This document shows positions 1 through 64,000 of a DNA stretch of 64,000 bases, one piece after another. Both the position numbers and the translations under genes were made by a program. Source of the DNA: Quadrisphaera sp. RL12-1S (lineage in GTDB: Bacteria > Actinomycetota > Actinomycetes > Actinomycetales > Quadrisphaeraceae). The notes under the pieces were generated by a model that was not told the DNA's origin, made no database searches, and saw only the letters and a list, made by a program, of their open reading frames with translations. Position 1 is the stretch's first letter, and every line of letters begins with the position of its first letter. Where the stretch lies: NCBI RefSeq assembly GCF_014270065.1, contig NZ_JACNME010000016.1, forward strand, positions 1-64,000. The letters are read 5' to 3'.

Positions 1-1094
1 GGCGCGACCGGGCCGGCGGGGCCGGCGCCGAAGCCGCTGTGCGCCGGGCGGCCGGGAGCGCCGCCGGTGGGCACGGCCGGGGTGCGCGGCAGCGAGACCG
101 CCGCGGGGGCCGGCTCGGCGCGGCGCTCGTCGCGGCGGGCCTGCGGCACGCCGCCGTCGAAGCCGGCGGCGATGACGGTGACGCGCACCTCGTCGCCGAG
201 GGCGTCGTCGATGACGGCGCCGAAGATGATGTTGGCCTCGGGGTGCGCGGCCTCCTGGACCATGCGCGCGGCCTCGTTGATCTCGAACAGGCCGAGGTCG
301 GAGCCGCCCTGGATGGACAGCAGCACGCCGTGGGCGCCGTCGATGCTCGCCTCGAGCAGCGGCGAGGAGATCGCCAGCTCGGCGGCCTCGACCGCGCGGT
401 TGTCGCCGCGGGAGGAGCCGATGCCCATGAGCGCGGAGCCTGCGTTGCTCATGACCGACTTCACGTCGGCGAAGTCGAGGTTGATCAGGCCCGGGGTGGT
501 GATGAGGTCGGTGATGCCCTGCACACCGGACAGCAGCACCTGGTCCGCCGACTTGAAGGCGTCCAGCACGCTGACGCCGCGGTCGCTGATGGACAGCAGG
601 CGGTCGTTGGGGATGACGATGAGCGTGTCGACCTGGTCGCGCAGCTCGGCGATGCCCGACTCGGCACTGGTGGCGCGGCGGCGTCCCTCGAAGGTGAACG
701 GCCGGGTCACGACGCCGATGGTCAGCGCGCCCAGGGCACGCGCCATGCGGGCCACGACGGGCGCGCCGCCGGTGCCGGTGCCGCCGCCCTCGCCGGCGGT
801 GACGAAGACCATGTCGGCCCCGCGCAGGACCTCCTCGATCTCCTCGGCGTGGTCCTCGGCCGCCTTGCGCCCCACCTCGGGGTCGGCGCCGGCGCCCAGG
901 CCGCGCGTGAGCTCGCGGCCGACGTCGAGCTTGACGTCGGCGTCGCTCATCAGCAGCGCCTGCGCGTCGGTGTTGACGGCGATGAACTCGACCCCCTTGA
1001 GGCCGACCTCGATCATGCGGTTCACGGCGTTCACGCCGCCCCCGCCAACGCCCACCACCTTGATGACCGCCAAGTAGTTCTGCGGTGCCGCCAC
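1..1094 (-). CDS. ftsZ: Cell division protein FtsZ (3' end beyond window)
   Basis: Tubulin-like GTPase that polymerises into the Z-ring at midcell and recruits the divisome. The reading begins [20 protein letters not shown] and contains the tubulin signature GGGTGTG near residue 107, followed by NTDAQAL- and T7-loop-type segments of the family. About 364 residues are visible; the frame is open to the window edge, so the C-terminal tail that binds FtsA/SepF-type partners is not seen. The GTG start at 1094 is chosen because the conserved N-terminus begins there and a purine-rich AGGGGA stretch lies just upstream. It is the last dcw gene in the window, 462 bp after ftsQ, so it probably also has its own promoter. 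Confidence 0.97.
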
Positions 1095-1556
1095 GGTCCC
1101 CTGCTCTCCCCGATCGCTTCGGGCCTGCCGACCCCGGATCTGCTGCTCCCGAGGCCCCCTCAGGCCCCGGTGAAGTCTCAACCTCACGTCGAGGTTGAAC
1201 GTTATGTCACAACGGTGTTGTTTGCAGGCTAGGGGCCGGACGCCGAAACTCACAACTCCCCACGCCGCCGCTGCTGAACAGCGGCTCTGCGGTCGCAGCG
1301 CTGCGCTCACGGGCGCTGACAGAGCGCTACGACGAGCACGACTCCTGCGGCGCCGGGCCGCCCGTTCGGGCGATCACGAGCGTAGAGCCGCCCCCTGGGA
1401 GTCCCTCACAGGGGGGCGCCGCCGGGCCCCTGAGAACCCACCTCCGCGAGTGCTCGCGGAACCTCGGGGAACTCGCGCCGGCTATCACGGGCACATCACG
1501 ACGACATCACGGCCGCTGCGCCCGCCGGCCCTCTGCCAGCGCCCGCGCGCCCGGCG
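1095..1556 (-). promoter_or_regulatory. ftsQ-ftsZ intergenic region with likely ftsZ promoter(s) and hairpins
   Basis: No gene is seen in these 462 bp. On the minus strand, hairpins lie at 1443-1460 (8-bp arms, 2-nt loop) and 1388-1418 (about 9-bp GC arms with one bulge); they could attenuate read-through from ftsQ. A perfect inverted repeat, CAACCTC-acgtc-GAGGTTG, occupies 1179-1197 just downstream of a TTGTGACATAACGT stretch (about 1206-1221), which looks like an actinobacterial promoter. Dedicated ftsZ promoters in this gap are usual in actinobacteria; the exact boxes here are inferred. Confidence 0.5.
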
Positions 1557-2561
1557 TCAGGGCGAGGTGGCGGGCGCCAGCGGCGCGCTCACGTCCACCC
1601 GGCGCACGCCGTCCCGGGGCAGCAGGAGAGCCGCCACCCGCGCCTTGAGCGCGTCGTCCCCGGGGCTGCCCCAGACCACCTCCTGGCCGTCGCGCAGCGC
1701 GAGCCGCACGTCGTCAGGACCGGAGGCGGTCACCGCTGAGACCTGCTCGCGCAGGGAGGCCGGCAGGGCCAGCGCCACCGCGGAGGCGGCGCGCACCGCG
1801 TCCGGACGGCTCGGGTCCACCTGCACCAGGGGGACGCCCTGCGGGGCGGCGTCCGCGGTGGTGATGGTCCGGCCGCCACCGTCGAGGAGGACGACGCCGG
1901 GGGCACCGCCCGGCGCCGGCACGGCCGCCACGGGCGTCTTCTCCACCACGGCCACCCGCAGCCGGTGGGCGGGGTCGCGGTGGACCTGCACGGAGGCCAC
2001 CCACGGCAGGCGCTCCACGCGGGCGGTGACCGCGCCGGTGTCCACCCGCAGCAGCGGCAGCCCCAGCTGGTCGGCGGCGGCCTGCTGCACCGCCGGGACG
2101 CCGGTGCGGTCGGCCCCGGTCACCTCGACGTCACGCAGCGCGGTGAGCGAGCTGAACAGCAGCGCCCAGGCGGCCAGTCCGAGGACGGCGACGACGAGCG
2201 CAGCCACGCCGACCGCGCGCCAGAGGAAGCGCCGGCGGGCGGCGGGGTCGCGCTCGACGGCCGGGGCGCCCCCGGGAGACCTGCCGGCGCGCCCGCCCCG
2301 CACAGGGGGCCGGGACGGCTCGCGGTCCGCCGGCGGGCGCGCCTCGGGCTCAGGGCGCGCCTCGGGCTCGGCGCGCACCCCGGACCGGGCCACCGGTCCG
2401 GTCGGCGCGCCGGCCGGCGCGGCCGCGGGACCGGTCTCCGGCAGCCGCACCTCCCGCTGCCGCCCGGTCCCGGGCTGGGCTCCCGGCTGGGGCGCGCCCT
2501 GCGGCCGCGGGGTCGCGGGGCGGCGCACCGGCGCCGGCGGTCGGCGGCCCGCGGGGCTCAC
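1557..2561 (-). CDS. ftsQ: Cell division protein FtsQ (DivIB)
   Basis: Bitopic divisome protein that scaffolds FtsL/FtsB outside the membrane. The 334-residue product has a long Pro/Arg/Glu-rich cytoplasmic tail with EARPEP repeats (about residues 1-105), one membrane segment (WRAVGVAALVVAVLGLAAWA), then a POTRA domain beginning LRDVEVTGADR and including RLPWVASVQVHRDP, followed by the FtsQ beta domain ending near VDVSAPL. The GTG start at 2561 overlaps the murC stop (GTGA); the frame stays open upstream, but that stretch is antisense-type translation inside murC. Usual actinobacterial FtsQ length is about 250-320, so the tail is on the long side. Confidence 0.93.
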   Translation of the reverse strand: MSPAGRRPPAPVRRPATPRPQGAPQPGAQPGTGRQREVRLPETGPAAAPAGAPTGPVARSGVRAEPEARPEPEARPPADREPSRPPVRGGRAGRSPGGAPAVERDPAARRRFLWRAVGVAALVVAVLGLAAWALLFSSLTALRDVEVTGADRTGVPAVQQAAADQLGLPLLRVDTGAVTARVERLPWVASVQVHRDPAHRLRVAVVEKTPVAAVPAPGGAPGVVLLDGGGRTITTADAAPQGVPLVQVDPSRPDAVRAASAVALALPASLREQVSAVTASGPDDVRLALRDGQEVVWGSPGDDALKARVAALLLPRDGVRRVDVSAPLAPATSP

Positions 2562-4054
2562 GCGGTGGTCCCCGAGGCGCGGAGGCCCTCGGCGCGCGCC
2601 TCGAGCAGCGCCAGCACCTCGGCCGCGACCGCCGTGACGTCGCCGGCGCCGATGGTCAGCACGAGGTCTCCCTGGTGCGCCCGCTCCACCAGCGCCGGCG
2701 CCACCGCGGCCCAGGTCGGCTCGAAGGCAGCCCGGGCGGGCGGGACCACGCGGTCGGCCACGAGGGCCCCGGTGATCCCCGGCTCCGGGTCCTCGCGGGC
2801 CGCGTAGACGTCCATGACCAGCACCTCGTCGGCGCCGGACAGCGCCTCGGCGAACTCGGCGGCGAAGTCCCGGGTGCGCGAGTACAGGTGCGGCTGGAAG
2901 GCCACCACGAGGCGCCCGCCGCCGGCCACCTGGCGCCCGGTGGCCACCGCGGCGGCCACCTTGGCGGGGTTGTGGGCGTAGTCGTCGTAGACGCGCACGC
3001 CGGCGGCCTCGCCGCGCGGCTCGAAGCGGCGGCGCGTCCCGGCGAAGGACTCCAGCCCGTCGCGCGCGGCAGCGGGCTCGGTGCCCAGCGCCACCGCGGC
3101 GGCCCAGGCCGCCGCGGCGTCGAGGGCGTTGTGCCAGCCGGGCACCGCCAGCTGCACGCGCCCGCTCCACCCGTCGGGGGCGTGCGGGCCGGCCGCCCCG
3201 GGGGCCGCGGCGAGGTCGAACGCGATCCGCCCGCCGGAGGCGTCGGCGCCGCTGACGCGCACGTCGGCCCCGGGCGCCCCGCCGAAGGTCACCACGCGCC
3301 GGCCGCGACCGGCGCCGTCGTCGTCCTGGGCCCGCACGGCGGCGGCGAGGGCGGCGGAGCCGGGGTCGTCGGCGCAGGCCACGAGCACCCCGCCGGGCTG
3401 CACGCGGTCGGCGAAGGCGGCGAAGGCGGCCTTCACGCCGGCGTAGTCGCCGTGGTGGTCGAGGTGGTCCGGCTGGACGTTGGTGACCACGGAGACCTCG
3501 GGGGCGTACACGAGGAAGCTGGAGTCGGACTCGTCGGCCTCGGCCACGAAGACGTCTCCGGAGCCGTGCCGGGCGTTGGTGCCGGCGCCCACCAGCTCAC
3601 CGCCCACCGCGAAGGACGGGTCGGCGCCGGCGTGGGCGAGCGTCGCGACGAGCATCGCGGTGGTGGTGGTCTTGCCGTTGGTGCCGGCCACGGCCACGCC
3701 GCGCAGGCCGGCCATGAGCGCGGCCAGGCCCTGGGAGCGGTGCAGCACGCGCACCCCCGCGGCGCGGGCGGCCACCAGCTCGGGGTTGTCCTCCCGGATG
3801 GCGGAGCCGGCCACCACGGTGTCGGCGCCCTCCAGCCGCGACGGGTCGAACCCGGCGGCCACACGCCCGCCGAGGGCCCGCAGCGCGTCCATGACCGGCA
3901 GGTCCTTCGCGTCGCTGCCGGAGACGGCCACGCCGCGCTCCAGCATGATCCGCGCGACCCCGGAGACGCCCACCCCGCCGACGCCGACGAAGTGCACCGC
4001 GCCGAGCTCGGCCAGCGGCGGCACCGGCGCGGCCAGGTCGAACCTGGCGCTCAC
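2558..4054 (-). CDS. murC: UDP-N-acetylmuramate--L-alanine ligase MurC
   Basis: Cytoplasmic ATP-dependent ligase that adds L-alanine to UDP-MurNAc, the first step of stem-peptide assembly. The 498-residue protein starts with a Rossmann nucleotide fold (HFVGVGGVGVSG), has the Mur-ligase P-loop GTNGKTTT, the central NVQPDHLDHHGDY segment, and the C-terminal domain with YDDYAHNP and the FQPHLYSRTRDF block typical of MurC. The GTG start overlaps the murG stop by 4 bp, and its own stop overlaps ftsQ, so translation is probably coupled along the operon. A short QDDDGAGRGRR linker near residue 240 is unusual low-complexity sequence. Confidence 0.97.
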   Translation of the reverse strand: MSARFDLAAPVPPLAELGAVHFVGVGGVGVSGVARIMLERGVAVSGSDAKDLPVMDALRALGGRVAAGFDPSRLEGADTVVAGSAIREDNPELVAARAAGVRVLHRSQGLAALMAGLRGVAVAGTNGKTTTTAMLVATLAHAGADPSFAVGGELVGAGTNARHGSGDVFVAEADESDSSFLVYAPEVSVVTNVQPDHLDHHGDYAGVKAAFAAFADRVQPGGVLVACADDPGSAALAAAVRAQDDDGAGRGRRVVTFGGAPGADVRVSGADASGGRIAFDLAAAPGAAGPHAPDGWSGRVQLAVPGWHNALDAAAAWAAAVALGTEPAAARDGLESFAGTRRRFEPRGEAAGVRVYDDYAHNPAKVAAAVATGRQVAGGGRLVVAFQPHLYSRTRDFAAEFAEALSGADEVLVMDVYAAREDPEPGITGALVADRVVPPARAAFEPTWAAVAPALVERAHQGDLVLTIGAGDVTAVAAEVLALLEARAEGLRASGTTA

Positions 4055-5265
4055 CGGGCCACCTCCACGGGCCGCCCGGCGGCGCGCTCCACGAGGTCGG
4101 CGAGGCGCTCGTCGCCGTCGCGAGCACCGGCCGCCGCCGACGACGACGCCGCGGCCGCCGCCATCGCCGCCAGGCGGTGGGCGCCGTCGGCGTCGGTGAG
4201 CAGGTCGCGCAGCGGGCCGCGGACCCAGTCCGCGGTGACGTCGGCGTCGTCCACGAGCAGCGCGGACCCGGCGGCCACCGCCCCGGCGGCGTTGAGGCGC
4301 TGCTCGCCGTTGCCCACGGGCAGCGGCACGTACACCGCGGGCAGCCCGACGGCCGTGGTCTCGCAGACGGTGCCGGCGCCGGCGCGGCAGAGCACGAGGT
4401 CCGCGGCGGCGTAGGCGAGGTCCATGCGGTCGGTGTACTCGAGCACCCGGTAGACAGCGCCGTCCGGCAGGCCAGAGGGCGCCACGGCCTTGCCGGCACC
4501 GGTGAGGTGCAGCACCTGCGGCGCCGGACCGCCGCCGGGCACCGCGGCCAGCAGCGCCGCCGCGCCCTCGACCACGGCCGTGTTGAGCCGCTGCGCGCCC
4601 AGCGACCCGCCGGTGACCAGCAGGGTGGGGGCGTCGGGGTGCAGGTCGAACGCGGCCCGCGCCTCCGCGCGGCGCACGGCCCTGTCGAGCCGGGTCACCT
4701 CGGTGCGCATGGGCAGGCCCGTCAGCTCGCCGGCCCCGCCCTGCCCGTGCAGGTCGGTGCCGGGGAACGTGGTGGCCACGTGGCGGGTGAGCCGGGCGCC
4801 GAGGCGGTTGGCCACCCCGGGGCGGAAGTTGGCCTCGTGCACCACCACGGGCACGCCCATCCGGCGCGCGGCCAGGTAGGCGGGCACGGCCACGTAGCCG
4901 CCGACGCCGACGACGACGTCCGCGCGCGGTGCGCCCACGGCGCGACCCGCCTCGACGACCGCGCGCTCGGCGGCCCGGACGGCGCCCAGCAGCCGGCCGG
5001 GCAGGCGCAGCAGCGCCGTCGACGGCTTGCGGGGCAGCGGCACGCGCGGCACCACGGCCAGCTCGTAGCCGCGGGCCGGCACGAGCCGCGCCTCCAGGCC
5101 CTCGTTGGTGCCGAGCACCAGCACGCCGGTGGCGGGGTCGCGGCGGCGCAGGCAGTCGGCCAGGGCCAGCAGCGGGGAGACGTGCCCGGTGGTGCCGCCG
5201 CCGGCCAGCAGCACCGCCAGGGGGCGGTCCGGGCTGGTCGGAGTGGCGGGCGCGCCGGCGGTCAT
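4051..5265 (-). CDS. murG: UDP-GlcNAc:lipid I transferase MurG
   Basis: Peripheral membrane glycosyltransferase (GT28) that adds GlcNAc to lipid I on the cytoplasmic face, producing lipid II. The 404-residue protein carries the N-terminal G-loop GGGTTGHVSP, the middle GVGGYVAVPAYLAAR segment, the second G-loop TGGSLGAQRLN and the nucleotide-sugar-binding CRAGAGTVCE motif. ATG at 5265 overlaps the ftsW stop (ATGA) and directly precedes the conserved N-terminus; the longer open frame upstream is noise. An Ala/Ser-rich run, AAAAASSSAAAGARDGDE, sits near the C-terminus. Confidence 0.97.
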   Translation of the reverse strand: MTAGAPATPTSPDRPLAVLLAGGGTTGHVSPLLALADCLRRRDPATGVLVLGTNEGLEARLVPARGYELAVVPRVPLPRKPSTALLRLPGRLLGAVRAAERAVVEAGRAVGAPRADVVVGVGGYVAVPAYLAARRMGVPVVVHEANFRPGVANRLGARLTRHVATTFPGTDLHGQGGAGELTGLPMRTEVTRLDRAVRRAEARAAFDLHPDAPTLLVTGGSLGAQRLNTAVVEGAAALLAAVPGGGPAPQVLHLTGAGKAVAPSGLPDGAVYRVLEYTDRMDLAYAAADLVLCRAGAGTVCETTAVGLPAVYVPLPVGNGEQRLNAAGAVAAGSALLVDDADVTADWVRGPLRDLLTDADGAHRLAAMAAAAASSSAAAGARDGDERLADLVERAAGRPVEVAR

Positions 5266-6647
5266 CGGCTGCCGCCCCGGGAGACCACGGCCAGGGAGCG
5301 GCGCACGAGGCCGGGGCGGGCGCTCAGCGCGGCCTGCGCCCCGGGGCTGTGCCGGGCGCACGAGAGCACCAGGCCGACGGCGGTGAGGGTGGCGAACAGG
5401 GCAGAGCCTCCGGCGGAGATGAGGGGCAGCGGCACGCCGAGCACCGGGGCCAGCCCGATGACGACGGCGATGTTGACGGCGGCCTGCCCGAGCACCCACA
5501 CCATGACGCCGGCCACGAGGACGGCGGCGAAGAGGTCCTTGCTGCGGCGCACGACGCGGGCGCTGCACCAGCCGAACACCACGAACAGCGCCAGGACGAC
5601 GAGGGTGCCGACCAGGCCCAGCTCCTCGCCGAGGATGGCGAAGATGAAGTCGTTGTGGGCCTCGGGCAGCCAGCTCCACTTCTGCCGGCTGGCGCCCAGG
5701 CCCAGCCCGGTCAGCCCGCCCGAGGCCAGGGCGTACAGGCCGCTGGTGGCCTGGTAGCCGACGCCCTGGCGGTCGGTGTTGCCGCCGAGGAAGGACTCGA
5801 TGCGCGCCATCCGGTTGCCGGTGCTGGCCGCCGCGGCGACCCCCAGCAGCCCGACCAGCGCGAGCAGCCCGAGGTGGCGCAGGGGCACCCCGGCCGCGAA
5901 GATCGTCCCCGCGACCACGAGCAGCATGACCATGGTGGTGCCGAGGTCACCGCCCGCCAGCACGAACCCGATGATCGGCAGCACGCCGAGCGCCAGCGGC
6001 AGGCCCCAGCGCAGCGGCTGGTGGAGCAGCTCGTGCTTGCTGGCCAGCACCACGGCGCACCACAGGACGAGGGCGATCTTGCCGAACTCCGACGGCTGGC
6101 CCTGCACACCCGGGGCGAGCTTGACCCAGTTGGTGTTGCCGCCGACGTTGACCCCCAGCGGGGTCAGCACGAGCGACTCCACGCCCACCGCCACGACCAC
6201 CACCACGGGCGCCACGCGGCGCCAGAACACCGGGGGCAGGCGGGCTGCCACGAACATGGCCACCAGACCGAGCACCGCGAACATCGACTGCGAGATCACG
6301 GCGGCGAACGGCGAGGCGCCCGCCTGGATCTCCTCGACGCTGGAGCTGGACAGCACCATGACCAGGCCGATGGCCACGAGCATGAGCACCGCGCCCTGCA
6401 GCACCCCGTAGGTGAGCAGCGGGGTGTCCCACCGGGCCAGGCGCCCGGGCAGCGGGCCGCCCAGCAGCGCGTCCCCCCAGGCCGCGGCGCGCTGGCGCCG
6501 CGTCAGCGCCGGGCGCCGGGGCGCCGGGCGCGGGGCGCGCCGGTCCGGAGCGGTGGTGCCGCGCGCGGAGGTGGTCGCCGAGGGAGCGACCCCGTCGCGC
6601 AGGTCGATGGTCGTGGGGCTCGCCGTGCTCGCGCCCGTCCTGGCCAC
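5262..6647 (-). CDS. ftsW: SEDS peptidoglycan glycosyltransferase FtsW
   Basis: Polytopic membrane polymerase that, with FtsI, makes septal peptidoglycan from lipid II. The 461-residue product has a basic cytoplasmic N-terminus of about 75 residues, then about ten hydrophobic segments starting GVLQGAVLMLVAIGLVMVLS. It shows SEDS-family blocks such as KLAPGVQGQPSEFGKIAL, GGLTGLGLGASRQKW, LPEAHNDFIFAILGEELGL and PLISAGGSALFA. The GTG start at 6647 lies 2 bp after the murD stop. Placement between murD and murG is the standard dcw order and separates it from the paralogue RodA. Confidence 0.95.
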   Translation of the reverse strand: MARTGASTASPTTIDLRDGVAPSATTSARGTTAPDRRAPRPAPRRPALTRRQRAAAWGDALLGGPLPGRLARWDTPLLTYGVLQGAVLMLVAIGLVMVLSSSSVEEIQAGASPFAAVISQSMFAVLGLVAMFVAARLPPVFWRRVAPVVVVVAVGVESLVLTPLGVNVGGNTNWVKLAPGVQGQPSEFGKIALVLWCAVVLASKHELLHQPLRWGLPLALGVLPIIGFVLAGGDLGTTMVMLLVVAGTIFAAGVPLRHLGLLALVGLLGVAAAASTGNRMARIESFLGGNTDRQGVGYQATSGLYALASGGLTGLGLGASRQKWSWLPEAHNDFIFAILGEELGLVGTLVVLALFVVFGWCSARVVRRSKDLFAAVLVAGVMVWVLGQAAVNIAVVIGLAPVLGVPLPLISAGGSALFATLTAVGLVLSCARHSPGAQAALSARPGLVRRSLAVVSRGGSR

Positions 6648-6649
6648 GG

Positions 6650-8302
6650 TCAGCCCTCGCCCTCGGTCGGGCTCTCGGTCGGGCCGTCGGACAGGTGCGC
6701 GCGCACGGCGGCCGCGAACGCGTCGCCGCGCTCGGCGTAGCTGCTGAACTGGTCCATCGAGGCGGAGGCGGGCGCCAGCAGCACCACGTCGCCGGGACGC
6801 GCCGCCGCAGCGGCGGCGCGGACGGCGGCCGGCATGACCCCGCCGGCCGCGGAGGCCGCGGCACCGTCCACCTCGACCACCGGCACCCCGGGCGCCCGGC
6901 GCGCCAGGGCGCCGCGCAGCGGCTCCCGGTCGGCGCCGATGAGCACCACGGCCCGCAGTCGGGAGGCCTGCGCCCCGACGAGGTCGTCGAACTGGGCGCC
7001 CTTGGCCAGGCCGCCGGCCACCCACACCACGCGGGTGCCGTCGTGGGCGTCGGACCCGGCCGCGGCCGCGGCGCCGGCCAGCGAGGCGGCGGCCGCGTGG
7101 GCGTTGGTGGCCTTGGAGTCGTCCACCCAGGCCACGCCCGCGGCGCGGGCCACCACCGCGATGCGGTGGGCACCGGGCTTGGTGGCCAGCAGCCCGTCGC
7201 GCACGGCCTGCTGGGAGACGCCGTGCGCGCGGGCCAGCGCCGCGGCGGCGAGGGCGTTGGCCACGACGTGCGGGGCGACCACGCCGCCGGAGGCGTCAGC
7301 GAGGTCGGCCAGGGTGCACAGCTCGGCGGCGCTGGTGGCGCGGTCGGCCACGTAGGCGCGGTCGGCGAGGACGTCGTCCACCACGCCCAGCATCGACAGG
7401 CCGGGCACGCCCAGGGTGAAGCCGATGGCTCGGCAGCCCTCCTGCACGTCGGCGTCCACGACGAGCTGCTCGGTGGTCGGCCAGTCCTGCGCGTCGGGCT
7501 GCTCGTCGGCGTTGTAGACGCAGGCGCGCTCGGTGTCGGTGTAGATGCGGCCCTTGTCGGCGGCGTAGGCGCCCATCGAGCCGTGCCAGTCGAGGTGGTC
7601 GGGCGCGAGGTTGAGGACGGCGGAGGCGCGCGGGGCCAGCGTGTGCGCGCCGTGGAGCTGGAAGCTGGACAGCTCCACCGCCAGCACGTCGGCGCCGGCC
7701 GGGTCGAGCACGGCCTCCACCAGCGGGGTGCCGATGTTGCCGGCCGTGGTGGCGCGCAGGCCGTGGGCCCGCAGGATGCTGGCGAGCATCGTCGTCGTCG
7801 TGGTCTTGCCGTTGGTGCCGGTCACGCACAGCCACGGGGCCGAGGAGGCCGGGCCCACGGGGGCGCCGGCGGGGCCGGCCGTGCCGCGCAGCCGCCAGGC
7901 CAGCTCGACCTCGCCCCAGACCGGGATGCCGGCACGGGCGGCCTGCGCGAGCAGCGGCGCCGACGGGCGCCAGCCCGGCGAGGCGATGACGAGGTCCGGC
8001 GGAGACCCGTCCACGGTGTGCAGCGCGTCGGAGGCCCCCGGGCCCAGCGCCACCTTCCCGCCGAGGACGTCGAGGAGCCTGGCGCGCTCGGCCTCGCCCG
8101 GGCCCTCGCGGGAGTCGACGGCGAGGACCTTCGCGCCGCGCTCGGCGAGGGCGTAGGCGGCGGCGGCGCCGGAGACGGCGAACCCGGCGACGACGACGCG
8201 CAGGCCCTCCCACTCGGCGGGGCCGCGCTCGGGGACGCGCGCCGACCCGGCCCGCCAGGCGAGCTCGGGGGGCAGCGGCGCGGGACTCGCCTCAGAGGGC
8301 AC
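6650..8302 (-). CDS. murD: UDP-MurNAc-L-Ala--D-glutamate ligase MurD
   Basis: Cytoplasmic Mur ligase adding D-glutamate as the second stem residue. At 550 residues it is longer than the usual 440-490, mainly through Ala/Gly-rich insertions and an extended N-terminus before the fold-defining [19 protein letters not shown]. The P-loop [12 protein letters not shown], the [12 protein letters not shown] segment and the C-terminal [11 protein letters not shown] motif identify it. The GTG start overlaps the end of mraY by 11 bp. The start could lie some codons downstream, since the first 30 residues are poorly constrained. Confidence 0.95.
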
Positions 8303-9398
8303 TTCCGACCACCCACTCCCCGTAGAACAGGCCCAGCCCCAGGCCCACGAACAGCCCGGCGATGATCCAGAACCGGGTGACGATGGTGACCTCGGCCCAG
8401 CCGACCAGCTCGAAGTGGTGCTGCAGGGGCGCCATCCGGAACACCCGCTTGCGGGTGAGCTTGAACGACCCGACCTGGATCACCACGGACAGGGCGATGA
8501 TCACGAAGAGCCCGCCCAGCACCACGAGCAGCAGCTCGGTGCGGGTGGTGATGGCCAGCCCGGCCAGCGCGCCGCCGAGGGCGAGGGAGCCGGTGTCGCC
8601 CATGAAGATCTTGGCGGGCGAGGCGTTCCACCACAGGAACCCGATGCAGGCGGCCATGAGGGCGATGGCTACCACGGCGAGGTCGAGCGGGTCCCGCGTG
8701 TCGTAGCACGCAGCCACCGGCCCCTCGCGGGTGAGCAGCCGGGTGGAGTAGCAGCTCTGGTTGGACTGCCAGATGCCGATGAGCGTGAACGCCCCGGCCA
8801 CCGCGGCGGTGGCGCCGCTGGCCAGGCCGTCGAGGCCGTCGGTGAGGTTCACGCCGTTGCTGGTGGCGGCCACCATGAGCAGCGCCCAGACCACGAACAG
8901 CACCGCGCCCACCACGGTGCCGACGGCGGCGAAGTTGAACGCCGTGTCCCGGGTGAAGGAGACGAAGGTCGAGGCGGGGCGGAAGCCGTGCTCGTCGGGG
9001 AACTGCAGCGCGAGCACCGCGAAGACCAGGCCCACCAGCGTCTGCCCGATGAGCTTGGGCACGCTGCGCAGGCCCAGGCTGCGCTGCTTGGAGATCTTGA
9101 TGAAGTCGTCCAGGAAGCCCACCACGCCCAGGCCCACCATGAGCCCGAGCACCAGCAGGCCGGACACCGACGGCGCGGTCATGAAGACCAGGTGCGCCAC
9201 GCCGTAGCCGATGACGGTCGCCGCGATGATCACCGCGCCGCCCATGGTGGGCGTGCCGCGCTTGGTGTGGTGGGTGGTGGGCCCGTCGTCGCGGATGAAC
9301 TGCCCGTACCCGCGGTGCACGAGGAACCTGATGAACAGCGGCGTGCCGAACAGGGCCACCACCAGCGAGGAGAACCCCGCGACGAGGACGCCGATCAC
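8292..9398 (-). CDS. mraY: Phospho-MurNAc-pentapeptide transferase MraY
   Basis: Integral membrane enzyme that transfers phospho-MurNAc-pentapeptide to undecaprenyl phosphate, forming lipid I. The 368 residues contain about ten membrane segments and the family signatures KRGTPTMGG, the Asp-rich [20 protein letters not shown] and [12 protein letters not shown], plus [11 protein letters not shown] near the end. The length is normal. GTG at 9398 overlaps the murF stop (GTGA). Confidence 0.98.
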
Positions 9399-10870
9399 GG
9401 GCGCACCTGCCCCGTGCCGACGGCGGACGCGCCGACCGCGGCCAGCCGGTCTCCCAGGTGCAGCAGCCCGGCGCCGTGGGAGCTCTTGACGAGCACCACG
9501 TCACCCGGCCTCAGCTCCTCGGCCAGCAGCGCCTCCGCGGCGCCGACCTCCGGGACCCACACCGACTCGTCGGCGTAAGAGCCCTCCAGCACCGCTCCGG
9601 TGTGCACCGGCCGCGCCCCCTCCCCCACGGCCACCAGCCGTGAGACGTCGAGGCGGACGGCGTACCTGCCGACCGCGTCGTGCTCGTCGCGCGCGGTGTC
9701 GCCGAGCTCCAGCATCTCCCCGATGACGGCCCAGGTGCGCCCGCCGGGGCGGCGCATGGCCTTGAGCGCCCGCAGCGCGGCGCGCACCGACTCGGGGTTG
9801 GCGTTGTAGGCGTCGTTCACCACGACGACGCCGTCGGGCCGCTCGGTGACCTCCATGCGCCACCGGCTGGCGGCGCGGGCGGCGGACAGGGCGGCGGCGA
9901 CGTCGGCGAGGTCCGCGCCGACGGCCAGCGCGCACGCCGCGGCCGCTAGCGCGTTGGAGACGTGGTGCTCGCCGTGCAGCTGCATCGAGACCGCGGCCGC
10001 GGCGCGCTCGCCGGCGGCCCCGGTCGCGAGCGTGAACGAGGGGCGGCCCTGGTCGTCCACGCGGACGTCCTCGGCCCGCACGTCGGCGTCGGCGCCCCAC
10101 CCGAAGGTCACCACGCGGGCGCGGGTGCGCTCGGCCATGGCGGCCACGCGGTGGTCGTCCGCGTTGAGGACGGCGACCCCGCCGTCGGCCGCCGCGGGCA
10201 GGGACTCCACCAGCTCGCCCTTGGCCACGGCGATGGCCTCCGGGCTGCCGAACTCCCCCACGTGGGCGCTGCCGACGTTGAGCACGGCGCCGACGCGGGG
10301 CCGGGCCAGCTCGCACAGGTGGGCGATGTGGCCGACGCCGCGGGCGCCCATCTCCACCACGAGGGAGCGGGTGCCCTCCTCCACGCGGAGCAGGGTCAGC
10401 GGCACGCCGAGCTCGTTGTTGTAGGAGCCGGGCGGGGCCACCACGGGACCGAGGGGCGCGAGCACGGCGGCCAGGAGGTCCTTGGTGCTCGTCTTGCCCG
10501 AGCTCCCGGTGACCCCGACCACGTCGAACGGCGCGTCGAGGTCCGGGTCGTCCGCGAGGGCGCGGCGGCGCGCCAGCACCTCCGCGGCCAGTGCCGGGAG
10601 GGCGTCCAGCACGCGGCCGGGGACGACGACGGCGGGCACGTCCTCGCCGAGGTCGCGCTCGGCGAGGACCGCCACCGCGCCGGCGCCCAGCGCCGCGGCG
10701 GCGTAGTCGTGGCCGTCGACGCGCTCGCCCGGCACGGCGGCGAACAGGTCGCCGCCGGTGGCGGCGCGGGAGTCGACCACCACGCCGCTGACCTCGGCGG
10801 CGGCGTCGGCCCCTCCGGTGAGGCGACCGCCGGTGGCGGCCGCGACGTCTCCTAGCGCGATCGGGATCAT
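9395..10870 (-). CDS. murF: UDP-MurNAc-tripeptide--D-Ala-D-Ala ligase MurF
   Basis: Mur ligase that attaches D-Ala-D-Ala and so completes the pentapeptide precursor. The 491-residue protein has the MurF N-terminal substrate domain ([20 protein letters not shown]), the P-loop [13 protein letters not shown], the [12 protein letters not shown] block and the C-terminal [15 protein letters not shown] motif. ATG at 10870 overlaps the murE stop. Order and overlaps place it in the same transcript as murE and mraY. Confidence 0.97.
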
Positions 10871-12594
10871 GCGCGCACCTCCGTGGCGGCCGCCAGCGCG
10901 GCGGCGAGCTCTTCGCGGTCGTCGAAGGGGTGGACGGCCCCGCCGACCTCCTGGCCGCGCTCGTGGCCCTTGCCCGCCACGAGCACCGCGCCGCCGGGTC
11001 CGCCGGCCAGCGCGAGGGCCACCCCGCGGGCCACGGCCTCGCGGCGGTCAGCGACCTCCACCACCTCGACCACCTCGACGTCCCCGTCCCCGACGTCCCC
11101 CGGGTGGCCCGACGCGCCGCTGCGGGCGCCGGCCAGCACGGCGGCGCGGATCACGGCCGGGTCCTCCGAGCGGGGGTTGTCGTCCGTGACCACCACGGCG
11201 TCCGCACCGGCCGCGGCGGCGGCGCCCATCGCGGGCCGCTTGCCCGGGTCGCGGTCTCCGCCGGCGCCGAGCACCACCACGAGGCGGCCGGCGGTGGCGG
11301 GGCGCAGCGCCGCGAGGGCGGCGGCCACCGCGTCCGGGGTGTGGGCGTAGTCGACCACCCCCACGGGCAGGTGCGCGGCCAGGTCGGCGGGGACGCCCGG
11401 CGGGGGCGCGACCACCTCCATGCGCCCGGGCACCCCGCGCGCCGCCGCCAGCGCGGCGGCCGCGGCGGCCGGGTCGTGCCCGGCCGCGGCCAAGACGGCC
11501 ACGGCGACGGCCGTGTTGGCCACGTTGAAGGTGCCGGGCAGCGGGCTGGCGGCCCGGACGAGCACGCCGCCCGGCCCGGTGAGCTCGAAGGCCGAGCCGG
11601 GGCGCCCGTCGCCGCGCTCGCGCACGCTCGCGGGGTCCACGCGCCAGTCGGCCGCCGCGCCCTCCGTCGCGCCGTCCGTCGTCGTCGTGCTCACGGTGGC
11701 GGTGGGCACGCCGGCGGCGCGGCTGCGCTCAGCCAGGCGGCGACCCCAGGCGTCGTCGACGCAGACCACGGCCGCGCGCGCCCGCTCGGGCGTGAAGAGC
11801 GCGGCCTTGGCGGAGAAGTAGTCCTCCATCGTGGGGTGGAAGTCGAGGTGGTCCTGGGACAGGTTGGTGAAGGCGGCGACGTCGAGCACGAGCCCGTCCA
11901 CCCGGTGCAGCACCACGGCGTGGCTGGAGACCTCCAGCGCCGCGGCGCGCGCGCCGCGCTCGACGGCGAGCGCCAGCAGGGCGTGCAGGTCGGGCGCCTC
12001 CGGCGTGGTGCGGGCGCTGGGCAGCTCCTCGCCGGCGATGCGCGTGCACACGGTGCCCACCAGCGCGGTGGGCGTGCCGAGCTGCTCCAGCGCGGACTCC
12101 AGCAGGGTGGTGACGGTGGTCTTGCCGTTGGTGCCGGTGACGCCGAGCACCTGCAGGTGCCGCGCGGGCTCGCCCCACACCAGGGCGCTGGCGGCGCCCA
12201 GCACGGCGCGCGGGTCGTCGACGACGACGGCGGGCAGCTCCGCGCCGTCCGCGGCGGCCAGGCGCGCGCCCTCGGCGTCGGTCAGCAGGGCGACGGCGCC
12301 CAGCGAGGCGGCCTGCGCGGCGAACCGGGCCCCGTGGGTGCGGGCGCCGGGCAGCGCGGCGTAGAGGTCTCCGGGGCGCGCGCGCCGGGAGTCGAGCACC
12401 GCGCCCGTGACCACGAGGCGCTCCGCGCCGGCCGGTGCGGAGCCGCCGACCAGGGCCGCGACGTCCGCCAGCGGTCGCCCGGGCGCGCGCAGGGGCCGGG
12501 AGTCGCGAGCGGGCACGGCGAGCACGCTACCCGGCCCGCGCGGCGCCTCCGGGGCGTTCTCGGCGAGCGCGCGGGGAGAGGACTTGTGGATCAC
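10867..12594 (-). CDS. murE: UDP-MurNAc-tripeptide synthetase MurE, mesoDAP type
   Basis: Mur ligase adding the third stem residue. The P-loop [29 protein letters not shown] and VDYAHTPDAV segments define MurE. The DNPR motif (VTDDNPRSEDP) is the meso-diaminopimelate signature of the family, so a mesoDAP wall is expected. The frame gives 575 residues from GTG at 12594, longer than the usual 490-520; a GTG about 24 codons downstream (VLAVPARDSRPL) is an equally plausible start because the first residues are not conserved. A Thr-rich VSTTTTDGATEG insert lies mid-protein. It begins 31 bp after ftsI. Confidence 0.95.
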   Translation of the reverse strand: MIHKSSPRALAENAPEAPRGPGSVLAVPARDSRPLRAPGRPLADVAALVGGSAPAGAERLVVTGAVLDSRRARPGDLYAALPGARTHGARFAAQAASLGAVALLTDAEGARLAAADGAELPAVVVDDPRAVLGAASALVWGEPARHLQVLGVTGTNGKTTVTTLLESALEQLGTPTALVGTVCTRIAGEELPSARTTPEAPDLHALLALAVERGARAAALEVSSHAVVLHRVDGLVLDVAAFTNLSQDHLDFHPTMEDYFSAKAALFTPERARAAVVCVDDAWGRRLAERSRAAGVPTATVSTTTTDGATEGAAADWRVDPASVRERGDGRPGSAFELTGPGGVLVRAASPLPGTFNVANTAVAVAVLAAAGHDPAAAAAALAAARGVPGRMEVVAPPPGVPADLAAHLPVGVVDYAHTPDAVAAALAALRPATAGRLVVVLGAGGDRDPGKRPAMGAAAAAGADAVVVTDDNPRSEDPAVIRAAVLAGARSGASGHPGDVGDGDVEVVEVVEVADRREAVARGVALALAGGPGGAVLVAGKGHERGQEVGGAVHPFDDREELAAALAAATEVRA

Positions 12595-12625
12595 AGGGCG
12601 CCGCCTCTGCCCGTGGCCTGCGCGC

Positions 12626-14647
12626 TCACTGCCAGGTCAGCGGCGGCAGCTGGGCGGGGGCGCCGCTGGGCACGATCCCCTCCTTGCCGAGGGCGTAGCC
12701 CATGACGTCGGAGAAGACCGGCGCCGCGACGGTGCCGCCGTAGTGGTCCGTCTGCGGGTGCTGGACGATCACGGCGACGACGAGCTGGGGGTCGTCCGCG
12801 GGCGCCATGCCGATGAAGGACGCCGTGTACTGGGACTTGCCGGTGGCGCGGCTGGCGGGCAGGTCCTCCGCGGTGCCGGTCTTGCCGGCCACCCGGAAGC
12901 CGGGGACGGCGGCGTTGAGGCCCGTGCCGTCGGAGGAGACCACGCCCTCGAGCATGTTCGTGACCTGCGCGGCGGTCTGCTGGCTGACCACGCGCGTGCC
13001 CGCGCCGGCGCTCGCGGGGGTGTAGACCCCGTCGGGGGCTGTGGTGCCGGCGACGATGCTCGGCGGCACCCGGACCCCGCCGTTGGCGATGGTGGCGTAC
13101 ACGCCGGCCGCCTGGAGGGCGTTGACGCCGTACCCCTGCCCGAAGAGCACGTTGAACTCCTGGCGCCCGTCCCACTTCTGGTAGGGGTCGAGCAGGCCGC
13201 GGGTCTCGCCGGGCAGCCCCAGCTGCTGGTCGCCGATGCCGAACGCCTTGAGGTAGTCGTAGCGCTGCTCGGGGGTCAGCTGCGAGCCCACCTCGACGGT
13301 GCCGACGTTGGAGGACTCGGCGAGCACCCCGGCGAAGGTCAGCTTCTCCACGCCGTGCGGGTGGGAGTCGTTGACCGATCCCGCGTCGCGGGCTCCGGGC
13401 AGCTTCATGCTGTACGGCACCGACAGCTGGGTCTCCGGGGTGGCCTTGCCCTGCTCGATGGCGGCGGCGGCGGTGATGAGCTTGCCGGTGGAGCCGGGCT
13501 CGAAGACGTCCTCGAGCGACCTGTTGTGGCGCAGCGCCTCGGGCGTCGCGCCCGGGTCGGCCGGGTCGATCGACCCCGACTCCGCCAGGGCGAGGACCTG
13601 CCCCGTCTTGGTCATGACCACCACGGAGACCCAGTCGGCCTTCTCCTTGGCCGCCTGGGCGGCGGCGGCGTTCTGCGCGTAGAACTGGATGTCGTCGTCG
13701 AGGGTGAGGCGCACGTCCCTGCCGTCGACGGCGGGGGTGTTGCTGGACTCCCCCAGCGGGATCCGCTGGCCCCGGGCGCCGCGCTCGTAGAGCAGCTGGC
13801 CGTCGGTGCCGGTGAGCGTCTTGTCCTCGGCGAGCTCCAGCCCGGCCAGGGCGGTGCCGTCCTGGCCGACGTACCCGACGAGGTTGCCGGCCGTGGTGCC
13901 CGCCGGGTAGGTCCGCTCCTCGTCGGGCTCGGAGAAGATCCCGGGGATCTTGAGCGCCTGCACCGCGCGCCACTGCTCGGGTGTGAGGCCCTTGGCCAGG
14001 TACGTGAACTGCAGGGGCTTCCCGCTGGCGCCCGTGCGCGGGGTCAGGAGGGTGACCAGCTGGGCCTCGGGCACGCCCAGGAGCGGCGACAGCGCCGGCG
14101 CCGCCTGCTGCGGGGTCCAGAGGGTCTTGACGTCCTTCGTCGGCCCGGTGAACAGGCTGGGGTCGGCCGTGACGTTGAACCGCTCGACGCTGGTCGCCAG
14201 CACGTCCCCGTTCCGGTCGGTGATGGTGCCGCGGACGGCGGGCACGGTGACCTTGACCAGGCGCTCCTTGAGCGCCACCTGGGCCAGCTGGTTCGTGTCG
14301 AGGGCCTGCACCTGCAGGAGGCGGCCGGTGAAGACGGCCACCACCAGCAGGAGCAGCGCCACGACGACGGCCGTGCGGCGCTGCGGCGAGCCCGTCCGCG
14401 CCTTCGCCCGGGCCTTGGGGCGGGCCGTGGGGCGCGCCTTCGGGCGGGGCGGGCGGACGGGGGCGGACGGACGGGCCGTGCGGCTCGCCGGTGCCGGTCG
14501 GCCGGTGGCCCCCGCACCGGTCCGGCCGACGGTCCGGGGGGCGCTGCGGGGGGCGCTGCGGGGTGCCGTGCGGGGCAGCGTGCCCGTGCCCGCGCGCGCG
14601 GCGGGGCGCGCGGCCGGTCGCTGCCCGGACCCGGGGGCGGGGCTCAC
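12626..14647 (-). CDS. ftsI: Septal transpeptidase FtsI (class B PBP)
   Basis: Penicillin-binding protein that crosslinks septal peptidoglycan in complex with FtsW. The 673-residue product has a long basic Pro/Ala/Arg cytoplasmic tail with SAPR repeats (about residues 1-100), one membrane segment (TAVVVALLLLVVAVFTGRLL), a PBP dimerisation domain, and the transpeptidase domain with catalytic STGK near residue 386, SSN near 444 and KTGT near 586. GTG at 14647 overlaps the ftsL stop and gives the expected tail-TM layout; upstream open frame is antisense-type translation. The tail is longer than in most homologues. Confidence 0.95.
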   Translation of the reverse strand: MSPAPGSGQRPAARPAARAGTGTLPRTAPRSAPRSAPRTVGRTGAGATGRPAPASRTARPSAPVRPPRPKARPTARPKARAKARTGSPQRRTAVVVALLLLVVAVFTGRLLQVQALDTNQLAQVALKERLVKVTVPAVRGTITDRNGDVLATSVERFNVTADPSLFTGPTKDVKTLWTPQQAAPALSPLLGVPEAQLVTLLTPRTGASGKPLQFTYLAKGLTPEQWRAVQALKIPGIFSEPDEERTYPAGTTAGNLVGYVGQDGTALAGLELAEDKTLTGTDGQLLYERGARGQRIPLGESSNTPAVDGRDVRLTLDDDIQFYAQNAAAAQAAKEKADWVSVVVMTKTGQVLALAESGSIDPADPGATPEALRHNRSLEDVFEPGSTGKLITAAAAIEQGKATPETQLSVPYSMKLPGARDAGSVNDSHPHGVEKLTFAGVLAESSNVGTVEVGSQLTPEQRYDYLKAFGIGDQQLGLPGETRGLLDPYQKWDGRQEFNVLFGQGYGVNALQAAGVYATIANGGVRVPPSIVAGTTAPDGVYTPASAGAGTRVVSQQTAAQVTNMLEGVVSSDGTGLNAAVPGFRVAGKTGTAEDLPASRATGKSQYTASFIGMAPADDPQLVVAVIVQHPQTDHYGGTVAAPVFSDVMGYALGKEGIVPSGAPAQLPPLTWQ

Positions 14648-15420
14648 GGGGTCCTCCCGGCGGTCGTCGAGGCGGTGGGTGCGGCGCCCGAGCGGGTCCG
14701 CGCCGACGCCGCGGCGCCGGCCGAGGGGCCGGCCGGGGCGCTGGCGGCCGGGCCGGTCGGGGTGGCCGTGGCGGTCGGGGTGCCTGCCGAGGGGTCGGTG
14801 GCGCTCCCGTCCGTGTCGAGGGCGCCCTGCTCGGCGGCCGCGGCCGAGGACGAGGGGGTCGACGTGGCGGTCGAGGAGCCGTCCGTCGACGACGGGTCCG
14901 CGGACGGGTCCGAGGGGGTGGGCGTGGGGGCGGCCGTGGGGCTGCCGACCACCGCCTGCGGCTGCGGCGCCTGCAGCACCAGCCACGCGCGGCGCGGCGC
15001 CTTCACCAGGCCCAGCTGCCGGGCGCGCTGGTCGACCGCGCCGGGCGAGCTGACCTGCTGCAGGTGCTCGGTGAGGGCCTGCTCCTGCTCGGCCAGCTGG
15101 GTCTGCTGGGCCTGCAGCCGCTGCTCGGCGTAGCTGCCGCCGGAGAGCGCGATGTTGGTCCACAGGGCCACCAGCAGCGAGGCCACCAGCACGGCGCCGC
15201 AGAGCACCACGGTGCGCGCCCTCCCGCGCCCGGCCCTCGGGGCCAGCGGCGCGGCGGCCCGGGTGGCCGCCCGGGTGCCGGTGCGGGCCGCGGGCCGCGC
15301 CGCCCGCGCCACGGGCCGGCGCACGCCCCTCGGCGGCCGGGGTGCGTGCGGCACCCGCCCGCCCTCGCGCTGGGCGGCGGTGGTCGTCGTCGTCGTCGTC
15401 GTCCCGGTGGAGGGGGTCAT
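14644..15420 (-). CDS. ftsL: FtsL-like divisome protein with long Ser/Thr/Pro-rich tail
   Basis: Position between rsmH and ftsI, a single membrane segment ([20 protein letters not shown]) and a following coiled-coil ([26 protein letters not shown]) identify an FtsL-type bitopic protein that would bind FtsQ and FtsB. The [11 protein letters not shown] block after the coiled-coil is typical of actinobacterial homologues. It is 258 residues, roughly twice a usual FtsL, because of an extracytoplasmic Ser/Thr/Pro/Ala-rich tail of about 115 residues and a Thr-run N-terminus ([13 protein letters not shown]) written by ACG repeats. ATG overlaps the rsmH stop. Confidence 0.85.
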
Positions 15421-16454
15421 GCGCGGCCCCCCGGGGCCGGCACCCGGCCGGGGCGGACGCGCTCGGCGGCGCGCAGGCGGACCGGGGCGGAGCGCGGGTT
15501 GGCGGCCAGCTCGGCCTCGTCGGCGCGCTCGGCGCCGCGGGTGAGCAGCTGGAAGCGGGGGGCGTGCTCCGGGGGCTCGAACGGCAGGCCCGGCGGCGCG
15601 GTGCTCGTGGTGGCCACGGCGAGGGTCTGCTTGACGATCCGGTCCTCGAGGGACTGGTAGCTCATCACCACCAGGCGCCCGCCCACGGCGAGGGCGTCCA
15701 GGGCCGCGGGCACGGCGCCGCGCAGCGCGTCGAGCTCCCGGTTCACCTCGATGCGCAGCGCCTGGAAGGTGCGCTTGGCGGGGTTGCCACCGGTGCGGCG
15801 GGCGGGGGCCGGGATGGAGTCGCGCACCAGGTCGACCAGGCGCAGCGTGCCGCTGAACGGCTCACGGGCCCGCTCGCGCACCACGTTGTCGGCGATGCGC
15901 CGGGCGAACTTCTCCTCGCCGTAGACGTGCAGCACGCGCGACAGGTCGCGCGCGTCGTAGGTGTTGAGGACGTCGGCGGCGGTCAGGCCCGAGGTGGGGT
16001 CCATCCGCATGTCGAGCGGGGCGTCGCGGGCGTAGGAGAAGCCGCGGTCCACCTCGTCCAGCTGCAGGGAGCTGACGCCGAGGTCCATGAGCACCCCGTG
16101 CACCTCGCGAACGCGCAGGTCGGCGAGGACGTCGGGCAGCTCGTCGTAGACGGCGCGGACGAGCGTGGCGCGCTCGCCGAACCGCTCCAGGCGGGCGCCG
16201 GCGATGGCCAGGGCCTGGGGGTCCCTGTCGATGGCCACGAGGCGTGCGGCCGGCAGGCGCTCCAGCAGCGCCTCGCTGTGGCCGCCCATCCCGAGGGTGG
16301 TGTCGACGACGACGGGCGCGGTGCCGTCCGGGCGCGGCTGCAGGGCCGGGGCAAGCAGGTCGACGCAGCGGTCGAGCAGGACGGGCACGTGCCGCTCGCC
16401 CGGGGACCGGTGCTCGCGCTCGGCGGGGTCGGGAGCGGGCAGGGCGTCGTCCAC
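15417..16454 (-). CDS. rsmH: 16S rRNA (cytosine1402-N4)-methyltransferase RsmH
   Basis: SAM-dependent methyltransferase of the decoding site, by convention encoded at the head of the dcw cluster (mraW). The 345 residues include [17 protein letters not shown] (SAM-binding loop), [35 protein letters not shown] and [13 protein letters not shown], all family hallmarks. The start is GTG at 16454, preceded by a strong GGGAGGAG Shine-Dalgarno about 8 nt upstream. A promoter-like pair lies about 60-90 bp upstream. Confidence 0.97.
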
Positions 16455-16805
16455 GTGCGCTCCTCCCGTCGGCGGCTGGGGTCAGGCTCGGGTCCGGCTC
16501 GGATCAGCAGGTGCTGACGCTACTGATGGGACGATTGTGACTCAAGTGACGAGCCAGGCAGCGCCCCACCCATCGTGCACGCCCGACGGGCTCTCGCGGG
16601 CACATCCGGCCCGGCACGCCGCACGGCCAGGTCCCCATCCGCTCCGACGGGCCGGGGAAGTGGCCCGCGCGGCCTGACACCGGGGAAGGTGCGTCAGGAC
16701 GCGAGGAGCGGCTGGAGGCCTGGCCGTGCGGGGTCCCGCAGACCGGCTGCCGCGAGCGCCGTCGACGGGCGCCTCAGCGGCGGCCCGCAGACGGCTCGCC
16801 GGCGC
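16455..16805 (-). other. mraZ-rsmH gap (leader and promoter region)
   Basis: These 351 bp between the mraZ stop and the rsmH start contain no convincing gene. Only the promoter pair at 16517-16545 and the rsmH ribosome-binding site stand out; the rest (16550-16805) shows nothing recognisable. In most relatives mraZ and rsmH are closer, so the gap fits the idea of a second transcription start. Confidence 0.5.
16517..16545 (-). promoter_or_regulatory. Predicted rsmH promoter (TTGAGT-17 bp-TAGCGT)
   Basis: Reading the minus strand, TTGAGT (16545-16540) is followed after exactly 17 bp by TAGCGT (16522-16517), a good fit to a housekeeping actinobacterial promoter (TTGACA / TANNNT). Transcription would begin near 16510 and give a leader of about 55 nt before rsmH. 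Assignment is from sequence alone. Confidence 0.6.
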
Positions 16806-17237
16806 TCACAGCAGCCCCGGCAGGTCGTCGAGGGTCACGAGGTCGTAGCCGGACTCCGCCTGCGCGAAGCGCTCGCGCCACGCCGCCTCGTCCCAGACCT
16901 CCAGCCGCTCGCCGGCGCCCACCACGGCCACCTCGCGGTCCAGGCCCGCGAAGGAGCGCAGCACCGGGGGCACCGTGAAGCGGCCCTGCTTGTCCAGCTC
17001 CTCCTCCGAGGCGCCGGCCAGCATGACGCGCAGGTAGTCCCGCACGGCGGGGTTGGTGGCGGTGGCCGCCCTCAGCTCCGCGTAGCGCCGCTCGAAGTCC
17101 GCCCTGGGGTAGGCGTGCAGGCAGGGCCCCTGGCCGCGGGTCAGGTAGAAGCCCCCGGCCAGCGCCTCGCGGTAGCGCGAGGGGACGAGAAGGCGCCCCT
17201 TGTCGTCCAGGCGCGGGGTGTGCGTGCCGACGAACAC
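16806..17237 (-). CDS. mraZ: Transcriptional regulator MraZ
   Basis: DNA-binding protein of the AbrB/MraZ fold that represses its own dcw operon and also associates with the nucleoid. The 143 residues are the normal family length, with two SpoVT/AbrB-like repeats: FVGTHTPRLDDKGRLLVPSR near the start and LDKQGRFTVPPVLRSFAGL near the middle. The GTG start at 17237 has an AGGTG ribosome-binding site in GGGGGAGGTG upstream. It is the first gene of the cluster and is divergent from the MoxR operon. Confidence 0.96.
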   Translation of the reverse strand: MFVGTHTPRLDDKGRLLVPSRYREALAGGFYLTRGQGPCLHAYPRADFERRYAELRAATATNPAVRDYLRVMLAGASEEELDKQGRFTVPPVLRSFAGLDREVAVVGAGERLEVWDEAAWRERFAQAESGYDLVTLDDLPGLL

Positions 17238-17288
17238 GGGCCGGCACCTCCCCCGTTCGGGAGCGTGGCCGTCCCCCGCTCCGCATGG

Positions 17289-17314
17289 CTCCACGTTACT
17301 CCACTCCGCTCCAC
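17289..17314 (-). promoter_or_regulatory. Three phased GTGGAG repeats (putative MraZ operator)
   Basis: CTCCAC on the plus strand (GTGGAG on the minus strand) occurs at 17289-17294, 17299-17304 and 17309-17314, an exact 10-bp period, 52-77 bp upstream of the mraZ start. MraZ regulators bind arrays of short direct repeats at helical-turn spacing in this position. A TAACGT -10-like box (17293-17298, minus strand) overlaps the array, as expected for autorepression. Confidence 0.7.
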
Positions 17315-17441
17315 CGACGGGGCGTCTCGCCCCACCCGGCACCGTCCGTGCGGGCCCCCTCCGCGCGGGCTGGGCGCGGGCCGGGGAGGGGGTGATCGGC
17401 TGTGGACTGCGGTGGTCAGGGCTGTGACGTACGGTTCGACC

Positions 17442-18434
<993 letters not shown>

Positions 18435-18441
18435 CCGCGCC

Positions 18442-19731
18442 GTGGCGCGCGTCAGGGCCGGGCTGCCTCGGGCGGTGCGCTCCCTGGGGCTGACCCGCCG
18501 CGGCCGCGCCCTGCTCGTGGTGGGTGCGCTGCTGGGCCTCGGGGGCCTGTGGCAGGGGCAGCAGGCGCTCCTGCGCGTGGCGCTGCTCGTGCTGCTCCTG
18601 CCGCTGGTCTCCCTCGGGCTGGCCGCGCTGGCCAGCACGGCCCTGGGCGTGCGGCGATCCACCACGCCGTCCCGGGCCGTGGTGGGCCAGCCGTGCCGGG
18701 TGCGCCTCGACCTGCGCAACCCCGGGCGCGTCCCCACGCCGGTGCTGCTCGCCCAGGACCACCTGCCCGCAGGCTGGCCGCGGGCACCCCGCTTCACCGT
18801 GGACCCGCTGCCCCCGGGCGGCCGGGCCGCGGTGGCCTACTCCGCGGTCCCGCCGCAGCGCGGGCACCACCGCCTCGGTCCCCTGCGGGTGCGCGTGACC
18901 GACCCGCTCGGGCTGTGCGAGCTGCCCGCGCGCTCCGGAGGCCGGGGCGACGTGCTGGTGCTCCCCGCCACCGTCCCCGTGCCCGGGGCCGCGTCGCTGC
19001 TCACCGGCCGCGGCGGCGACGACGCCGGCGGCGGGGCGGGCACCGCCTCCGGCGAGCGCGGCACGAGCACGCGCGAGTACCGCGCCGGCGACGACGTGCG
19101 CCGCGTGCACTGGCGCTCCACCGCGCGGCGCGGCGAGCTCATGGTCCGCCAGGACGAGCAGCCCCGGCAGCGCCGCGGGGCCGTGGTGCTCGACCGCCGC
19201 CCCGGCGCCTTCCCCGACGCGGCCGCCTTCGAGCGCGCGGTCTCCGCGGCCGCCTCGCTGGCCGTCTCCCTGCACGACGCCGGCGCCGCCGTGCACCTGG
19301 AGCTGGCCCCGCCAGGCGCCACGGCGGCCACTCGCGCCACGGGGCGCGAGCCCCTGCTGGAGGCGCTGGCCCTCGTCGACCTCGGCGACGAGGGCTCGCT
19401 CACCGCCGCCGTGACCTCCGCGGCGGGCGGGCGCAGCGCGGCCGAGGCCCGCGACGGCGTGCTGGCCGTGGTGGCCGGGTCCCTGGCGCGCGCGGACGCC
19501 GAGCTGCTGGCCGGGGTGCAGCGCGCCGCCGCACCGGGCGCGCGGCGGCGGGCGGCGGCGCTCGCCGTGCTCGCGGCGCCGGCGGCACCGGGCGCCGTCG
19601 AGCTGCTGCTGCGCGCCGGGTGGTCGGTGCTGGACCTGTCCGAGGGCGAGGCGCTCGCCGACGCCTGGCTGCGCGCCAGGGAGCCTGTCGCCGCGGCGGC
19701 GCCGGCGGGAGCGGGAGGGGTGGCGTCATGA
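18442..19731 (+). CDS. DUF58 domain protein
   Basis: Membrane-anchored DUF58 protein, a usual partner of MoxR ATPases. Two hydrophobic segments lie near the N-terminus (ALLVVGALLGLGGLWQ and LLRVALLVLLLPLVSLGLAAL); the DUF58 core signature YRAGDDVRRVHWRSTARRGE is at about residues 213-232. Length 429 is ordinary. It begins 7 bp after moxR and overlaps the next gene (ATGA). The role is inferred from the conserved trio; no enzymatic residues are known for the family. Confidence 0.9.
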   Translation: MARVRAGLPRAVRSLGLTRRGRALLVVGALLGLGGLWQGQQALLRVALLVLLLPLVSLGLAALASTALGVRRSTTPSRAVVGQPCRVRLDLRNPGRVPTPVLLAQDHLPAGWPRAPRFTVDPLPPGGRAAVAYSAVPPQRGHHRLGPLRVRVTDPLGLCELPARSGGRGDVLVLPATVPVPGAASLLTGRGGDDAGGGAGTASGERGTSTREYRAGDDVRRVHWRSTARRGELMVRQDEQPRQRRGAVVLDRRPGAFPDAAAFERAVSAAASLAVSLHDAGAAVHLELAPPGATAATRATGREPLLEALALVDLGDEGSLTAAVTSAAGGRSAAEARDGVLAVVAGSLARADAELLAGVQRAAAPGARRRAAALAVLAAPAAPGAVELLLRAGWSVLDLSEGEALADAWLRAREPVAAAAPAGAGGVAS

Positions 19732-22055
19732 GCTCGACCGGCCGTCTGAGGCTGGCTGCCGCGGTGGCGGTGCTGGCCACCGCCGCGGGCTTGCACCTGG
19801 TGGTGCAGGGCACCGCCTGGTACGTGCAGGTGGCGCTCGCGGTGGTGGTGGTCTCGGCCACCGGGGCCGCCGCCTCGGCCCTGCGCCTGCCCTCCTGGGT
19901 GGGGGCGGTGGCGCAGCCGGTGGCGCTGCTCGTGGTGCTCTGCGTGCTCTTCGTCCCCGGTCAGGCCGTGCTGGGGCTGCTGCCGGGGCCGGAGGCCCTG
20001 CGCGCGCTGTGGGCGCTGGTGCTGGAGGGCCGGGAGACCGTGCACTCCCAGGCGGCGCCGGTGCTCGCCGAGCCGGGCCTGCGGCTGCTGGTCACCGCGG
20101 GCGCGGGCGCCGTCGCCGTCGTCGTCGACGTGGTGGCGGTGGCGCTGCGCTCCCCGGCGCTGACGGGTCCGGTGCTGCTCGCCGTGCACGCGGTGGCGGT
20201 GGTCTTCGCCCCCGGCGGGGTGTCGTGGGGGTGGTTCGCGCTGGCGGTGGCCGGGTGGCTGCTGCTCGTGGCCGCTGACGCCGGCTCCCGCACCGCCGCG
20301 TGGGGGCGCCGCGTGCAGCAGCGCCGGCCGACCGGCGCCGGCCCCACCCGCCGCTCGGGAGGCCCGGCCGTCGGCCTGGCGGGGGCCGCGGGAGCCGTCG
20401 CCGTCGTCGTCGTGGCCCTGGTCGCCGCGGTGGTGGTGCCCCCGCTGGTGCCCGGCACCACGTCCGTGGTGCTCGTGGGCGGCAACGGCCAGGGCATCGG
20501 CGGCGCCGCCGCCAACTCCGTGAACCCCCTGCTGGACCTGCGCTCGGACCTGCAGAGCCAGGGCACCGCCGAGGTGCTGCGCTACCGCACCTCCGCCGTC
20601 TCGCCGTCCCCGCTGCGGATCGTCACCGTGGACGACTTCGACGGCGCGGTGTGGCGGCCCACCCCCATCGACCCGGCCCAGACCCGCGCCCTGCGCGACG
20701 GGATGCCGGCCCCGCCGGGACTCGCGGACTCCACCCCGCGCACGGACGTCACCTACGACATCACCGTGGACGCGCTGCGCCAGCAGTGGCTGCCCGCGCC
20801 GTACCCGGCCACGCAGGTGCAGGTCAGCGGCGACTGGGTGGTGGACACCAGCACCCTGAACATCCGGGCCCAGGGCCGCACGGTCACGCAGCAGGACCAG
20901 CGCTACCGGATCACCCAGGCCGCCGTCGCGCCCACGCCGGAGCAGCTGCGCGACGCGGGCGAGGCCCCGGAGGCCATCACCCAGCGCTACACCGCGCTGC
21001 CGCAGGACCTCCCGCCCCAGCTGGCGCAGACCGCGCGCGAGGTGGTGGGGTCGGAGACCGACGAGTTCCTGCAGGCCAGCGAGCTGCAGGACTGGTTCCG
21101 CAGCACCGGTGGGTTCACCTACTCCCTGGAGGCCCCCGAGCCGCGCACGGCCAACGCCCTGGCCGACTTCCTCACCGACAAGACCGGGTACTGCGTGCAC
21201 TTCGCCTCGGCGATGGCGGTGATGGCCCGCACCCTCGGCATCCCCTCGCGCGTGGCCGTGGGCTTCCTGCCCGGCGCCTCGCTCGGCGACGGCTCCTGGC
21301 AGGTCACCCTGCAGGACGCGCACGCCTGGCCGGAGCTGTACTTCGAGGGCGCGGGCTGGGTGCGCTTCGAGCCCACCCCCAGCGCCCGCACCGGCACGGC
21401 ACCCGCCTGGACCCAGGCCCCCGTGGCACCGCTCGCCCCGAGCACGGCGTCCAGCGGCGCCAGCGCCACCACGGCGGCCCCCAGCTCCTCCGCCACGTCC
21501 TCCGCTGCGCCGAGCACCACCGCCAGCGCAGCCCCGGGACAGCAGGAGCAGTCGGCGGTGCCGTGGTCCGGGCTCCTCGTGGTGCTGGCGCTCGTGCTCG
21601 GGGTGCTGGCCGCACCGCTGGCCAGCCGCTCGCTGGTGCGCCGGCGGCGGTGGAGCCGCGCGAGCAGCGACGCCGCGCGCGCCGAAGCGGCGTGGGCCGA
21701 CCTCGTCGAGCAGATCGGCGACCTCGGCGTGGTGCTGCCGCCGTCCCAGACACCGCGACAGGTGGGCGCCCGGCTCGAGGAGGGCCTGCGCCACGAGGAC
21801 GGGCCGAGCGCCCAGGCGCCGGCCGTCGCGCGGCTGGTGGGGGCGGTGGAGGGCGCCCGCTACGGCTCCGGCGGCTCCAGCGGCTCGCGGGGCTCGCGGG
21901 GCGGAGGGACCGCCCTGGCCGAGGACGTCCGCGAGGTGGTCGGCGCGGTGGTCGCCCAGCGGCCGGGCTCGGCCACGTGGCGCTGGCGGCTCCTGCCCCC
22001 GTCCGGGGTGGCGCACCTGCGCCGCTGGGGCCGGGCGCTGCTGCGCCGCAGCTGA
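19728..22055 (+). CDS. TgpA-like membrane transglutaminase
   Basis: Polytopic protein with an extracytoplasmic transglutaminase core. The 775-residue product has about six N-terminal membrane segments, a TgpA N-terminal region, a transglutaminase-like domain with Cys in TGYCVHFASAMAVMARTLG (near residue 488) and His in DAHAWPELYF (near 531), then a Ser/Thr/Ala-rich linker, one more membrane segment (WSGLLVVLALVLGVLAA) and a DUF4129-like cytoplasmic tail. The third catalytic acid appears as Glu in RFEPTP. Third gene of the MoxR operon; ATG overlaps the DUF58 stop. The natural substrate is unknown. Confidence 0.9.
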   Translation: MSSTGRLRLAAAVAVLATAAGLHLVVQGTAWYVQVALAVVVVSATGAAASALRLPSWVGAVAQPVALLVVLCVLFVPGQAVLGLLPGPEALRALWALVLEGRETVHSQAAPVLAEPGLRLLVTAGAGAVAVVVDVVAVALRSPALTGPVLLAVHAVAVVFAPGGVSWGWFALAVAGWLLLVAADAGSRTAAWGRRVQQRRPTGAGPTRRSGGPAVGLAGAAGAVAVVVVALVAAVVVPPLVPGTTSVVLVGGNGQGIGGAAANSVNPLLDLRSDLQSQGTAEVLRYRTSAVSPSPLRIVTVDDFDGAVWRPTPIDPAQTRALRDGMPAPPGLADSTPRTDVTYDITVDALRQQWLPAPYPATQVQVSGDWVVDTSTLNIRAQGRTVTQQDQRYRITQAAVAPTPEQLRDAGEAPEAITQRYTALPQDLPPQLAQTAREVVGSETDEFLQASELQDWFRSTGGFTYSLEAPEPRTANALADFLTDKTGYCVHFASAMAVMARTLGIPSRVAVGFLPGASLGDGSWQVTLQDAHAWPELYFEGAGWVRFEPTPSARTGTAPAWTQAPVAPLAPSTASSGASATTAAPSSSATSSAAPSTTASAAPGQQEQSAVPWSGLLVVLALVLGVLAAPLASRSLVRRRRWSRASSDAARAEAAWADLVEQIGDLGVVLPPSQTPRQVGARLEEGLRHEDGPSAQAPAVARLVGAVEGARYGSGGSSGSRGSRGGGTALAEDVREVVGAVVAQRPGSATWRWRLLPPSGVAHLRRWGRALLRRS

Positions 22056-22071
22056 CCCGGACCTCACCCGT

Positions 22072-22227
22072 CCAGCACTCGGGTGCCCCAGTGCTGCTTC
22101 GGGGCTCCTCCATCCAGCACTCGGGTGCCCCAGTGCTGCTTCGGGGGCGCCCCGTCCAGCACTCGGGTGTCTCAGTGCTGCTTCGGGGGCGCCTCGTCCA
22201 GCACTGAGGCACCCCAGTGCTGGACGA
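22072..22227 (+). repeat. 42-bp tandem repeat array with internal hairpins
   Basis: Units start at 22072, 22114, 22156 and 22198, exactly 42 bp apart; the fourth is divergent. Every unit contains CAGCACT and AGTGCTG arms that can fold. In the last unit this becomes a perfect 13-bp stem (22194-22206 with 22215-22227, 8-nt loop). The array starts 16 bp after the transglutaminase stop and probably shapes the 3' end of that transcript. Confidence 0.8.
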
Positions 22228-22278
22228 GGATCAGCGCTGCTGGGCCCGCAAGGAACCCTGCGCCCCTCCGAGACGAGC

Positions 22279-22327
22279 ACGACGACGAGAGGCCCGCCCC
22301 TTCCCGGGGCGGGCCTCTCGTCGTCGT
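22279..22327. terminator. Bidirectional terminator hairpin (22-bp perfect stem)
   Basis: Arms 22279-22300 and 22306-22327 are perfectly complementary over 22 bp with a 5-nt ttccc loop. It sits between two convergent genes, the transglutaminase and the DUF3040 gene, 34 bp from the DUF3040 stop. The symmetric stem would serve both strands; no long U tract follows, as is common in high-GC actinobacteria. Confidence 0.75.
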
Positions 22328-22360
22328 CGTGGGCCCTGCAGGGTGGCAGGGCGGTGGGGC

Positions 22361-22807
22361 TCAGCCCCAGCGGTCGTCCCGGCGGCGGTCCCACCGCTGC
22401 TCGAGGCGCTGCATGAAGGTGCCCTGGCGGCGGGCCCTCGCCGGCCGCTGGTGGCCGGCCTGCGGACGCGGGGCCGGTCGGCCGTCAGCCCCGACCACGC
22501 CGACCGGGCCGCTCTCCGCGCGGCCTCCGGCGCCGGAGACGGCGTAGAGGATGCCGCCCAGCATGATCACGAAGGCCAGGCCACCGATGCCGTAGACCCA
22601 GCCGCGCTGCGCGAGCGGGATGAGGAACAGGGTGCCCACGAGCGCCGCGAGACCCGCGACGGCGACACCCACGCCGACGACCACGCTGCGCCGGCCACCG
22701 CCCTGGCGGCGGGGGCCGCGCATGGTCGAGGCGAAGCGGGGGTCGTCGGAGAGCAGCTGCTGCTCCATCTGCTCCAGCAGACGCTGCTCGTGCTCGGACA
22801 GCGGCAC
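22361..22807 (-). CDS. DUF3040 membrane protein
   Basis: Small actinobacterial protein of unknown function, typically encoded next to dinB and mraZ. The MPLSEHEQRLLEQMEQQL opening is the DUF3040 signature; two hydrophobic segments follow (VVVGVGVAVAGLAALVGTLF and WVYGIGGLAFVIMLGGILYAV), then an Arg/Gln-rich cytoplasmic tail. The 148-residue length is normal. GTG at 22807 has a strong AGGAGGT site 6 nt upstream, and a TATCCT -10-like box lies about 35 bp upstream. Confidence 0.92.
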   Translation of the reverse strand: MPLSEHEQRLLEQMEQQLLSDDPRFASTMRGPRRQGGGRRSVVVGVGVAVAGLAALVGTLFLIPLAQRGWVYGIGGLAFVIMLGGILYAVSGAGGRAESGPVGVVGADGRPAPRPQAGHQRPARARRQGTFMQRLEQRWDRRRDDRWG

Positions 22808-22967
22808 TGCGACCTCCTGCGGTCAACACTCTCGGGGTCTCAGGATAGGCGCCGTCAAGGGGTGGGGAAAGCCGGTCTGGCGCCGTCCGCGCAACCTGTG
22901 CGCAACACCGCATTTACCGCCCCACCAGCACCACTGTCCCCACCAGTACCACCACGGGGCCCTGTCG

Positions 22968-24272
22968 TCAGGGGACTCCCCCGGTCGGAGGACGGCCCTG
23001 CCCACCGGGCCGCGGCAGCAGCAGCGACGCGGGCGCCACCACGCCGCTGCCGAACCGCCGCACCGCGGCGTCCACGGCGCGGTCGGCCTCGCGCCAGCCC
23101 CGCTCGGGCTCGTCCAGGCGCAGCTGGCGCGGCACCCGCTCGGCGTCGACGAGGCCCTCCACGCGCACCCCCACCAGCCGGATGCGGGCGCGCTGCAGGC
23201 CCATCGCCGTCCACAGGGCCGCGGCCGCGGCGTAGACGTCGCGCCCGGAGTCCGTGGCCTCGCGCAGCGTCCGCGAGCGCGTGACGGTGGTGAAGTCGGC
23301 GAAGCGCACCACCAGCACCACCGTGCGGCCCACGTGCCCGTCGCGGCGCAGGTGGCGGGCCACCCGCTCGGACATCCGCAGCACCTCGCGCAGGACCACC
23401 TCGGGGTCGTCGACGTCGACGGCGAAGGTCTCCTGCGCGCCGGTGCTCCGCTCGGCGACGGCCGCGCTGGGCACCACGGGCCGGGGGTCGCGGCCCCAGG
23501 CGAGCTCGTGCAGGGAGGCGCCGAGCGCGTCACCGAGGGCGCGGCGCAGTGTGGCCGAGGGCGTGTGCGCCACCTGGCCCACCGTGTGCAGGCCGAGGCG
23601 GGCCAGGGCCTGCTCGGTCTTCTCCCCCACGCCCCACAGCGCGCTGGTGGGCAGCGGGTGCAGGAAGGGCACCACCTGGTCGGCGGGCACCACGAGGGCG
23701 CCGTCGGGCTTGGCGCGGCCCGAGGCGAGCTTGGCCACGGCCTTCGTCGTCGCCAGGCCCACCGAGCAGGTCACGCCCTGCTCGTCGGCCACCCGGTCGC
23801 GCAGGTCGGTGGCGATCTGCAGCGGGGAGCCGGAGCGGCGCACCGCTCCGGAGACGTCGAGGAAGGCCTCGTCCATGCCCAGCTGCTCCACCACCGGGGT
23901 CACCGAGGTGAACAGGGCGACGACGGCGGCCGAGACCGCGGCGTACCGGTCGGGGTCGGGCGGGAGGACGACGGCGTCGGGGCACATCCGGCGGGCGCGG
24001 CTCATGGACATGGCCGAGTGGACGCCGGAGCGGCGCGCCTCGTAGGTGGCGGACAGGACCACGCCGCGGCTCGAGCCGCCGCCGACGATGACGGGCTTGC
24101 CGCGCAGGTCGGGGCGCTCGAGCAGGGAGACGGAGGCGTAGAAGGCGTCCATGTCCACGTGGAGCACGGTGCACCCGTCGCTGGCGTCGCCGGGGGTGTG
24201 CTGGCGCAGGCCGGCGACGGAGGCGGCCACGGCGGGGTCGAGCCCGGCCCGGGCGAGCTGGCTGCGGCTCAC
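22968..24272 (-). CDS. dinB: DNA polymerase IV (Y family)
   Basis: Translesion DNA polymerase. The 434-residue protein has the catalytic VLHVDMDAFYASVSLLERPD (first Asp pair) and LGMDEAFLDVSG (second Asp-Glu) motifs, a helix-hairpin-helix region (LWGVGEKTEQALARLGLHTVGQ) and the little-finger domain. GTG at 24272 follows a purine-rich GAGGGGG stretch; the longer open frame reads through intergenic DNA. No LexA box is seen immediately upstream, so it may not be directly SOS-induced. Sits between DUF3040 and dnaE2 on the same strand. Confidence 0.94.
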   Translation of the reverse strand: MSRSQLARAGLDPAVAASVAGLRQHTPGDASDGCTVLHVDMDAFYASVSLLERPDLRGKPVIVGGGSSRGVVLSATYEARRSGVHSAMSMSRARRMCPDAVVLPPDPDRYAAVSAAVVALFTSVTPVVEQLGMDEAFLDVSGAVRRSGSPLQIATDLRDRVADEQGVTCSVGLATTKAVAKLASGRAKPDGALVVPADQVVPFLHPLPTSALWGVGEKTEQALARLGLHTVGQVAHTPSATLRRALGDALGASLHELAWGRDPRPVVPSAAVAERSTGAQETFAVDVDDPEVVLREVLRMSERVARHLRRDGHVGRTVVLVVRFADFTTVTRSRTLREATDSGRDVYAAAAALWTAMGLQRARIRLVGVRVEGLVDAERVPRQLRLDEPERGWREADRAVDAAVRRFGSGVVAPASLLLPRPGGQGRPPTGGVP

Positions 24273-24350
24273 GCTCGCCCACCCCCTCGAACCGCACTCT
24301 CCGCGGCGAGTGCCACCGTCCTCCGGCTCCGCGCTCTCCTGCCCCATCCC

Positions 24351-24440
24351 GCGAGTTCGCGCCCCATGGCGCGAGATCCGGCCCCATCCGATCCCCTGAT
24401 GGGGCGCGAACTCGCCTGAAGGGGCGCGAACTCGGCTGAA
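24351..24440. repeat. Inverted repeat (17-bp arms) plus 20-bp direct repeat
   Basis: Arms 24351-24367 and 24399-24415 are perfectly complementary with a 31-nt loop. The right arm is also the start of a 20-bp unit beginning GGGGCGCGAACTCG that repeats head to tail at 24401 and 24421 with one change. It lies in the dnaE2-dinB gap (24273-24495), which holds no gene, and would form a terminator-like structure downstream of dnaE2. Confidence 0.7.
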
Positions 24441-24495
24441 GGGGCGGAAGGGTCGCGGAAGGCGTTCGACCGGTGCGCCATCGGACGGACCGCGG

Positions 24496-27400
24496 TCACC
24501 ACCCGGCGCTCCCGGAGCTGGAGTGCCACAGCTTGCGCGGGGCACCTCGCCCGGCACCGCCTCCGCGCTCGGCGTCGAGGAGGTCCTCGAGGGCGTCGTC
24601 GGCCGAGCGCTCCGGCGCTCCGGCGTCGTCCCCGGCAGCCGCACCGGCGGCGGAGACCCGCGTGTTGCGGGTGTCGCTGCCCGGCGGGGCGACGTCGGCG
24701 TACGGGGAGAGCAGGAAGCCGCTGGCGTGCACGAACACCCGCCGCGCCGACGCTCCCCCCATGCCGCCGGCGCGGCGCGCAGCGTCGTCGGCGGTGCGCC
24801 CGGCACCGGGCCGGTCGCCCACGGGCAGCCCGCTCGCCGCCGCCGCAGCGGCCTCCTCCTGCGCCGCGGCCTCCCGCGCGCCCGCTCCGGCGTAGCGCTC
24901 GTCGCGCTGCCCGGGGCCGGAGCGCCCGGAGTCGAGCCCGGGCACCGCGCCGTCGTCGCGGCCCTGGCCGATGACCCGCGAGGGCGCCATGACGGGCCGG
25001 CTCGACCGGGACGCCGCCGCCCCGGCCACCGCGGCCGCGCCGTACCCGGCCGCGGGCTGACCGGCCATGACGCGGCGCACGCCGTCCACCCCGTGCTCGG
25101 ACCAGACCCGCCACAGCGCCGGCATGGCCCACGCGCCCGTGGCGCGCAGCGACACCCCGCGCGGGCCGGTGCGGCGCAGCTCACCGCGCACCACGAGCAG
25201 CCACGAGCCGAACACCGTGGAGGCGTACGGGCCCTGGGCGTCCTCGAAGAAGGTGGCGTCCACCGGGCCGGTGGAGTCGTCCAGGGTGAGGAACACCACG
25301 CGCCGCCCGGAGCGGATGGGCGGGGTCTGCGTGGCCACCTTCACGCCCGCCACCAGCAGGTCGCTGCGCGCGTGCTGGTCGCGCAGCGCGCTGGAGCGCA
25401 CCACGCCGAGCGCGTCCAGCATCGGCCCGTACGCGGAGACCACGTGGTGGCTGGCGTCCAGGCCGAGCACCTCCAGCTCGGTGCGCACCTGCTCGGCCGC
25501 GGTCATCTCCGGCAGGCCCGACGGCTCGACGTCGCCGGGGGCGTCACCGAGGTCGAGCGCGAGCTGCACGTCCTCGCCCTCGGCGGACCGGGAAGGGCGG
25601 GGAGACCTGGACGACGACGACGAGGGGCGGGCGCGGGCGGCGCCGCGCTCGAGGGCACGGGTGTGCCGGTCGAGGTCGGCGACCTGCAGCAGCAGGTCGC
25701 GTCGCGTCACCACGCCGCGGCGGCGCACGGGGGCGGTGAGCCCCAGCCCGTAGACCGAGTCGAGCGCGCCGGTGAGCACGAGGCGCTCCAGCACCGGGCG
25801 GGACGGGTGCGCGCGGTTCCACAGGTCGGACAGCGAGTGGTACGGCTGGCCGGCCACGATGCGCGCGACCTCGGCGTCGCTGATGCCCTTGACCTCCGCC
25901 AGCGACAGCCGGATGCCCCAGTCGCGCCCGTCGGGCACGGCGGCGTCCAGGCGGTAGCGGCTCGCGAACGGGCCGTACCGCTCCGAGGCCTCCCGCTCGC
26001 CCCAGCGCGGCGGCTGGGCGGGCGCCGGCCGGGGCCTCTCGTCGTCGTCGCGAGCCGGGCCGGCGGGGAACTGCTGCAGCACCGCGGGCGGCGGCTGGTC
26101 CCAGGGCGCCACCGGCTCCACCCGGTACTCGCCGGTGGAGGCGTTGACGTCGAGCGGGAGCACCGCGACGCCCAGGGTGCGGGCGTCGTCGAGGATGAGG
26201 CGCTTGGGGTACATGCCCGGGTCGTGGGTGAGCACCCCGGCGAGGAAGTGCGCCGGCCAGTGGGCCTTGAACCACGCCGACTGGTAGGTGGGCAGCGCGA
26301 ACGCCGCCGCGTGGGCCTTGCAGAACCCGAACGAGGCGAAGGCCGCCAGCACCTCCCAGATCCGCTGCACCTCGGCCTCGCTGAACCCCGCCGCGAGCGC
26401 GCGCGGGCGCCACCAGGTCTCCACCTCGGCCTGCCCGTCGCGGGTGCCCAGGGCCCGGCGGACCTCGTCGGCCTGGGACAGGCTCACCCCGGCGGTCTCG
26501 GCGACGATCTCGAGCACCTGCTCGTGGAAGACCACCACCCCGCAGGTCTGCTCCAGCGCCCCCCGCAGGCGGGGGTGCAGGTGGTCGGGCGCGCGCCAGC
26601 CCTGCCGGGCCATGAGGAAGGGCGTGACCATGTCGGACTTCACCGGTCCGGGGCGGAACAGGGAGATGTCGATGACGAGGTCGGCGAAGTCCTGCGGGGC
26701 GAACTTGCCCACCAGCTCGCGCTGCCCGGGCGACTCGATCTGGAAGCAGCCCAGGGTGCGGGTGGAGCGGACCAGGCGGAAGGCGTCCTCGTCGTCCAGG
26801 GGCACCGCGTCCAGGTCGATGCGCTGGCCCGTGGTGCGCTCCACCTCCCGAGCGGCGTGCGCGAACGCCGACTGCATGCGGATGCCCAGCACGTCCAGCT
26901 TGAGCAGGCCCATGACCTCGACGTCGTCCTTGTCGAAGGAGCTCATGGGGAAGCTCGTGGCGGACGGCTGCACCGGGGTCCTGTCGAGCAGCGAGGCGTC
27001 GGAGAGCAGCACACCGCACGGGTGCAGCGCGGTGTGGCGGGGTAGCCCGTCGAGGCTCTCCACGAGGTCGTAGAGCAGGTCGAGGCGGGGGTCGGCCAGG
27101 CCGGAGGCGCGCAGCTCGGGCAGGTCGCGCAGGGCGTGGCGCACGTCGCGGGCGCGCAGGTGCGGGAAGGCCTTGGCGATGGCGTCGACCTCGCCGGGCG
27201 GCATCCCGAGGGCCGCGCCGACGTCGCGGACGGCGTGGCGGACCCGGTAGGTGTCGGTCATGGCGACGGCGGCCACGCGGTCTCCCCCGAAGCGGGCCAG
27301 CACCGCGTCGTAGACCTCGGTGCGGCGGGCGGACTCGACGTCGACGTCGATGTCGGGCAGCTCCGCGCGGGCGGTGGTGAGGAAGCGCTCCATGAGCAGG

Positions 27401-28848
27401 CCGTGGGCGAGGGGGTCGACCCCGGAGATGCCGAGCAGGTGGTTGACCAGGCTGCCGGCGCCGGAGCCGCGGGCGGCCACGCGCACGCCGAGGGAGCGGG
27501 TGAGGTCGCAGACCTCGGCCACGGTGAGGAAGTACGTGGGGAAGCCGAGCGCCCCGATGACGCCCAGCTCCTCGTCCATGCGGTGCCGCACGCGCTGCAG
27601 GTGGGCGAGCGAGGCGCCCGGGTAGCGGGTGTGGACGGCGCCCTCGCAGCGGGCGCGCAGCACGGCGCCGGCGTCCTCGACGGTGCGCACGGACGGGCCG
27701 GCCACCAGGTGCGGCTCGGGCAGGTGGACCGCGCCGATGCCGAGGTCGGCGCGCGGGTCGAGGTGGCAGCGGGCGGCGAGGCGCTCGGTGTCGGCCAGCA
27801 GCTGGGCGGCGCCGCCGGACTCGTGGGCGCGAGGCGCGCCGGCGGCGGTGGCGACCCTCTCGGCGAGGTCGCGCATCGCCGCGGCCGGCTTGAGCCAGCC
27901 GTGGCCGGTGGCCCTGTCGAGGTGGCGGGAGGCCAGCGGGACCAGGCGGCGGGCGGCGTCGAGCACGTCGGCGGTGGCGGCGCCCTCCGGGCCGCCGTGG
28001 CGCACGGCGTTGGTGAGGACGGCGGGCACGCCGGCCTCCCGGGCCAGGGCCAGGGTGCGCGCCGCGTGCCCGAGGCTGGCGGGGGTGCCCTCGGGGCCGA
28101 GGTGGCAGACCACTTCCACGGCCAGGCAGCCCAGCGGCAGTGCGGAGTACCAGCGGGCCAGCAGGGCGCGGGCGAGGTCGGGGCGGCGGGCCAGCAGCGC
28201 GCGGCCCACCTCGCTGTCCGGCCCGAGCAGCACGGTGAGCGCCGGGGCGCCGGAGGCGGGGTCGAGCGCGTGCTCGGCGATCTCGGCCAGGGTGGTCACC
28301 GGGGTGCCGCGTCGGCCGCCGACCGCGCTCAGCGAGCCGGGCGCCTCGCCGCGGGCGTGGGCGGCGGTGGACAGCCGGCACAGGCGGGCCCAGCCCGCAC
28401 CGGCCGGCAGCGGCGGGTCGCCCGGGTCCGGGGTCCAGCCCGCTGCCGCGGTCAGGGAGGTGCTGGAGCCGTGGGCGAGGACGACGACGCGGGGCAGCCG
28501 CGCGTCCACGGCGGCTCCGCCGCGCACCGGCGTCCTGCCTCGTCCCCCAGCACTCCCGTGATCATGGTCCCCCGCAAGCGGGAGGTGCCCCCAGTTGTGC
28601 ACACGCAGGTCGCTGGGCTCGACGGCGAGGTCCATCCCCAGCAGGGGGACGAGACCCTCCTGGGCGCACGCGACGGCGTGCTTGACCGCGCCGCGCAGCC
28701 CGTCGCGGTCGGTGAGCGCGAGGGCGCGCTGGCCGTCGGCGGCGGCGCGCTCGGCGAGGGCCGCCGGGGTGTCGGTGCCGTGCTGCAGGCTCCACCCGGA
28801 GGCGACGTGCAGGTGCGTGAACGAGCGGGCGGGCTGTGACGGCGGCAC
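24496..28848 (-). CDS. dnaE2: Error-prone DNA polymerase III alpha subunit DnaE2
   Basis: SOS mutasome replicative-type polymerase (C family). Domains: PHP at the N-terminus (FTHLHVASGWS), polymerase palm with PDIDVDV near residue 500, fingers (ISLFRPGPVKSDMVTPFLM, FGFCKAHAAAFALPTYQSAW), HhH, and an OB-fold region (RVVFLTLDDSTGPVDATFFE). GTG at 28848 follows GGGAGGAGCGAG and matches the conserved start. At 1450 residues it is well above the usual 1050-1170; extra length comes from low-complexity inserts (after about residue 85, ARDDDERPRP, PSSSSSRSPRP) and a C-terminal Ala/Gly extension of about 130 residues. A perfect LexA box lies upstream. No imuA'/imuB partner is adjacent. Confidence 0.93.
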   Translation of the reverse strand: MPPSQPARSFTHLHVASGWSLQHGTDTPAALAERAAADGQRALALTDRDGLRGAVKHAVACAQEGLVPLLGMDLAVEPSDLRVHNWGHLPLAGDHDHGSAGGRGRTPVRGGAAVDARLPRVVVLAHGSSTSLTAAAGWTPDPGDPPLPAGAGWARLCRLSTAAHARGEAPGSLSAVGGRRGTPVTTLAEIAEHALDPASGAPALTVLLGPDSEVGRALLARRPDLARALLARWYSALPLGCLAVEVVCHLGPEGTPASLGHAARTLALAREAGVPAVLTNAVRHGGPEGAATADVLDAARRLVPLASRHLDRATGHGWLKPAAAMRDLAERVATAAGAPRAHESGGAAQLLADTERLAARCHLDPRADLGIGAVHLPEPHLVAGPSVRTVEDAGAVLRARCEGAVHTRYPGASLAHLQRVRHRMDEELGVIGALGFPTYFLTVAEVCDLTRSLGVRVAARGSGAGSLVNHLLGISGVDPLAHGLLMERFLTTARAELPDIDVDVESARRTEVYDAVLARFGGDRVAAVAMTDTYRVRHAVRDVGAALGMPPGEVDAIAKAFPHLRARDVRHALRDLPELRASGLADPRLDLLYDLVESLDGLPRHTALHPCGVLLSDASLLDRTPVQPSATSFPMSSFDKDDVEVMGLLKLDVLGIRMQSAFAHAAREVERTTGQRIDLDAVPLDDEDAFRLVRSTRTLGCFQIESPGQRELVGKFAPQDFADLVIDISLFRPGPVKSDMVTPFLMARQGWRAPDHLHPRLRGALEQTCGVVVFHEQVLEIVAETAGVSLSQADEVRRALGTRDGQAEVETWWRPRALAAGFSEAEVQRIWEVLAAFASFGFCKAHAAAFALPTYQSAWFKAHWPAHFLAGVLTHDPGMYPKRLILDDARTLGVAVLPLDVNASTGEYRVEPVAPWDQPPPAVLQQFPAGPARDDDERPRPAPAQPPRWGEREASERYGPFASRYRLDAAVPDGRDWGIRLSLAEVKGISDAEVARIVAGQPYHSLSDLWNRAHPSRPVLERLVLTGALDSVYGLGLTAPVRRRGVVTRRDLLLQVADLDRHTRALERGAARARPSSSSSRSPRPSRSAEGEDVQLALDLGDAPGDVEPSGLPEMTAAEQVRTELEVLGLDASHHVVSAYGPMLDALGVVRSSALRDQHARSDLLVAGVKVATQTPPIRSGRRVVFLTLDDSTGPVDATFFEDAQGPYASTVFGSWLLVVRGELRRTGPRGVSLRATGAWAMPALWRVWSEHGVDGVRRVMAGQPAAGYGAAAVAGAAASRSSRPVMAPSRVIGQGRDDGAVPGLDSGRSGPGQRDERYAGAGAREAAAQEEAAAAAASGLPVGDRPGAGRTADDAARRAGGMGGASARRVFVHASGFLLSPYADVAPPGSDTRNTRVSAAGAAAGDDAGAPERSADDALEDLLDAERGGGAGRGAPRKLWHSSSGSAGW

Positions 28849-28915
28849 CTCGCTCCTCCCCGGACCGGCCCGCGGTGAGCTCCGCGGGGCAGCAGACCGG
28901 GGAAGGTCGGCCTGG

Positions 28916-28931
28916 TCGAACTCCTGTTCGA
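28916..28931. promoter_or_regulatory. LexA (SOS) box upstream of dnaE2
   Basis: TCGAAC-tcct-GTTCGA is a perfect match to the actinobacterial LexA palindrome TCGAAC-N4-GTTCGA. It is centred about 75 bp upstream of the dnaE2 start and about 180 bp from the divergent MFS gene. DnaE2 is a classical LexA target in actinobacteria. Confidence 0.9.
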
Positions 28932-29102
28932 CTCCAGGGACACTACACGCCCAGCGACACCCCGCGCAGGGGGACCGCTGCAGGCACTGCTCCAGGCGGG
29001 TGACCCGTCCCCGACCTGGGCCGACGACTTCGAGTGGTTGCTGACGACAACCGGGCGTAGCGTCGCGCCGTCGTCGAGGACGCGGCACGGAGGAGGAGAT
29101 CG

Positions 29103-30599
29103 ATGTCCACCGCGAGCGCTGCCCCCGCGGGCACCGAGGGCTCCATCAGGAGCCTCATCCCCGCACGCATCGACCGGATGCGCTGGGCGCCCTTCCACAC
29201 CCGGATGATCATGGCGCTCGGCACCGCCTGGATCATCGACGGGCTCGAGATCACCGTGGCCGGCGCTCTCAACCCGATCCTGCAGGACAAGGCCGCGCTG
29301 GGGATGTCGGTCACGGAGACCGGGCTCATCGCCACCGTCTACCTGGTCGGCCAGGTGGTCGGAGCGCTCGTCTTCGGCCAGATCTCCGACGCGCTCGGCC
29401 GCCAGAAGCTGTTCATGCTGACCCTGCTGGTCTACCTCGGCGGCAACGCCCTGACGGCGCTGACGTGGAACGGAGAGGTCTCCGGCCTGGTCTTCCTGTA
29501 CCTCACGAGGTTCATCGCCGGCGCCGGCATCGGCGGGGAGTACGCGGCCATCAACTCGGCCATCGACGAGATGATGCCGGCGCCCTACCGGGGCCGCGTG
29601 GACATCGGCGTCAACGGCACCTACTGGGCGGGCTCGATCATCGCCACCCTGGGCACCTACCTCCTGCTCGACACCATGCCGATCAGCTGGAGCTGGCGGG
29701 TGGCGTTCCTCATCGGCCCGGTCCTGGGCATCGCGATCCTCTTCCTGCGCCGCCACCTGCCGGAGAGCCCCCGCTGGCTGCTCATGCACGGTCGCGAGCA
29801 GGAGGCCGAGGACAACATCGCCGCCATCGAGCGCCAGGTGGAGGAGAGCGGCCAGCACCTGGCCCCCGTGGACGACTCCAAGGCCATCGAGGTCCGGCCC
29901 GCCCCCACGCAGGGGTACTTCACCCTGGCGCGGGTGCTCTTCAAGACCTACCCCTCGCGAGCCGCGCTCGCCGCCACGCTGATGATCACGCAGTCGTTCC
30001 TCTACAACGCGATCTTCTTCACCTACACGACCGTGCTCACGGCGTACTACGGGGTCGCCGCCAGCAACACCCCGCTCTACCTCATCGGGTTCGCCCTGGG
30101 GAACTTCATCGGCCCGCTCGCACTGGGCCCGCTCTTCGACACCTGGGGCCGCAAGAAGATGATCGCCGGGACCTACCTGCTCTCGGGGGTCCTCCTGGCC
30201 GTCACCGCCGTGCTCTTCAACGCGGGCGTGCTCAACGCCGTCACCCAGACCATCGCGTGGGCGGTCATCTTCTTCTTCGCCTCGGCGGGCGCCAGCTCGG
30301 GCTACCTCACCGCCAGCGAGCTGTTCCCCATGGAGGTGCGGGCCAAGGCGATCGCCATCTTCTTCGCCATCGCCCAGCTCTGCGGCGCCGGCGCCCCGCT
30401 GCTCTACTCCTCGCTCATCGGGAGCCTGTACGACCCCTCCGTGACCCGGCTGTTCATCGGGTACCTCCTCGGCGCGGCAGTCATGGTCATCGGCGGCGTG
30501 GTGGCGGCGTTCCTGGCGGTGGACGCCGAGGGCAAGTCCCTCGAGGACGTCACCGCCCCCCTGTCCGCCGTGACCTCGCGGCCTCGCGCCACCGGCTGA
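29103..30599 (+). CDS. MFS transporter, sugar-porter-like
   Basis: Twelve-TM secondary transporter of 498 residues. It shows the MFS loop motif GQISDALGRQKLF after TM2, its repeat FDTWGRKKM in the C-half, RFIAGAGIGGEYAAINSAIDE, and the sugar/metabolite-porter motif PESPRWLLMHGR at the end of TM6. The substrate cannot be read from sequence; related proteins carry sugars, organic acids or aromatic acids. ATG at 29103 follows GGAGGAGATCG. TAGCGT at 29058-29063 is a possible -10. It lies between two SOS-boxed units and is followed by repeat-rich DNA, so it may have been inserted there. Confidence 0.88.
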   Translation: MSTASAAPAGTEGSIRSLIPARIDRMRWAPFHTRMIMALGTAWIIDGLEITVAGALNPILQDKAALGMSVTETGLIATVYLVGQVVGALVFGQISDALGRQKLFMLTLLVYLGGNALTALTWNGEVSGLVFLYLTRFIAGAGIGGEYAAINSAIDEMMPAPYRGRVDIGVNGTYWAGSIIATLGTYLLLDTMPISWSWRVAFLIGPVLGIAILFLRRHLPESPRWLLMHGREQEAEDNIAAIERQVEESGQHLAPVDDSKAIEVRPAPTQGYFTLARVLFKTYPSRAALAATLMITQSFLYNAIFFTYTTVLTAYYGVAASNTPLYLIGFALGNFIGPLALGPLFDTWGRKKMIAGTYLLSGVLLAVTAVLFNAGVLNAVTQTIAWAVIFFFASAGASSGYLTASELFPMEVRAKAIAIFFAIAQLCGAGAPLLYSSLIGSLYDPSVTRLFIGYLLGAAVMVIGGVVAAFLAVDAEGKSLEDVTAPLSAVTSRPRATG

Positions 30600-30610
30600 G
30601 ACGGCTCGAC

Positions 30611-30683
30611 CTCGATCGGAGGGCCGTCACCGATCAACACCGGCTGCCCTCGATCGGAAGGCCGTCACCGATCGACACCGGCC
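30611..30683 (+). repeat. Imperfect 34-bp direct repeat, two copies
   Basis: Copies at 30611-30644 and 30650-30683, 39 bp apart, each running from CTCGATCGGA to CACCGGC and differing at two positions. They start 12 bp after the MFS stop. Each copy contains CGATCGG and CCGATC half sites. Confidence 0.7.
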
Positions 30684-30753
30684 CGGCTCGGCGGTGCCGG
30701 CCTGACCGCCGATGCCGGCCTCCGTCCGCCAGGCGAGCAGCCGCCCGAGCCCC

Positions 30754-30819
30754 GAGCCTCCACCGCAGGTGACCTGGGTCAGTTCCGGAACTGACCCAGG
30801 TCACCTGCGGTGGAGGCTC
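30754..30819. repeat. 66-bp perfect palindrome without loop
   Basis: Two 33-nt arms meet between 30786 and 30787 with no spacer and no mismatch. The centre is GTTCCGGAAC and the flanks contain TGACCTGGGTCA. Such a zero-loop palindrome can form a cruciform and is normally unstable, so it may be recent or selected. Confidence 0.85.
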
Positions 30820-30836
30820 CAGGACCGACGCATCCG

Positions 30837-30877
30837 CACCTGACCGTGGTCACTCCCGGACTGACCACGGTCAGGTG
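30837..30877. repeat. Inverted repeat with 16-bp perfect arms
   Basis: CACCTGACCGTGGTCA at 30837-30852 pairs with 30862-30877 across a 9-nt loop. It shares the TGACC..GGTCA theme with the neighbouring 66-bp palindrome, suggesting the two are related copies. Confidence 0.8.
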
Positions 30878-30901
30878 CTGGGTCGCGACCCCGACACGAG
30901 A

Positions 30902-30928
30902 CGTCGGAACCACACGCCAGTTCCGACG
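30902..30928. repeat. Inverted repeat with 9-bp arms
   Basis: CGTCGGAAC (30902-30910) and GTTCCGACG (30920-30928) flank a 9-nt loop, the same loop length as the preceding hairpin. The arms echo the GTTCC/GGAAC centre of the 66-bp palindrome. Confidence 0.7.
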
Positions 30929-30993
30929 CTTCACGCCAGGATCCGGCACCTCGGCGCGGCGCAGCGCGCTCGACACAGGCGCCGGCCCTCCCG

Positions 30994-31041
30994 GACGAGC
31001 GGCGTGACGAGCGGCGTGACGAGCGGCGTGACGAGCGTCGG
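30994..31041 (+). repeat. 12-bp tandem repeat, 3.5 copies
   Basis: GACGAGCGGCGT is repeated exactly at 30994, 31006 and 31018, with a partial fourth copy at 31030. It ends about 185 bp downstream of the HEPN gene stop, outside any supported gene. Confidence 0.8.
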
Positions 31042-31225
31042 CAGGGTGATGGAGCGCAGGTCGAGGCGCGCACCGGAACGTGCGGACGCCCCAGGGGTCT
31101 GCGGCGGGGTCGGGTGGGCGGGGGTCACGCTCTGTCCTGCTCGGCCGGACACCGCGGCACCACCACGACCGAACGCGGCCCTCGGACCCATCGGGTCCCC
31201 GGGTCGGTGCCGCGCCCGGTCGAGC

Positions 31226-31717
31226 TCAGGAGGCGGCGAGCGGCAGACCGCCGAGCCAGACCCGGACGTCGAGCAGCGCGGCGACCTGGCCCGTGAACGC
31301 CTCGGCGCGGGCGAGGTGGGCGTCCGCCTCGGACGCCTCGACGGCCGGTCCGCGACCGCTGTCGACGGCGGCGCGGCGCTCGGCCGCGGCCCCGAAGAAG
31401 AGCGCCCAGTCCTCCAGCTCGGGCGCCAGGGCCAGCAGCGACTCCCACACGTTGACGGGACCGCGACGACGCCCCCCGACCAGCTGGCGGGCGGCGACCA
31501 CGGCGGCCCCGGCGCGCAGGGCGGCCAGGTGCGCCGCGACGAAGCGCTCAGCGGGGTCGAGCGCGGAGGCCGCCAGCGACAGCTCGGTGGCGGCCCGCTC
31601 GAGCAGCCGGACGGCACCCGCCGGCGCCGGCGGCCGCGCGGCGGGCACGGCGCCCTCGCCCGTGCGGGTGGTGGTGCGGCCCGCTGGACCGGTGCGGCGG
31701 GGCCGGACGGCGGCCAC
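31226..31717 (-). CDS. SAV_6107-type HEPN domain protein
   Basis: Helical protein of 163 residues. After an Arg/Pro-rich N-terminus, the region from AVRLLERAATELSLAASALDPAERFVAAHLAALRAGAAV (about residue 40 on) through LALAPELEDWALFFGAAAERRAAVDSG to ADAHLARAEAFTGQVAALLDV matches the actinobacterial SAV_6107 HEPN family. HEPN folds are often RNases or toxin-like, but the R-x4-H catalytic motif is not clear here. GTG at 31717 is 1 bp from the DUF6504 stop, so the two are co-transcribed and likely under the LexA box at 32174. The family normally neighbours dnaE2 and Y-polymerase genes; its function is unknown. Confidence 0.75.
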   Translation of the reverse strand: MAAVRPRRTGPAGRTTTRTGEGAVPAARPPAPAGAVRLLERAATELSLAASALDPAERFVAAHLAALRAGAAVVAARQLVGGRRRGPVNVWESLLALAPELEDWALFFGAAAERRAAVDSGRGPAVEASEADAHLARAEAFTGQVAALLDVRVWLGGLPLAAS

Positions 31718-31718
31718 G

Positions 31719-32102
31719 TCAGTCCACCACCCGGACGAGGCGCCAGCGCGCGTCACCGCTGCCGGCACCACCGTCTCCGGCGGGCTCGCCGGCCAGCTCG
31801 AACGTGCCGGGCTCCGCCCCGAACCCGGCGCTGGCGACCACGCGCCACACCTGCTCGTCAGCAGCAGGTCCCGCCACCCGGGCTCCCGGCTCGCGGGCGA
31901 GCGCACTGCTGCCTCGCACCTCGACCGCCTCGCCGCGCAGCGCCCTGGCCGCCACGCCCTGCCACCACGGCAGGCGCGCGCTCCAGGTGGCCAGCACCTC
32001 GCGCACCACGAAGAGGCGGCCCCGCCAGACGAACGCGGACGGCTCTCCCGACCCGCCCTCGGCCACCTTCACGTGCACGACCTCGTCGAACGACCGGCTC
32101 AC
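31719..32102 (-). CDS. DUF6504 family protein
   Basis: Small protein of 127 residues, unknown function. Diagnostic features are VSRSFDEVVHVKV at the start, SAFVWRGRLFVVREVLATW in the middle (a Trp-rich beta segment resembling proteins encoded beside dnaE2/imuB in actinobacteria), and WRVVASAG..GTFELA near the end. GTG at 32102 follows AGGAGGAGCT. It heads a two-gene unit with the HEPN protein, and a perfect LexA box is 72-87 bp upstream. By association it is a damage-tolerance accessory protein; a molecular role is not established. Confidence 0.8.
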   Translation of the reverse strand: MSRSFDEVVHVKVAEGGSGEPSAFVWRGRLFVVREVLATWSARLPWWQGVAARALRGEAVEVRGSSALAREPGARVAGPAADEQVWRVVASAGFGAEPGTFELAGEPAGDGGAGSGDARWRLVRVVD

Positions 32103-32173
32103 AGCTCCTCCTCCTGAGGCACTGGCGGCGCGGCCCCGGGGCTTCCCCTCCCCGGAGGCCGCGCCCGCCGACA

Positions 32174-32189
32174 TCGAACATCCGTTCGA
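32174..32189. promoter_or_regulatory. LexA (SOS) box upstream of DUF6504-HEPN
   Basis: TCGAAC-atcc-GTTCGA, a second perfect LexA palindrome, lies 72-87 bp upstream of the DUF6504 start. The nearest gene on the other side (CrtA-like, start 32369) is 180 bp away with its own -10-like box, so control of the minus-strand pair is more likely. Confidence 0.88.
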
Positions 32190-32368
32190 CAGCAGCAGTG
32201 AAGCGCTGATCTCGCTCCCCGTCAACCCGCTGTCCACGGCGACGACGCTGCCACCGGGGTCTGACAACCCGCTCCCACCTGCGACGACGCACCGGTGAGC
32301 ACTCGGTGGCCAGCCGGTGCGCGCCGCTGGGGAGGGCTGATGCCCGGCGTCGCGGCTACGGTGCCTCC

Positions 32369-33085
32369 GTGGTCTCCGAGCGCGCAGTCCCGGCCTGCGC
32401 CGTGCTCCACCTGTGGCGGGTCCCCTCCCCCGCCGTCCCGGCCGCCGTCGCCCGCATGGCGCTGGACCGGCGCCACCTGCGGGCCAGCGGCGCGGCGTTC
32501 TGGAAGCTGCTCGGCACCGGTGACGGGCGCACCTTCACCCCGCGCGACGCCGACCCCCACCACTGGGCCGTGCTCACCACCTGGGACGACGACGCGGGCG
32601 CCCTGGCCTTCGAGCGCTCCCCCGCGGTGCGCGCCTGGGACCGCCTGGCCGCCGAGCGGCTGCGGGTGGAGATGGTGCCGGTGGCCAGCCGCGGGCGGTG
32701 GTCGGGCCGGGAGCCCTTCGGAGACCCGGTGCCCACCCGCGCCGCGGCCTCCGGGGGCGGGGCGGGGATCGCCAGCATCACCCGCGCCCGCATCCGCCTC
32801 GGGCGCGGACGCTCCTTCTGGGGCGCCGTCCCCCCGGTCTCCACCGACCTGCACGCCGTGCCCGGCCTGCGCCTGGCCGTCGGCATCGGGGAGGCGCCCA
32901 TGGGGCTGCAGGGCACGTTCAGCCTCTGGGACGACGCGGCCTCCCTGCGCGACTTCGCGCACGGCCGCGCCGCCCACCGCGACGTGGTCGAGCGCACCGC
33001 TCGCGAGCGCTGGTACGCCGAGGAGCTCTTCGCCCGCTTCGCCGTCCGGTCCCTGGAGGGCACGCACCGGGGGGTGTCCCCGTGA
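32369..33085 (+). CDS. CrtA-like (spheroidene monooxygenase family) protein
   Basis: Putative carotenoid oxygenase of 238 residues, related to CrtA, which introduces a 2-oxo group into acyclic carotenoids. Conserved blocks are GAAFWKLLGTGDGRTFTPRDADPHHW-type sequence near residue 40 and RGRWSGREPFGDP near residue 110, both CrtA hallmarks. GTG at 32369 follows TACGGT plus 6 nt (leaderless-type start); an ORF extension upstream is not conserved. It overlaps the CruF-like gene by 4 bp (GTGA). The oxygenation chemistry is inferred from the family and from the carotenoid neighbours. Confidence 0.75.
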   Translation: MVSERAVPACAVLHLWRVPSPAVPAAVARMALDRRHLRASGAAFWKLLGTGDGRTFTPRDADPHHWAVLTTWDDDAGALAFERSPAVRAWDRLAAERLRVEMVPVASRGRWSGREPFGDPVPTRAAASGGGAGIASITRARIRLGRGRSFWGAVPPVSTDLHAVPGLRLAVGIGEAPMGLQGTFSLWDDAASLRDFAHGRAAHRDVVERTARERWYAEELFARFAVRSLEGTHRGVSP

Positions 33086-33963
33086 GCGCCGTCCCCTCCG
33101 GCACCGCCGGCACCGCTGGCGATGCCGCCCCGCGCCCGCGCCCGCCGCTGGCCGCCGCGGGCGCGCGGCGCGCGGCGCTGGTGCTCGCGGCCGTCGCCGT
33201 CGTCGTCCAGGTGGCCCACCCGCTGCTGTCCGGGCAGGTGCTGACCACCGCCACCGTGGTGAGCGTGCTGGTCTTCGCGGCGGCGTCGCTGGTGAGCGCC
33301 GTCGCCACGCACGGGGTGAGGGCCGCGGTGGTGCTGGCCCTGGGCGCGGGCGGGGTGGGCCTGGTGGCCGAGGCGGTGGGCGTCGCCACGGGCTTCCCCT
33401 TCGGCGAGTACGCCTACGCCGGCACGCTCGGGCCGCAGGTGCTCGGCGTGCCCGCGGTGGTGCCCGCGGCCTGGCTGATGATGGCCTGGCCGACGATGCT
33501 CGCCGGGCGCTCCGTGGTGGACCTGCTCCGGAAGCGCTTCGGACCGGTGCCGCACTGGGTGGCGGTCCCGCTGGCCGCGTGGGTGCTCACCGCGTGGGAC
33601 CTCTCGCTCGACCCGCAGATGGTCGCCGCGGGGCACTGGGGCTGGCTGCACCCCGAGCCGTCGCTGCCGGGGGTCCCCGGCATCCCGCTCACCAACTACG
33701 CCGGGTGGCTGCTGGTCTCGCTGGTGGTGCACGCGGTGCTGCACGTCGGCGTCCCGCGGGCGGTGCGGCCCGGGGTGCCCGCGAGCGCGGCGATCGGCGC
33801 GGGCGCTCCCGCGCTGCTGCTGGGGTGGACGTGGCTGGGGTCGGCGCTGGGCAACGCCGCCTTCTTCGGACGTCCGTGGGTGGCGCTGTGGGTGTTCGCG
33901 GCCATGGGTCTGGTGGCGCTGCCGGCGCTGGCGCACCTGCGACGACGCTCCCCCACGACGTGA
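33082..33963 (+). CDS. cruF: CruF-like carotenoid 1,2-hydratase (DUF422)
   Basis: Integral membrane protein of 293 residues with about seven hydrophobic segments. The EAVGVATGFPFGEYAYAGTL and AAWVLTAWDLSLDPQM blocks are characteristic of CruF/bisanhydrobacterioruberin-hydratase proteins, which add water across the terminal 1,2 double bond of psi-end carotenoids. It overlaps the upstream CrtA-like gene and the downstream glycosyltransferase by 4 bp each, giving a tightly coupled operon. Substrate (lycopene or a desaturated derivative) is inferred. Confidence 0.82.
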   Translation: MSAVPSGTAGTAGDAAPRPRPPLAAAGARRAALVLAAVAVVVQVAHPLLSGQVLTTATVVSVLVFAAASLVSAVATHGVRAAVVLALGAGGVGLVAEAVGVATGFPFGEYAYAGTLGPQVLGVPAVVPAAWLMMAWPTMLAGRSVVDLLRKRFGPVPHWVAVPLAAWVLTAWDLSLDPQMVAAGHWGWLHPEPSLPGVPGIPLTNYAGWLLVSLVVHAVLHVGVPRAVRPGVPASAAIGAGAPALLLGWTWLGSALGNAAFFGRPWVALWVFAAMGLVALPALAHLRRRSPTT

Positions 33964-35090
33964 GGGGCGGCAGGGCCGTCCGGCTCGTCGGGGCGGCCAG
34001 CGCGGGGGCCGTCGTCGTCGCCGTGCACACCGCCGTCAACGCCGCGCTGCTGCGGCGCCCGGTGAGCGACCCGCCCGCGGTCGGTGAGCGGGTGAGCGTG
34101 CTGCTGCCCGTGCGCGACGAGGCCCACCAGGTGGCGGGCTGCGTGGCCGCGGTGCTCGCGAGCACGGGCGTGCCCGACCTCGAGGTGCTCGTCCTGGACG
34201 ACGGCTCCACCGACGGCACGGCGGAGGCCGCTCAGCGGGCCGCCGGCGGCGACCCCCGGGTGCGGGTGCTGACCGGCGCGCCGCTGCCGCCGGGGTGGCT
34301 GGGCAAGCCCCACGCGCTGGCCCAGCTGGCGGCGGCGGCCACCGGATCGGTGCTGGTGTGCCTGGACGCCGACGTGCGCCTGGCGCCGCTCGCCCTGGCG
34401 GCCAGCGTCGACCTGCTGCGCCGCCACCGTCTCTCGCTGGTGAGCCCGTACCCGCGGCAGGAGGCGGTGACCGCTGCCGAGCGGCTGGTGCAGCCGCTGC
34501 TGCAGTGGAGCTGGCTGGCCACGCTGCCGCTGCGGCTGGCGGAGAGCTCGCCGCGGCCGTCGCTGTCCGCCGCGAACGGGCAGCTCATGGCGTTGGACGC
34601 CGCCGCGCTGGAGCGCGCGGGCGGCTTCGCCGCCGTGCGGTCCGAGGTGCTCGACGACGTCGCCCTGGTCCGCGCGGTGAAGGCCGCCGGCGGGCGGGGC
34701 GGAGTCGCGGACGGGACCGACCTGGCCACCTGCCGCATGTACGACGGCTGGCCCGCCGTGCGCGACGGGTACGCGAAGTCGCTGTGGTCGGCGACCGGGT
34801 CCCCGGCGGGTGCCGCCGGGCTGGTGGTGGCCCTGGGCGCAGTGTTCGTGCTGCCGGCGGTCGCCGCGGCGACCGGTCTGGGCGGCCGCGGGGGGCGGGT
34901 GGCGGGGCTGGTCGGCTACGGCGCCGGCGTGGCGTCGCGCGTGGTCGCGGCGCGGCGGACGGGCGGCCGGGCCTGGCCCGACGCCCTGGCGCACCCGGCG
35001 TCGGTGGCGGTGCTGTGCTCGCTGGTGGTGCGGTCGTGGCGGCTGCGCCGCCGCGGCGGCCTGGCCTGGAAGGGCCGCGCGCTGCCCTGA
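33960..35090 (+). CDS. GT2 glycosyltransferase, probable carotenoid glycosyltransferase
   Basis: Family 2 glycosyltransferase of 376 residues. N-terminal membrane segment, then VSVLLPVRDEAHQVAGCVAA, VLVLDDGSTDGTAEAA (nucleotide-sugar Asp) and VLVCLDADVRLAP (DXD-like metal site), with two C-terminal membrane segments. Immediately downstream of and overlapping cruF, as in cruF-cruG pairs of other bacteria where the partner glycosylates the hydroxylated carotenoid. Sugar and hydroxyl position cannot be read from sequence. The GTG start at 33960 overlaps the cruF stop. Confidence 0.8.
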   Translation: MRGGRAVRLVGAASAGAVVVAVHTAVNAALLRRPVSDPPAVGERVSVLLPVRDEAHQVAGCVAAVLASTGVPDLEVLVLDDGSTDGTAEAAQRAAGGDPRVRVLTGAPLPPGWLGKPHALAQLAAAATGSVLVCLDADVRLAPLALAASVDLLRRHRLSLVSPYPRQEAVTAAERLVQPLLQWSWLATLPLRLAESSPRPSLSAANGQLMALDAAALERAGGFAAVRSEVLDDVALVRAVKAAGGRGGVADGTDLATCRMYDGWPAVRDGYAKSLWSATGSPAGAAGLVVALGAVFVLPAVAAATGLGGRGGRVAGLVGYGAGVASRVVAARRTGGRAWPDALAHPASVAVLCSLVVRSWRLRRRGGLAWKGRALP

Positions 35091-35293
35091 AGCACCGGCG
35101 GCGGCCTCGACGCCCCAGCGCCCGGCGGCGGCTGGCTGCACCTGGGCGCGATCGTCGCCGTCCTGGGCCAGCCGAGCAGCGCACTGGGTGGCTCCGGTCC
35201 ACTCCTCGGTTGGTGCGGGGTGGCCCTGGTCCACTCCCACGGGACCGGGGCCACCCCGCACCAACCGGGGCCTGGGCGCTTACCGTGGCGGAC
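35091..35293 (+). terminator. Long hairpin (26-bp arms) between GT2 and CrtD-like genes
   Basis: In this 203-bp gap, 35217-35242 and 35242-35267 bound a stem: the left arm begins at 35217 with CGGTTGGTGCGGGG and pairs with the right arm ending at 35267, with one mismatch and a loop of about 9 nt centred on 35237. It would end the cruF operon transcript; the next gene has its own TACCGT box (35281-35286). Confidence 0.7.
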
Positions 35294-36808
35294 GTGGCCC
35301 GGGTGATCGTCGTGGGCGCGGGCCTGGGCGGGCTCGCCGCTGCCGCGCGTCTGGCCGCCCTCGGCCACGACGTCACCGTCTGCGAGCAGGCGGACACCGT
35401 CGGCGGCAAGCTGGGGTGGTTCGAGCGCGACGGCTTCGCCTTCGACACCGGCCCGAGCCTGCTGACCTGGCCCGACCAGCTGCGCCGCCTCTTCGCCGCC
35501 ACCGGGTCGCCGCTGGAGGAGCACCTCGACCTGCGCCCCGTCGCGCCCACCGACCACCGCTTCACCGACGGCAGCCGGCTCCACCTCGACGACGACCTCG
35601 GCCCCGGCTGGCGCCGCCTCCTGGAGCGCGCGCGCCGCATCTGGGACGCCACCGAGGGCCCCTTCCTCAGCCGGCCGCTGCACGGCGCGCGCACCCTCGC
35701 GGCGCTCGCGGCGCGCCCCGGCGGGCTGCACGACGTCGCGACCATCGCGCCCGGCACCTCCCTGCGCGCCCTGGCGCAGGCCCACCTCGACGACCCCCGT
35801 CACGTCGCCCTGGTCGACCGGATGGCCACCTACACCGGCTCCGACCCGCGCCGCGCGCCCGCGGCGCTGGCCTCGGTGCTGCACCTGGAGCTGACCGGGG
35901 GCTCCTGGTACGTCCCCGGTGGGCTGCGCCGGGTGGTGGACGCCGTCGCCGACCGCGCCCGCGAGCGCGGCGCCCGGGTCCTTACCGGGGAGCGGGTCGA
36001 GGAGGTGCTCGTCGAGGGCGGTCGGGCCGCCGGCGTGCGCCTGGCCGGCGGCCGCCACCTCGCCGCGGACGTCGTCGTCGTCAACGCCGACGCCTCCGCC
36101 CTGCACGGCGTGCGCACCCCACCCGGGCAGCGCCCCCTGCTCCCGCCGTCCGCCCGCCGCGGCACCCGCGGGGCGCGGGCCGGTCTGGCGGCCACCACCC
36201 CGTCGCTGAGCGGGTTCGTGCTGCTGCTGGCCCTGCGCGGGCGCACCCCCGGCCTGGCCCACCACACGGTGCTGTTCCCGCCCCTGGAGGGCGCGGGCTA
36301 CGACGACGAGTTCGACGCGGTCTTCGGCTCAGGACGACGACGCGGGCGGCCGAGCGCCGTCCCGGAACCGGCGGTCTACGTGAGCGCTCCGGACGACCCG
36401 GCGCTGCGCCCCGACGACGGCTCCGAGGCGTGGTTCGTGCTGGTCAACGCCCCGCGGCACAGCCCGCACGACCCGCGCGCCGGCGTCGACTGGCGGGCCG
36501 GCGGGTTCGCGCAGGCCTACGCCGACCACGTGCTGGCCGTCATGGCCCGCCGGGGCCTGGACGTGCGGGACCGCGTGCTGTGGCGCGAGGTGCGCACCCC
36601 CGCGGACCTGGAGCGCGCCACCGGCAGCGTCGGCGGGTCCATCTACGGGTCCTCCAGCAACGGGGCGCGCGCGGCGTTCCTGCGCCCCGCCAACCGCTCG
36701 CGCGTGCCCGGGCTGCTGCTGGTGGGCGGGTCGAGCCACCCCGGCGGCGGCATACCGCTGGTGCTCGCCTCCGCGGCCATCACGTCGGGGCTGGTCGGGC
36801 CCGCCTGA
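35294..36808 (+). CDS. crtD: CrtD-like carotenoid 3,4-desaturase
   Basis: FAD-dependent CrtI-family desaturase/isomerase of 504 residues. N-terminal dinucleotide-binding motif VIVVGAGLGGLAAAARLAAL, then FDTGPSLLTWPDQL, and the C-terminal FAD segment PGLLLVGGSSHPGGGIPLVL. The GSIYGSSSNGARAAFLRPAN block resembles CrtD/C-3',4' desaturases rather than phytoene desaturase. GTG at 35294 is 7 nt after TACCGT (leaderless-type); an in-frame GTG at 35285 overlaps that box. In pathways with CruF/CrtA it would extend the conjugated system after hydration. Confidence 0.82.
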   Translation: MARVIVVGAGLGGLAAAARLAALGHDVTVCEQADTVGGKLGWFERDGFAFDTGPSLLTWPDQLRRLFAATGSPLEEHLDLRPVAPTDHRFTDGSRLHLDDDLGPGWRRLLERARRIWDATEGPFLSRPLHGARTLAALAARPGGLHDVATIAPGTSLRALAQAHLDDPRHVALVDRMATYTGSDPRRAPAALASVLHLELTGGSWYVPGGLRRVVDAVADRARERGARVLTGERVEEVLVEGGRAAGVRLAGGRHLAADVVVVNADASALHGVRTPPGQRPLLPPSARRGTRGARAGLAATTPSLSGFVLLLALRGRTPGLAHHTVLFPPLEGAGYDDEFDAVFGSGRRRGRPSAVPEPAVYVSAPDDPALRPDDGSEAWFVLVNAPRHSPHDPRAGVDWRAGGFAQAYADHVLAVMARRGLDVRDRVLWREVRTPADLERATGSVGGSIYGSSSNGARAAFLRPANRSRVPGLLLVGGSSHPGGGIPLVLASAAITSGLVGPA

Positions 36809-36837
36809 GGAGACGGGCGGGCGACGACCACGACGCC

Positions 36838-37461
36838 TCAGAGCTCGCTCATGTCCCCGGTCCCGGGGACGCCGTCGACCAGCCCGTAGCGCAGGTGCAC
36901 CACCCCGCGCGGGCTGGTGGCCGGCGGCTGCAGCAGCGCGAGGCTCGTCGGCACCGCTCCCCCGGCGAAGACCGCCTTGCCCCGGCCCAGCACCAGCGGG
37001 TGCAGCCACAGGTCGACGACGTCGAAGAGCCGCTCGGCCAGCAGCGTCTGCACGAGGTCGAGGCTCCCGACCACCTTCACGTGCTCGTGCCTGTCGCGCA
37101 GCGCCCGCACCGCGGCGGGCAGGTCCGGGCCGAGCAGCTCCGAGCCCGCCCAGGACAGGTCCGGGGCGCCGCGGGAGGCGACGTGCTTGGGGATGCTGTT
37201 GAACAGCGCCGCGAAGCCGCCGCCCGAGGTGGCGTCGACGCGGGGCCAGTAGTCGGCGAAGATCTCGTACGTGCGGCGTCCGAGCAGGAGGGCGTCGACG
37301 CCCTCGTAGGCGGCGTCCACCTGGGCGCCGGAGACCTCGTCGACGAGCGGTGCCTGCCACCCGCCGAAGGCGAACCCGCCGTCGGGGTCCTCGTCGGGAC
37401 CGCCGGGCGCCTGCCCGACGAGGTCGAGGGTGGCGAAGAGCGCGATGCTGATGATGCCCAC
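36838..37461 (-). CDS. Dihydrofolate reductase-like (RibD C-terminal) protein
   Basis: Cytosolic NADPH-dependent reductase-fold protein, 207 residues. It opens GIISIALFATLDLVGQAPG, has LLLGRRTYEIFADYWP, the VVGSLDLVQTLLAERLFDVVDLWLHP stretch and VLGRGKAVFAGG, all typical of the standalone RibD_C/YyaP-YwjB-like family. These proteins are of uncertain substrate and are not necessarily in folate or flavin synthesis. GTG at 37461 with a weak GGGAG site; a longer GTG start at 37566 adds non-conserved residues. Confidence 0.8.
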   Translation of the reverse strand: MGIISIALFATLDLVGQAPGGPDEDPDGGFAFGGWQAPLVDEVSGAQVDAAYEGVDALLLGRRTYEIFADYWPRVDATSGGGFAALFNSIPKHVASRGAPDLSWAGSELLGPDLPAAVRALRDRHEHVKVVGSLDLVQTLLAERLFDVVDLWLHPLVLGRGKAVFAGGAVPTSLALLQPPATSPRGVVHLRYGLVDGVPGTGDMSEL

Positions 37462-37597
37462 GGCGGGCTCCCTGCTGCCGGTGGTGCGGTGCGGACGCCA
37501 GGTGGACCGGGCCGCTCCGCCGGACTCATCGGCGTGGCGCTGGACGAGGGGGTGCCGGCGCCCCACCGTCGTGACCCCCGACCCGCCGACCAGCGGC

Positions 37598-38398
37598 TCA
37601 GGCCAGGCGCACCAGCAGCTCGCCGTGCAGGAGCGCGATCCAGCCGTCGGGCGCCGCCGCCCAGCGGCGCCACGCCGCGGCGACGTCCTCCAGGTCCTCC
37701 CGGGTGGCCGCTCCGCTGGTCACGGCCTGCTCGGCGAAGGCGGACCGCGTGGCGCGCCCGGCCCAGGACGTGCCCCACCAGGCGCGCTCCTCGGCCGAGG
37801 CGTAGCACCAGGCCGACGCCGACGCCGTGACCCCCTCGACCAGGCCCGCCGCGCGCGCCCACGCGAGCAGGCGGCGCCCGGCGTCGGGCTCGCCGCCGTT
37901 GCCCCGGGCCACCCGGCCGTACAGGTCCAGCCAGGCGTCGAGCCCGGCGTCCGGCGGGTACCAGGTGGTGGCGGCGTAGTCGACGTCGCGCACGGCCAGC
38001 AGGCCGCCCGGTCGCAGCACGCGGACCGCCTCCCGCAGGGCGCGCACCGGGTCGGGCAGGTGCTGGAGCACCTGGTGGGCGTGGACGACGTCGAAGGACG
38101 CGTCCGGGAAGGGCAGCGCCAGGGCGTCGCCGACCACCCACTCCAGTGCCAGCCCGCGGCGCTCGGCCAGGGCGCCGGCTTCGTCCAGCACGCCCGCGGC
38201 GGCGTCGAGGCCGACCGCTCGGCCGGGCGCGACGCGCTCGGCGAGGTCGGCGGTGATGGTGCCCGGACCGCAGCCGAGGTCGAGCAGGTCCAGCCCGGGG
38301 CGCAGGTGCGCCAGCAGGTAGCCGCAGGAGTTCTCCGCGGTGCGCCAGCGGTGGGAGGCCAGGACGGGCTCGGCGTGTCCGTGGGTGTAGGCGGGCAT
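37598..38398 (-). CDS. Class I SAM-dependent methyltransferase
   Basis: Small-molecule methyltransferase (UbiE/Methyltransf_11 type), 266 residues. SAM-binding motif I is LLDLGCGPGTITADLA near residue 37; motif II acid in VGLDAAAG; motif IV VVHAHQVLQHLPDPV; motif V VLRPGGLLAVRDVDYA. The acceptor is unknown; the carotenoid genes upstream make a quinone or pigment substrate possible but this is speculation. ATG at 38398 precedes the conserved N-terminus; an in-frame upstream start at 38452 is less likely. Confidence 0.82.
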   Translation of the reverse strand: MPAYTHGHAEPVLASHRWRTAENSCGYLLAHLRPGLDLLDLGCGPGTITADLAERVAPGRAVGLDAAAGVLDEAGALAERRGLALEWVVGDALALPFPDASFDVVHAHQVLQHLPDPVRALREAVRVLRPGGLLAVRDVDYAATTWYPPDAGLDAWLDLYGRVARGNGGEPDAGRRLLAWARAAGLVEGVTASASAWCYASAEERAWWGTSWAGRATRSAFAEQAVTSGAATREDLEDVAAAWRRWAAAPDGWIALLHGELLVRLA

Positions 38399-38460
38399 GG
38401 GTCCACCCTGACAGGACGTCTCACATCCCGGTACCGACATCTCACCCGTCAAGACAGATC

Positions 38461-41316
38461 ATGCGGGGGCGACCTCCGACCGGGCGACCGGGGGCCACAC
38501 CCCTCAAGGTGAGGATCTTGGACGGCGATGAAGTCGACGTGCAGCAGAGCGCTCCCCCACGCCGTCGTCGCGGCACCTCCGCGGCCGCGGTGGCCGTCGC
38601 GCTCCTGCTCGTCTGGGCCGCGGCGTGGTGGCTCACCCGCGGCACGTCCGCCGCGGCCGCGGTCCCCGCGGTGGGCCTGCCCGTGCTGGCGTGCTGCGCG
38701 GCGGCGTCCAGCCTGCTCCGCTCGCGCAGGACCGCCGGTGTCGACAGGCACCTGTGGCGGTGGCTCGCGCTCACCTCCCTCGCGTGGGGGCTGACCACCA
38801 GCTCCTCCCTGGGACGGCCCTGGTCGCCGGGCGACGCGGACGCCCAGGCGGTCTCTCCGCTCACGCTCGTCCTCCTCCCCGTCACGGCGGTGCTCGCGGT
38901 GACGGCCCTCGCCCCGGTCCTGCGGCGGTCGGTCAGCCCGGCGAACCTGGTGCGGGACGGCGTCGACAACGCGCTGCTGACGGCCGTCGCCGCCAGCGTC
39001 CTCTGGTACGCGGTCCTCGCACCCGCAGCACCCGCAGCACCCACCGGCGCGGTCGGACCGGTCTCGACGGGGCAGGCAGCCGTCTTCACCGTCGAGCTGC
39101 TCCTCACGGTCTCCTTCGTCCACCTCGCGGCGCGCACGCACCGCCGGCACCCCGGGCTGGCGCTGGTCGCAGCCGGGGTGGTCGCCGTGGTGAGCGCCGA
39201 GGTCACGGCAGCCGTGATGGCGACCTCGGCCTGGTGGCCGGGCTACGACGTCCTGACCTGGAGCTGCGCCGTCATGGCGTGCGCCCTGCTGGCGGGAGCC
39301 GGCTCCGCGCTCCGCCGGGACGCCGCCGGCGCGCCCGACCTCGACCGTCCCGCGGCCGGGTCGGGCCTGGTGGCCTGCGCCGCGGCGCTCCTGGCGCTCG
39401 CGACGTCCGTGCCCGCCTCCCTCATCGGTCACGACGCGAGCGGCGTCGGGGCGTGGCTGCACCTCGCCGTGCTGTCGCTGCTGGTGGTGCGCGCCCTGCT
39501 CCTGGCGCACGACGGGAACCGGCTCACCCGCGACCTGGAGCAGCGGGTGAGCGCCCGCACGCAGGCGCTGGCCAGTGCGGAGCGCCGGTTCGCCTCCCTC
39601 GTCGTCCACAGCACCGACGCGGTCGCGGTGGTGGGTGTCGACGGGCGGTGTCGCTACGTGAGCCCCTCCTTCGAGCGCGTCTTCGGGGTCCGCCCCGACC
39701 AGCTGCTCGGCCGACCGCTGGACGCCCTGGTGACCGCGGGACCCGAGGCGGTCGACGCCCTCCACGACGCCCTGCGCTCCACCCTGCACGAGCCCGCGTC
39801 CCGCCAGGAGCTGAGGACGACGGCGCGGCACGTCAGCGGCCGGCCGCTCGTGCTGGACGTGACGCTGACCAACCTGGTCGACGACCCCGCGGTGCGCGGC
39901 GTCGTCGTCAACACCCACGACGTGACCGACGCGGTGCGCCTGGAGGAGGAGCTGAGCAGCCAGGCGTTCAGCGACGCCCTCACCGGCCTGCCCAACCGCG
40001 CCCTGTTCCGCGACCGCCTCGAGCACGCGCTGCGCAGCCGAGGAGCCCGCAGCGACGTCGAGGTCTGCTACCTCGACCTGGACGGGTTCAAGGCCGTCAA
40101 CGACACCCTCGGCCACGGGGCCGGCGACGAGCTGCTGGTGGCCGTGGCCGAGCGCCTGCGCACCGTCGTGCGCCAGGGCGACACCGTCGCGCGCCTGGGC
40201 GGCGACGAGTTCGCCGTCCTGCTCGACGAGGCCGCTGGGGAGCACGAGTCCGAGCGGCTGGCCCAGCGCCTGTGCGACGCCGTGCGCCGTCCCTTCACCG
40301 TGCGCGGCACGCAGGTGCACGTGGCCACGAGCGTCGGCCTGGCCAGCTCCGCGTCCACGGGTCCCGACGCGAGCCAGCTGCTGCGCAGCGCCGACCTGGC
40401 GATGTACCAGGCCAAGGGCCAGCGCCAGGGCGGGTACGCGCGCTACCACCCCCGCATGCACGAGCAGCTGGCCGAGCGGGTCCAGCTCGAGGCCGACCTG
40501 CACCGCGCCGTCGAGCACCAGCAGCTCCGCGTGGTCTACCAGCCCCTGGTCGACATGAGCACCGGTGGCGTCACCGGCGTCGAGGCCCTGGTCCGCTGGC
40601 ACCACCCCCAGCGCGGCGTCATCGCCCCCGTCACCTTCATCCCCCTGGCCGAGGCCACGGGCCTCATCGACGCCATCGGCGCCCACGTCCTGCGCGAGGC
40701 CTGCCAGCAGGTCTCCACCTGGCGCGCCGAGGTCCCCGGCGCCGAGACCATGCGCCTGTCGGTGAACCTGTCGGCCCACCAGCTTGACCACCCCGGCCTG
40801 CTCGCCGACGTCGTCGCGGTGCTCGACGAGACCGGCCTGCCCGCCACCTCCCTGGTGCTGGAGATCACCGAGAGCGCCCTGATCGACCAGCACGACGCCG
40901 CGCTGCAGACCCTGCACGCCCTGCGCGCCCTCGGCATCCGCCTGGCCATCGACGACTTCGGCACCGGCTACTCCTCCCTGAGCTACCTGCACCGCCTGCC
41001 CGTCGACATCCTCAAGATCGACAAGAGCTTCGTCGACCGTCTCAGCCACACCGGCGACGCCTCCCTGGTGGACGCCATCCTCGGCATGGCCGCCACGCTC
41101 GGACTCACCACCGTCGCCGAGGGCATCGAGCACGCCCACCAGCGCCACGCCCTCGCAGCCCAGGGCTGCGCCACCGGCCAGGGCTACCACTTCTCACCCC
41201 CCGTCGACGCCTCCGAGGTGCCCGACCTCATCACCACGGCGCTGGGCGCCGTCACCGGCGACCCAGCCGCCCCCCGCAGCCCCGTGCAGGGCCTGGCCGA
41301 GGAGGCGGCCCTGTGA
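38461..41316 (+). CDS. Membrane PAS-GGDEF-EAL protein (first of tandem pair)
   Basis: c-di-GMP turnover protein, up to 951 residues. The N-terminal half has about eight to nine hydrophobic segments (a membrane sensor region), followed by a PAS domain (RFASLVVHSTDAVAVVGVDG, about residue 378 on), a GGDEF domain with intact RLGGDEF near residue 578, and an EAL domain with VEALVRW near 706, LAIDDFGTGYSSLSYL and KIDKSF. Both catalytic motifs look intact. The start is uncertain: ATG 38461 lacks a clear ribosome site; in-frame GTG codons at 38509 and 38539 are alternatives. It overlaps the paralogue downstream by 4 bp. Confidence 0.88.
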   Translation: MRGRPPTGRPGATPLKVRILDGDEVDVQQSAPPRRRRGTSAAAVAVALLLVWAAAWWLTRGTSAAAAVPAVGLPVLACCAAASSLLRSRRTAGVDRHLWRWLALTSLAWGLTTSSSLGRPWSPGDADAQAVSPLTLVLLPVTAVLAVTALAPVLRRSVSPANLVRDGVDNALLTAVAASVLWYAVLAPAAPAAPTGAVGPVSTGQAAVFTVELLLTVSFVHLAARTHRRHPGLALVAAGVVAVVSAEVTAAVMATSAWWPGYDVLTWSCAVMACALLAGAGSALRRDAAGAPDLDRPAAGSGLVACAAALLALATSVPASLIGHDASGVGAWLHLAVLSLLVVRALLLAHDGNRLTRDLEQRVSARTQALASAERRFASLVVHSTDAVAVVGVDGRCRYVSPSFERVFGVRPDQLLGRPLDALVTAGPEAVDALHDALRSTLHEPASRQELRTTARHVSGRPLVLDVTLTNLVDDPAVRGVVVNTHDVTDAVRLEEELSSQAFSDALTGLPNRALFRDRLEHALRSRGARSDVEVCYLDLDGFKAVNDTLGHGAGDELLVAVAERLRTVVRQGDTVARLGGDEFAVLLDEAAGEHESERLAQRLCDAVRRPFTVRGTQVHVATSVGLASSASTGPDASQLLRSADLAMYQAKGQRQGGYARYHPRMHEQLAERVQLEADLHRAVEHQQLRVVYQPLVDMSTGGVTGVEALVRWHHPQRGVIAPVTFIPLAEATGLIDAIGAHVLREACQQVSTWRAEVPGAETMRLSVNLSAHQLDHPGLLADVVAVLDETGLPATSLVLEITESALIDQHDAALQTLHALRALGIRLAIDDFGTGYSSLSYLHRLPVDILKIDKSFVDRLSHTGDASLVDAILGMAATLGLTTVAEGIEHAHQRHALAAQGCATGQGYHFSPPVDASEVPDLITTALGAVTGDPAAPRSPVQGLAEEAAL

Positions 41317-44009
41317 GCAGCGACGTCCTCCTGACCGCGGCACCGGCAGCCACCGCCGTCGCCGTCGCCGTCGCCGCCCTGCGCCTGTCGCGCAGGCGCT
41401 CTGGTCCGCAGCGCTGCTTCTGGGTGCTGGTGGGCCCGTCAGCCGCCGCGTGGGCGCTCGCCGCGCTGCTGGGCAGGCTCCCGCACGTCGGCGACGCCTC
41501 CGGCGGGGTCGTCTCGCAGGTGGCCGGGCTGGGTGTGCTCGTCACCTTCCTGGCGTGGGCCGGGCTCGCGGTGACCGGCATCGCCAGGCTCACCACGGCG
41601 CACCAGACCCGCGGCAACGTCGTGCGCGACGTGCTCGACATCCTCCTGCTCATCACCGCCGGCCTCAGCGTGCTCTGGGCGCTCGTGCTGGCCCCGGCGT
41701 GGGACCGGGGCCAGGTCAGCGCCACCGCGTGGGTCACGGTCGTGGTCCTGGTGGTCGCCCTCGACGTCCCCCTGACCGCCTTCCACGCGCTCCTGCGCAG
41801 CCCCGAGCGCGCCCGCGGCGTGCGGTCGGCGCTCATCGGCCTCGGCGCGGTGAGCCTCGGCGACATCACCTCGGCCAGGAGCCTCCTGCTCGGCGGTGGT
41901 GGCGTCACGCCCCTGGCCGTCGCGCTGTGGGGGCTCGGCTGGGCGCTCGTGCTCACCGGCGTCCTCCTCGAGCACGGCCGCCGGCAGAGCCCCCCTGCCG
42001 GGGGCGGCCTCTCCAGAGGGACCGTCCAGGCGAACGGCGCCGCCGCGGTCACCGTGGTGACCACCGCCCTCGGCGTCCTCGTGGACGGTGGTCCCGGCGC
42101 CCCCGTGACCTTCTGGCTGAGCACCACCGCGCTCTTCCTGGTGGTCTGCCGCACGCTCCTCGAGCTGCGCCGCACCACCCACCTCCAGCGCCGGCTGGAG
42201 CTCAAGGTCGAGGAGCGCACCCGCGCCCTCGCCGACAGCCGCCACCGCTTCGCGGCGCTGGTGGCCCACAGCTCCGACCTGGTCATCGTCGTGGACGAGC
42301 AGCGGCGCCTCTCCTACGCCAACCCCGGCGCAGCGCGACTGCTGGGAGCCGTCCCCGGGTCCACGCTCGGGCGCCCGGCGGCGGAGCACCTGCACGACGA
42401 CGAGGGGCCCGGCCGCCCCCTGGACGCGCTGCGGTCCATGGTCGCGGCGGGGGTCGACCAGCTGGAGCTCCGCCTGGCCCTGCGCCACACCGACGGCCAC
42501 CGGGTGGAGGTGGACGCCGTGGTCACCAACCTGCTGGCCGACCCCGACGTGCAGGGCCTGGTCATCAACGCCCGCGACGTCACCGAGGCGCTGCGCCTGG
42601 AGCGCGAGCTCAGCGACCGGGCCTTCAGCGACGCCCTCACCGGCCTGCCCAACCGCGCCCTGTTCCGCGACCGCCTCGAGCACGCGCTGCTCAGCCGGGC
42701 CTCCCGCGGACCGGTCAAGGTCATGTACCTCGACCTGGACGGGTTCAAGGCCGTCAACGACACCCTCGGCCACGAGGCGGGCGACGAGCTGCTGGTGGCC
42801 GTGGCCGAGCGCCTGCGCACGGTGGTGCGCCAGGGCGACACCGTCGCGCGCCTGGGCGGCGACGAGTTCGCCGTCCTGCTCGACGAGGGGGTGCAGCCCG
42901 CTGAGGCGCTCGAGCTGGCCGACCGGCTGGTGCGGGCCCTGCGCGACCCGGTCACCGTCCGCGGCACGGAGGTCCACGTCGGCGTCAGCGTGGGACTGGC
43001 CAGCAGCCGCACCGCGGGCCGCACCGCCGAGGGGCTCATGATGGCCGCGGACACGGCCATGTACGAGGCCAAGGCGGCGGGCAAGGGGCGCTGCGCCGTC
43101 TACACCCCGCACATGCACGAGGCGCTCGCTGAGCGGGTGCAGCTCGAGGCGGACCTGCGCCGAGCCGTGGAGGAGGGCCAGTTCCGGGTGGCGTACCAGC
43201 CGCTGGTGGACATGGGCAGCGGATCGGTCTCCGGCGTGGAGGCCCTGGTCCGCTGGCACCATCCCGAGCGCGGCGTCGTGGGGCCGCTCACCTTCATCCC
43301 CCTGGCCGAGAGCACCGGCCTCATCGACGCCATCGGCGCCTACGTGCTCCGGGAGGCCTGCCAGCAGGTGGCCGTCTGGCGCGACAGCGTGCCCGGCGCC
43401 GAGACCATGCGCCTGTCGGTGAACCTGTCAGCCCACCAGCTCGGCGACCCCGGGCTGGTGGACCTGGTCACCGGCGTCCTGAGCGAGACCGGCCTGCCCG
43501 CCACCTCCCTGGTGCTGGAGATCACCGAGAGCGCCCTGGTCGACCAGCACGACGCCGCGCTGCAGACCCTGCACGCCCTGCGCGCCCTCGGCATCCGCCT
43601 GGCCATCGACGACTTCGGCACCGGCTACTCCTCCCTGAGCTACCTGCACCGCCTGCCCGTCGACATCCTCAAGATCGACAAGAGCTTCGTCGACCGTCTC
43701 AGCCACACCGGCGACCTCTCCCTGGTGGACGCCATCCTCGGCATGGCCGCCACGCTCGGACTCACCACCGTCGCCGAGGGCATCGAGCACGCCCACCAGC
43801 GCCACGCCCTCGCAGCCCAGGGCTGCGCCACCGGCCAGGGCTACCACTTCTCACCGCCCGTGGACCCCGAGCTCGTCCCCGAGCTGGTGGTGGCGGCCCT
43901 GCGGGCGCCCGCCCCCACCGAGACCGCTGAGGACGACGACGAGCGGGCCCGGCCGGGGGTGCCGGCGCCCCTGACGGGGTCGCCGGCTGAGGGCTCAGCG
44001 CTGGGCTGA
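41313..44009 (+). CDS. Membrane PAS-GGDEF-EAL protein (second of tandem pair)
   Basis: Paralogue of the preceding gene, 898 residues with the same layout: N-terminal membrane segments, PAS (RFAALVAHSSDLVIVVDEQ), GGDEF (RLGGDEF near residue 512), EAL (VEALVRW near 641). The C-terminal EDDDERARPGVPAP tail is extra. GTG at 41313 overlaps the first gene's stop, so both are likely translated together. The sensor halves are diverged while parts of the catalytic halves are almost identical at DNA level, showing duplication with later conversion. The 3' end overlaps the convergent phosphatidyltransferase gene by 15 bp. Confidence 0.88.
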   Translation: MSSDVLLTAAPAATAVAVAVAALRLSRRRSGPQRCFWVLVGPSAAAWALAALLGRLPHVGDASGGVVSQVAGLGVLVTFLAWAGLAVTGIARLTTAHQTRGNVVRDVLDILLLITAGLSVLWALVLAPAWDRGQVSATAWVTVVVLVVALDVPLTAFHALLRSPERARGVRSALIGLGAVSLGDITSARSLLLGGGGVTPLAVALWGLGWALVLTGVLLEHGRRQSPPAGGGLSRGTVQANGAAAVTVVTTALGVLVDGGPGAPVTFWLSTTALFLVVCRTLLELRRTTHLQRRLELKVEERTRALADSRHRFAALVAHSSDLVIVVDEQRRLSYANPGAARLLGAVPGSTLGRPAAEHLHDDEGPGRPLDALRSMVAAGVDQLELRLALRHTDGHRVEVDAVVTNLLADPDVQGLVINARDVTEALRLERELSDRAFSDALTGLPNRALFRDRLEHALLSRASRGPVKVMYLDLDGFKAVNDTLGHEAGDELLVAVAERLRTVVRQGDTVARLGGDEFAVLLDEGVQPAEALELADRLVRALRDPVTVRGTEVHVGVSVGLASSRTAGRTAEGLMMAADTAMYEAKAAGKGRCAVYTPHMHEALAERVQLEADLRRAVEEGQFRVAYQPLVDMGSGSVSGVEALVRWHHPERGVVGPLTFIPLAESTGLIDAIGAYVLREACQQVAVWRDSVPGAETMRLSVNLSAHQLGDPGLVDLVTGVLSETGLPATSLVLEITESALVDQHDAALQTLHALRALGIRLAIDDFGTGYSSLSYLHRLPVDILKIDKSFVDRLSHTGDLSLVDAILGMAATLGLTTVAEGIEHAHQRHALAAQGCATGQGYHFSPPVDPELVPELVVAALRAPAPTETAEDDDERARPGVPAPLTGSPAEGSALG

Positions 44010-44681
44010 CAACCGGCGGCGCACCGCCACGAGCAGCTGCACCAGGCCCACCAGGGCCGCAGCCGAGCCCGCCCAGGCGCCCACGCCCGCCCACGTGGCC
44101 GCGGCCTGCGGGTAGACCCCGCAGCCGAGCGCGAACATGGCCGCCACAGCCACCCGCGTGGGCCGCTCGGAGACCGTCACCGCCCCCGGACCGGTCATGC
44201 CCTCGGCCTGCGCGCGGGCGCGCGCGTACTCGTGCATCTGCCCCAGCCCGAGCGCCAGCAGCACGGGCAGCGCCGGCGCCCCCAGCAGCCACAGCGCGGC
44301 GAGGCCCGCCGCGTCGGCGGCCCGGTCGCACACCGCGTCGAGCACCGCGCCCCCGCGGGAGGCCGTGCCGCCGAGCACGGCCACGGCGCCGTCCAGCCCG
44401 TCCGCCAGGGCGGCCAGCGCCAGCAGCACCGGCACCGCGAGCGCCCAGCGACCGCCGACCTGCGCCTGCGCGGCGGCCGGCGCGACGGCAGCGAGCCCGA
44501 GCACGAGCCCCAGCACCGTGACGGCGGACGGTGGGACGCCGGCCGCGGCCAGCGGTGAGGCCGCCCGGCGCACGCCGTCGAGCCAGACGCGCACCAGGGG
44601 TGACGCCGACGTGCCGCCGTGAGCGGCCGACCAGCGCCGCAGGTGCTCCTCGCGGGTCACCCCCCGCGTCCCACCGGTCAC
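43995..44681 (-). CDS. CDP-alcohol phosphatidyltransferase-like membrane protein
   Basis: Membrane protein of 228 residues with six or so hydrophobic segments. The CDP-OH-P motif is visible as DGLDGAVAVLGGTASRGGAV followed by LDAVCD: the four Asp and the Gly are kept, but the Arg of the canonical D-x2-DG-x2-AR is replaced by Val. The family transfers phospho-alcohols from CDP-diacylglycerol or related donors; substrate unknown and activity uncertain. GTG at 44681 lies 7 nt after TAGGGT (minus strand), a leaderless-type start; divergent from crtE. Confidence 0.78.
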   Translation of the reverse strand: MTGGTRGVTREEHLRRWSAAHGGTSASPLVRVWLDGVRRAASPLAAAGVPPSAVTVLGLVLGLAAVAPAAAQAQVGGRWALAVPVLLALAALADGLDGAVAVLGGTASRGGAVLDAVCDRAADAAGLAALWLLGAPALPVLLALGLGQMHEYARARAQAEGMTGPGAVTVSERPTRVAVAAMFALGCGVYPQAAATWAGVGAWAGSAAALVGLVQLLVAVRRRLSAQR

Positions 44682-44766
44682 GGCAGCGACCCTACGACCG
44701 TGACGCACGTCCCTCCGGGGCGTCGCCCGACGGGCGCCGCGCCGATCGGCGCATAGGCTCCACCGG

Positions 44767-45990
44767 GTGAGTCCCGCCCACGTCCTGGACGCCGATGACC
44801 TGCGGGCCCGCGTGCAGACCGAGCTGGACGCCGTGCTGGCGGCCCAGGCGGCGGTGCTGGCCGACGTCAGCGACGACTGCGACGCCCTCGTGGCGGCGGT
44901 CGCGCGCCTGGTGGCGGGCGGCAAGCGGCTGCGCCCGGCGTTCTGCTGGTGGGGGTGGCGCGGCGCGGGCGGAGACCCGTCGGACGCCGCCGCGGGGGAC
45001 GCCGTCATCCGCGTGGCCACCGCCCTGGAGCTCTTCCAGGCGGCGGCGCTCATCCACGACGACGTCATGGACGCCTCCGACACGCGCCGCGGCATGCCCG
45101 CCACGCACCGGTACTTCGCGGGGATCCACACCGACCGCCGCTGGGACGGGGACGCCGACAGGTTCGGCGACGCCGGGGCGATCCTGTCCGGGGACCTGTG
45201 CCTGGCCTGGTCGGACGAGGTGTTCCGCAGCGCTGACCTGCCGGTGGACCGCCGCCGCGCCGCGGAGCTGGTCTTCGACCGGATGCGGACCCAGCTCATG
45301 GGCGGGCAGTACCTCGACATGCTGGCGCAGGCCGCGCCGCTGCGCCGGATCGCCGCCGCGGCGGTGAACAGCGGCAGCGCGGGGGGCTCGGCGGGCTCCC
45401 CCGCCCCCTCCCCGCGCCGCGACAGCGACGACGACGCCGAGGGCCCCGAGGAGGTGGCGCTGCGCCGCGCCGAGGCCGACGCGCTGCTCGAGCGGGCCCG
45501 CCGCGTCATCTGCTTCAAGAGCGCGAAGTACTCCGTGGAGCACCCGCTGCTGGTGGGCGCGGCCCTGGGCGGGGCCCCGGCCGAGCTCAGCGAGGCGTAC
45601 ACGTCCTACGGCCTGGCCCTGGGCGAGGCGTTCCAGCTGCGCGACGACGTCCTCGGCGTCTTCGGAGACCCGGCCCAGACGGGCAAGCCCGCCGGGGACG
45701 ACCTCCGAGAGGGCAAGCGGACGGTGCTCGTGGCCTGCACCCTCGGCGCCTCCAGCGCCGCCCAGGCCGACCTGCTGCACCGCCACCTCGGAGACCCCCA
45801 CCTCGACGCCGACGGCGTCGCGGCGCTCCGGCGCGTCATGGTCGAGACCGGCGCCCTGGCGCGGGTGGAGGACCTCATCGACGACGGCGTCCGCCGGGCC
45901 CGCGAGGCCCTGGCCGGCGCCCCGGTCGCGCCCGCGGCGCGCGAGGCGCTCGAGGCGCTCGTCGTCGCCGCCACGTCGCGCGCCGCGTGA
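44767..45990 (+). CDS. crtE: Polyprenyl (geranylgeranyl) diphosphate synthase
   Basis: Trans-isoprenyl diphosphate synthase of 407 residues supplying GGPP for phytoene. First Asp-rich motif HDDVMD near residue 97, GKRLRPAF near 56, second motif QLRDDVLGVFGD near 291. Between the motifs is an unusual Ser/Ala/Asp-rich insert (NSGSAGGSAGSPAP.. and RRDSDDDAEGPEE) not expected in the helical core. GTG at 44767 is 7 nt after TAGGCT. It is followed by crtI after 55 bp and then crtB. Chain length is inferred from the carotenoid context. Confidence 0.9.
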   Translation: MSPAHVLDADDLRARVQTELDAVLAAQAAVLADVSDDCDALVAAVARLVAGGKRLRPAFCWWGWRGAGGDPSDAAAGDAVIRVATALELFQAAALIHDDVMDASDTRRGMPATHRYFAGIHTDRRWDGDADRFGDAGAILSGDLCLAWSDEVFRSADLPVDRRRAAELVFDRMRTQLMGGQYLDMLAQAAPLRRIAAAAVNSGSAGGSAGSPAPSPRRDSDDDAEGPEEVALRRAEADALLERARRVICFKSAKYSVEHPLLVGAALGGAPAELSEAYTSYGLALGEAFQLRDDVLGVFGDPAQTGKPAGDDLREGKRTVLVACTLGASSAAQADLLHRHLGDPHLDADGVAALRRVMVETGALARVEDLIDDGVRRAREALAGAPVAPAAREALEALVVAATSRAA

Positions 45991-46045
45991 CGCTGCTCTG
46001 CTCCCCGGATCTCCCCGCGTCCAGCTCCAGCCCCGGAGGCTCCTC

Positions 46046-47656
46046 GTGACCGCGCTCTCGTCCCCGCTGCTCAGCACCTCCCCCGGCGTCGCGCTGCGGC
46101 GCGCTGCCGACGCCGTCATCCCCGGGCGCCAGCGGGGGGTGGTCGGGCCGACCGACCACGTCGTCGTCGTCGGCGCCGGGCTGGCGGGCCTGTCGGCCGC
46201 GATGCGGCTGGCCGGCGCTGGCCGCAAGGTCACCGTGGTGGAGCGCGAGGCGCACCCCGGCGGTCGCGCCGGCCGCCTCACCGTCCCGGCGCCCGACGGC
46301 GCGGGCGACTACCGCTTCGACACCGGCCCCACGGTGCTGACCATGCCGGACCTCATCGCCGACTGCTTCGACGCGCTCGGCGAGGACATGGCCGACTGGC
46401 TGACGCTGGAGCCGGTGAGCCCGCTGTACCGGGCGAAGTACGCCGACGGGTCCTCCCTCGACGTCCACGCCGACCCCGAGGCGATGACCGAGGAGATCCG
46501 CCGGGTCTGCGGGCCGGACGAGGCGGCGGGGTACGAGCGGTTCGTGCAGTTCGTCTCCGAGCTGTACCGCGCGGAGATGCGCACGTTCATCGACAGGAAC
46601 ATCGACACCCCGCTCGACCTAGTCCGGCCCGACCTGCTGACGCTGCTGCGCCGCAAGGGCTTCTCCAAGCTGGCGCCGGTGGTGGCGCAGTACCTCAAGG
46701 ACGACCGCCTGCAGCGCGTCTACTCCTTCCAGGCCCTGTACGCGGGCCTGTCCCCCTACGACGCCCTGGCCATCTACGCCGTCATCGCGTACATGGACTC
46801 CGTGGCCGGCGTCTTCGCCGCTCGCGGCGGGATGAGCGCGGTGCCCTCGGCGATGGCGGCGGCGGCCGCCGCGCACGGCGTGGAGTTCCGCTTCTCGACG
46901 ACGGTGGAGAGCGTGGAGCACTCCGGCGGTCGGGCCACCGCGGTCATCACCGCGGACGGCGAGCGGATCGCCGCGGACGCCGTCGTCCTCAACCCCGACC
47001 TGCCGGTGGCCTACCGCGACCTGCTGGGCGTCAAGCACCGCCGGCTGCGGCCGCTGGTGTACTCGCCGTCCTGCTACCTCATGCTCGCGGGCTCGAAGGC
47101 GTCCTACCCCGACACCGCGCATCACACGATCCTGTTCGGGCGGGCGTGGAAGGAGGTGTTCGCCGAGCTCACGGGCGGTCGGCTCATGAGCGACCCCAGC
47201 GTGCTGCTGTCCACGCCCACCGTCAGCGACCCGGGCCTGGCACCCGACGGCCGCCACGTCTACTACGTGCTGTTCCCCACGCCGAGCCTGTCGGCCGGCG
47301 CCAAGCACGGGCTGGACTGGAACGAGGTGGCCCCGCGCTACCGCGAGCACGTCATCGCCACCCTGGAGCGGCGCGGCTACCCCGGCTTCGGGGAGGGCAT
47401 CGAGGTGGAGGACGTCACCACCCCGCTCGACTGGGAGGCCCGCGGCATGGCCGACGGCGCCCCGTTCGCCTCCTCGCACACGTTCGGGCAGACCGGGCCG
47501 TTCCGGCCGGGCAACCTCTGGGGCGAGAACGTGGTCTTCACCGGCTCGGGCACCCAGCCCGGCGTCGGGGTGCCGATGGTGCTGGTCTCGGGCCGCCTGG
47601 CCGCCGAGCGCATCACGGGCCGCGACCCCCGCTACCGCTCTCGCGCGTGGCGGTGA
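46046..47656 (+). CDS. crtI: Phytoene desaturase CrtI
   Basis: FAD-dependent desaturase, 536 residues, converting phytoene to lycopene-type products at the membrane. An N-terminal extension of about 35 residues precedes the dinucleotide motif VVVVGAGLAGLSAAMRLAGAG; then FDTGPTVLTMPDLI, YSFQALYAGLSPYDALAIYAVIAYMD and the C-terminal GENVVFTGSGTQPGVGVPMVL segment identify the phytoene-desaturase branch. GTG start with CCGGAGG about 7 nt upstream. Its stop overlaps the crtB start (GTGA). Confidence 0.93.
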   Translation: MTALSSPLLSTSPGVALRRAADAVIPGRQRGVVGPTDHVVVVGAGLAGLSAAMRLAGAGRKVTVVEREAHPGGRAGRLTVPAPDGAGDYRFDTGPTVLTMPDLIADCFDALGEDMADWLTLEPVSPLYRAKYADGSSLDVHADPEAMTEEIRRVCGPDEAAGYERFVQFVSELYRAEMRTFIDRNIDTPLDLVRPDLLTLLRRKGFSKLAPVVAQYLKDDRLQRVYSFQALYAGLSPYDALAIYAVIAYMDSVAGVFAARGGMSAVPSAMAAAAAAHGVEFRFSTTVESVEHSGGRATAVITADGERIAADAVVLNPDLPVAYRDLLGVKHRRLRPLVYSPSCYLMLAGSKASYPDTAHHTILFGRAWKEVFAELTGGRLMSDPSVLLSTPTVSDPGLAPDGRHVYYVLFPTPSLSAGAKHGLDWNEVAPRYREHVIATLERRGYPGFGEGIEVEDVTTPLDWEARGMADGAPFASSHTFGQTGPFRPGNLWGENVVFTGSGTQPGVGVPMVLVSGRLAAERITGRDPRYRSRAWR

Positions 47657-48639
47657 GCGGCCGCCGGCGCCCGGCCGGCAGCGCCAGCCTCGACGCGGCG
47701 GGCGTCACCGACCCGCAGCTGCGCGCGGACCTGCTGGAGTGCCGCCGCCTGCACGCCGAGCACGGCAAGACGTACTTCCTGGCCACGGCGCTGCTGCCGC
47801 CCGCGAAGCGGCCGTGGGTGTGGGCGCTGTACGGGTTCGCCCGGTACGCCGACGAGTTCGTCGACTCCCTCACCGACCCCGACCCGGACGCGCTGGTCTC
47901 CTGGTCCGACGAGTTCCTGGCCAGCATCGACGGCCGCGCGGAGCCCACCGAGCCGGTGGGCCGGGCCATGCTGGCCACGGTGCGGCGCTGGGACCTGCCG
48001 CTGGACACGGTGACGGCGTTCCTGGACTCGATGCGCGCCGACATCACCACCACGCACTACCCGACCTACGCCGACCTGCAGGGCTACATGTACGGCTCGG
48101 CGAACGTCATCGGCCTGCAGATGCTTCCCGTGCTGCAGCCGCTGCCGGGTGCCGAGGCCGAGGCCGCGCACCGGGCGGAGCTGCTGGGCGAGGCGTTCCA
48201 GGTGAGCAACTTCATCCGCGACGTGGGCGAGGACCTCGACCGCGGGCGCACCTACCTGCCCGACGAGCACCTGGCGGCGTTCGGCTTGACCCGCGAGCTG
48301 CTCGTGGCCGGCCGCCGCGCCGGGCCCGACGCGCCGCTGGACCGGCGCGTGGAGGAGCTGCTGCGCTTCGAGGTGGCCGAGAACCGCAAGGTCTACCGCG
48401 AGGCGGAGCCCGGCATCGCCCTGCTGCACCCGACCAGCCGCGACTCCATCCGCTGCGCCTTCGAGCTGTACGGCGGCATCCTCGGCGCCGTGGAGCAGGC
48501 CGGCTACCGGGTGCTGGCCCAGCGCGTCTCGGTGCCGCTGCCCCGGAGGCTGGCCGTGGCGCTGCCGGCCCTGGGCCGCGCCGTCGCCGCCCGCCGCGAG
48601 ATGGCCCGCTGGAAGGCCCTCCCCCACCCTTCTCCGTGA
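47653..48639 (+). CDS. crtB: Phytoene synthase CrtB
   Basis: Condenses two GGPP to phytoene. The 328-residue protein has YGFARYADEFVDSL (first Asp-rich region), the YMYGSANVIGLQMLPVL block, and FQVSNFIRDVGEDLDRGRTYLP (second Asp-rich motif). GTG at 47653 overlaps the crtI stop; GTG at 47647 is an alternative. The TGA stop at 48637-48639 is part of a dispersed CCGTGATCATGG repeat, so the C-terminus may have been reset by that element. Confidence 0.93.
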   Translation: MSGRRRPAGSASLDAAGVTDPQLRADLLECRRLHAEHGKTYFLATALLPPAKRPWVWALYGFARYADEFVDSLTDPDPDALVSWSDEFLASIDGRAEPTEPVGRAMLATVRRWDLPLDTVTAFLDSMRADITTTHYPTYADLQGYMYGSANVIGLQMLPVLQPLPGAEAEAAHRAELLGEAFQVSNFIRDVGEDLDRGRTYLPDEHLAAFGLTRELLVAGRRAGPDAPLDRRVEELLRFEVAENRKVYREAEPGIALLHPTSRDSIRCAFELYGGILGAVEQAGYRVLAQRVSVPLPRRLAVALPALGRAVAARREMARWKALPHPSP

Positions 48640-48749
48640 TCATGGGCGTTCTGCACACCACCGACCGTGATCATGGGCGTCGCCACCACCCGTTGCTCCG
48701 GACGCCCATGATCACGGCAGGAAAGTGCACGGGAAGCCCATGATCACGG
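48634..48749. repeat. Four copies of CCGTGATCATGG in crtB-MATE gap
   Basis: Direct copies at 48634-48645 and 48665-48676; inverted copies at 48706-48717 and 48738-48749. The middle pair forms a hairpin with perfect 17-bp arms (48665-48681 and 48701-48717, 19-nt loop), suitable as a terminator for crtEIB. The outer copies supply the crtB stop codon and the MATE start codon. Confidence 0.85.
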
Positions 48750-50077
48750 TGAGGGAGCAGGACCGGGAGGTGCTGCGCCTGGCCGTGCCCGCCCTGGGGG
48801 CCCTCCTCGCCGAGCCGCTGTTCCTGCTGGCCGACTCCGCCATCGTCGGGCGCCTGGGCGTGCTGCCGCTGGCCGGGCTCGGCGTGGCCGGGGCGCTCCT
48901 GGCCACCGCGGTCTCGGTGTTCGTCTTCCTCGCCTACGGCACCACCGCCACGGTCGCCCGGCGCCTGGGCTCGGGTGACCTGCGCTCCGCCCTGCAGGCC
49001 GGGGTGGACGGGATGTGGCTGGCCCTCGGGCTGGGCGCCGTCGTGGCGCTGGTCGCCGTCGCCGCCAGCGGGCCGCTGGTCGACGCGCTCGGTGCCTCCG
49101 AGGCCGCACGCCCCTTCGCCCGCACCTACCTGCACTGGTCGCTGCCGGGCCTGCCGGCGATGCTCGTGGTGCTCGCCGCCACAGGCGTGCTGCGGGGCCT
49201 GCAGGACACCACCACCCCGCTCGTCGTCGCCGTGACCGGCGCCGTGGTCAACACGGCGCTCAACGTGCTGCTCGTCTACGGCGCCGGACTCGGGATCGCC
49301 GGCTCCGCGGCCGGCACGGCGCTCACGCAGCTGGGCATGGCCGCGTGGCTGGCGGCCGTCGTCGTGCGCGGCGTGCGCCGCGAGACCGGCTCGTGGGCGG
49401 CGCTCGCGCCGCGCGGCCTCGGGGTGCTCACGAGCGCCCTCGACGGCGTCCCGCTGCTGGTGCGCACCCTGGCGCTGCGCGCCGCGCTGCTGCTCACCAC
49501 GTACGTGGCCGCCCGCCAGGGAGACGCCGGCATCGCCGCACACCAGGTGGCGACGGTGCTCTGGACGACGACGGCGCTCGCCCTCGACGCCCTCGCGATC
49601 GCCGCGCAGGCGCTGGTCGGACGGGCGCTGGGTGCCGGTGACGCCGCCGGTGCCCGCGGGCAGGTGCGCCGCCTCGTGGTGTGGGGCGTGGGAGCCGGGG
49701 TGGTCATGGGCGTGGTGCTCGCCTCCCTCGCCGTGCCGGTCGCCTCGCTGTTCACCCCCGACCCCGAGGTCAGGGCGGCGCTGGCGGCCGCCACCGTGGT
49801 GCTGGCGTGCTGCCTGCCGCTGGCGGGCTGGGTCTTCGTGCTCGACGGGGTGCTCATCGGCGCCGGTGACGGCCGCTACCTGGCGGGGGCGAGCATCGCC
49901 TCGGCAGCCGCCTACGCGCCGCTGGCGCTGGCGGTGCTGGCGTGGGCGCCGCCGGGGCGCACCGGCCTGGTGTGGCTGTGGGTGGTCTTCGCCGGTGCCT
50001 ACACGGCAGCCCGGCTGGTGACGCTGGTGCCGCGCGAGCGCGGCGGCGCCTGGCTGGTCACCGGAGCGGTCCGCTGA
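48740..50077 (+). CDS. MATE family efflux transporter (DinF-like)
   Basis: Twelve-TM cation-coupled exporter of about 445 residues: VPALGALLAEPLFLLADSAIVGRLG opens the first MatE domain; the second begins near TLALRAALLLTTYVAARQGD. The DinF branch is suggested by the overall pattern; substrate unknown. Start is uncertain: ATG at 48740 lies within an inverted CCGTGATCATGG repeat (reading MITVREQ), GTG at 48725 is upstream in frame and GTG at 48749 just downstream. A GGGAAG stretch precedes the ATG. No SOS box is seen. Confidence 0.88.
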   Translation: MITVREQDREVLRLAVPALGALLAEPLFLLADSAIVGRLGVLPLAGLGVAGALLATAVSVFVFLAYGTTATVARRLGSGDLRSALQAGVDGMWLALGLGAVVALVAVAASGPLVDALGASEAARPFARTYLHWSLPGLPAMLVVLAATGVLRGLQDTTTPLVVAVTGAVVNTALNVLLVYGAGLGIAGSAAGTALTQLGMAAWLAAVVVRGVRRETGSWAALAPRGLGVLTSALDGVPLLVRTLALRAALLLTTYVAARQGDAGIAAHQVATVLWTTTALALDALAIAAQALVGRALGAGDAAGARGQVRRLVVWGVGAGVVMGVVLASLAVPVASLFTPDPEVRAALAAATVVLACCLPLAGWVFVLDGVLIGAGDGRYLAGASIASAAAYAPLALAVLAWAPPGRTGLVWLWVVFAGAYTAARLVTLVPRERGGAWLVTGAVR

Positions 50078-50138
50078 GGCGGGGGCCGACCGCTCGCCGG
50101 CCCGGAACACGACCCGCCCGCGACGGGTTGCAGCGATC

Positions 50139-51167
50139 ATGACGGTCGACGCCGAGGCGCTCCACGACGTCCTCACCTCCCTCGAGCTGCGACTGGACCG
50201 CGTGCGGCGCTGCGCGCTGGGCACCGACGGCCTGCTCCCCCTCACCCCGGGGACGACCTCGGTCGGGTACGTCGTCAGCGGAGACGTCACCGCAGACGGG
50301 AAGGGACTGGCCTCCTGCACCGTCGACGCCACCACCGGCCGTGCCTCGACCGCAGCCGACACCTCCTTCCGGACGCTGCACGCCGGCGACGCCTTCATCG
50401 CGCTGGGAGGCGGACCGACGGTGCTCGCGACGCGCAGCGACGCCGTGGTGGTGGTCGCGGACGTCGCGCTCGGCTGGCCCGCGGCGGCCCGCCCGCTGCC
50501 CCCCTTCGCCTGGGTGAGCGGCTTCGCCCAGCTGGAGCCCGCGGCCGCGGCGCTCGCCGCGCACCTCGGTCCCGCGGTGGGCGCAGCCCCCGGCGCTGTC
50601 GCCACCGCGGAGGCGGCCGTCTGCTCGCGCCCCGGTGACAGCGCCATCTGCCGGACGATGGTGGCCACCGTGGTGCTGTCGCTGCTGCGCGCCTGGTCGC
50701 AGGTGGGGTGCGCCCCCGACGGCTGGCCCCGCTCGGACGCGGACGACCCCCACCTGCGCCGCGCCGCCGCGGCGGTGATGGCAGACCCTGCGCGCGACTG
50801 GAGCGTGGCGCAGCTGGCCGCGGTGGCCGCGATGTCGCGCAGCGCCTTCGCCGAGAAGTTCCGCACCGCCTACGGCCGCTCGCCGGTGGCCTTCGTCACC
50901 GAGGTGCGCATGCGCCGGGCGGTGGTGCTGCTGGAGGGCGGTGCACCGGTCTCCGCAGCGGCCCGGAGCCTCGGCTACGCCTCGGAGGACGGCTTCAGCC
51001 GGGCGTTCCGGCGGCACACCGGCGCACCGCCCTCGCAGTGGCGGGCCCGTCAGCGCGGCGGCGCCGCCTCGGTCGCCGCGTCCTCGCCCGGTGCCGTGCG
51101 CGGGACGCGGTCGGAGCTCGCGAACAGCAGCGTCCCCGCGAGCAGCAGGACCAGCGCCACCGCGTAG
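50139..51167 (+). CDS. AraC-family transcriptional regulator
   Basis: 342 residues: N-terminal cupin-like sensory region (VRRCALGTDGLLPLTPGTTSVGYVV, FRTLHAGDAFIALGGG) and C-terminal double HTH (WSVAQLAAVAAMSRSAFAEKFRTAYGRSPVAFV and AARSLGYASEDGFSRAFRRHTGAPPSQWR). The last 40 or so residues, after QWRARQRGG, are low-complexity because they are read across the 3' end of the convergent MFS gene. Cupin_6-type regulators often sit beside a transporter they control, here probably the MFS gene. ATG at 50139 precedes the conserved start. Confidence 0.88.
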   Translation: MTVDAEALHDVLTSLELRLDRVRRCALGTDGLLPLTPGTTSVGYVVSGDVTADGKGLASCTVDATTGRASTAADTSFRTLHAGDAFIALGGGPTVLATRSDAVVVVADVALGWPAAARPLPPFAWVSGFAQLEPAAAALAAHLGPAVGAAPGAVATAEAAVCSRPGDSAICRTMVATVVLSLLRAWSQVGCAPDGWPRSDADDPHLRRAAAAVMADPARDWSVAQLAAVAAMSRSAFAEKFRTAYGRSPVAFVTEVRMRRAVVLLEGGAPVSAAARSLGYASEDGFSRAFRRHTGAPPSQWRARQRGGAASVAASSPGAVRGTRSELANSSVPASSRTSATA

Positions 51168-52333
51168 TCGGCGACCACGCCCACGCGGTCGACGAGCAGG
51201 CCCCCGAGGCCGGCCGCCAGCACGATCGCCAGCTGGAAGCCCACCACCACGAGGCTGCCCCCGGCCTCGAGGCGGTCGGGAGCGCGCCGCCCGGCCCAGG
51301 CGTTGATGACGATGAGCCACGAGGCGAAGGCGAAGCCCCACAGCACCACGGCGGCGCCGACCACGAGCAGCGCCCCCGGCAGGGCCACCACGGCGGCCAC
51401 CGACACCGCCACCGCCAGCGGCACCGCGAGGGAGACGACGGCGAAGGCGCGGTCGACCAGCACCCCGACCACGAGGTTGCCCACGAGTCCGCCGACGCCG
51501 AAGAGGGCGAGCAGCAGCACCACGGTGTCCGCGCCGGCGCCCGGGACGCGCTCCAGGGCCAGCCGCACGTAGGTGTAGGCGGCGAAGTGGCCGAGCACCA
51601 CGAGCACGTGCCCGGTGAGCGCCAGCGAGACGCCGGGCCGGCGCAGGGTGTCGACCAGCAGGGCCACGCCCGACGTCGGCGCCGCGGGCACGCGGGGCAG
51701 CAGCAGCCGCAGCGGCACCGCGAGCAGCAGCGAGGCAGCGCCCACCACCGCGAACGTCACGCGCCAGTCGGTCGCCTCGCTGAGCACCACCCCGAGCGGC
51801 ACCCCGGCCACCGTGGCCAGGGACATGCCGGCGCTGGTGAACATCACCGCCCGTCCCAGCCGCTCCGGGCCGGCGACGCGCGCCGCCACCGTGATGGACA
51901 TCGCCCAGAAGCAGCTGATCGCAGCGCCGAGCAGCAGCCGGGCCAGGAGCACCAGCGCCAGGTCCGGGGCCAGTGCCGCGAGGACGCTGGACACGCCGGC
52001 AGCCAGAGCGACACCCACCAGCAGGGTGCGGCGGTCGAGCCGGGGGAAGAGCACTCCCACGAAGGGCGCTACGAGGAGCCCCACGAAGGCCGTGACCGTG
52101 ACGGTCTGCCCGGCGGCCCCGGGGCTGACGCCAAGCCCGACGGCCATCTCGGTGAGCATCCCGTTCGGGAGGAACTCGGCGGTGACCAGCAGGAAGCTGG
52201 TGAGCATGAGGACCACGAGCGCGAGCAGCACCCTCGCCGTCGTCCTCGTCTCCGGCGGTGGTGCGGTGTCACGGCGGAGGACGGGGCGCAGGGTGCCGTC
52301 GGGCGTCGCGGTGAGGCAGGCGGTGTCGTCCAC
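51050..52333 (-). CDS. MFS transporter, DHA1/AraJ-like efflux
   Basis: Twelve-TM exporter of about 427 residues. The first TM, VLLALVVLMLTSFLLVTAEF, is followed by LPNGMLTEMAVGLGVSPGAAGQTVT, a pattern of arabinose/chloramphenicol-type efflux permeases; FPRLDRRTLLVG resembles MFS motif A. GTG at 52333 (VDDTACL) is chosen; longer starts run into the neighbouring gene. The 3' end overlaps the AraC regulator by 118 bp tail to tail. Substrate unknown. Confidence 0.85.
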   Translation of the reverse strand: MDDTACLTATPDGTLRPVLRRDTAPPPETRTTARVLLALVVLMLTSFLLVTAEFLPNGMLTEMAVGLGVSPGAAGQTVTVTAFVGLLVAPFVGVLFPRLDRRTLLVGVALAAGVSSVLAALAPDLALVLLARLLLGAAISCFWAMSITVAARVAGPERLGRAVMFTSAGMSLATVAGVPLGVVLSEATDWRVTFAVVGAASLLLAVPLRLLLPRVPAAPTSGVALLVDTLRRPGVSLALTGHVLVVLGHFAAYTYVRLALERVPGAGADTVVLLLALFGVGGLVGNLVVGVLVDRAFAVVSLAVPLAVAVSVAAVVALPGALLVVGAAVVLWGFAFASWLIVINAWAGRRAPDRLEAGGSLVVVGFQLAIVLAAGLGGLLVDRVGVVADYAVALVLLLAGTLLFASSDRVPRTAPGEDAATEAAPPR

Positions 52334-52407
52334 ACCTCGATCGTGGATCCGGGCGGTCGCGGCGGTCCGACGGAGCGTCCGCGGCTCCCGACCGCCCGTC
52401 CGGACCC

Positions 52408-52785
52408 TCAGTAGCCGAGCACCTGCGCGCGCCGGCGCACGGGCGCGATGCGGTTGCTCCGCAGCGCCTCCACGGGGGCGCACCCGAGCGCCTCGTCGGG
52501 CGTGAACAGCCAGCGCAGCGCCTCGGCGTCGGAGAAGCCGGCGTCGAAGAGCACCGTCAGCGTGCCCGGCAGGCTGACCATCGGCTCCGGCTCCACCAGC
52601 AGCGTCGGCACCTGCAGCACCTTCGGGCTGCCGCGGCGCACGCCGAGGAGCAGCCGCTCGTCGAGCATGCGGCGCACCTTCGGCACGTCGCTGTCGAGCC
52701 GCTCGACGATGTCGGGCACCGTCAGCCACCCGTCGTCGGGCACCAGCGAGGACAGCAGCTCCAGCTCTTCGGACACGTCAGCCAC
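52408..52785 (-). CDS. Rv2175c-like DNA-binding protein
   Basis: 125-residue winged-helix protein. WLTVPDIVERLDSDVPKVRRMLDERLLLGVRRG is the N-terminal HTH, and the C-terminal GTLTVLFDAGFSDAEALRWLFTPDEAL is the conserved Rv2175c domain. In M. tuberculosis Rv2175c neighbours pknL, whose kinase phosphorylates it and abolishes DNA binding; here the gene is likewise divergent from a kinase gene, 77 bp away. GTG at 52785. DNA targets are unknown. Confidence 0.9.
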   Translation of the reverse strand: MADVSEELELLSSLVPDDGWLTVPDIVERLDSDVPKVRRMLDERLLLGVRRGSPKVLQVPTLLVEPEPMVSLPGTLTVLFDAGFSDAEALRWLFTPDEALGCAPVEALRSNRIAPVRRRAQVLGY

Positions 52786-52862
52786 GGCCCAGAGCCTGCC
52801 ACCGCCTGAGGTGTTGCTGAAGTGGGCCTCCTGCGCGAGGACCCGACCGTAGACTCGCCGGT

Positions 52863-54917
52863 GTGACGACCGCGGTGAAGGACCCCCTCGTCGGGCGCCT
52901 CATCGACGGCCGCTACCTCGTCCACGACCGCATCGCCAGCGGCGGCATGGCCACGGTGTACCTGGCCACGGACACGCGCCTGGAGCGCCCGGTGGCGCTC
53001 AAGGTGATGCACACGCACCTGGCCGCGGACGCCTCGTTCGTGGCCCGCTTCACGCGGGAGGCCAGGTCAGCGGCCCGCCTGAGCCACCCCGGCGTCGTGT
53101 CCGTCTACGACCAGGGCGCCAGCGACAGCACGGTGTACCTGGCGATGGAGTACATCCCCGGTCGCACCCTGCGCGACCTGGTGGCCGCCTCCGCCCCGCT
53201 GACCCTCGGGGACTCCCTCGACCTCATCGAGGAGGTGCTCGACGGCCTCGCCGCCGCGCACGCCGCCGGGCTGGTCCACCGGGACGTCAAGCCCGAGAAC
53301 GTGCTGGTGGGGGACGACGGGCGCCTGCGCGTGGCCGACTTCGGCCTGGCCCGCGCCGCCACCACCGCCACGGGCGGCGCCACGAGCACCCTCATCGGCA
53401 CGGTCGGCTACCTCGCGCCGGAGCTCGTGCTCGACGGCGCCTCCGACGAGCGCGCCGACGTCTACGCCGCCGGCGTGGTCCTCTACGAGCTGCTCACCGG
53501 CCGCGCGCCCTTCGCCGGCGGGGCGCCCGCGCAGGTCGCGTTCCGCCACGTCAGCCAGGACGTGCCGCTGGTCTCCGACGTCCGCCCCGGCCTGCCGCCG
53601 GGCGTGGACGAGCTGGTGGCCGGCGCCACCCACCGCGAGCCCGACCACCGCTTCCGCGACGCCGGCGTCATGCTCGAGCAGGTCCGCGACCTGCGCGACT
53701 CCCTGCCCGACACGGTGCTCGACGCTCCGCCCGCGCTGGTCCCGCAGTCCCCGGCGGTCGCCGCCGCGGTGGGCGGCACCCGGGTGCAGAGCCGCGACCA
53801 CGTGGTGGCGCTGCCGGTGGGCGAGCTGCGCGACGCCGCGTCCGGCACCCCCACCCGCGCTGAGACCCGCGCCCACACCCGTGCCGAGACCCGAGCGGAG
53901 CTGCGGGAGCAGGAGCGCGGTGCCACCCGGGCGCTCCCCCGGCCCTCGCCCGCCGGTTCGGGGCCGCTGGGCCTGCCCGCCGACGACGACGAGCGCAGCG
54001 CCGCCACCGGTGGCCGCCGCAGCCGGCGCAAGCTCCTGCTGGTGCTCGTGGCGGCCCTGGCGGCGGTGCTCCTCGCCGGGGGCGGGGCCGCCGTGTGGGC
54101 GTACACGGCGGGCCCGCTGAGCAAGCTCGCGGTGCCCGGCGTGGTGCCCGGCACGCTCGACTCGGCGGAGCAGACCCTGCGCGCCCGTGAGCTGGTGCCG
54201 ACCGTCGACTACCAGTACGACGACGACGTCGCCGCCGGCCGCGTCATCTCCACCGACCCGGCCGCCGGTGCCCGCGTGGACAAGGGCTCCACGGTCACGC
54301 TGCACGTCTCGCGGGGCGCGCAGCTGCGCGCGGTGCCCTCGCTGACCGGTCTCGACCAGGACGCCGCCAGCAAGGCGCTCCAGGACGCGGGGCTCGCGGT
54401 CGGGACGGTGGACCAGGACTGGTCCGAGACGGTGCCGGAGGGTCTGGTCATCCGGCAGCAGTGGGGTCCCAACCCGCCGCTCAAGGCGGGCACCGAGGTC
54501 GGGTTCACCACGTCCAAGGGCCGTGAGCCGATCACCGCTCCCACTGACCTCACGGGCAAGTCCCTGGCAGACGCCACCAAGGAGATCACCGACGCCGGCC
54601 TGAAGGTCGGGAAGACCGACCGGCAGAACGACGACACCGTTCCCAAGGACTCGGTCATCTCCGCCGCCGCGGACCCCTCCGGCGGTGACCTGCACCGGGG
54701 CGACGCGGTGGACCTCGTGGTCTCCGACGGCCCGTCCCAGGTGCAGCTGCAGGACATGACAGGCAAGTCCCTCGACGAGGCGAAGGGCCTGCTGTCCGCG
54801 CAGGACCTGCAGCTCAACGTCATCCAGTTCTTCGGCACCCGCGTCGTCAAGCAGGACCCGGCCCCCGGCACCCTCCTCGCGCCAGGCTCCACGGTCACGC
54901 TCTACACCGCCCCCTGA
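52863..54917 (+). CDS. pknL: Serine/threonine kinase with four PASTA domains (PknL-type)
   Basis: Transmembrane Hanks kinase of 684 residues. Gly-rich loop SGGMATVYLA, catalytic Lys in VALKVM (near 46), HRDVKPENVL (near 139), DFGLARA and GTVGYLAPE. A disordered linker with repeated RAETRA-type and ADDDERSA sequence precedes the membrane segment (LLLVLVAALAAVLLAGG, near 400). Outside are four PASTA repeats, starting at KLAVPGVVPG, AVPSLTGLD, ITAPTDLTG and VQLQDMTG, which would sense peptidoglycan or lipid II. GTG at 52863 is 7 nt after TAGACT. Mycobacterial PknL lacks PASTA domains, so this follows the longer lineage. Confidence 0.92.
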   Translation: MTTAVKDPLVGRLIDGRYLVHDRIASGGMATVYLATDTRLERPVALKVMHTHLAADASFVARFTREARSAARLSHPGVVSVYDQGASDSTVYLAMEYIPGRTLRDLVAASAPLTLGDSLDLIEEVLDGLAAAHAAGLVHRDVKPENVLVGDDGRLRVADFGLARAATTATGGATSTLIGTVGYLAPELVLDGASDERADVYAAGVVLYELLTGRAPFAGGAPAQVAFRHVSQDVPLVSDVRPGLPPGVDELVAGATHREPDHRFRDAGVMLEQVRDLRDSLPDTVLDAPPALVPQSPAVAAAVGGTRVQSRDHVVALPVGELRDAASGTPTRAETRAHTRAETRAELREQERGATRALPRPSPAGSGPLGLPADDDERSAATGGRRSRRKLLLVLVAALAAVLLAGGGAAVWAYTAGPLSKLAVPGVVPGTLDSAEQTLRARELVPTVDYQYDDDVAAGRVISTDPAAGARVDKGSTVTLHVSRGAQLRAVPSLTGLDQDAASKALQDAGLAVGTVDQDWSETVPEGLVIRQQWGPNPPLKAGTEVGFTTSKGREPITAPTDLTGKSLADATKEITDAGLKVGKTDRQNDDTVPKDSVISAAADPSGGDLHRGDAVDLVVSDGPSQVQLQDMTGKSLDEAKGLLSAQDLQLNVIQFFGTRVVKQDPAPGTLLAPGSTVTLYTAP

Positions 54918-55007
54918 CCGCCGCCACCGTCCGCGGCCGTGGCCGTGGCCGTGCCCGTGGACGCCCCGAGACCCCGCGACGGGATGACGACCAGGCCCCC
55001 CGACCAG

Positions 55008-55067
55008 CGACGATCAAGCACCTCCGCGCCACCTTCGTGGACGTGGCGCGCACGCGCATGATCGTCG
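55008..55067. terminator. Imperfect long hairpin between convergent pknL and ltaE
   Basis: CGACGATCA (55008-55016) pairs with TGATCGTCG (55059-55067), and GCGCCAC (55026-55032) pairs with GTGGCGC (55043-55049); the 9-nt stretches between are partly paired. The symmetry around 55037 suits a bidirectional terminator. The rest of the 54918-55124 gap shows only a GGCCGT/GCCCGT hexamer run near 54940. Confidence 0.6.
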
Positions 55068-55124
55068 CGGGGGGATGCAGCCGAGCGGTCCCCGCGCTCC
55101 CCGGTGGTGCCGGGCGGCGGTCGG

Positions 55125-56240
55125 TCAGCGGCTGAGCAGCTCCGCCAGGACGGAGGCGGCGAGGTCGGTGCCCTCGTCGTCGACGTCGAGGTGGGTCACC
55201 AGGCGCGCGGTCCGCGGGCCGAGCGCCGAGAGGGCGACCCCGCGCTCGGCGGCGGCCAGCACGAGGGCGCGGGCGTCGTCGACGTCGAGCACCACGATGT
55301 TGGTGTCCACGGCGTCCGGGTCGGTGCAGCCGGGGCGCGCCGCCGCTGCGGCCCGCGCGAGGCGGCGGGCGCGGGCGTGGTCGTCGGCGAGGCGCTCGAC
55401 GTGGTGGTCGAGGGCGTGCAGCCCCGCGGCGGCCAGCAGACCGGTCTGGCGCATGCCGGCGCCCGTGCGCTTGCGCCAGGTGCGGGCCCTGGCGATGTTC
55501 TCCGCGGAGCTCACCAGCACGGACCCGACGGGCGCCCCGAGGCCCTTGGACAGGCACACCGACGCGGTGGCCACCATCCCGCCGACCTCCCGGACCACGC
55601 CCTGCCAGCCGCCTGCGTGCTCTCCGCCGAGGGCGACGGCGGCGTTCCACAGCCGTGCCCCGTCGAGGTGGAGCGCCACCCCGGCCGCCGAGGTCTGCTC
55701 GTGCAGCCGGTGCAGCGCCGCCAGGGGCTGCACCGTGCCGCCGCCGAAGTTGTGGGTGTCCTCCACGGCCACGGCCGCGGTGGACACCAGGTGCGGGCCG
55801 GCGTCCGGCGTCATCATCGCGGTCACGCGGCCGACGGCGTCGTCGTCGAGGAGGCCCCGGGGGGCGTCCCAGGTGCGCGTGGTGACCCCGGAGGTGACGG
55901 CGTGGGCGCCCAGCTCGGCGCGCACCACGTGGGCGCGGGCGTCGCAGAGCAGCTCCTCGCCGGGCTCCACGAGCAGCCGCACGCCGAGCACGTTGGCGAG
56001 CGAGCCGGACGGGGTGAACAGGCCCGCCTCGTGGCCCAGCAGCTCCGCCACCCGCGCCTCGAGGGCGTTGGTGGTGGGGTCCTCGGCGTAGACGTCGTCG
56101 CCGACCTCGGCCTCGGCCACCGCCCGCCGCATGGCGGCGGTGGGCCGGGTCAGCGTGTCGGAGCGCAGGTCCACCCGGACGGGGGGCCGCTCGAGCGGAG
56201 CTGCCGCCCCGTACCCGCTGGCCTCAGCAGCAGACGCCAT
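55125..56240 (-). CDS. ltaE: Low-specificity L-threonine aldolase
   Basis: PLP-dependent aldolase cleaving L-threonine/allo-threonine to glycine and acetaldehyde. The 371-residue protein has RSDTLTRPTAAMRRAVAEAEVGDDVYAEDPT at the start, the LHLDGARLWNAAVALG segment (PLP-binding Asp) and SVCLSKGLGAPVGSVLV with the Schiff-base lysine. ATG at 56240 shares a base with the aroG stop (TGATG), so it is translationally coupled to aroG. Pairing with DAHP synthase has no obvious metabolic logic. Confidence 0.9.
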   Translation of the reverse strand: MASAAEASGYGAAAPLERPPVRVDLRSDTLTRPTAAMRRAVAEAEVGDDVYAEDPTTNALEARVAELLGHEAGLFTPSGSLANVLGVRLLVEPGEELLCDARAHVVRAELGAHAVTSGVTTRTWDAPRGLLDDDAVGRVTAMMTPDAGPHLVSTAAVAVEDTHNFGGGTVQPLAALHRLHEQTSAAGVALHLDGARLWNAAVALGGEHAGGWQGVVREVGGMVATASVCLSKGLGAPVGSVLVSSAENIARARTWRKRTGAGMRQTGLLAAAGLHALDHHVERLADDHARARRLARAAAAARPGCTDPDAVDTNIVVLDVDDARALVLAAAERGVALSALGPRTARLVTHLDVDDEGTDLAASVLAELLSR

Positions 56241-57685
56241 CAGGCGGAGCGCTCCTGCAGCATCTCCGCCACGAGGAACGCCATCTCGAGGGACTGCTGG
56301 TGGTTCAGGCGCGGGTCGCACAGCGACTCGTACGCCGTGGACAGGTCGGCGTCGGCGATCTCCTGGTGGCCGCCGAGCACCTCGGTGACGTCACCGCCGG
56401 TGAGCTCCACGTGCAGGCCGCCGGGGATGGTGCCCAGGGAGTTGTGCACCTCGAAGAAGCCGCGGACCTCGTCGATGACGTCGTCGAAGCGCCGCGTCTT
56501 GTAGCCGGACGGGCTGGTGATGGTGTTGCCGTGCATCGGGTCGCACGTCCACACCACCTGCGCGCCGGAGTCCGCCACGGCCTCGACCACGGCGGGCATC
56601 TTGTCGCGGATCTTCTCCGCTCCCATGCGCGTGATGAAGGTCAGGCGGCCCGGGCGGCGCTGCGGGTCGAGCTTGTCCACCAGGCCGAGCACCTCGTCCT
56701 TGGTGGTGGTGGGGCCCAGCTTCACGCCGATGGGGTTGCGCACGCGGGAGAGCAGGTCCACGTGGGCGCCGTCGAGCTGGCGGGTGCGCTCACCGATCCA
56801 CAGGTAGTGGGCCGAGACGTCGTAGAGCTTGCCGGTGCGCGAGTCGGTGCGGGTGAGGGCGCGCTCGTAGGGCAGCAGCAGCGCCTCGTGGCTGGAGTAG
56901 AACTCCACGCGGCCCAGCAGCTCGTCGCTGTAGGCGCCGCAGGCCTCCATGAAGGAGATGGCGCGCTCGATGTCGCGGGCGGTCGCCTCGTAGCGGGCGT
57001 TGGCGGCGTTGCGGGCGAAGCCCTTGTTCCAGGTGTGCACCTGGCGCAGGTCCGCCTCGCCGCCGGTGGTGAAGGCGCGGACCAGGTTCAGCGTGGACGC
57101 GGAGTGGTGGTAGGCCTTGAGCAGCCGGTTCGCATCGTTGCGGCGCGCCTCGGGGGTGAACGCGAAGTCGTTGACGGCGTCACCGCGGTAGGCGGGCAGC
57201 GTCACGCCGTCGCGGGTCTCGAAGTCGCTGCTGCGGGGCTTGGCGAACTGGCCGGCCAGGCGACCGATCTTCACCACCGGGGTGCTGGCGGCGTAGGTGA
57301 GCACCACCGCCATCTGCAGGATGGTGCGCATCCGCTTGCGGATGGACTCGGCCGTGGCGTCTGCGAACGTCTCGGCGCAGTCACCGCCCTGCAGCACGAA
57401 GGCGCGGCCCGTGGCCGCGGCGGCCAAGCGCTCGGTGAGGGCGTCGCACTCGCCGGCGAACACCAGCGGCGGCAGCCCCGACAGCTCGGCCACCACGCCG
57501 GCCAGCTCGGCCTCGTCCCACTCGGGCTGCTGCATGGCGGGCAGCTCCGAGGGCAGGTCGGCCACGGCGCCGTTGGGCGCGGCGGGGGCGTCGAGGGCGG
57601 AGCGGTAGGCCACGCCGGCCGTGGACCCCTTCACGGGGCCCGTGGAGGCGGGCGGGACGGCGCCGGGCTGCGTCGTGGTGCTCAC
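56240..57685 (-). CDS. aroG: Class II 3-deoxy-7-phosphoheptulonate synthase
   Basis: First shikimate-pathway enzyme, joining PEP and erythrose-4-phosphate. The 481 residues match the plant/mycobacterial type II form: QPEWDEAELAGVVAELSGLPPLVFAGE, LQGGDCAETFADATAESIRKR, KIGRLAGQFAKPRSSD, GVKLGPTTTKDEV, TFITRMGAEKIRDK and VVWTCDPMHGNT. GTG at 57685 lies 8 nt after TACCCT on the minus strand, a leaderless-type start. In mycobacteria this gene is close to pknL, as here. Confidence 0.96.
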   Translation of the reverse strand: MSTTTQPGAVPPASTGPVKGSTAGVAYRSALDAPAAPNGAVADLPSELPAMQQPEWDEAELAGVVAELSGLPPLVFAGECDALTERLAAAATGRAFVLQGGDCAETFADATAESIRKRMRTILQMAVVLTYAASTPVVKIGRLAGQFAKPRSSDFETRDGVTLPAYRGDAVNDFAFTPEARRNDANRLLKAYHHSASTLNLVRAFTTGGEADLRQVHTWNKGFARNAANARYEATARDIERAISFMEACGAYSDELLGRVEFYSSHEALLLPYERALTRTDSRTGKLYDVSAHYLWIGERTRQLDGAHVDLLSRVRNPIGVKLGPTTTKDEVLGLVDKLDPQRRPGRLTFITRMGAEKIRDKMPAVVEAVADSGAQVVWTCDPMHGNTITSPSGYKTRRFDDVIDEVRGFFEVHNSLGTIPGGLHVELTGGDVTEVLGGHQEIADADLSTAYESLCDPRLNHQQSLEMAFLVAEMLQERSA

Positions 57686-57757
57686 AACAGGTCAGGGTAC
57701 GGGCGCGGGCACAGCGGTTTCTCCGATGCCCGCCGCCGTCATCCGCCCGGACGGCGG

Positions 57758-57800
57758 ACGGGCCGCTCCCACCACCTGGTCGGCGGCAGGAGCGGCCCGT
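57758..57800 (-). terminator. Terminator hairpin after pfkA
   Basis: Perfect 12-bp arms ACGGGCCGCTCC (57758-57769) and 57789-57800 with a 19-nt loop lie 28 bp downstream of the pfkA stop. A second stem (57733-57740 with 57750-57757) follows at once. Together they separate pfkA from aroG transcription. Confidence 0.7.
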
Positions 57801-57828
57801 CGTGAGCTGCCCGGGTGGGCTGGTGGTG

Positions 57829-58857
57829 TCAGCCGGAGACGTGCTTCAGCTCGTCGATGCGGGCCGTGCTCACGGTCTTCAGCTCGCCGGTGGCCTCGGC
57901 CAGCGGCACCTGGACGACCTCGGTGCCGCGCAGCGCGGCCATGGTGCCGAAGTTCCCCTCGGCGATCGCGGTGACGGCCGACAGGCCCGAGCGGGTGCCG
58001 AGGATGCGGTCGTACGCGGTGGGGGTGCCGCCGCGCAGCAGGTGGCCGAGCACCGTGACGCGGGTGGCCAGGTCGGGCAGCTTCTCGTTGAGGATGCGCT
58101 CGAGCGCCTCACCGGCGCCCTTGAGCTGCACGTGGCCGAACGCGTCCAGCTCGGCGCCGGTGTGCGTGACGTCGCCGCCGGCGGCGATGGCGCCCTCGGA
58201 GATGACGACCAGGGGGGCCTCGCCGCGCTCGGCGACCCTGGCGATGGTCGCGGCGACCTCGTCGGCGTCGTACTCCTGCTCGGGCAGCAGCGTGACGTGG
58301 GCCGAGGCGGCCATGCCGGTGTGCAGGGCGATCCACCCCGCGTGGCGGCCCATGACCTCGACGATCATGGCGCGGTGGTGGCTGGCGCCGGTGGTGGCCA
58401 GGCGGTCGCACGCGTCCACGGCGATCTGCACGGCGGTGTCGAAGCCGAACGTGTAGTCGGTGGCCGACAGGTCGTTGTCGATGGTCTTGGGGGCACCGAC
58501 CACCTTGATGCCCTGGCTGTGCAGGTGCGTGGCCACGCCGAGGGTGTCCTCGCCGCCGATCGCCAGCAGGGCGTCGACCTCGAGGCGGGCCATGGTGGCG
58601 CGGATCGCGTCGACCCCGCCCTCCATCTTGACCGGGTTGGTGCGGGACGAGCCGAGGATCGTGCCGCCGACGGGGAGGATGTGCTCCACCACGGAGCGGT
58701 CGAGCGGCGTGGTGAGCCCCTCGATCGGGCCCTTCCAGCCGTCGCGGAAGCCCACGAACTCGAACCCGTACGTGTCCGTGCCCTTCAGCACGGCGGCACG
58801 GATGACGGCGTTGAGGCCGGGGCAGTCGCCGCCCCCGGTGAGAACTCCGATGCGCAT
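57829..58857 (-). CDS. pfkA: 6-phosphofructokinase
   Basis: Glycolytic kinase phosphorylating fructose-6-phosphate; 342 residues. MRIGVLTGGGDCPGLNAVIR at the start, GGTILGSSRTNP, IGGEDTLGVA, PKTIDNDLSATDYTFGFDTA, VEVMGRHAGWIA and VTVLGHLLRGGTPTAYDR are family blocks. The GGED and PKTIDND variants (rather than GGDGS and GTIDND) are those used to flag PPi-type enzymes, but several actinobacterial ATP enzymes share them, so the phosphoryl donor is undecided. ATG at 58857 is 8 nt after TAGGGT (minus strand), a leaderless-type start. Confidence 0.94.
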   Translation of the reverse strand: MRIGVLTGGGDCPGLNAVIRAAVLKGTDTYGFEFVGFRDGWKGPIEGLTTPLDRSVVEHILPVGGTILGSSRTNPVKMEGGVDAIRATMARLEVDALLAIGGEDTLGVATHLHSQGIKVVGAPKTIDNDLSATDYTFGFDTAVQIAVDACDRLATTGASHHRAMIVEVMGRHAGWIALHTGMAASAHVTLLPEQEYDADEVAATIARVAERGEAPLVVISEGAIAAGGDVTHTGAELDAFGHVQLKGAGEALERILNEKLPDLATRVTVLGHLLRGGTPTAYDRILGTRSGLSAVTAIAEGNFGTMAALRGTEVVQVPLAEATGELKTVSTARIDELKHVSG

Positions 58858-59024
58858 GGTCGCCCACCCTAGCGAGGGCGGCCGGTGTCCCCCGCCGTCG
58901 TCGTCCTGCCGGTGCAGCGCGGCACGACGACGACGGCGGCCCGCCGCGGGAAACCCCCGTGACCGCGCACGAGCGGGCGCGCGAGGATGGGGCGCCAGCA
59001 CCCGACGCCCACCAGGAGGACGAC

Positions 59025-59237
59025 GTGCCTGAGCCCACCGACAGCGCCGCCGAGCAGACCCCCGACGCCGCAGCGCCCGAGGAGACGCCGGCCGAGGCGC
59101 AGAAGCGCCGGTTCAAGGAGGCCCTGGAGCGCAAGCAGGGCGTGAAACACCCGCACGACGAGGTCGCCGGCGGCAAGAACCTCCACGGCCGCGGCGGCGC
59201 CACGGCCCGCCAGGAGTTCCGCCGCAAGTCCGGCTGA
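59025..59237 (+). CDS. DUF5302 small protein
   Basis: 70-residue charged, probably disordered protein. An acidic N-terminal half (EPTDSAAEQTPDAAAPEETP) is followed by AQKRRFKEALERKQG and a basic GGKNLHGRGGATARQEFRRKSG end, the DUF5302 pattern of actinobacteria. GTG at 59025 is chosen because AGGAGG lies 5 nt upstream; a GTG at 58959 would add 22 non-conserved residues. Function unknown. Divergent from pfkA. Confidence 0.8.
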   Translation: MPEPTDSAAEQTPDAAAPEETPAEAQKRRFKEALERKQGVKHPHDEVAGGKNLHGRGGATARQEFRRKSG

Positions 59238-59912
59238 CCCCTCCCACCGTGATCATGGGCTTCCGGAGCACTTTCCAGCCGTGATCATGGACTTCCGGAG
59301 CCGCGCCGGCGAGGCTGTCGAGCAGACCCGCCAGCGCGGCTCGCGCGCAGACGCACGCTGCTGGTCCCGGACCCACGTGGGACCCGTCGCCACCGGTCGC
59401 CGGAGGTGCCCTGCGTGAGCGGCGTCCCCCACCCTCGGTCAGCAGCCACCGGGTCGGCTGGTCGCACGGACGGCGCTCTCGGGCGCGTCGCGCTACGGCG
59501 TCGAGCAGGGCCTCGGGCACCGGGCCGCGACGGCGCCGCCGCCGGCGCTGATCGCGCGGATGACGGCGCGCAGCTCAGCGGTGCCGCGGTCCGGGGCCGC
59601 CCTCATCCGGCCGAGCCCGGCGCGGGAGGGCAGGCGGCACGCTCGACGCCGAGCTCCACTCGCTGGTCGCGCTCAGCGCTGCGCGGGTCCTCGGCGTGCA
59701 CCTCTTCCGCACCAGCTGCCGCAGCCGTGACGACCTCGGCGCCGATGAGCAGGTCGGCCCGCCGAGGCCTCTGGGTCGCTCGGCGGCGGACATCTGCTTC
59801 TCCTCGCGTCCGCGATGCAGCCGTCTGCTCGACTCGAAGATCGCTGTCGACTCCTGGGCCCGGGACACAGCCACCGGCGCGTCGTCTGCCAGGACGGGAG
59901 TGCCTGGAACGG
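59238..59912. other. Spacer with CCGTGATCATGG repeats, no supported gene
   Basis: Apart from the direct repeat at 59246-59300, no domain or ribosome-site-supported gene is recognised in these 675 bp. Reading frames are open in several directions but their products are Arg/Ala/Pro-rich and carry no motif; a remnant with LDAELHSLVALSAARVLG (about 59650-59705, plus) hints at decayed coding sequence. Confidence 0.4.
59246..59300 (+). repeat. Two direct 23-bp repeats containing CCGTGATCATGG
   Basis: Copies at 59246-59268 and 59278-59300, 32 bp apart, differ at one base and extend the 12-mer with CTTCCGGAGC. The first copy starts 9 bp after the DUF5302 stop. Confidence 0.8.
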
Positions 59913-60368
59913 TCATCCGTGGGTGAGATCTGTCAGAGCTGTGGGGGACAGCGGATCTCTGGTGAAGGCGTCCAGGGCCAGGGTGAGCTGCGCTGCGACA
60001 GCCCCGGGGTCTGCCCGGGGCTGCTGATGAGGCACCGTCAGGTCCACCATCAGGCTCGAGAGCAGGGTGAGCAGTGCATCGAGGTTGGTTCTGACGGTGC
60101 CCAGCACCGCGGCATCGCTCAGAGCTTCGGACGCCGCTGGTGCGTGACCGCGGTCCAGCAAGCGCAGTCCGCTGACCAAGACCGAGGCGGCGTGGGCCTT
60201 CGTCAGGCGATCAGACACGTCGTCGACGCCGTTCGCAGCGCCGGTGAGGTCCCTGCCCGCTTGGGCGAGCAGTCGCTCGAAGCGGTGCAGTCGCTCGAAG
60301 TTCTCCAGCAGGATCTGTTCGACGATGCGCCCGTAATCGGGTGGGTAGATGAATTCGACGTCGTTCAT
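59913..60368 (-). CDS. Hypothetical helical protein downstream of the chemoreceptor
   Basis: 151 residues, not recognised. MNDVEFIYPPDYGRIVEQIL opens a mostly helical sequence with Leu heptad-like spacing (RLHRFERLLAQAGRDLTGA, LVSGLRLLDRG, TVRTNLDALLTLLSSLMVDL); no membrane segment or signal peptide. ATG at 60368 follows AGGTGCACC. It starts 77 bp after the chemoreceptor stop on the same strand and may be co-transcribed. Confidence 0.6.
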   Translation of the reverse strand: MNDVEFIYPPDYGRIVEQILLENFERLHRFERLLAQAGRDLTGAANGVDDVSDRLTKAHAASVLVSGLRLLDRGHAPAASEALSDAAVLGTVRTNLDALLTLLSSLMVDLTVPHQQPRADPGAVAAQLTLALDAFTRDPLSPTALTDLTHG

Positions 60369-60445
60369 GGTGCACCTGTTCCATCCGCCGGACGGCGAGC
60401 TCCAGTCCCACGGCCAGTGGTTCGGGCCGGGTGATGGGCGAGTGG

Positions 60446-62032
60446 TCAGACGGTGAAGCGGCCGGTGAGCTCCTGGAGCTTGGCCGCCGAGGCGGCCAGG
60501 GCGCTGGCGGTGGCGGCGGTGTGCCCAGCTCCTTCGCGGTTGGCGTCGGTGCCGGCGGCGATGTCGGAGACGTTCGCGGAGATCTGCGCGGACCCGGTGG
60601 AGATCTCCGTGACGTTGCGGACCATCTCCGACGTGGTCGCCGACTGCTCCTCCACCGCCGCGGCGATGGTCGACTGCACCTCATCGATGCGACCGATGAC
60701 GTCCCCGATCTCGGTGACGGCGGCCGCGGCCGCTGCGGCGTCGCTCTGGGTGGCGTTGACCTTGCCGACGATCTCCTCGGTGGCCTGAGCGGTCTGGCGG
60801 GCCAGCTCCTTGACCTCCCCGGCCACCACCGCGAAGCCCTTGCCGAGCTCTCCGGCGCGGGCGGCCTCGATGGTGGCGTTCAGGGCCAGCAGGTTGGTCT
60901 GCTCGGCGATGGTGGTGATGAGCTTGACGACGTCGCCGATCTCCTTGCTGGAGACCCCGAGGCGCTCGATGGCGCCGCCGGCCGAGCCGGCGGCGGTGAC
61001 GGCGTTGGAGGCCATGGCGGAGGCGTCGGCGGTGGCGGTGGCGATCTGGGCGATGGCGGCGGTCATCTCCTCCCCGGCGGCGGCGACGGTGGAGATGGAG
61101 GCGGTGACCTGCTCGGAGGCTGCTGAGACGACCTGGGTCTGGGTGGCGGCCTCCTCGGCGCCGGCCGAGATCTGGGCGGCCACGCTGGACAGGGAGGCCG
61201 AGGACGCGGCCAGGGAGCGGGCTTCGGCGGCGATGTCGCGCATGGCGGTGCCGAGGGTGGCCACGGTGGTGTCCACGGCGTCGGCGAGCTGGCCGACCTC
61301 GTCCTTGGTGGTCAGGCCGACGCGGCGGTCCAGGCCCCCGGCAGCGACCTCGCGCATCACGGTGACCACCTTGGACAGGGGCCGGGTCACCGACCGGGCC
61401 ACCACCAGGGCGATCGCCACGGCCAGAGCGATGGCCACCACGGTGCACCCCAGGAGCAGGACGACGGCATCGTGGTAGGACGACTGCCCCTGGACAGCCA
61501 TCGTCGTCGCGGCGTCAGCCTCGGTCTTGTTGATGGTGCTCAGCGCCTCCAGAGCCTTCTTGGCAGCTGGGTTGGCGGTCTTGGCGCGCAGGTCGACGAA
61601 GCCCTTCAGATCGTTGGCCCTGGCCAGCGGGATGAGCTGGTCGACAGCGCTGCGCCACTGCGCCAGGGCGGAGGTGTACGCCTCCTGCTGGGCCGGCGTG
61701 GTGGCCGGTTCGGTGGCCAGGTACGCCGTCCACTGCGCGTCCAGGGCCTGCTGATCGGCGTCGAGGGCCTTCAAGGCTGCGTCAGTCCCGGCGCTGTCGG
61801 GAGTCAGGGCGGCGTTGGCCAGGTCGAACCGAGCCTGCACGAAGGCGGTCATCGTCCTGCCTGAGGTCTCCACCGAACCCATCCCACTGGTGGCCAGCAG
61901 GTGCAGGTTCGCCTGCGACCCACCCAGCCGCAGGATGCCCACCCCGGAGACGGCGAGCAGGAGCAGGCAGACGACGGCGAAGCCCAGGCTCAGCTTGCCG
62001 GCGATGCGCAGGTCGTTGAAGCGGCGGATCAT
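60446..62032 (-). CDS. Methyl-accepting chemotaxis protein
   Basis: Transmembrane chemoreceptor of 528 residues. TM1 at about residues 13-33 ([20 protein letters not shown]), a periplasm-side four-helix-bundle sensor, TM2 ([20 protein letters not shown], about 190-210), HAMP ([21 protein letters not shown]), and a signalling domain with the tip sequence [32 protein letters not shown]-type hairpin. The ligand is unknown. ATG at 62032 has AGGAG 6 nt upstream. Its presence implies a chemotaxis array, whose other genes are not in the window. Confidence 0.93.
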
Positions 62033-62232
62033 GGCGTCTCCTGATGTGTGCAGGGGGGAACGAGCGCACGTCCGTCGTGGCTCGGTGGCCCATCGCTGTG
62101 ACATCGTGTGCCGCCCCCCAGGTCTGCAGGGGTCTTTGGTCCCGTGGCGATGGGCCCGAGGGCTCACGCGGTCGGGGACGCGCCGTTGCGGGCGGCCGTA
62201 GGAGCGGGAAGGCTCGGTGGCCGAGCAGCCCA

Positions 62233-62447
62233 CACCTCCACGAGGTGGTGCGCCGCGGCGTGGCCGTGCTGGACGTGCGCCTGCCCGACGGGGACGGCGT
62301 GGCCGTGTGCCGCGAGCTGCGATCGCGGATGCCGGACCTGTGCGTCCCTGTGATCACCAGCAACAGCGACGACGAGGCCCTGGGTGAGCCCGGCGGGCCG
62401 CTGGCGGAGCTGTCCGAGCGCGAGCGGGAGGTGCCGGAGCTCACCAC
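62233..62447 (+). pseudogene. Decayed NarL/DosR-type response regulator remnant
   Basis: One frame keeps pieces of a response regulator: HEVVRRG (start of the receiver), [20 protein letters not shown] (phosphorylation-site Asp), a short SDDEAL block, then [11 protein letters not shown] (start of the LuxR HTH), running on to PELTT. About 30-60 residues are missing between each pair of blocks, so it cannot fold into either domain. No start or ribosome site fits. It is convergent with the GAF gene. Confidence 0.65.
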
Positions 62448-62494
62448 CGCGAGCCATCAGCACCCGACGACCGCCACCGCCGACCCGCGGGGTG

Positions 62495-63022
62495 TCAGTC
62501 CAGCTCCACCAGCGCGAGGAGACGGCTGACCTGGTGGGCGAAGGCGATCAGGATGCGCTCGTCGGCATCGCTGAAGGGCGCGTCTCGCGCGAAGCGGATC
62601 AACGCCACACCCCCGAGCAGGACCCCGTCCTCCGCTCTCACCGGCGCCCCCATGATCGCGCGCAGCGGGTAGCGAGCCAGCAAGACTGCCTGCGCCGCCG
62701 ACGCCTGCTCCGGCAGGGATCCCGCGGGCATGTGGTAGCGGACCACCCGACCTCCGACGACGGGTCGCCACATGCCGCTGTCCTCCACCGACCCCGGAGC
62801 GCTGACCACGCGCCCGGTCGCCTCACGCACCTCGGGGTCTGGGTGGTACCAGGCCACGGTCAGGAGCGTGCGACCGTCCTGGGTGAGGCGGCGCAGCGAC
62901 ACCGCCTCCGACGTCGCCAAGGACAAGCGCTCGACGAGCTCCTGGAGCAGGTGACGCAGACGCTCTTGGACGATCCTGTCGACCTGGCCGAGCAACCACT
63001 CCTGCGCCGCTGCATCTGTCAC
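62495..63022 (-). CDS. GAF domain protein
   Basis: 175-residue soluble protein. [38 protein letters not shown] and [52 protein letters not shown] form a single GAF sensory domain; no output domain follows. Ligand unknown. GTG at 63022 is preceded by GAGGGGAT at about 10 nt. Its neighbour is a response-regulator remnant, so it may be a leftover of a DosS/DosR-like two-component locus. Confidence 0.78.
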
Positions 63023-63395
63023 GGTCGCGCATCCCCTCACTGCAGGACTGCCACGTCCAAGCCCCGGTCTCGGACCTGGATCGGGTGGTTCCCACCGGCA
63101 CCAGCCCACCCGCTGAGTCCTTCGGCGCGCCCGCAGGTCGACCTGAGGAGGTTGCCAGGCGTCGTCGCCTGCGACATCGCTGGCCAGCACGTCGTGGGAC
63201 GCCAGCACCGAGCCACAGCAGCCGACCACGGCCGGCACGGCAGCACGTGGAACTCCATGGTCCTGCAGCGGGTCGAGCCTTGAGCGGTCAACACGCCGCC
63301 ACCTGTCGATCCAGCGGACAGGACGGGCCCCCGACCTCCCCCTCCCGGCGGCGATGTGCGAGCCGCGGTGGCTGCGAACGGGCGAGACTGGGCGG
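63023..63395. other. Spacer without recognised gene
   Basis: These 373 bp lie between divergent genes (GAF on minus, membrane-anchored protein on plus). No domain, tRNA, repeat or clear promoter is seen; a GAGACT box 6 nt before the 63396 GTG is a weak -10 candidate. Confidence 0.4.
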
Positions 63396-64000
63396 GTGCA
63401 GGTCGAGCGCGCGGACGGGCAGGACGACGACGCCCAGCCCCGCCTCCCCCGCCGCGGCCTGCTGGTCCTCATCTGCGTGGGTGCCGCCACGCTGGTGGGC
63501 GCGCTCGTGGCCGAGGCCGTCTCGAGCGCGCAGAGCGCCGGCGGCTCCCCCGCGCCCTACGGGGTCGTGGGGTGCCAGGCGCCGGCGGGCGCCGCTCCGG
63601 TGGACGTCGCGGTGAGCGCCCGCGCGCTGAGCGCCGACGGCGCTCCCACCGCGACCCTGGGCGGGGTCACGGGCGGGCTGCAGGTGGGCGCGAGCGTGCG
63701 CGACCTCTCCGGGTACGCCGCGCGGGCGGTGCGGCCGTGCGAGGTGGTGCAGGTGACGGTCTACCTCCAGGACGCCGCGGACGGTGCGGTCGCGGGGTCG
63801 CTGCGGCAGGCGGCCGCGCCGCTGGAGGTCGACGGCGGGGACGGGCGCGGGCGCGTGGTCGCCCTGGACTGGCGCAGCTGGGAGGCCTCGCTGCCCGAGG
63901 GCGCGCGCGGCGGCGACCTGCAGGAGCAGGCGAGCTGGCTGGTGACCCTCGTCGACCCGCAGCCCGGCACGTACCGGCTCACCGGGCGCGTGAGCAGCCG
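63396..64000 (+). CDS. Membrane-anchored extracytoplasmic protein (3' end beyond window)
   Basis: About 201 residues visible, not recognised. A charged N-terminus (VQVERADGQDDDAQPRLPRRG) precedes one hydrophobic segment (LLVLICVGAATLVGALVAEAV), then a beta-rich extracytoplasmic region with two Cys (VVGCQAPAG, VRPCEVVQV) that may pair. The frame is open to the window edge. The start is chosen by the compact N-in anchor; the GTG follows a GAGACT-like box. Confidence 0.6.
   Translation, partial: MQVERADGQDDDAQPRLPRRGLLVLICVGAATLVGALVAEAVSSAQSAGGSPAPYGVVGCQAPAGAAPVDVAVSARALSADGAPTATLGGVTGGLQVGASVRDLSGYAARAVRPCEVVQVTVYLQDAADGAVAGSLRQAAAPLEVDGGDGRGRVVALDWRSWEASLPEGARGGDLQEQASWLVTLVDPQPGTYRLTGRVSS

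Follow-up and report, generated by a model that had tools for sequence, protein, structure and literature searches.

A conserved LexA operator precedes a DUF6504-HEPN gene pair that may belong to an actinobacterial SOS mutagenesis system

The stretch of DNA analysed here, 64,000 nucleotides from Quadrisphaera sp. RL12-1S and referred to below as the window, carries on one strand a gene for a DUF6504 protein followed by a gene for a SAV_6107-type HEPN protein (Table 1). The preliminary description had placed a perfect LexA palindrome, TCGAAC-atcc-GTTCGA (in full TCGAACATCCGTTCGA), 72–87 bp upstream of the DUF6504 start and the HEPN gene 1 bp beyond DUF6504, and both the coordinates and the spacing proved correct. 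The single base pair separates the TGA stop of DUF6504 from the GTG of the HEPN frame, for which an alternative later start is possible at 31648, and AGGAGGAGG, a strong Shine-Dalgarno sequence, stands ahead of the DUF6504 start. Further downstream on the same strand, beyond a transporter gene of opposite orientation, lies the gene for the error-prone polymerase DnaE2, with dinB adjoining it. The transporter splits what is a single run of genes in most of the relatives that have DUF6504, HEPN and dnaE2; the run is contiguous in genome G026, for instance.

Table 1. Features of the DUF6504-HEPN locus and its surroundings, in window coordinates
Feature	Position	Strand	Basis
DUF6504 gene, 127 aa, stand-alone ImuB-C-like, predicted DnaE2 partner	31719..32102	-	PF20114, 75.9 bits
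SAV_6107-type HEPN gene, 163 aa	31226..31717	-	PF18726, 90.1 bits
dnaE2, error-prone C-family polymerase	24496..28848	-	Pfam DNA_pol3_alpha and others; gene-caller start
dinB (Y-family polymerase) adjoining dnaE2, in conserved neighbourhood	22968..24272	-	IMS match 23721-24158
MFS transporter between dnaE2 and HEPN	29103..30599	+	gene annotation
LexA (SOS) box, predicted operator of the DUF6504-HEPN operon	32174..32189	.	perfect palindrome, conserved in relatives
Second perfect LexA box, predicted operator of the separated dnaE2	28916..28931	.	motif scan; dnaE2 comparison

Several other features of the window were seen in passing. A DUF3040 gene (22361-22807) adjoins dinB, and a gene for a RibD C-terminal domain protein (36838-37461) stands beside genes that by eye resemble a carotenoid cluster, an ordinary arrangement. 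The intergenic stretch between the convergent transporter and HEPN genes contains a perfect 66-bp palindrome (30754-30819, with 33-nt arms and no spacer) and a second, near-perfect one (30836-30878). Searching the genome with this palindromic stretch gave 36 matches, counting the stretch itself, spread over several contigs, so that it looks like an intergenic palindromic repeat family, perhaps one of terminators.

Across the whole 4.6-Mb genome there are exactly two perfect LexA boxes, the one before DUF6504 and a second one 3.2 kb from it, which lies 68 bp upstream of the gene-caller start of dnaE2 at 28848; base composition alone predicts 0.05–0.1 perfect sites in 4.6 Mb. When up to two mismatches are allowed the window contains three matches, compared with 1.09 expected in shuffles, and because 10 of 100 shuffles also reach three this count is unremarkable, the two perfect boxes being what matters. 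The lexA and recA genes of the same genome, both recognised by eye, have one-mismatch boxes upstream (C5:43056 and C5:96184, respectively). We looked for a sigma-70-like promoter at the box at 32174-32189 and found none. Taking the genome-wide count and the base-composition expectation together with the conservation in relatives described below, we rejected chance occurrence as an explanation of the box.

Relatives of the two proteins were fetched from 148 genomes, an even sample of the class; 66 of these contain DUF6504 and 112 contain HEPN. For DUF6504, the regions used covered 49 of the 70 matches, and up to 500 bp upstream were scanned; 40 of the 49 regions have a perfect box, 46 one within a single mismatch and 48 one within two, against 0 for the reversed motif. 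For HEPN we examined 111 loci, omitting G064, where the match falls at a contig end, and a second, sub-cut-off match in G005; within 1 kb upstream (only 442 bases of upstream sequence at G059) 79 of these loci have a perfect box and 95 one within a single mismatch, against 0 of 111 for the reversed motif. The HEPN genes of G067 and G090 have a perfect box slightly beyond 1 kb. Five further perfect boxes were found in the approximately 1 Mb surveyed, all of them before the same set of genes, namely dnaE2 (in the window), DUF6504 (G090) and a methyltransferase-dinB unit (G066, G128 and G137). The preliminary description had proposed SOS control of the pair and had suggested looking for an absence of LexA boxes in related genomes as a test of it; the boxes are present, Streptomyces-like genomes excepted, and their conservation argues strongly, at the level of sequence, for SOS control.

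The exception is a graded one. In the Streptomyces-like family f21 none of the 11 HEPN loci (L048-L050, L071, L074, L076, L078, L082, L084, L085 and L140) has a box with at most one mismatch, and 7 of the 11 have a two-mismatch site in a nearly constant place; these degenerate LexA-like sites look as if control had been weakened or lost. Among 71 Streptomyces loci scanned up to 600 bp upstream, one has a match with at most one mismatch and 40 have a match with at most two (control 0). Family f8 has HEPN in 141 of 151 genomes, and in the 50 of those 141 that we examined, made up of the 30 best-scoring and 20 chosen for genus spread, there are 18 perfect boxes, 15 with one mismatch, 13 with two and 4 loci with none at up to two mismatches (control 0). 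For distant HEPN relatives from nine genomes outside the class, the sequence fetched contained no LexA box of this kind, and BLAST found none of the listed partner genes; several of these loci had few or no gene calls.

The box at 32174 sits in a divergent promoter region common to both strands, and it could be argued that it mainly serves the plus-strand gene starting at about 32306–32369, its proximity to DUF6504 being incidental. However, the box stays with DUF6504 in 46 of the 49 DUF6504 regions, whereas the gene across from it varies in length and strand among loci, and we regard this explanation as very improbable.

We examined the control of dnaE2 in the same way. At the DUF6504-HEPN-dnaE2 loci the interval from HEPN to dnaE2 showed no box within a single mismatch, the window being the exception; there the opposite-strand transporter intervenes and dnaE2 has a box of its own. 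Ten dnaE2 genes not adjoining the pair were fetched, two of which end at contig ends, leaving eight usable; four of these have their own perfect box and the other four have two-mismatch sites only, in one case 0.9 kb away from where the gene was called to start. Only the four perfect boxes count, since the reversed control also gave one match at two mismatches. In the Streptomyces-like dnaE2 genes the two-mismatch sites are similar to TCGTACGTACGTTC, a dnaE2 site reported as validated in PMC9380542.

The dnaE2 label denotes similarity to the window dnaE2 (at least 51% identity), and the A and B groups are likewise defined by similarity alone. With this labelling, DUF6504 and close relatives of the window dnaE2 are both present in 59 of the 148 genomes, with DUF6504 only in 7, dnaE2 only in 15 and neither in 67 (Fisher 7e-19, uncorrected for descent). 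The two genes also come and go jointly within families: they occur together in one of eight f18 genomes, and among 12 genomes of f27 DUF6504 is present in 4, dnaE2 in 3 and both in 3. Twelve small f26 genomes retain DUF6504 and dnaE2, with HEPN in 0 of the 12.

HEPN follows a different pattern from that of dnaE2 with DUF6504. Across the 148 genomes 46 have both DUF6504 and HEPN, 66 have HEPN only and 20 have DUF6504 only, and there is no co-occurrence of HEPN with either window-type dnaE2 (p 0.57) or DUF6504 (p 0.18), both values again uncorrected for descent. Where both members of the pair lie within 3 kb, DUF6504 is 5' of HEPN on the same strand in 39 of 39 cases. The earlier view of these genes as a pair is too narrow: HEPN is often found without DUF6504 and keeps the box in both settings. 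The idea that HEPN is an obligate partner of DnaE2 is unsupported, given the lack of co-occurrence across these genomes.

To describe the surroundings of HEPN, about 5 kb downstream of each of the 111 loci were fetched, and "in reach" refers to that distance; the lower-GC loci were without gene calls. The order DUF6504-HEPN-dnaE2 is found at 35 loci (including G139, with 75% identity to the window dnaE2), HEPN with dinB at 18, HEPN with a methyltransferase only at 12, and HEPN with ImuA'/ImuB/DnaE2A-type genes at 10; DUF6504-HEPN without dnaE2 in reach accounts for 4, HEPN-dnaE2 without DUF6504 for 2, and at 30 loci none of the searched partners was found. A polymerase-type gene (dnaE2, ImuB or dinB) is present downstream of HEPN on the same strand at 65 of the 111 loci. 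Seven of the ten ImuA'/ImuB/DnaE2A-type loci, in f20 and f34, show the full order HEPN-ImuA'-ImuB-DnaE2, where ImuA' is named by position and size and has no Pfam match; the box is perfect in the six from f20 and has one mismatch in the one from f34. Of the other three, G142 and G062 show DnaE2-like pieces only and G133 ends in ImuA'. HEPN retains its own LexA box beside DUF6504-dnaE2, beside ImuA'-ImuB-dnaE2, beside dinB and alone, and within f20 the box is perfect also in G062, with its DnaE2-like fragment only, and in G124, where no second dnaE was found at E 1e-20.

A gene for a SAM-dependent methyltransferase (for example L062:5846-6598) is common downstream of HEPN or dnaE2, before dinB. 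It is present in 90 of the 148 genomes at E 1e-30 and has its own perfect LexA box in three f27 genomes. Across genomes it co-occurs with HEPN (81 with both, 31 with HEPN only, 9 with the methyltransferase only and 27 with neither; p 1e-6, uncorrected), yet it was not found in the window genome at E 1e-30, and a methyltransferase-HEPN link was set aside as an account of the present locus.

Turning to the proteins themselves, the PF20114 profile of DUF6504 matches residues 427–499 of the 504-residue ImuB of Shinella with an E-value of 5e-4, although at 20.6 bits this is below the Pfam cut-off of 24.2. With hhalign, DUF6504 aligned against five proteobacterial ImuB C-termini gave an E-value of 4.5e-5 and a probability of 69%, compared with 0.99 for the HEPN control, and there was no match to the C-terminus of actinobacterial ImuB2 (0.069, probability 0.8%). 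By these profile comparisons, DUF6504 and the ImuB C-terminal domain are related. The AlphaFold2 model of DUF6504 is mostly beta (pLDDT 82.8); VIA-align found no clear relative of it, which is uninformative on the novelty of the fold, and a comparison with PDB sequences returned nothing at E 1. The ImuB-C domain is stated in PMC12926913 to be a beta-barrel without a close PDB relative.

A search of the window genome for ImuB identified only two Y-family genes at E 0.001, both of which by eye begin like an active DinB. The one beside dnaE2, which has no Y-family companion in the window, matches IMS at full strength and has a DinB-like start. A search of the same genome for ImuA' (ImuA2), run without a positive control, was empty. 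The arrangement resembles the ImuA'-ImuB-DnaE2 mutasome in combining an error-prone C-family polymerase with accessory proteins and differs from it in that no ImuB was found in the window genome, the ImuB-C part standing alone. The ImuA'-ImuB-DnaE2 mutasome is LexA-controlled.

A stand-alone ImuB-C acting with DnaE2 has been put forward as a predicted actinobacterial complex (PMC12926913), described there as stand-alone ImuB-C with dnaE2, without imuA or imuB and in Actinobacteria only, and the DUF6504 and dnaE2 of the window fit this description. The DUF6504 half of the system is thus of a known kind, since such a complex has already been published; what the present analysis adds is the LexA operator and the HEPN partner, the terms HEPN and LexA having 0 occurrences in the main text of that paper. 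The ImuB-C superfamily of Aravind et al. 2013 (PMC3765255) is similarly a small domain found at the C-terminus of ImuB or alone, and its stand-alone proteins adjoin DnaE2, DinB and other SOS genes, as here. In contrast to the present reading, that paper proposes binding to damaged DNA and not to a polymerase, and its main text has 0 occurrences each of HEPN and actinobacteria. The suggestion in the preliminary description of a mutasome-accessory role is supported for DUF6504 by the ImuB-C relation and the co-occurrence with one type of dnaE2, and for HEPN the support is contextual only.

The HEPN protein is confidently predicted to adopt the HEPN helical-bundle fold, and its best match among PDB sequences is 2hsb (E 0.23). 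We assessed whether it carries the canonical R-x4-6-H motif near the last helix. The Arg of this site is retained in the aligned column in 107 of the 111 members, and no His lies 5–7 residues after it in any of the 111; the G042 protein has a His in the stretch, but without the Arg and most of the stretch. The R-x4-H motif that is present, a pattern which the preliminary description had proposed to look for, lies in helix 2, and there Tyr replaces the His in most of the 50 f8 members examined. The HEPN proteins from outside the class (L253-L261, other classes of the phylum) read KR-N/H-x-x-D-Y at the canonical site in those aligned.

These features bear on the possibility that damage induces HEPN as an RNase or toxin to hold back growth, DUF6504 serving either as antidote or as the subunit that directs it to its target, an option that takes up the RNA-targeting role first suggested for the locus. 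With no histidine at the canonical RNase position, RNA targeting is disfavoured and finds no support in the 111 sequences. The substitution of the helix-2 His points the same way, as does the HEPN survey of Anantharaman et al. 2013 (PMC3710099), which lists SAV_6107 without an active site. HEPN and DUF6504 are, moreover, often apart, unlike a toxin and its antidote, and PADLOC gave no match. Altogether we consider an RNase or toxin improbable. A toxin-antitoxin pair is disfavoured on the same two counts, the frequent parting of the genes and the absent canonical His, and anti-phage defence was rejected, there being no PADLOC match. The SAV_6107-type family of the survey (HEPN-M) is the same by name (PF18726), actinobacterial and without an active site; its table row gives no operon, whereas here it is linked with LexA and with the genes of translesion polymerases.

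In f8 the HEPN gene lies at the edge of the division cluster, in the order HEPN-DUF3040-MraZ, with DUF3040 downstream at 50 of 50 loci, MraZ at 44 of 50 and MraW next in both of the two loci checked by Pfam. DivS, SulA and YneA are SOS checkpoint or growth regulators, and HEPN could be another such regulator, acting apart from the polymerases, their shared operons reflecting no more than a common need for LexA control. Such a role would accord with the place beside the division genes, with the retention of the LexA box where no polymerase gene is in reach (30 of 111 loci, at which the approximately 5 kb downstream contained no listed partner) and with its retention in genomes where dnaE2 has been lost. 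However, the division-cluster position may simply be old chromosomal order, common also to dinB and DUF3040: DUF3040 is beside dinB in the window and between HEPN and mraZ in f8, which suggests an old gene order shared with the division cluster. The polymerase-type genes downstream of HEPN on the same strand at 65 of 111 loci also speak against independence from the polymerases. Because HEPN persists where dnaE2 is lost, a checkpoint role keeps some plausibility, although we rate it as unlikely.

The same gene order bears on a gene of Corynebacterium glutamicum, a species whose LexA regulon was reportedly described by Jochmann et al. in 2009 and in which a PF18726 match, a control of our HEPN survey, is present. 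In this species mraZ has the designation cg2378. The LexA regulon is reported to include cg2381, annotated as a "conserved hypothetical protein" and raised by ciprofloxacin with an M of 3.86 (PMC5055667). Judging from the order HEPN-DUF3040-MraZ, cg2381 is probably a SAV_6107-type HEPN.

Considering the computational results together, that is, the operator and its conservation, the relation of DUF6504 to ImuB-C, its co-occurrence with dnaE2, the HEPN fold and the absent canonical His, we favour, with some confidence, a LexA-repressed, damage-induced SOS mutagenesis operon in which DUF6504 is a DnaE2 subunit and HEPN a non-nuclease accessory. Under this model DNA damage would lead to cleavage of LexA, and the box at 32174-32189 would release transcription of DUF6504 and HEPN while the second box, at 28916-28931, would release dnaE2 in parallel. 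DUF6504 would then bind DnaE2 and replace the ImuB adaptor in an organism in which no ImuB was found; binding of ImuB-C to DnaE2 is also predicted in PMC12926913. HEPN would be a helical, non-nuclease accessory made together with the translesion polymerase, and we infer that it is probably a partner of the polymerase complex or regulates it. Taken by itself, the assignment of HEPN as a non-nuclease accessory of the translesion machinery is one that we hold at slightly under an even chance, the alternatives being an SOS checkpoint protein or something else.

In the literature searched we found no mention of DUF6504, PF20114, HEPN_SAV_6107 or PF18726, and the HEPN half of the pair appears to be undescribed. 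What seems to be new is that LexA control is widespread in the SAV_6107 HEPN family and that the gene precedes polymerase genes of three kinds. Damage-induced DnaE2 mutagenesis has mostly been studied in mycobacteria and proteobacteria, where ImuA' and ImuB are the accessory proteins (PMC12926913); 59 of the 148 genomes of the class instead have DUF6504 and a close relative of the window dnaE2. We tentatively suggest, as a possibility well short of even, that actinobacterial stress mutagenesis commonly uses the SAV_6107 HEPN as an adaptor without nuclease activity and under LexA control, and that at least three polymerase set-ups share it, these being ImuB-C with DnaE2, ImuA'-ImuB with DnaE2, and DinB. 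Mycobacterial work would have missed such an adaptor, since HEPN is absent from all sampled genomes of genus g11, taken for Mycobacterium by size and kinship only. As the same switch is found in much of the class, HEPN is well placed as a candidate for a part of stress mutagenesis that has been overlooked. Should it take part, a conserved SOS gene would gain a testable place in the stress mutagenesis of many actinobacteria; otherwise it would be a widespread SOS gene with another role.
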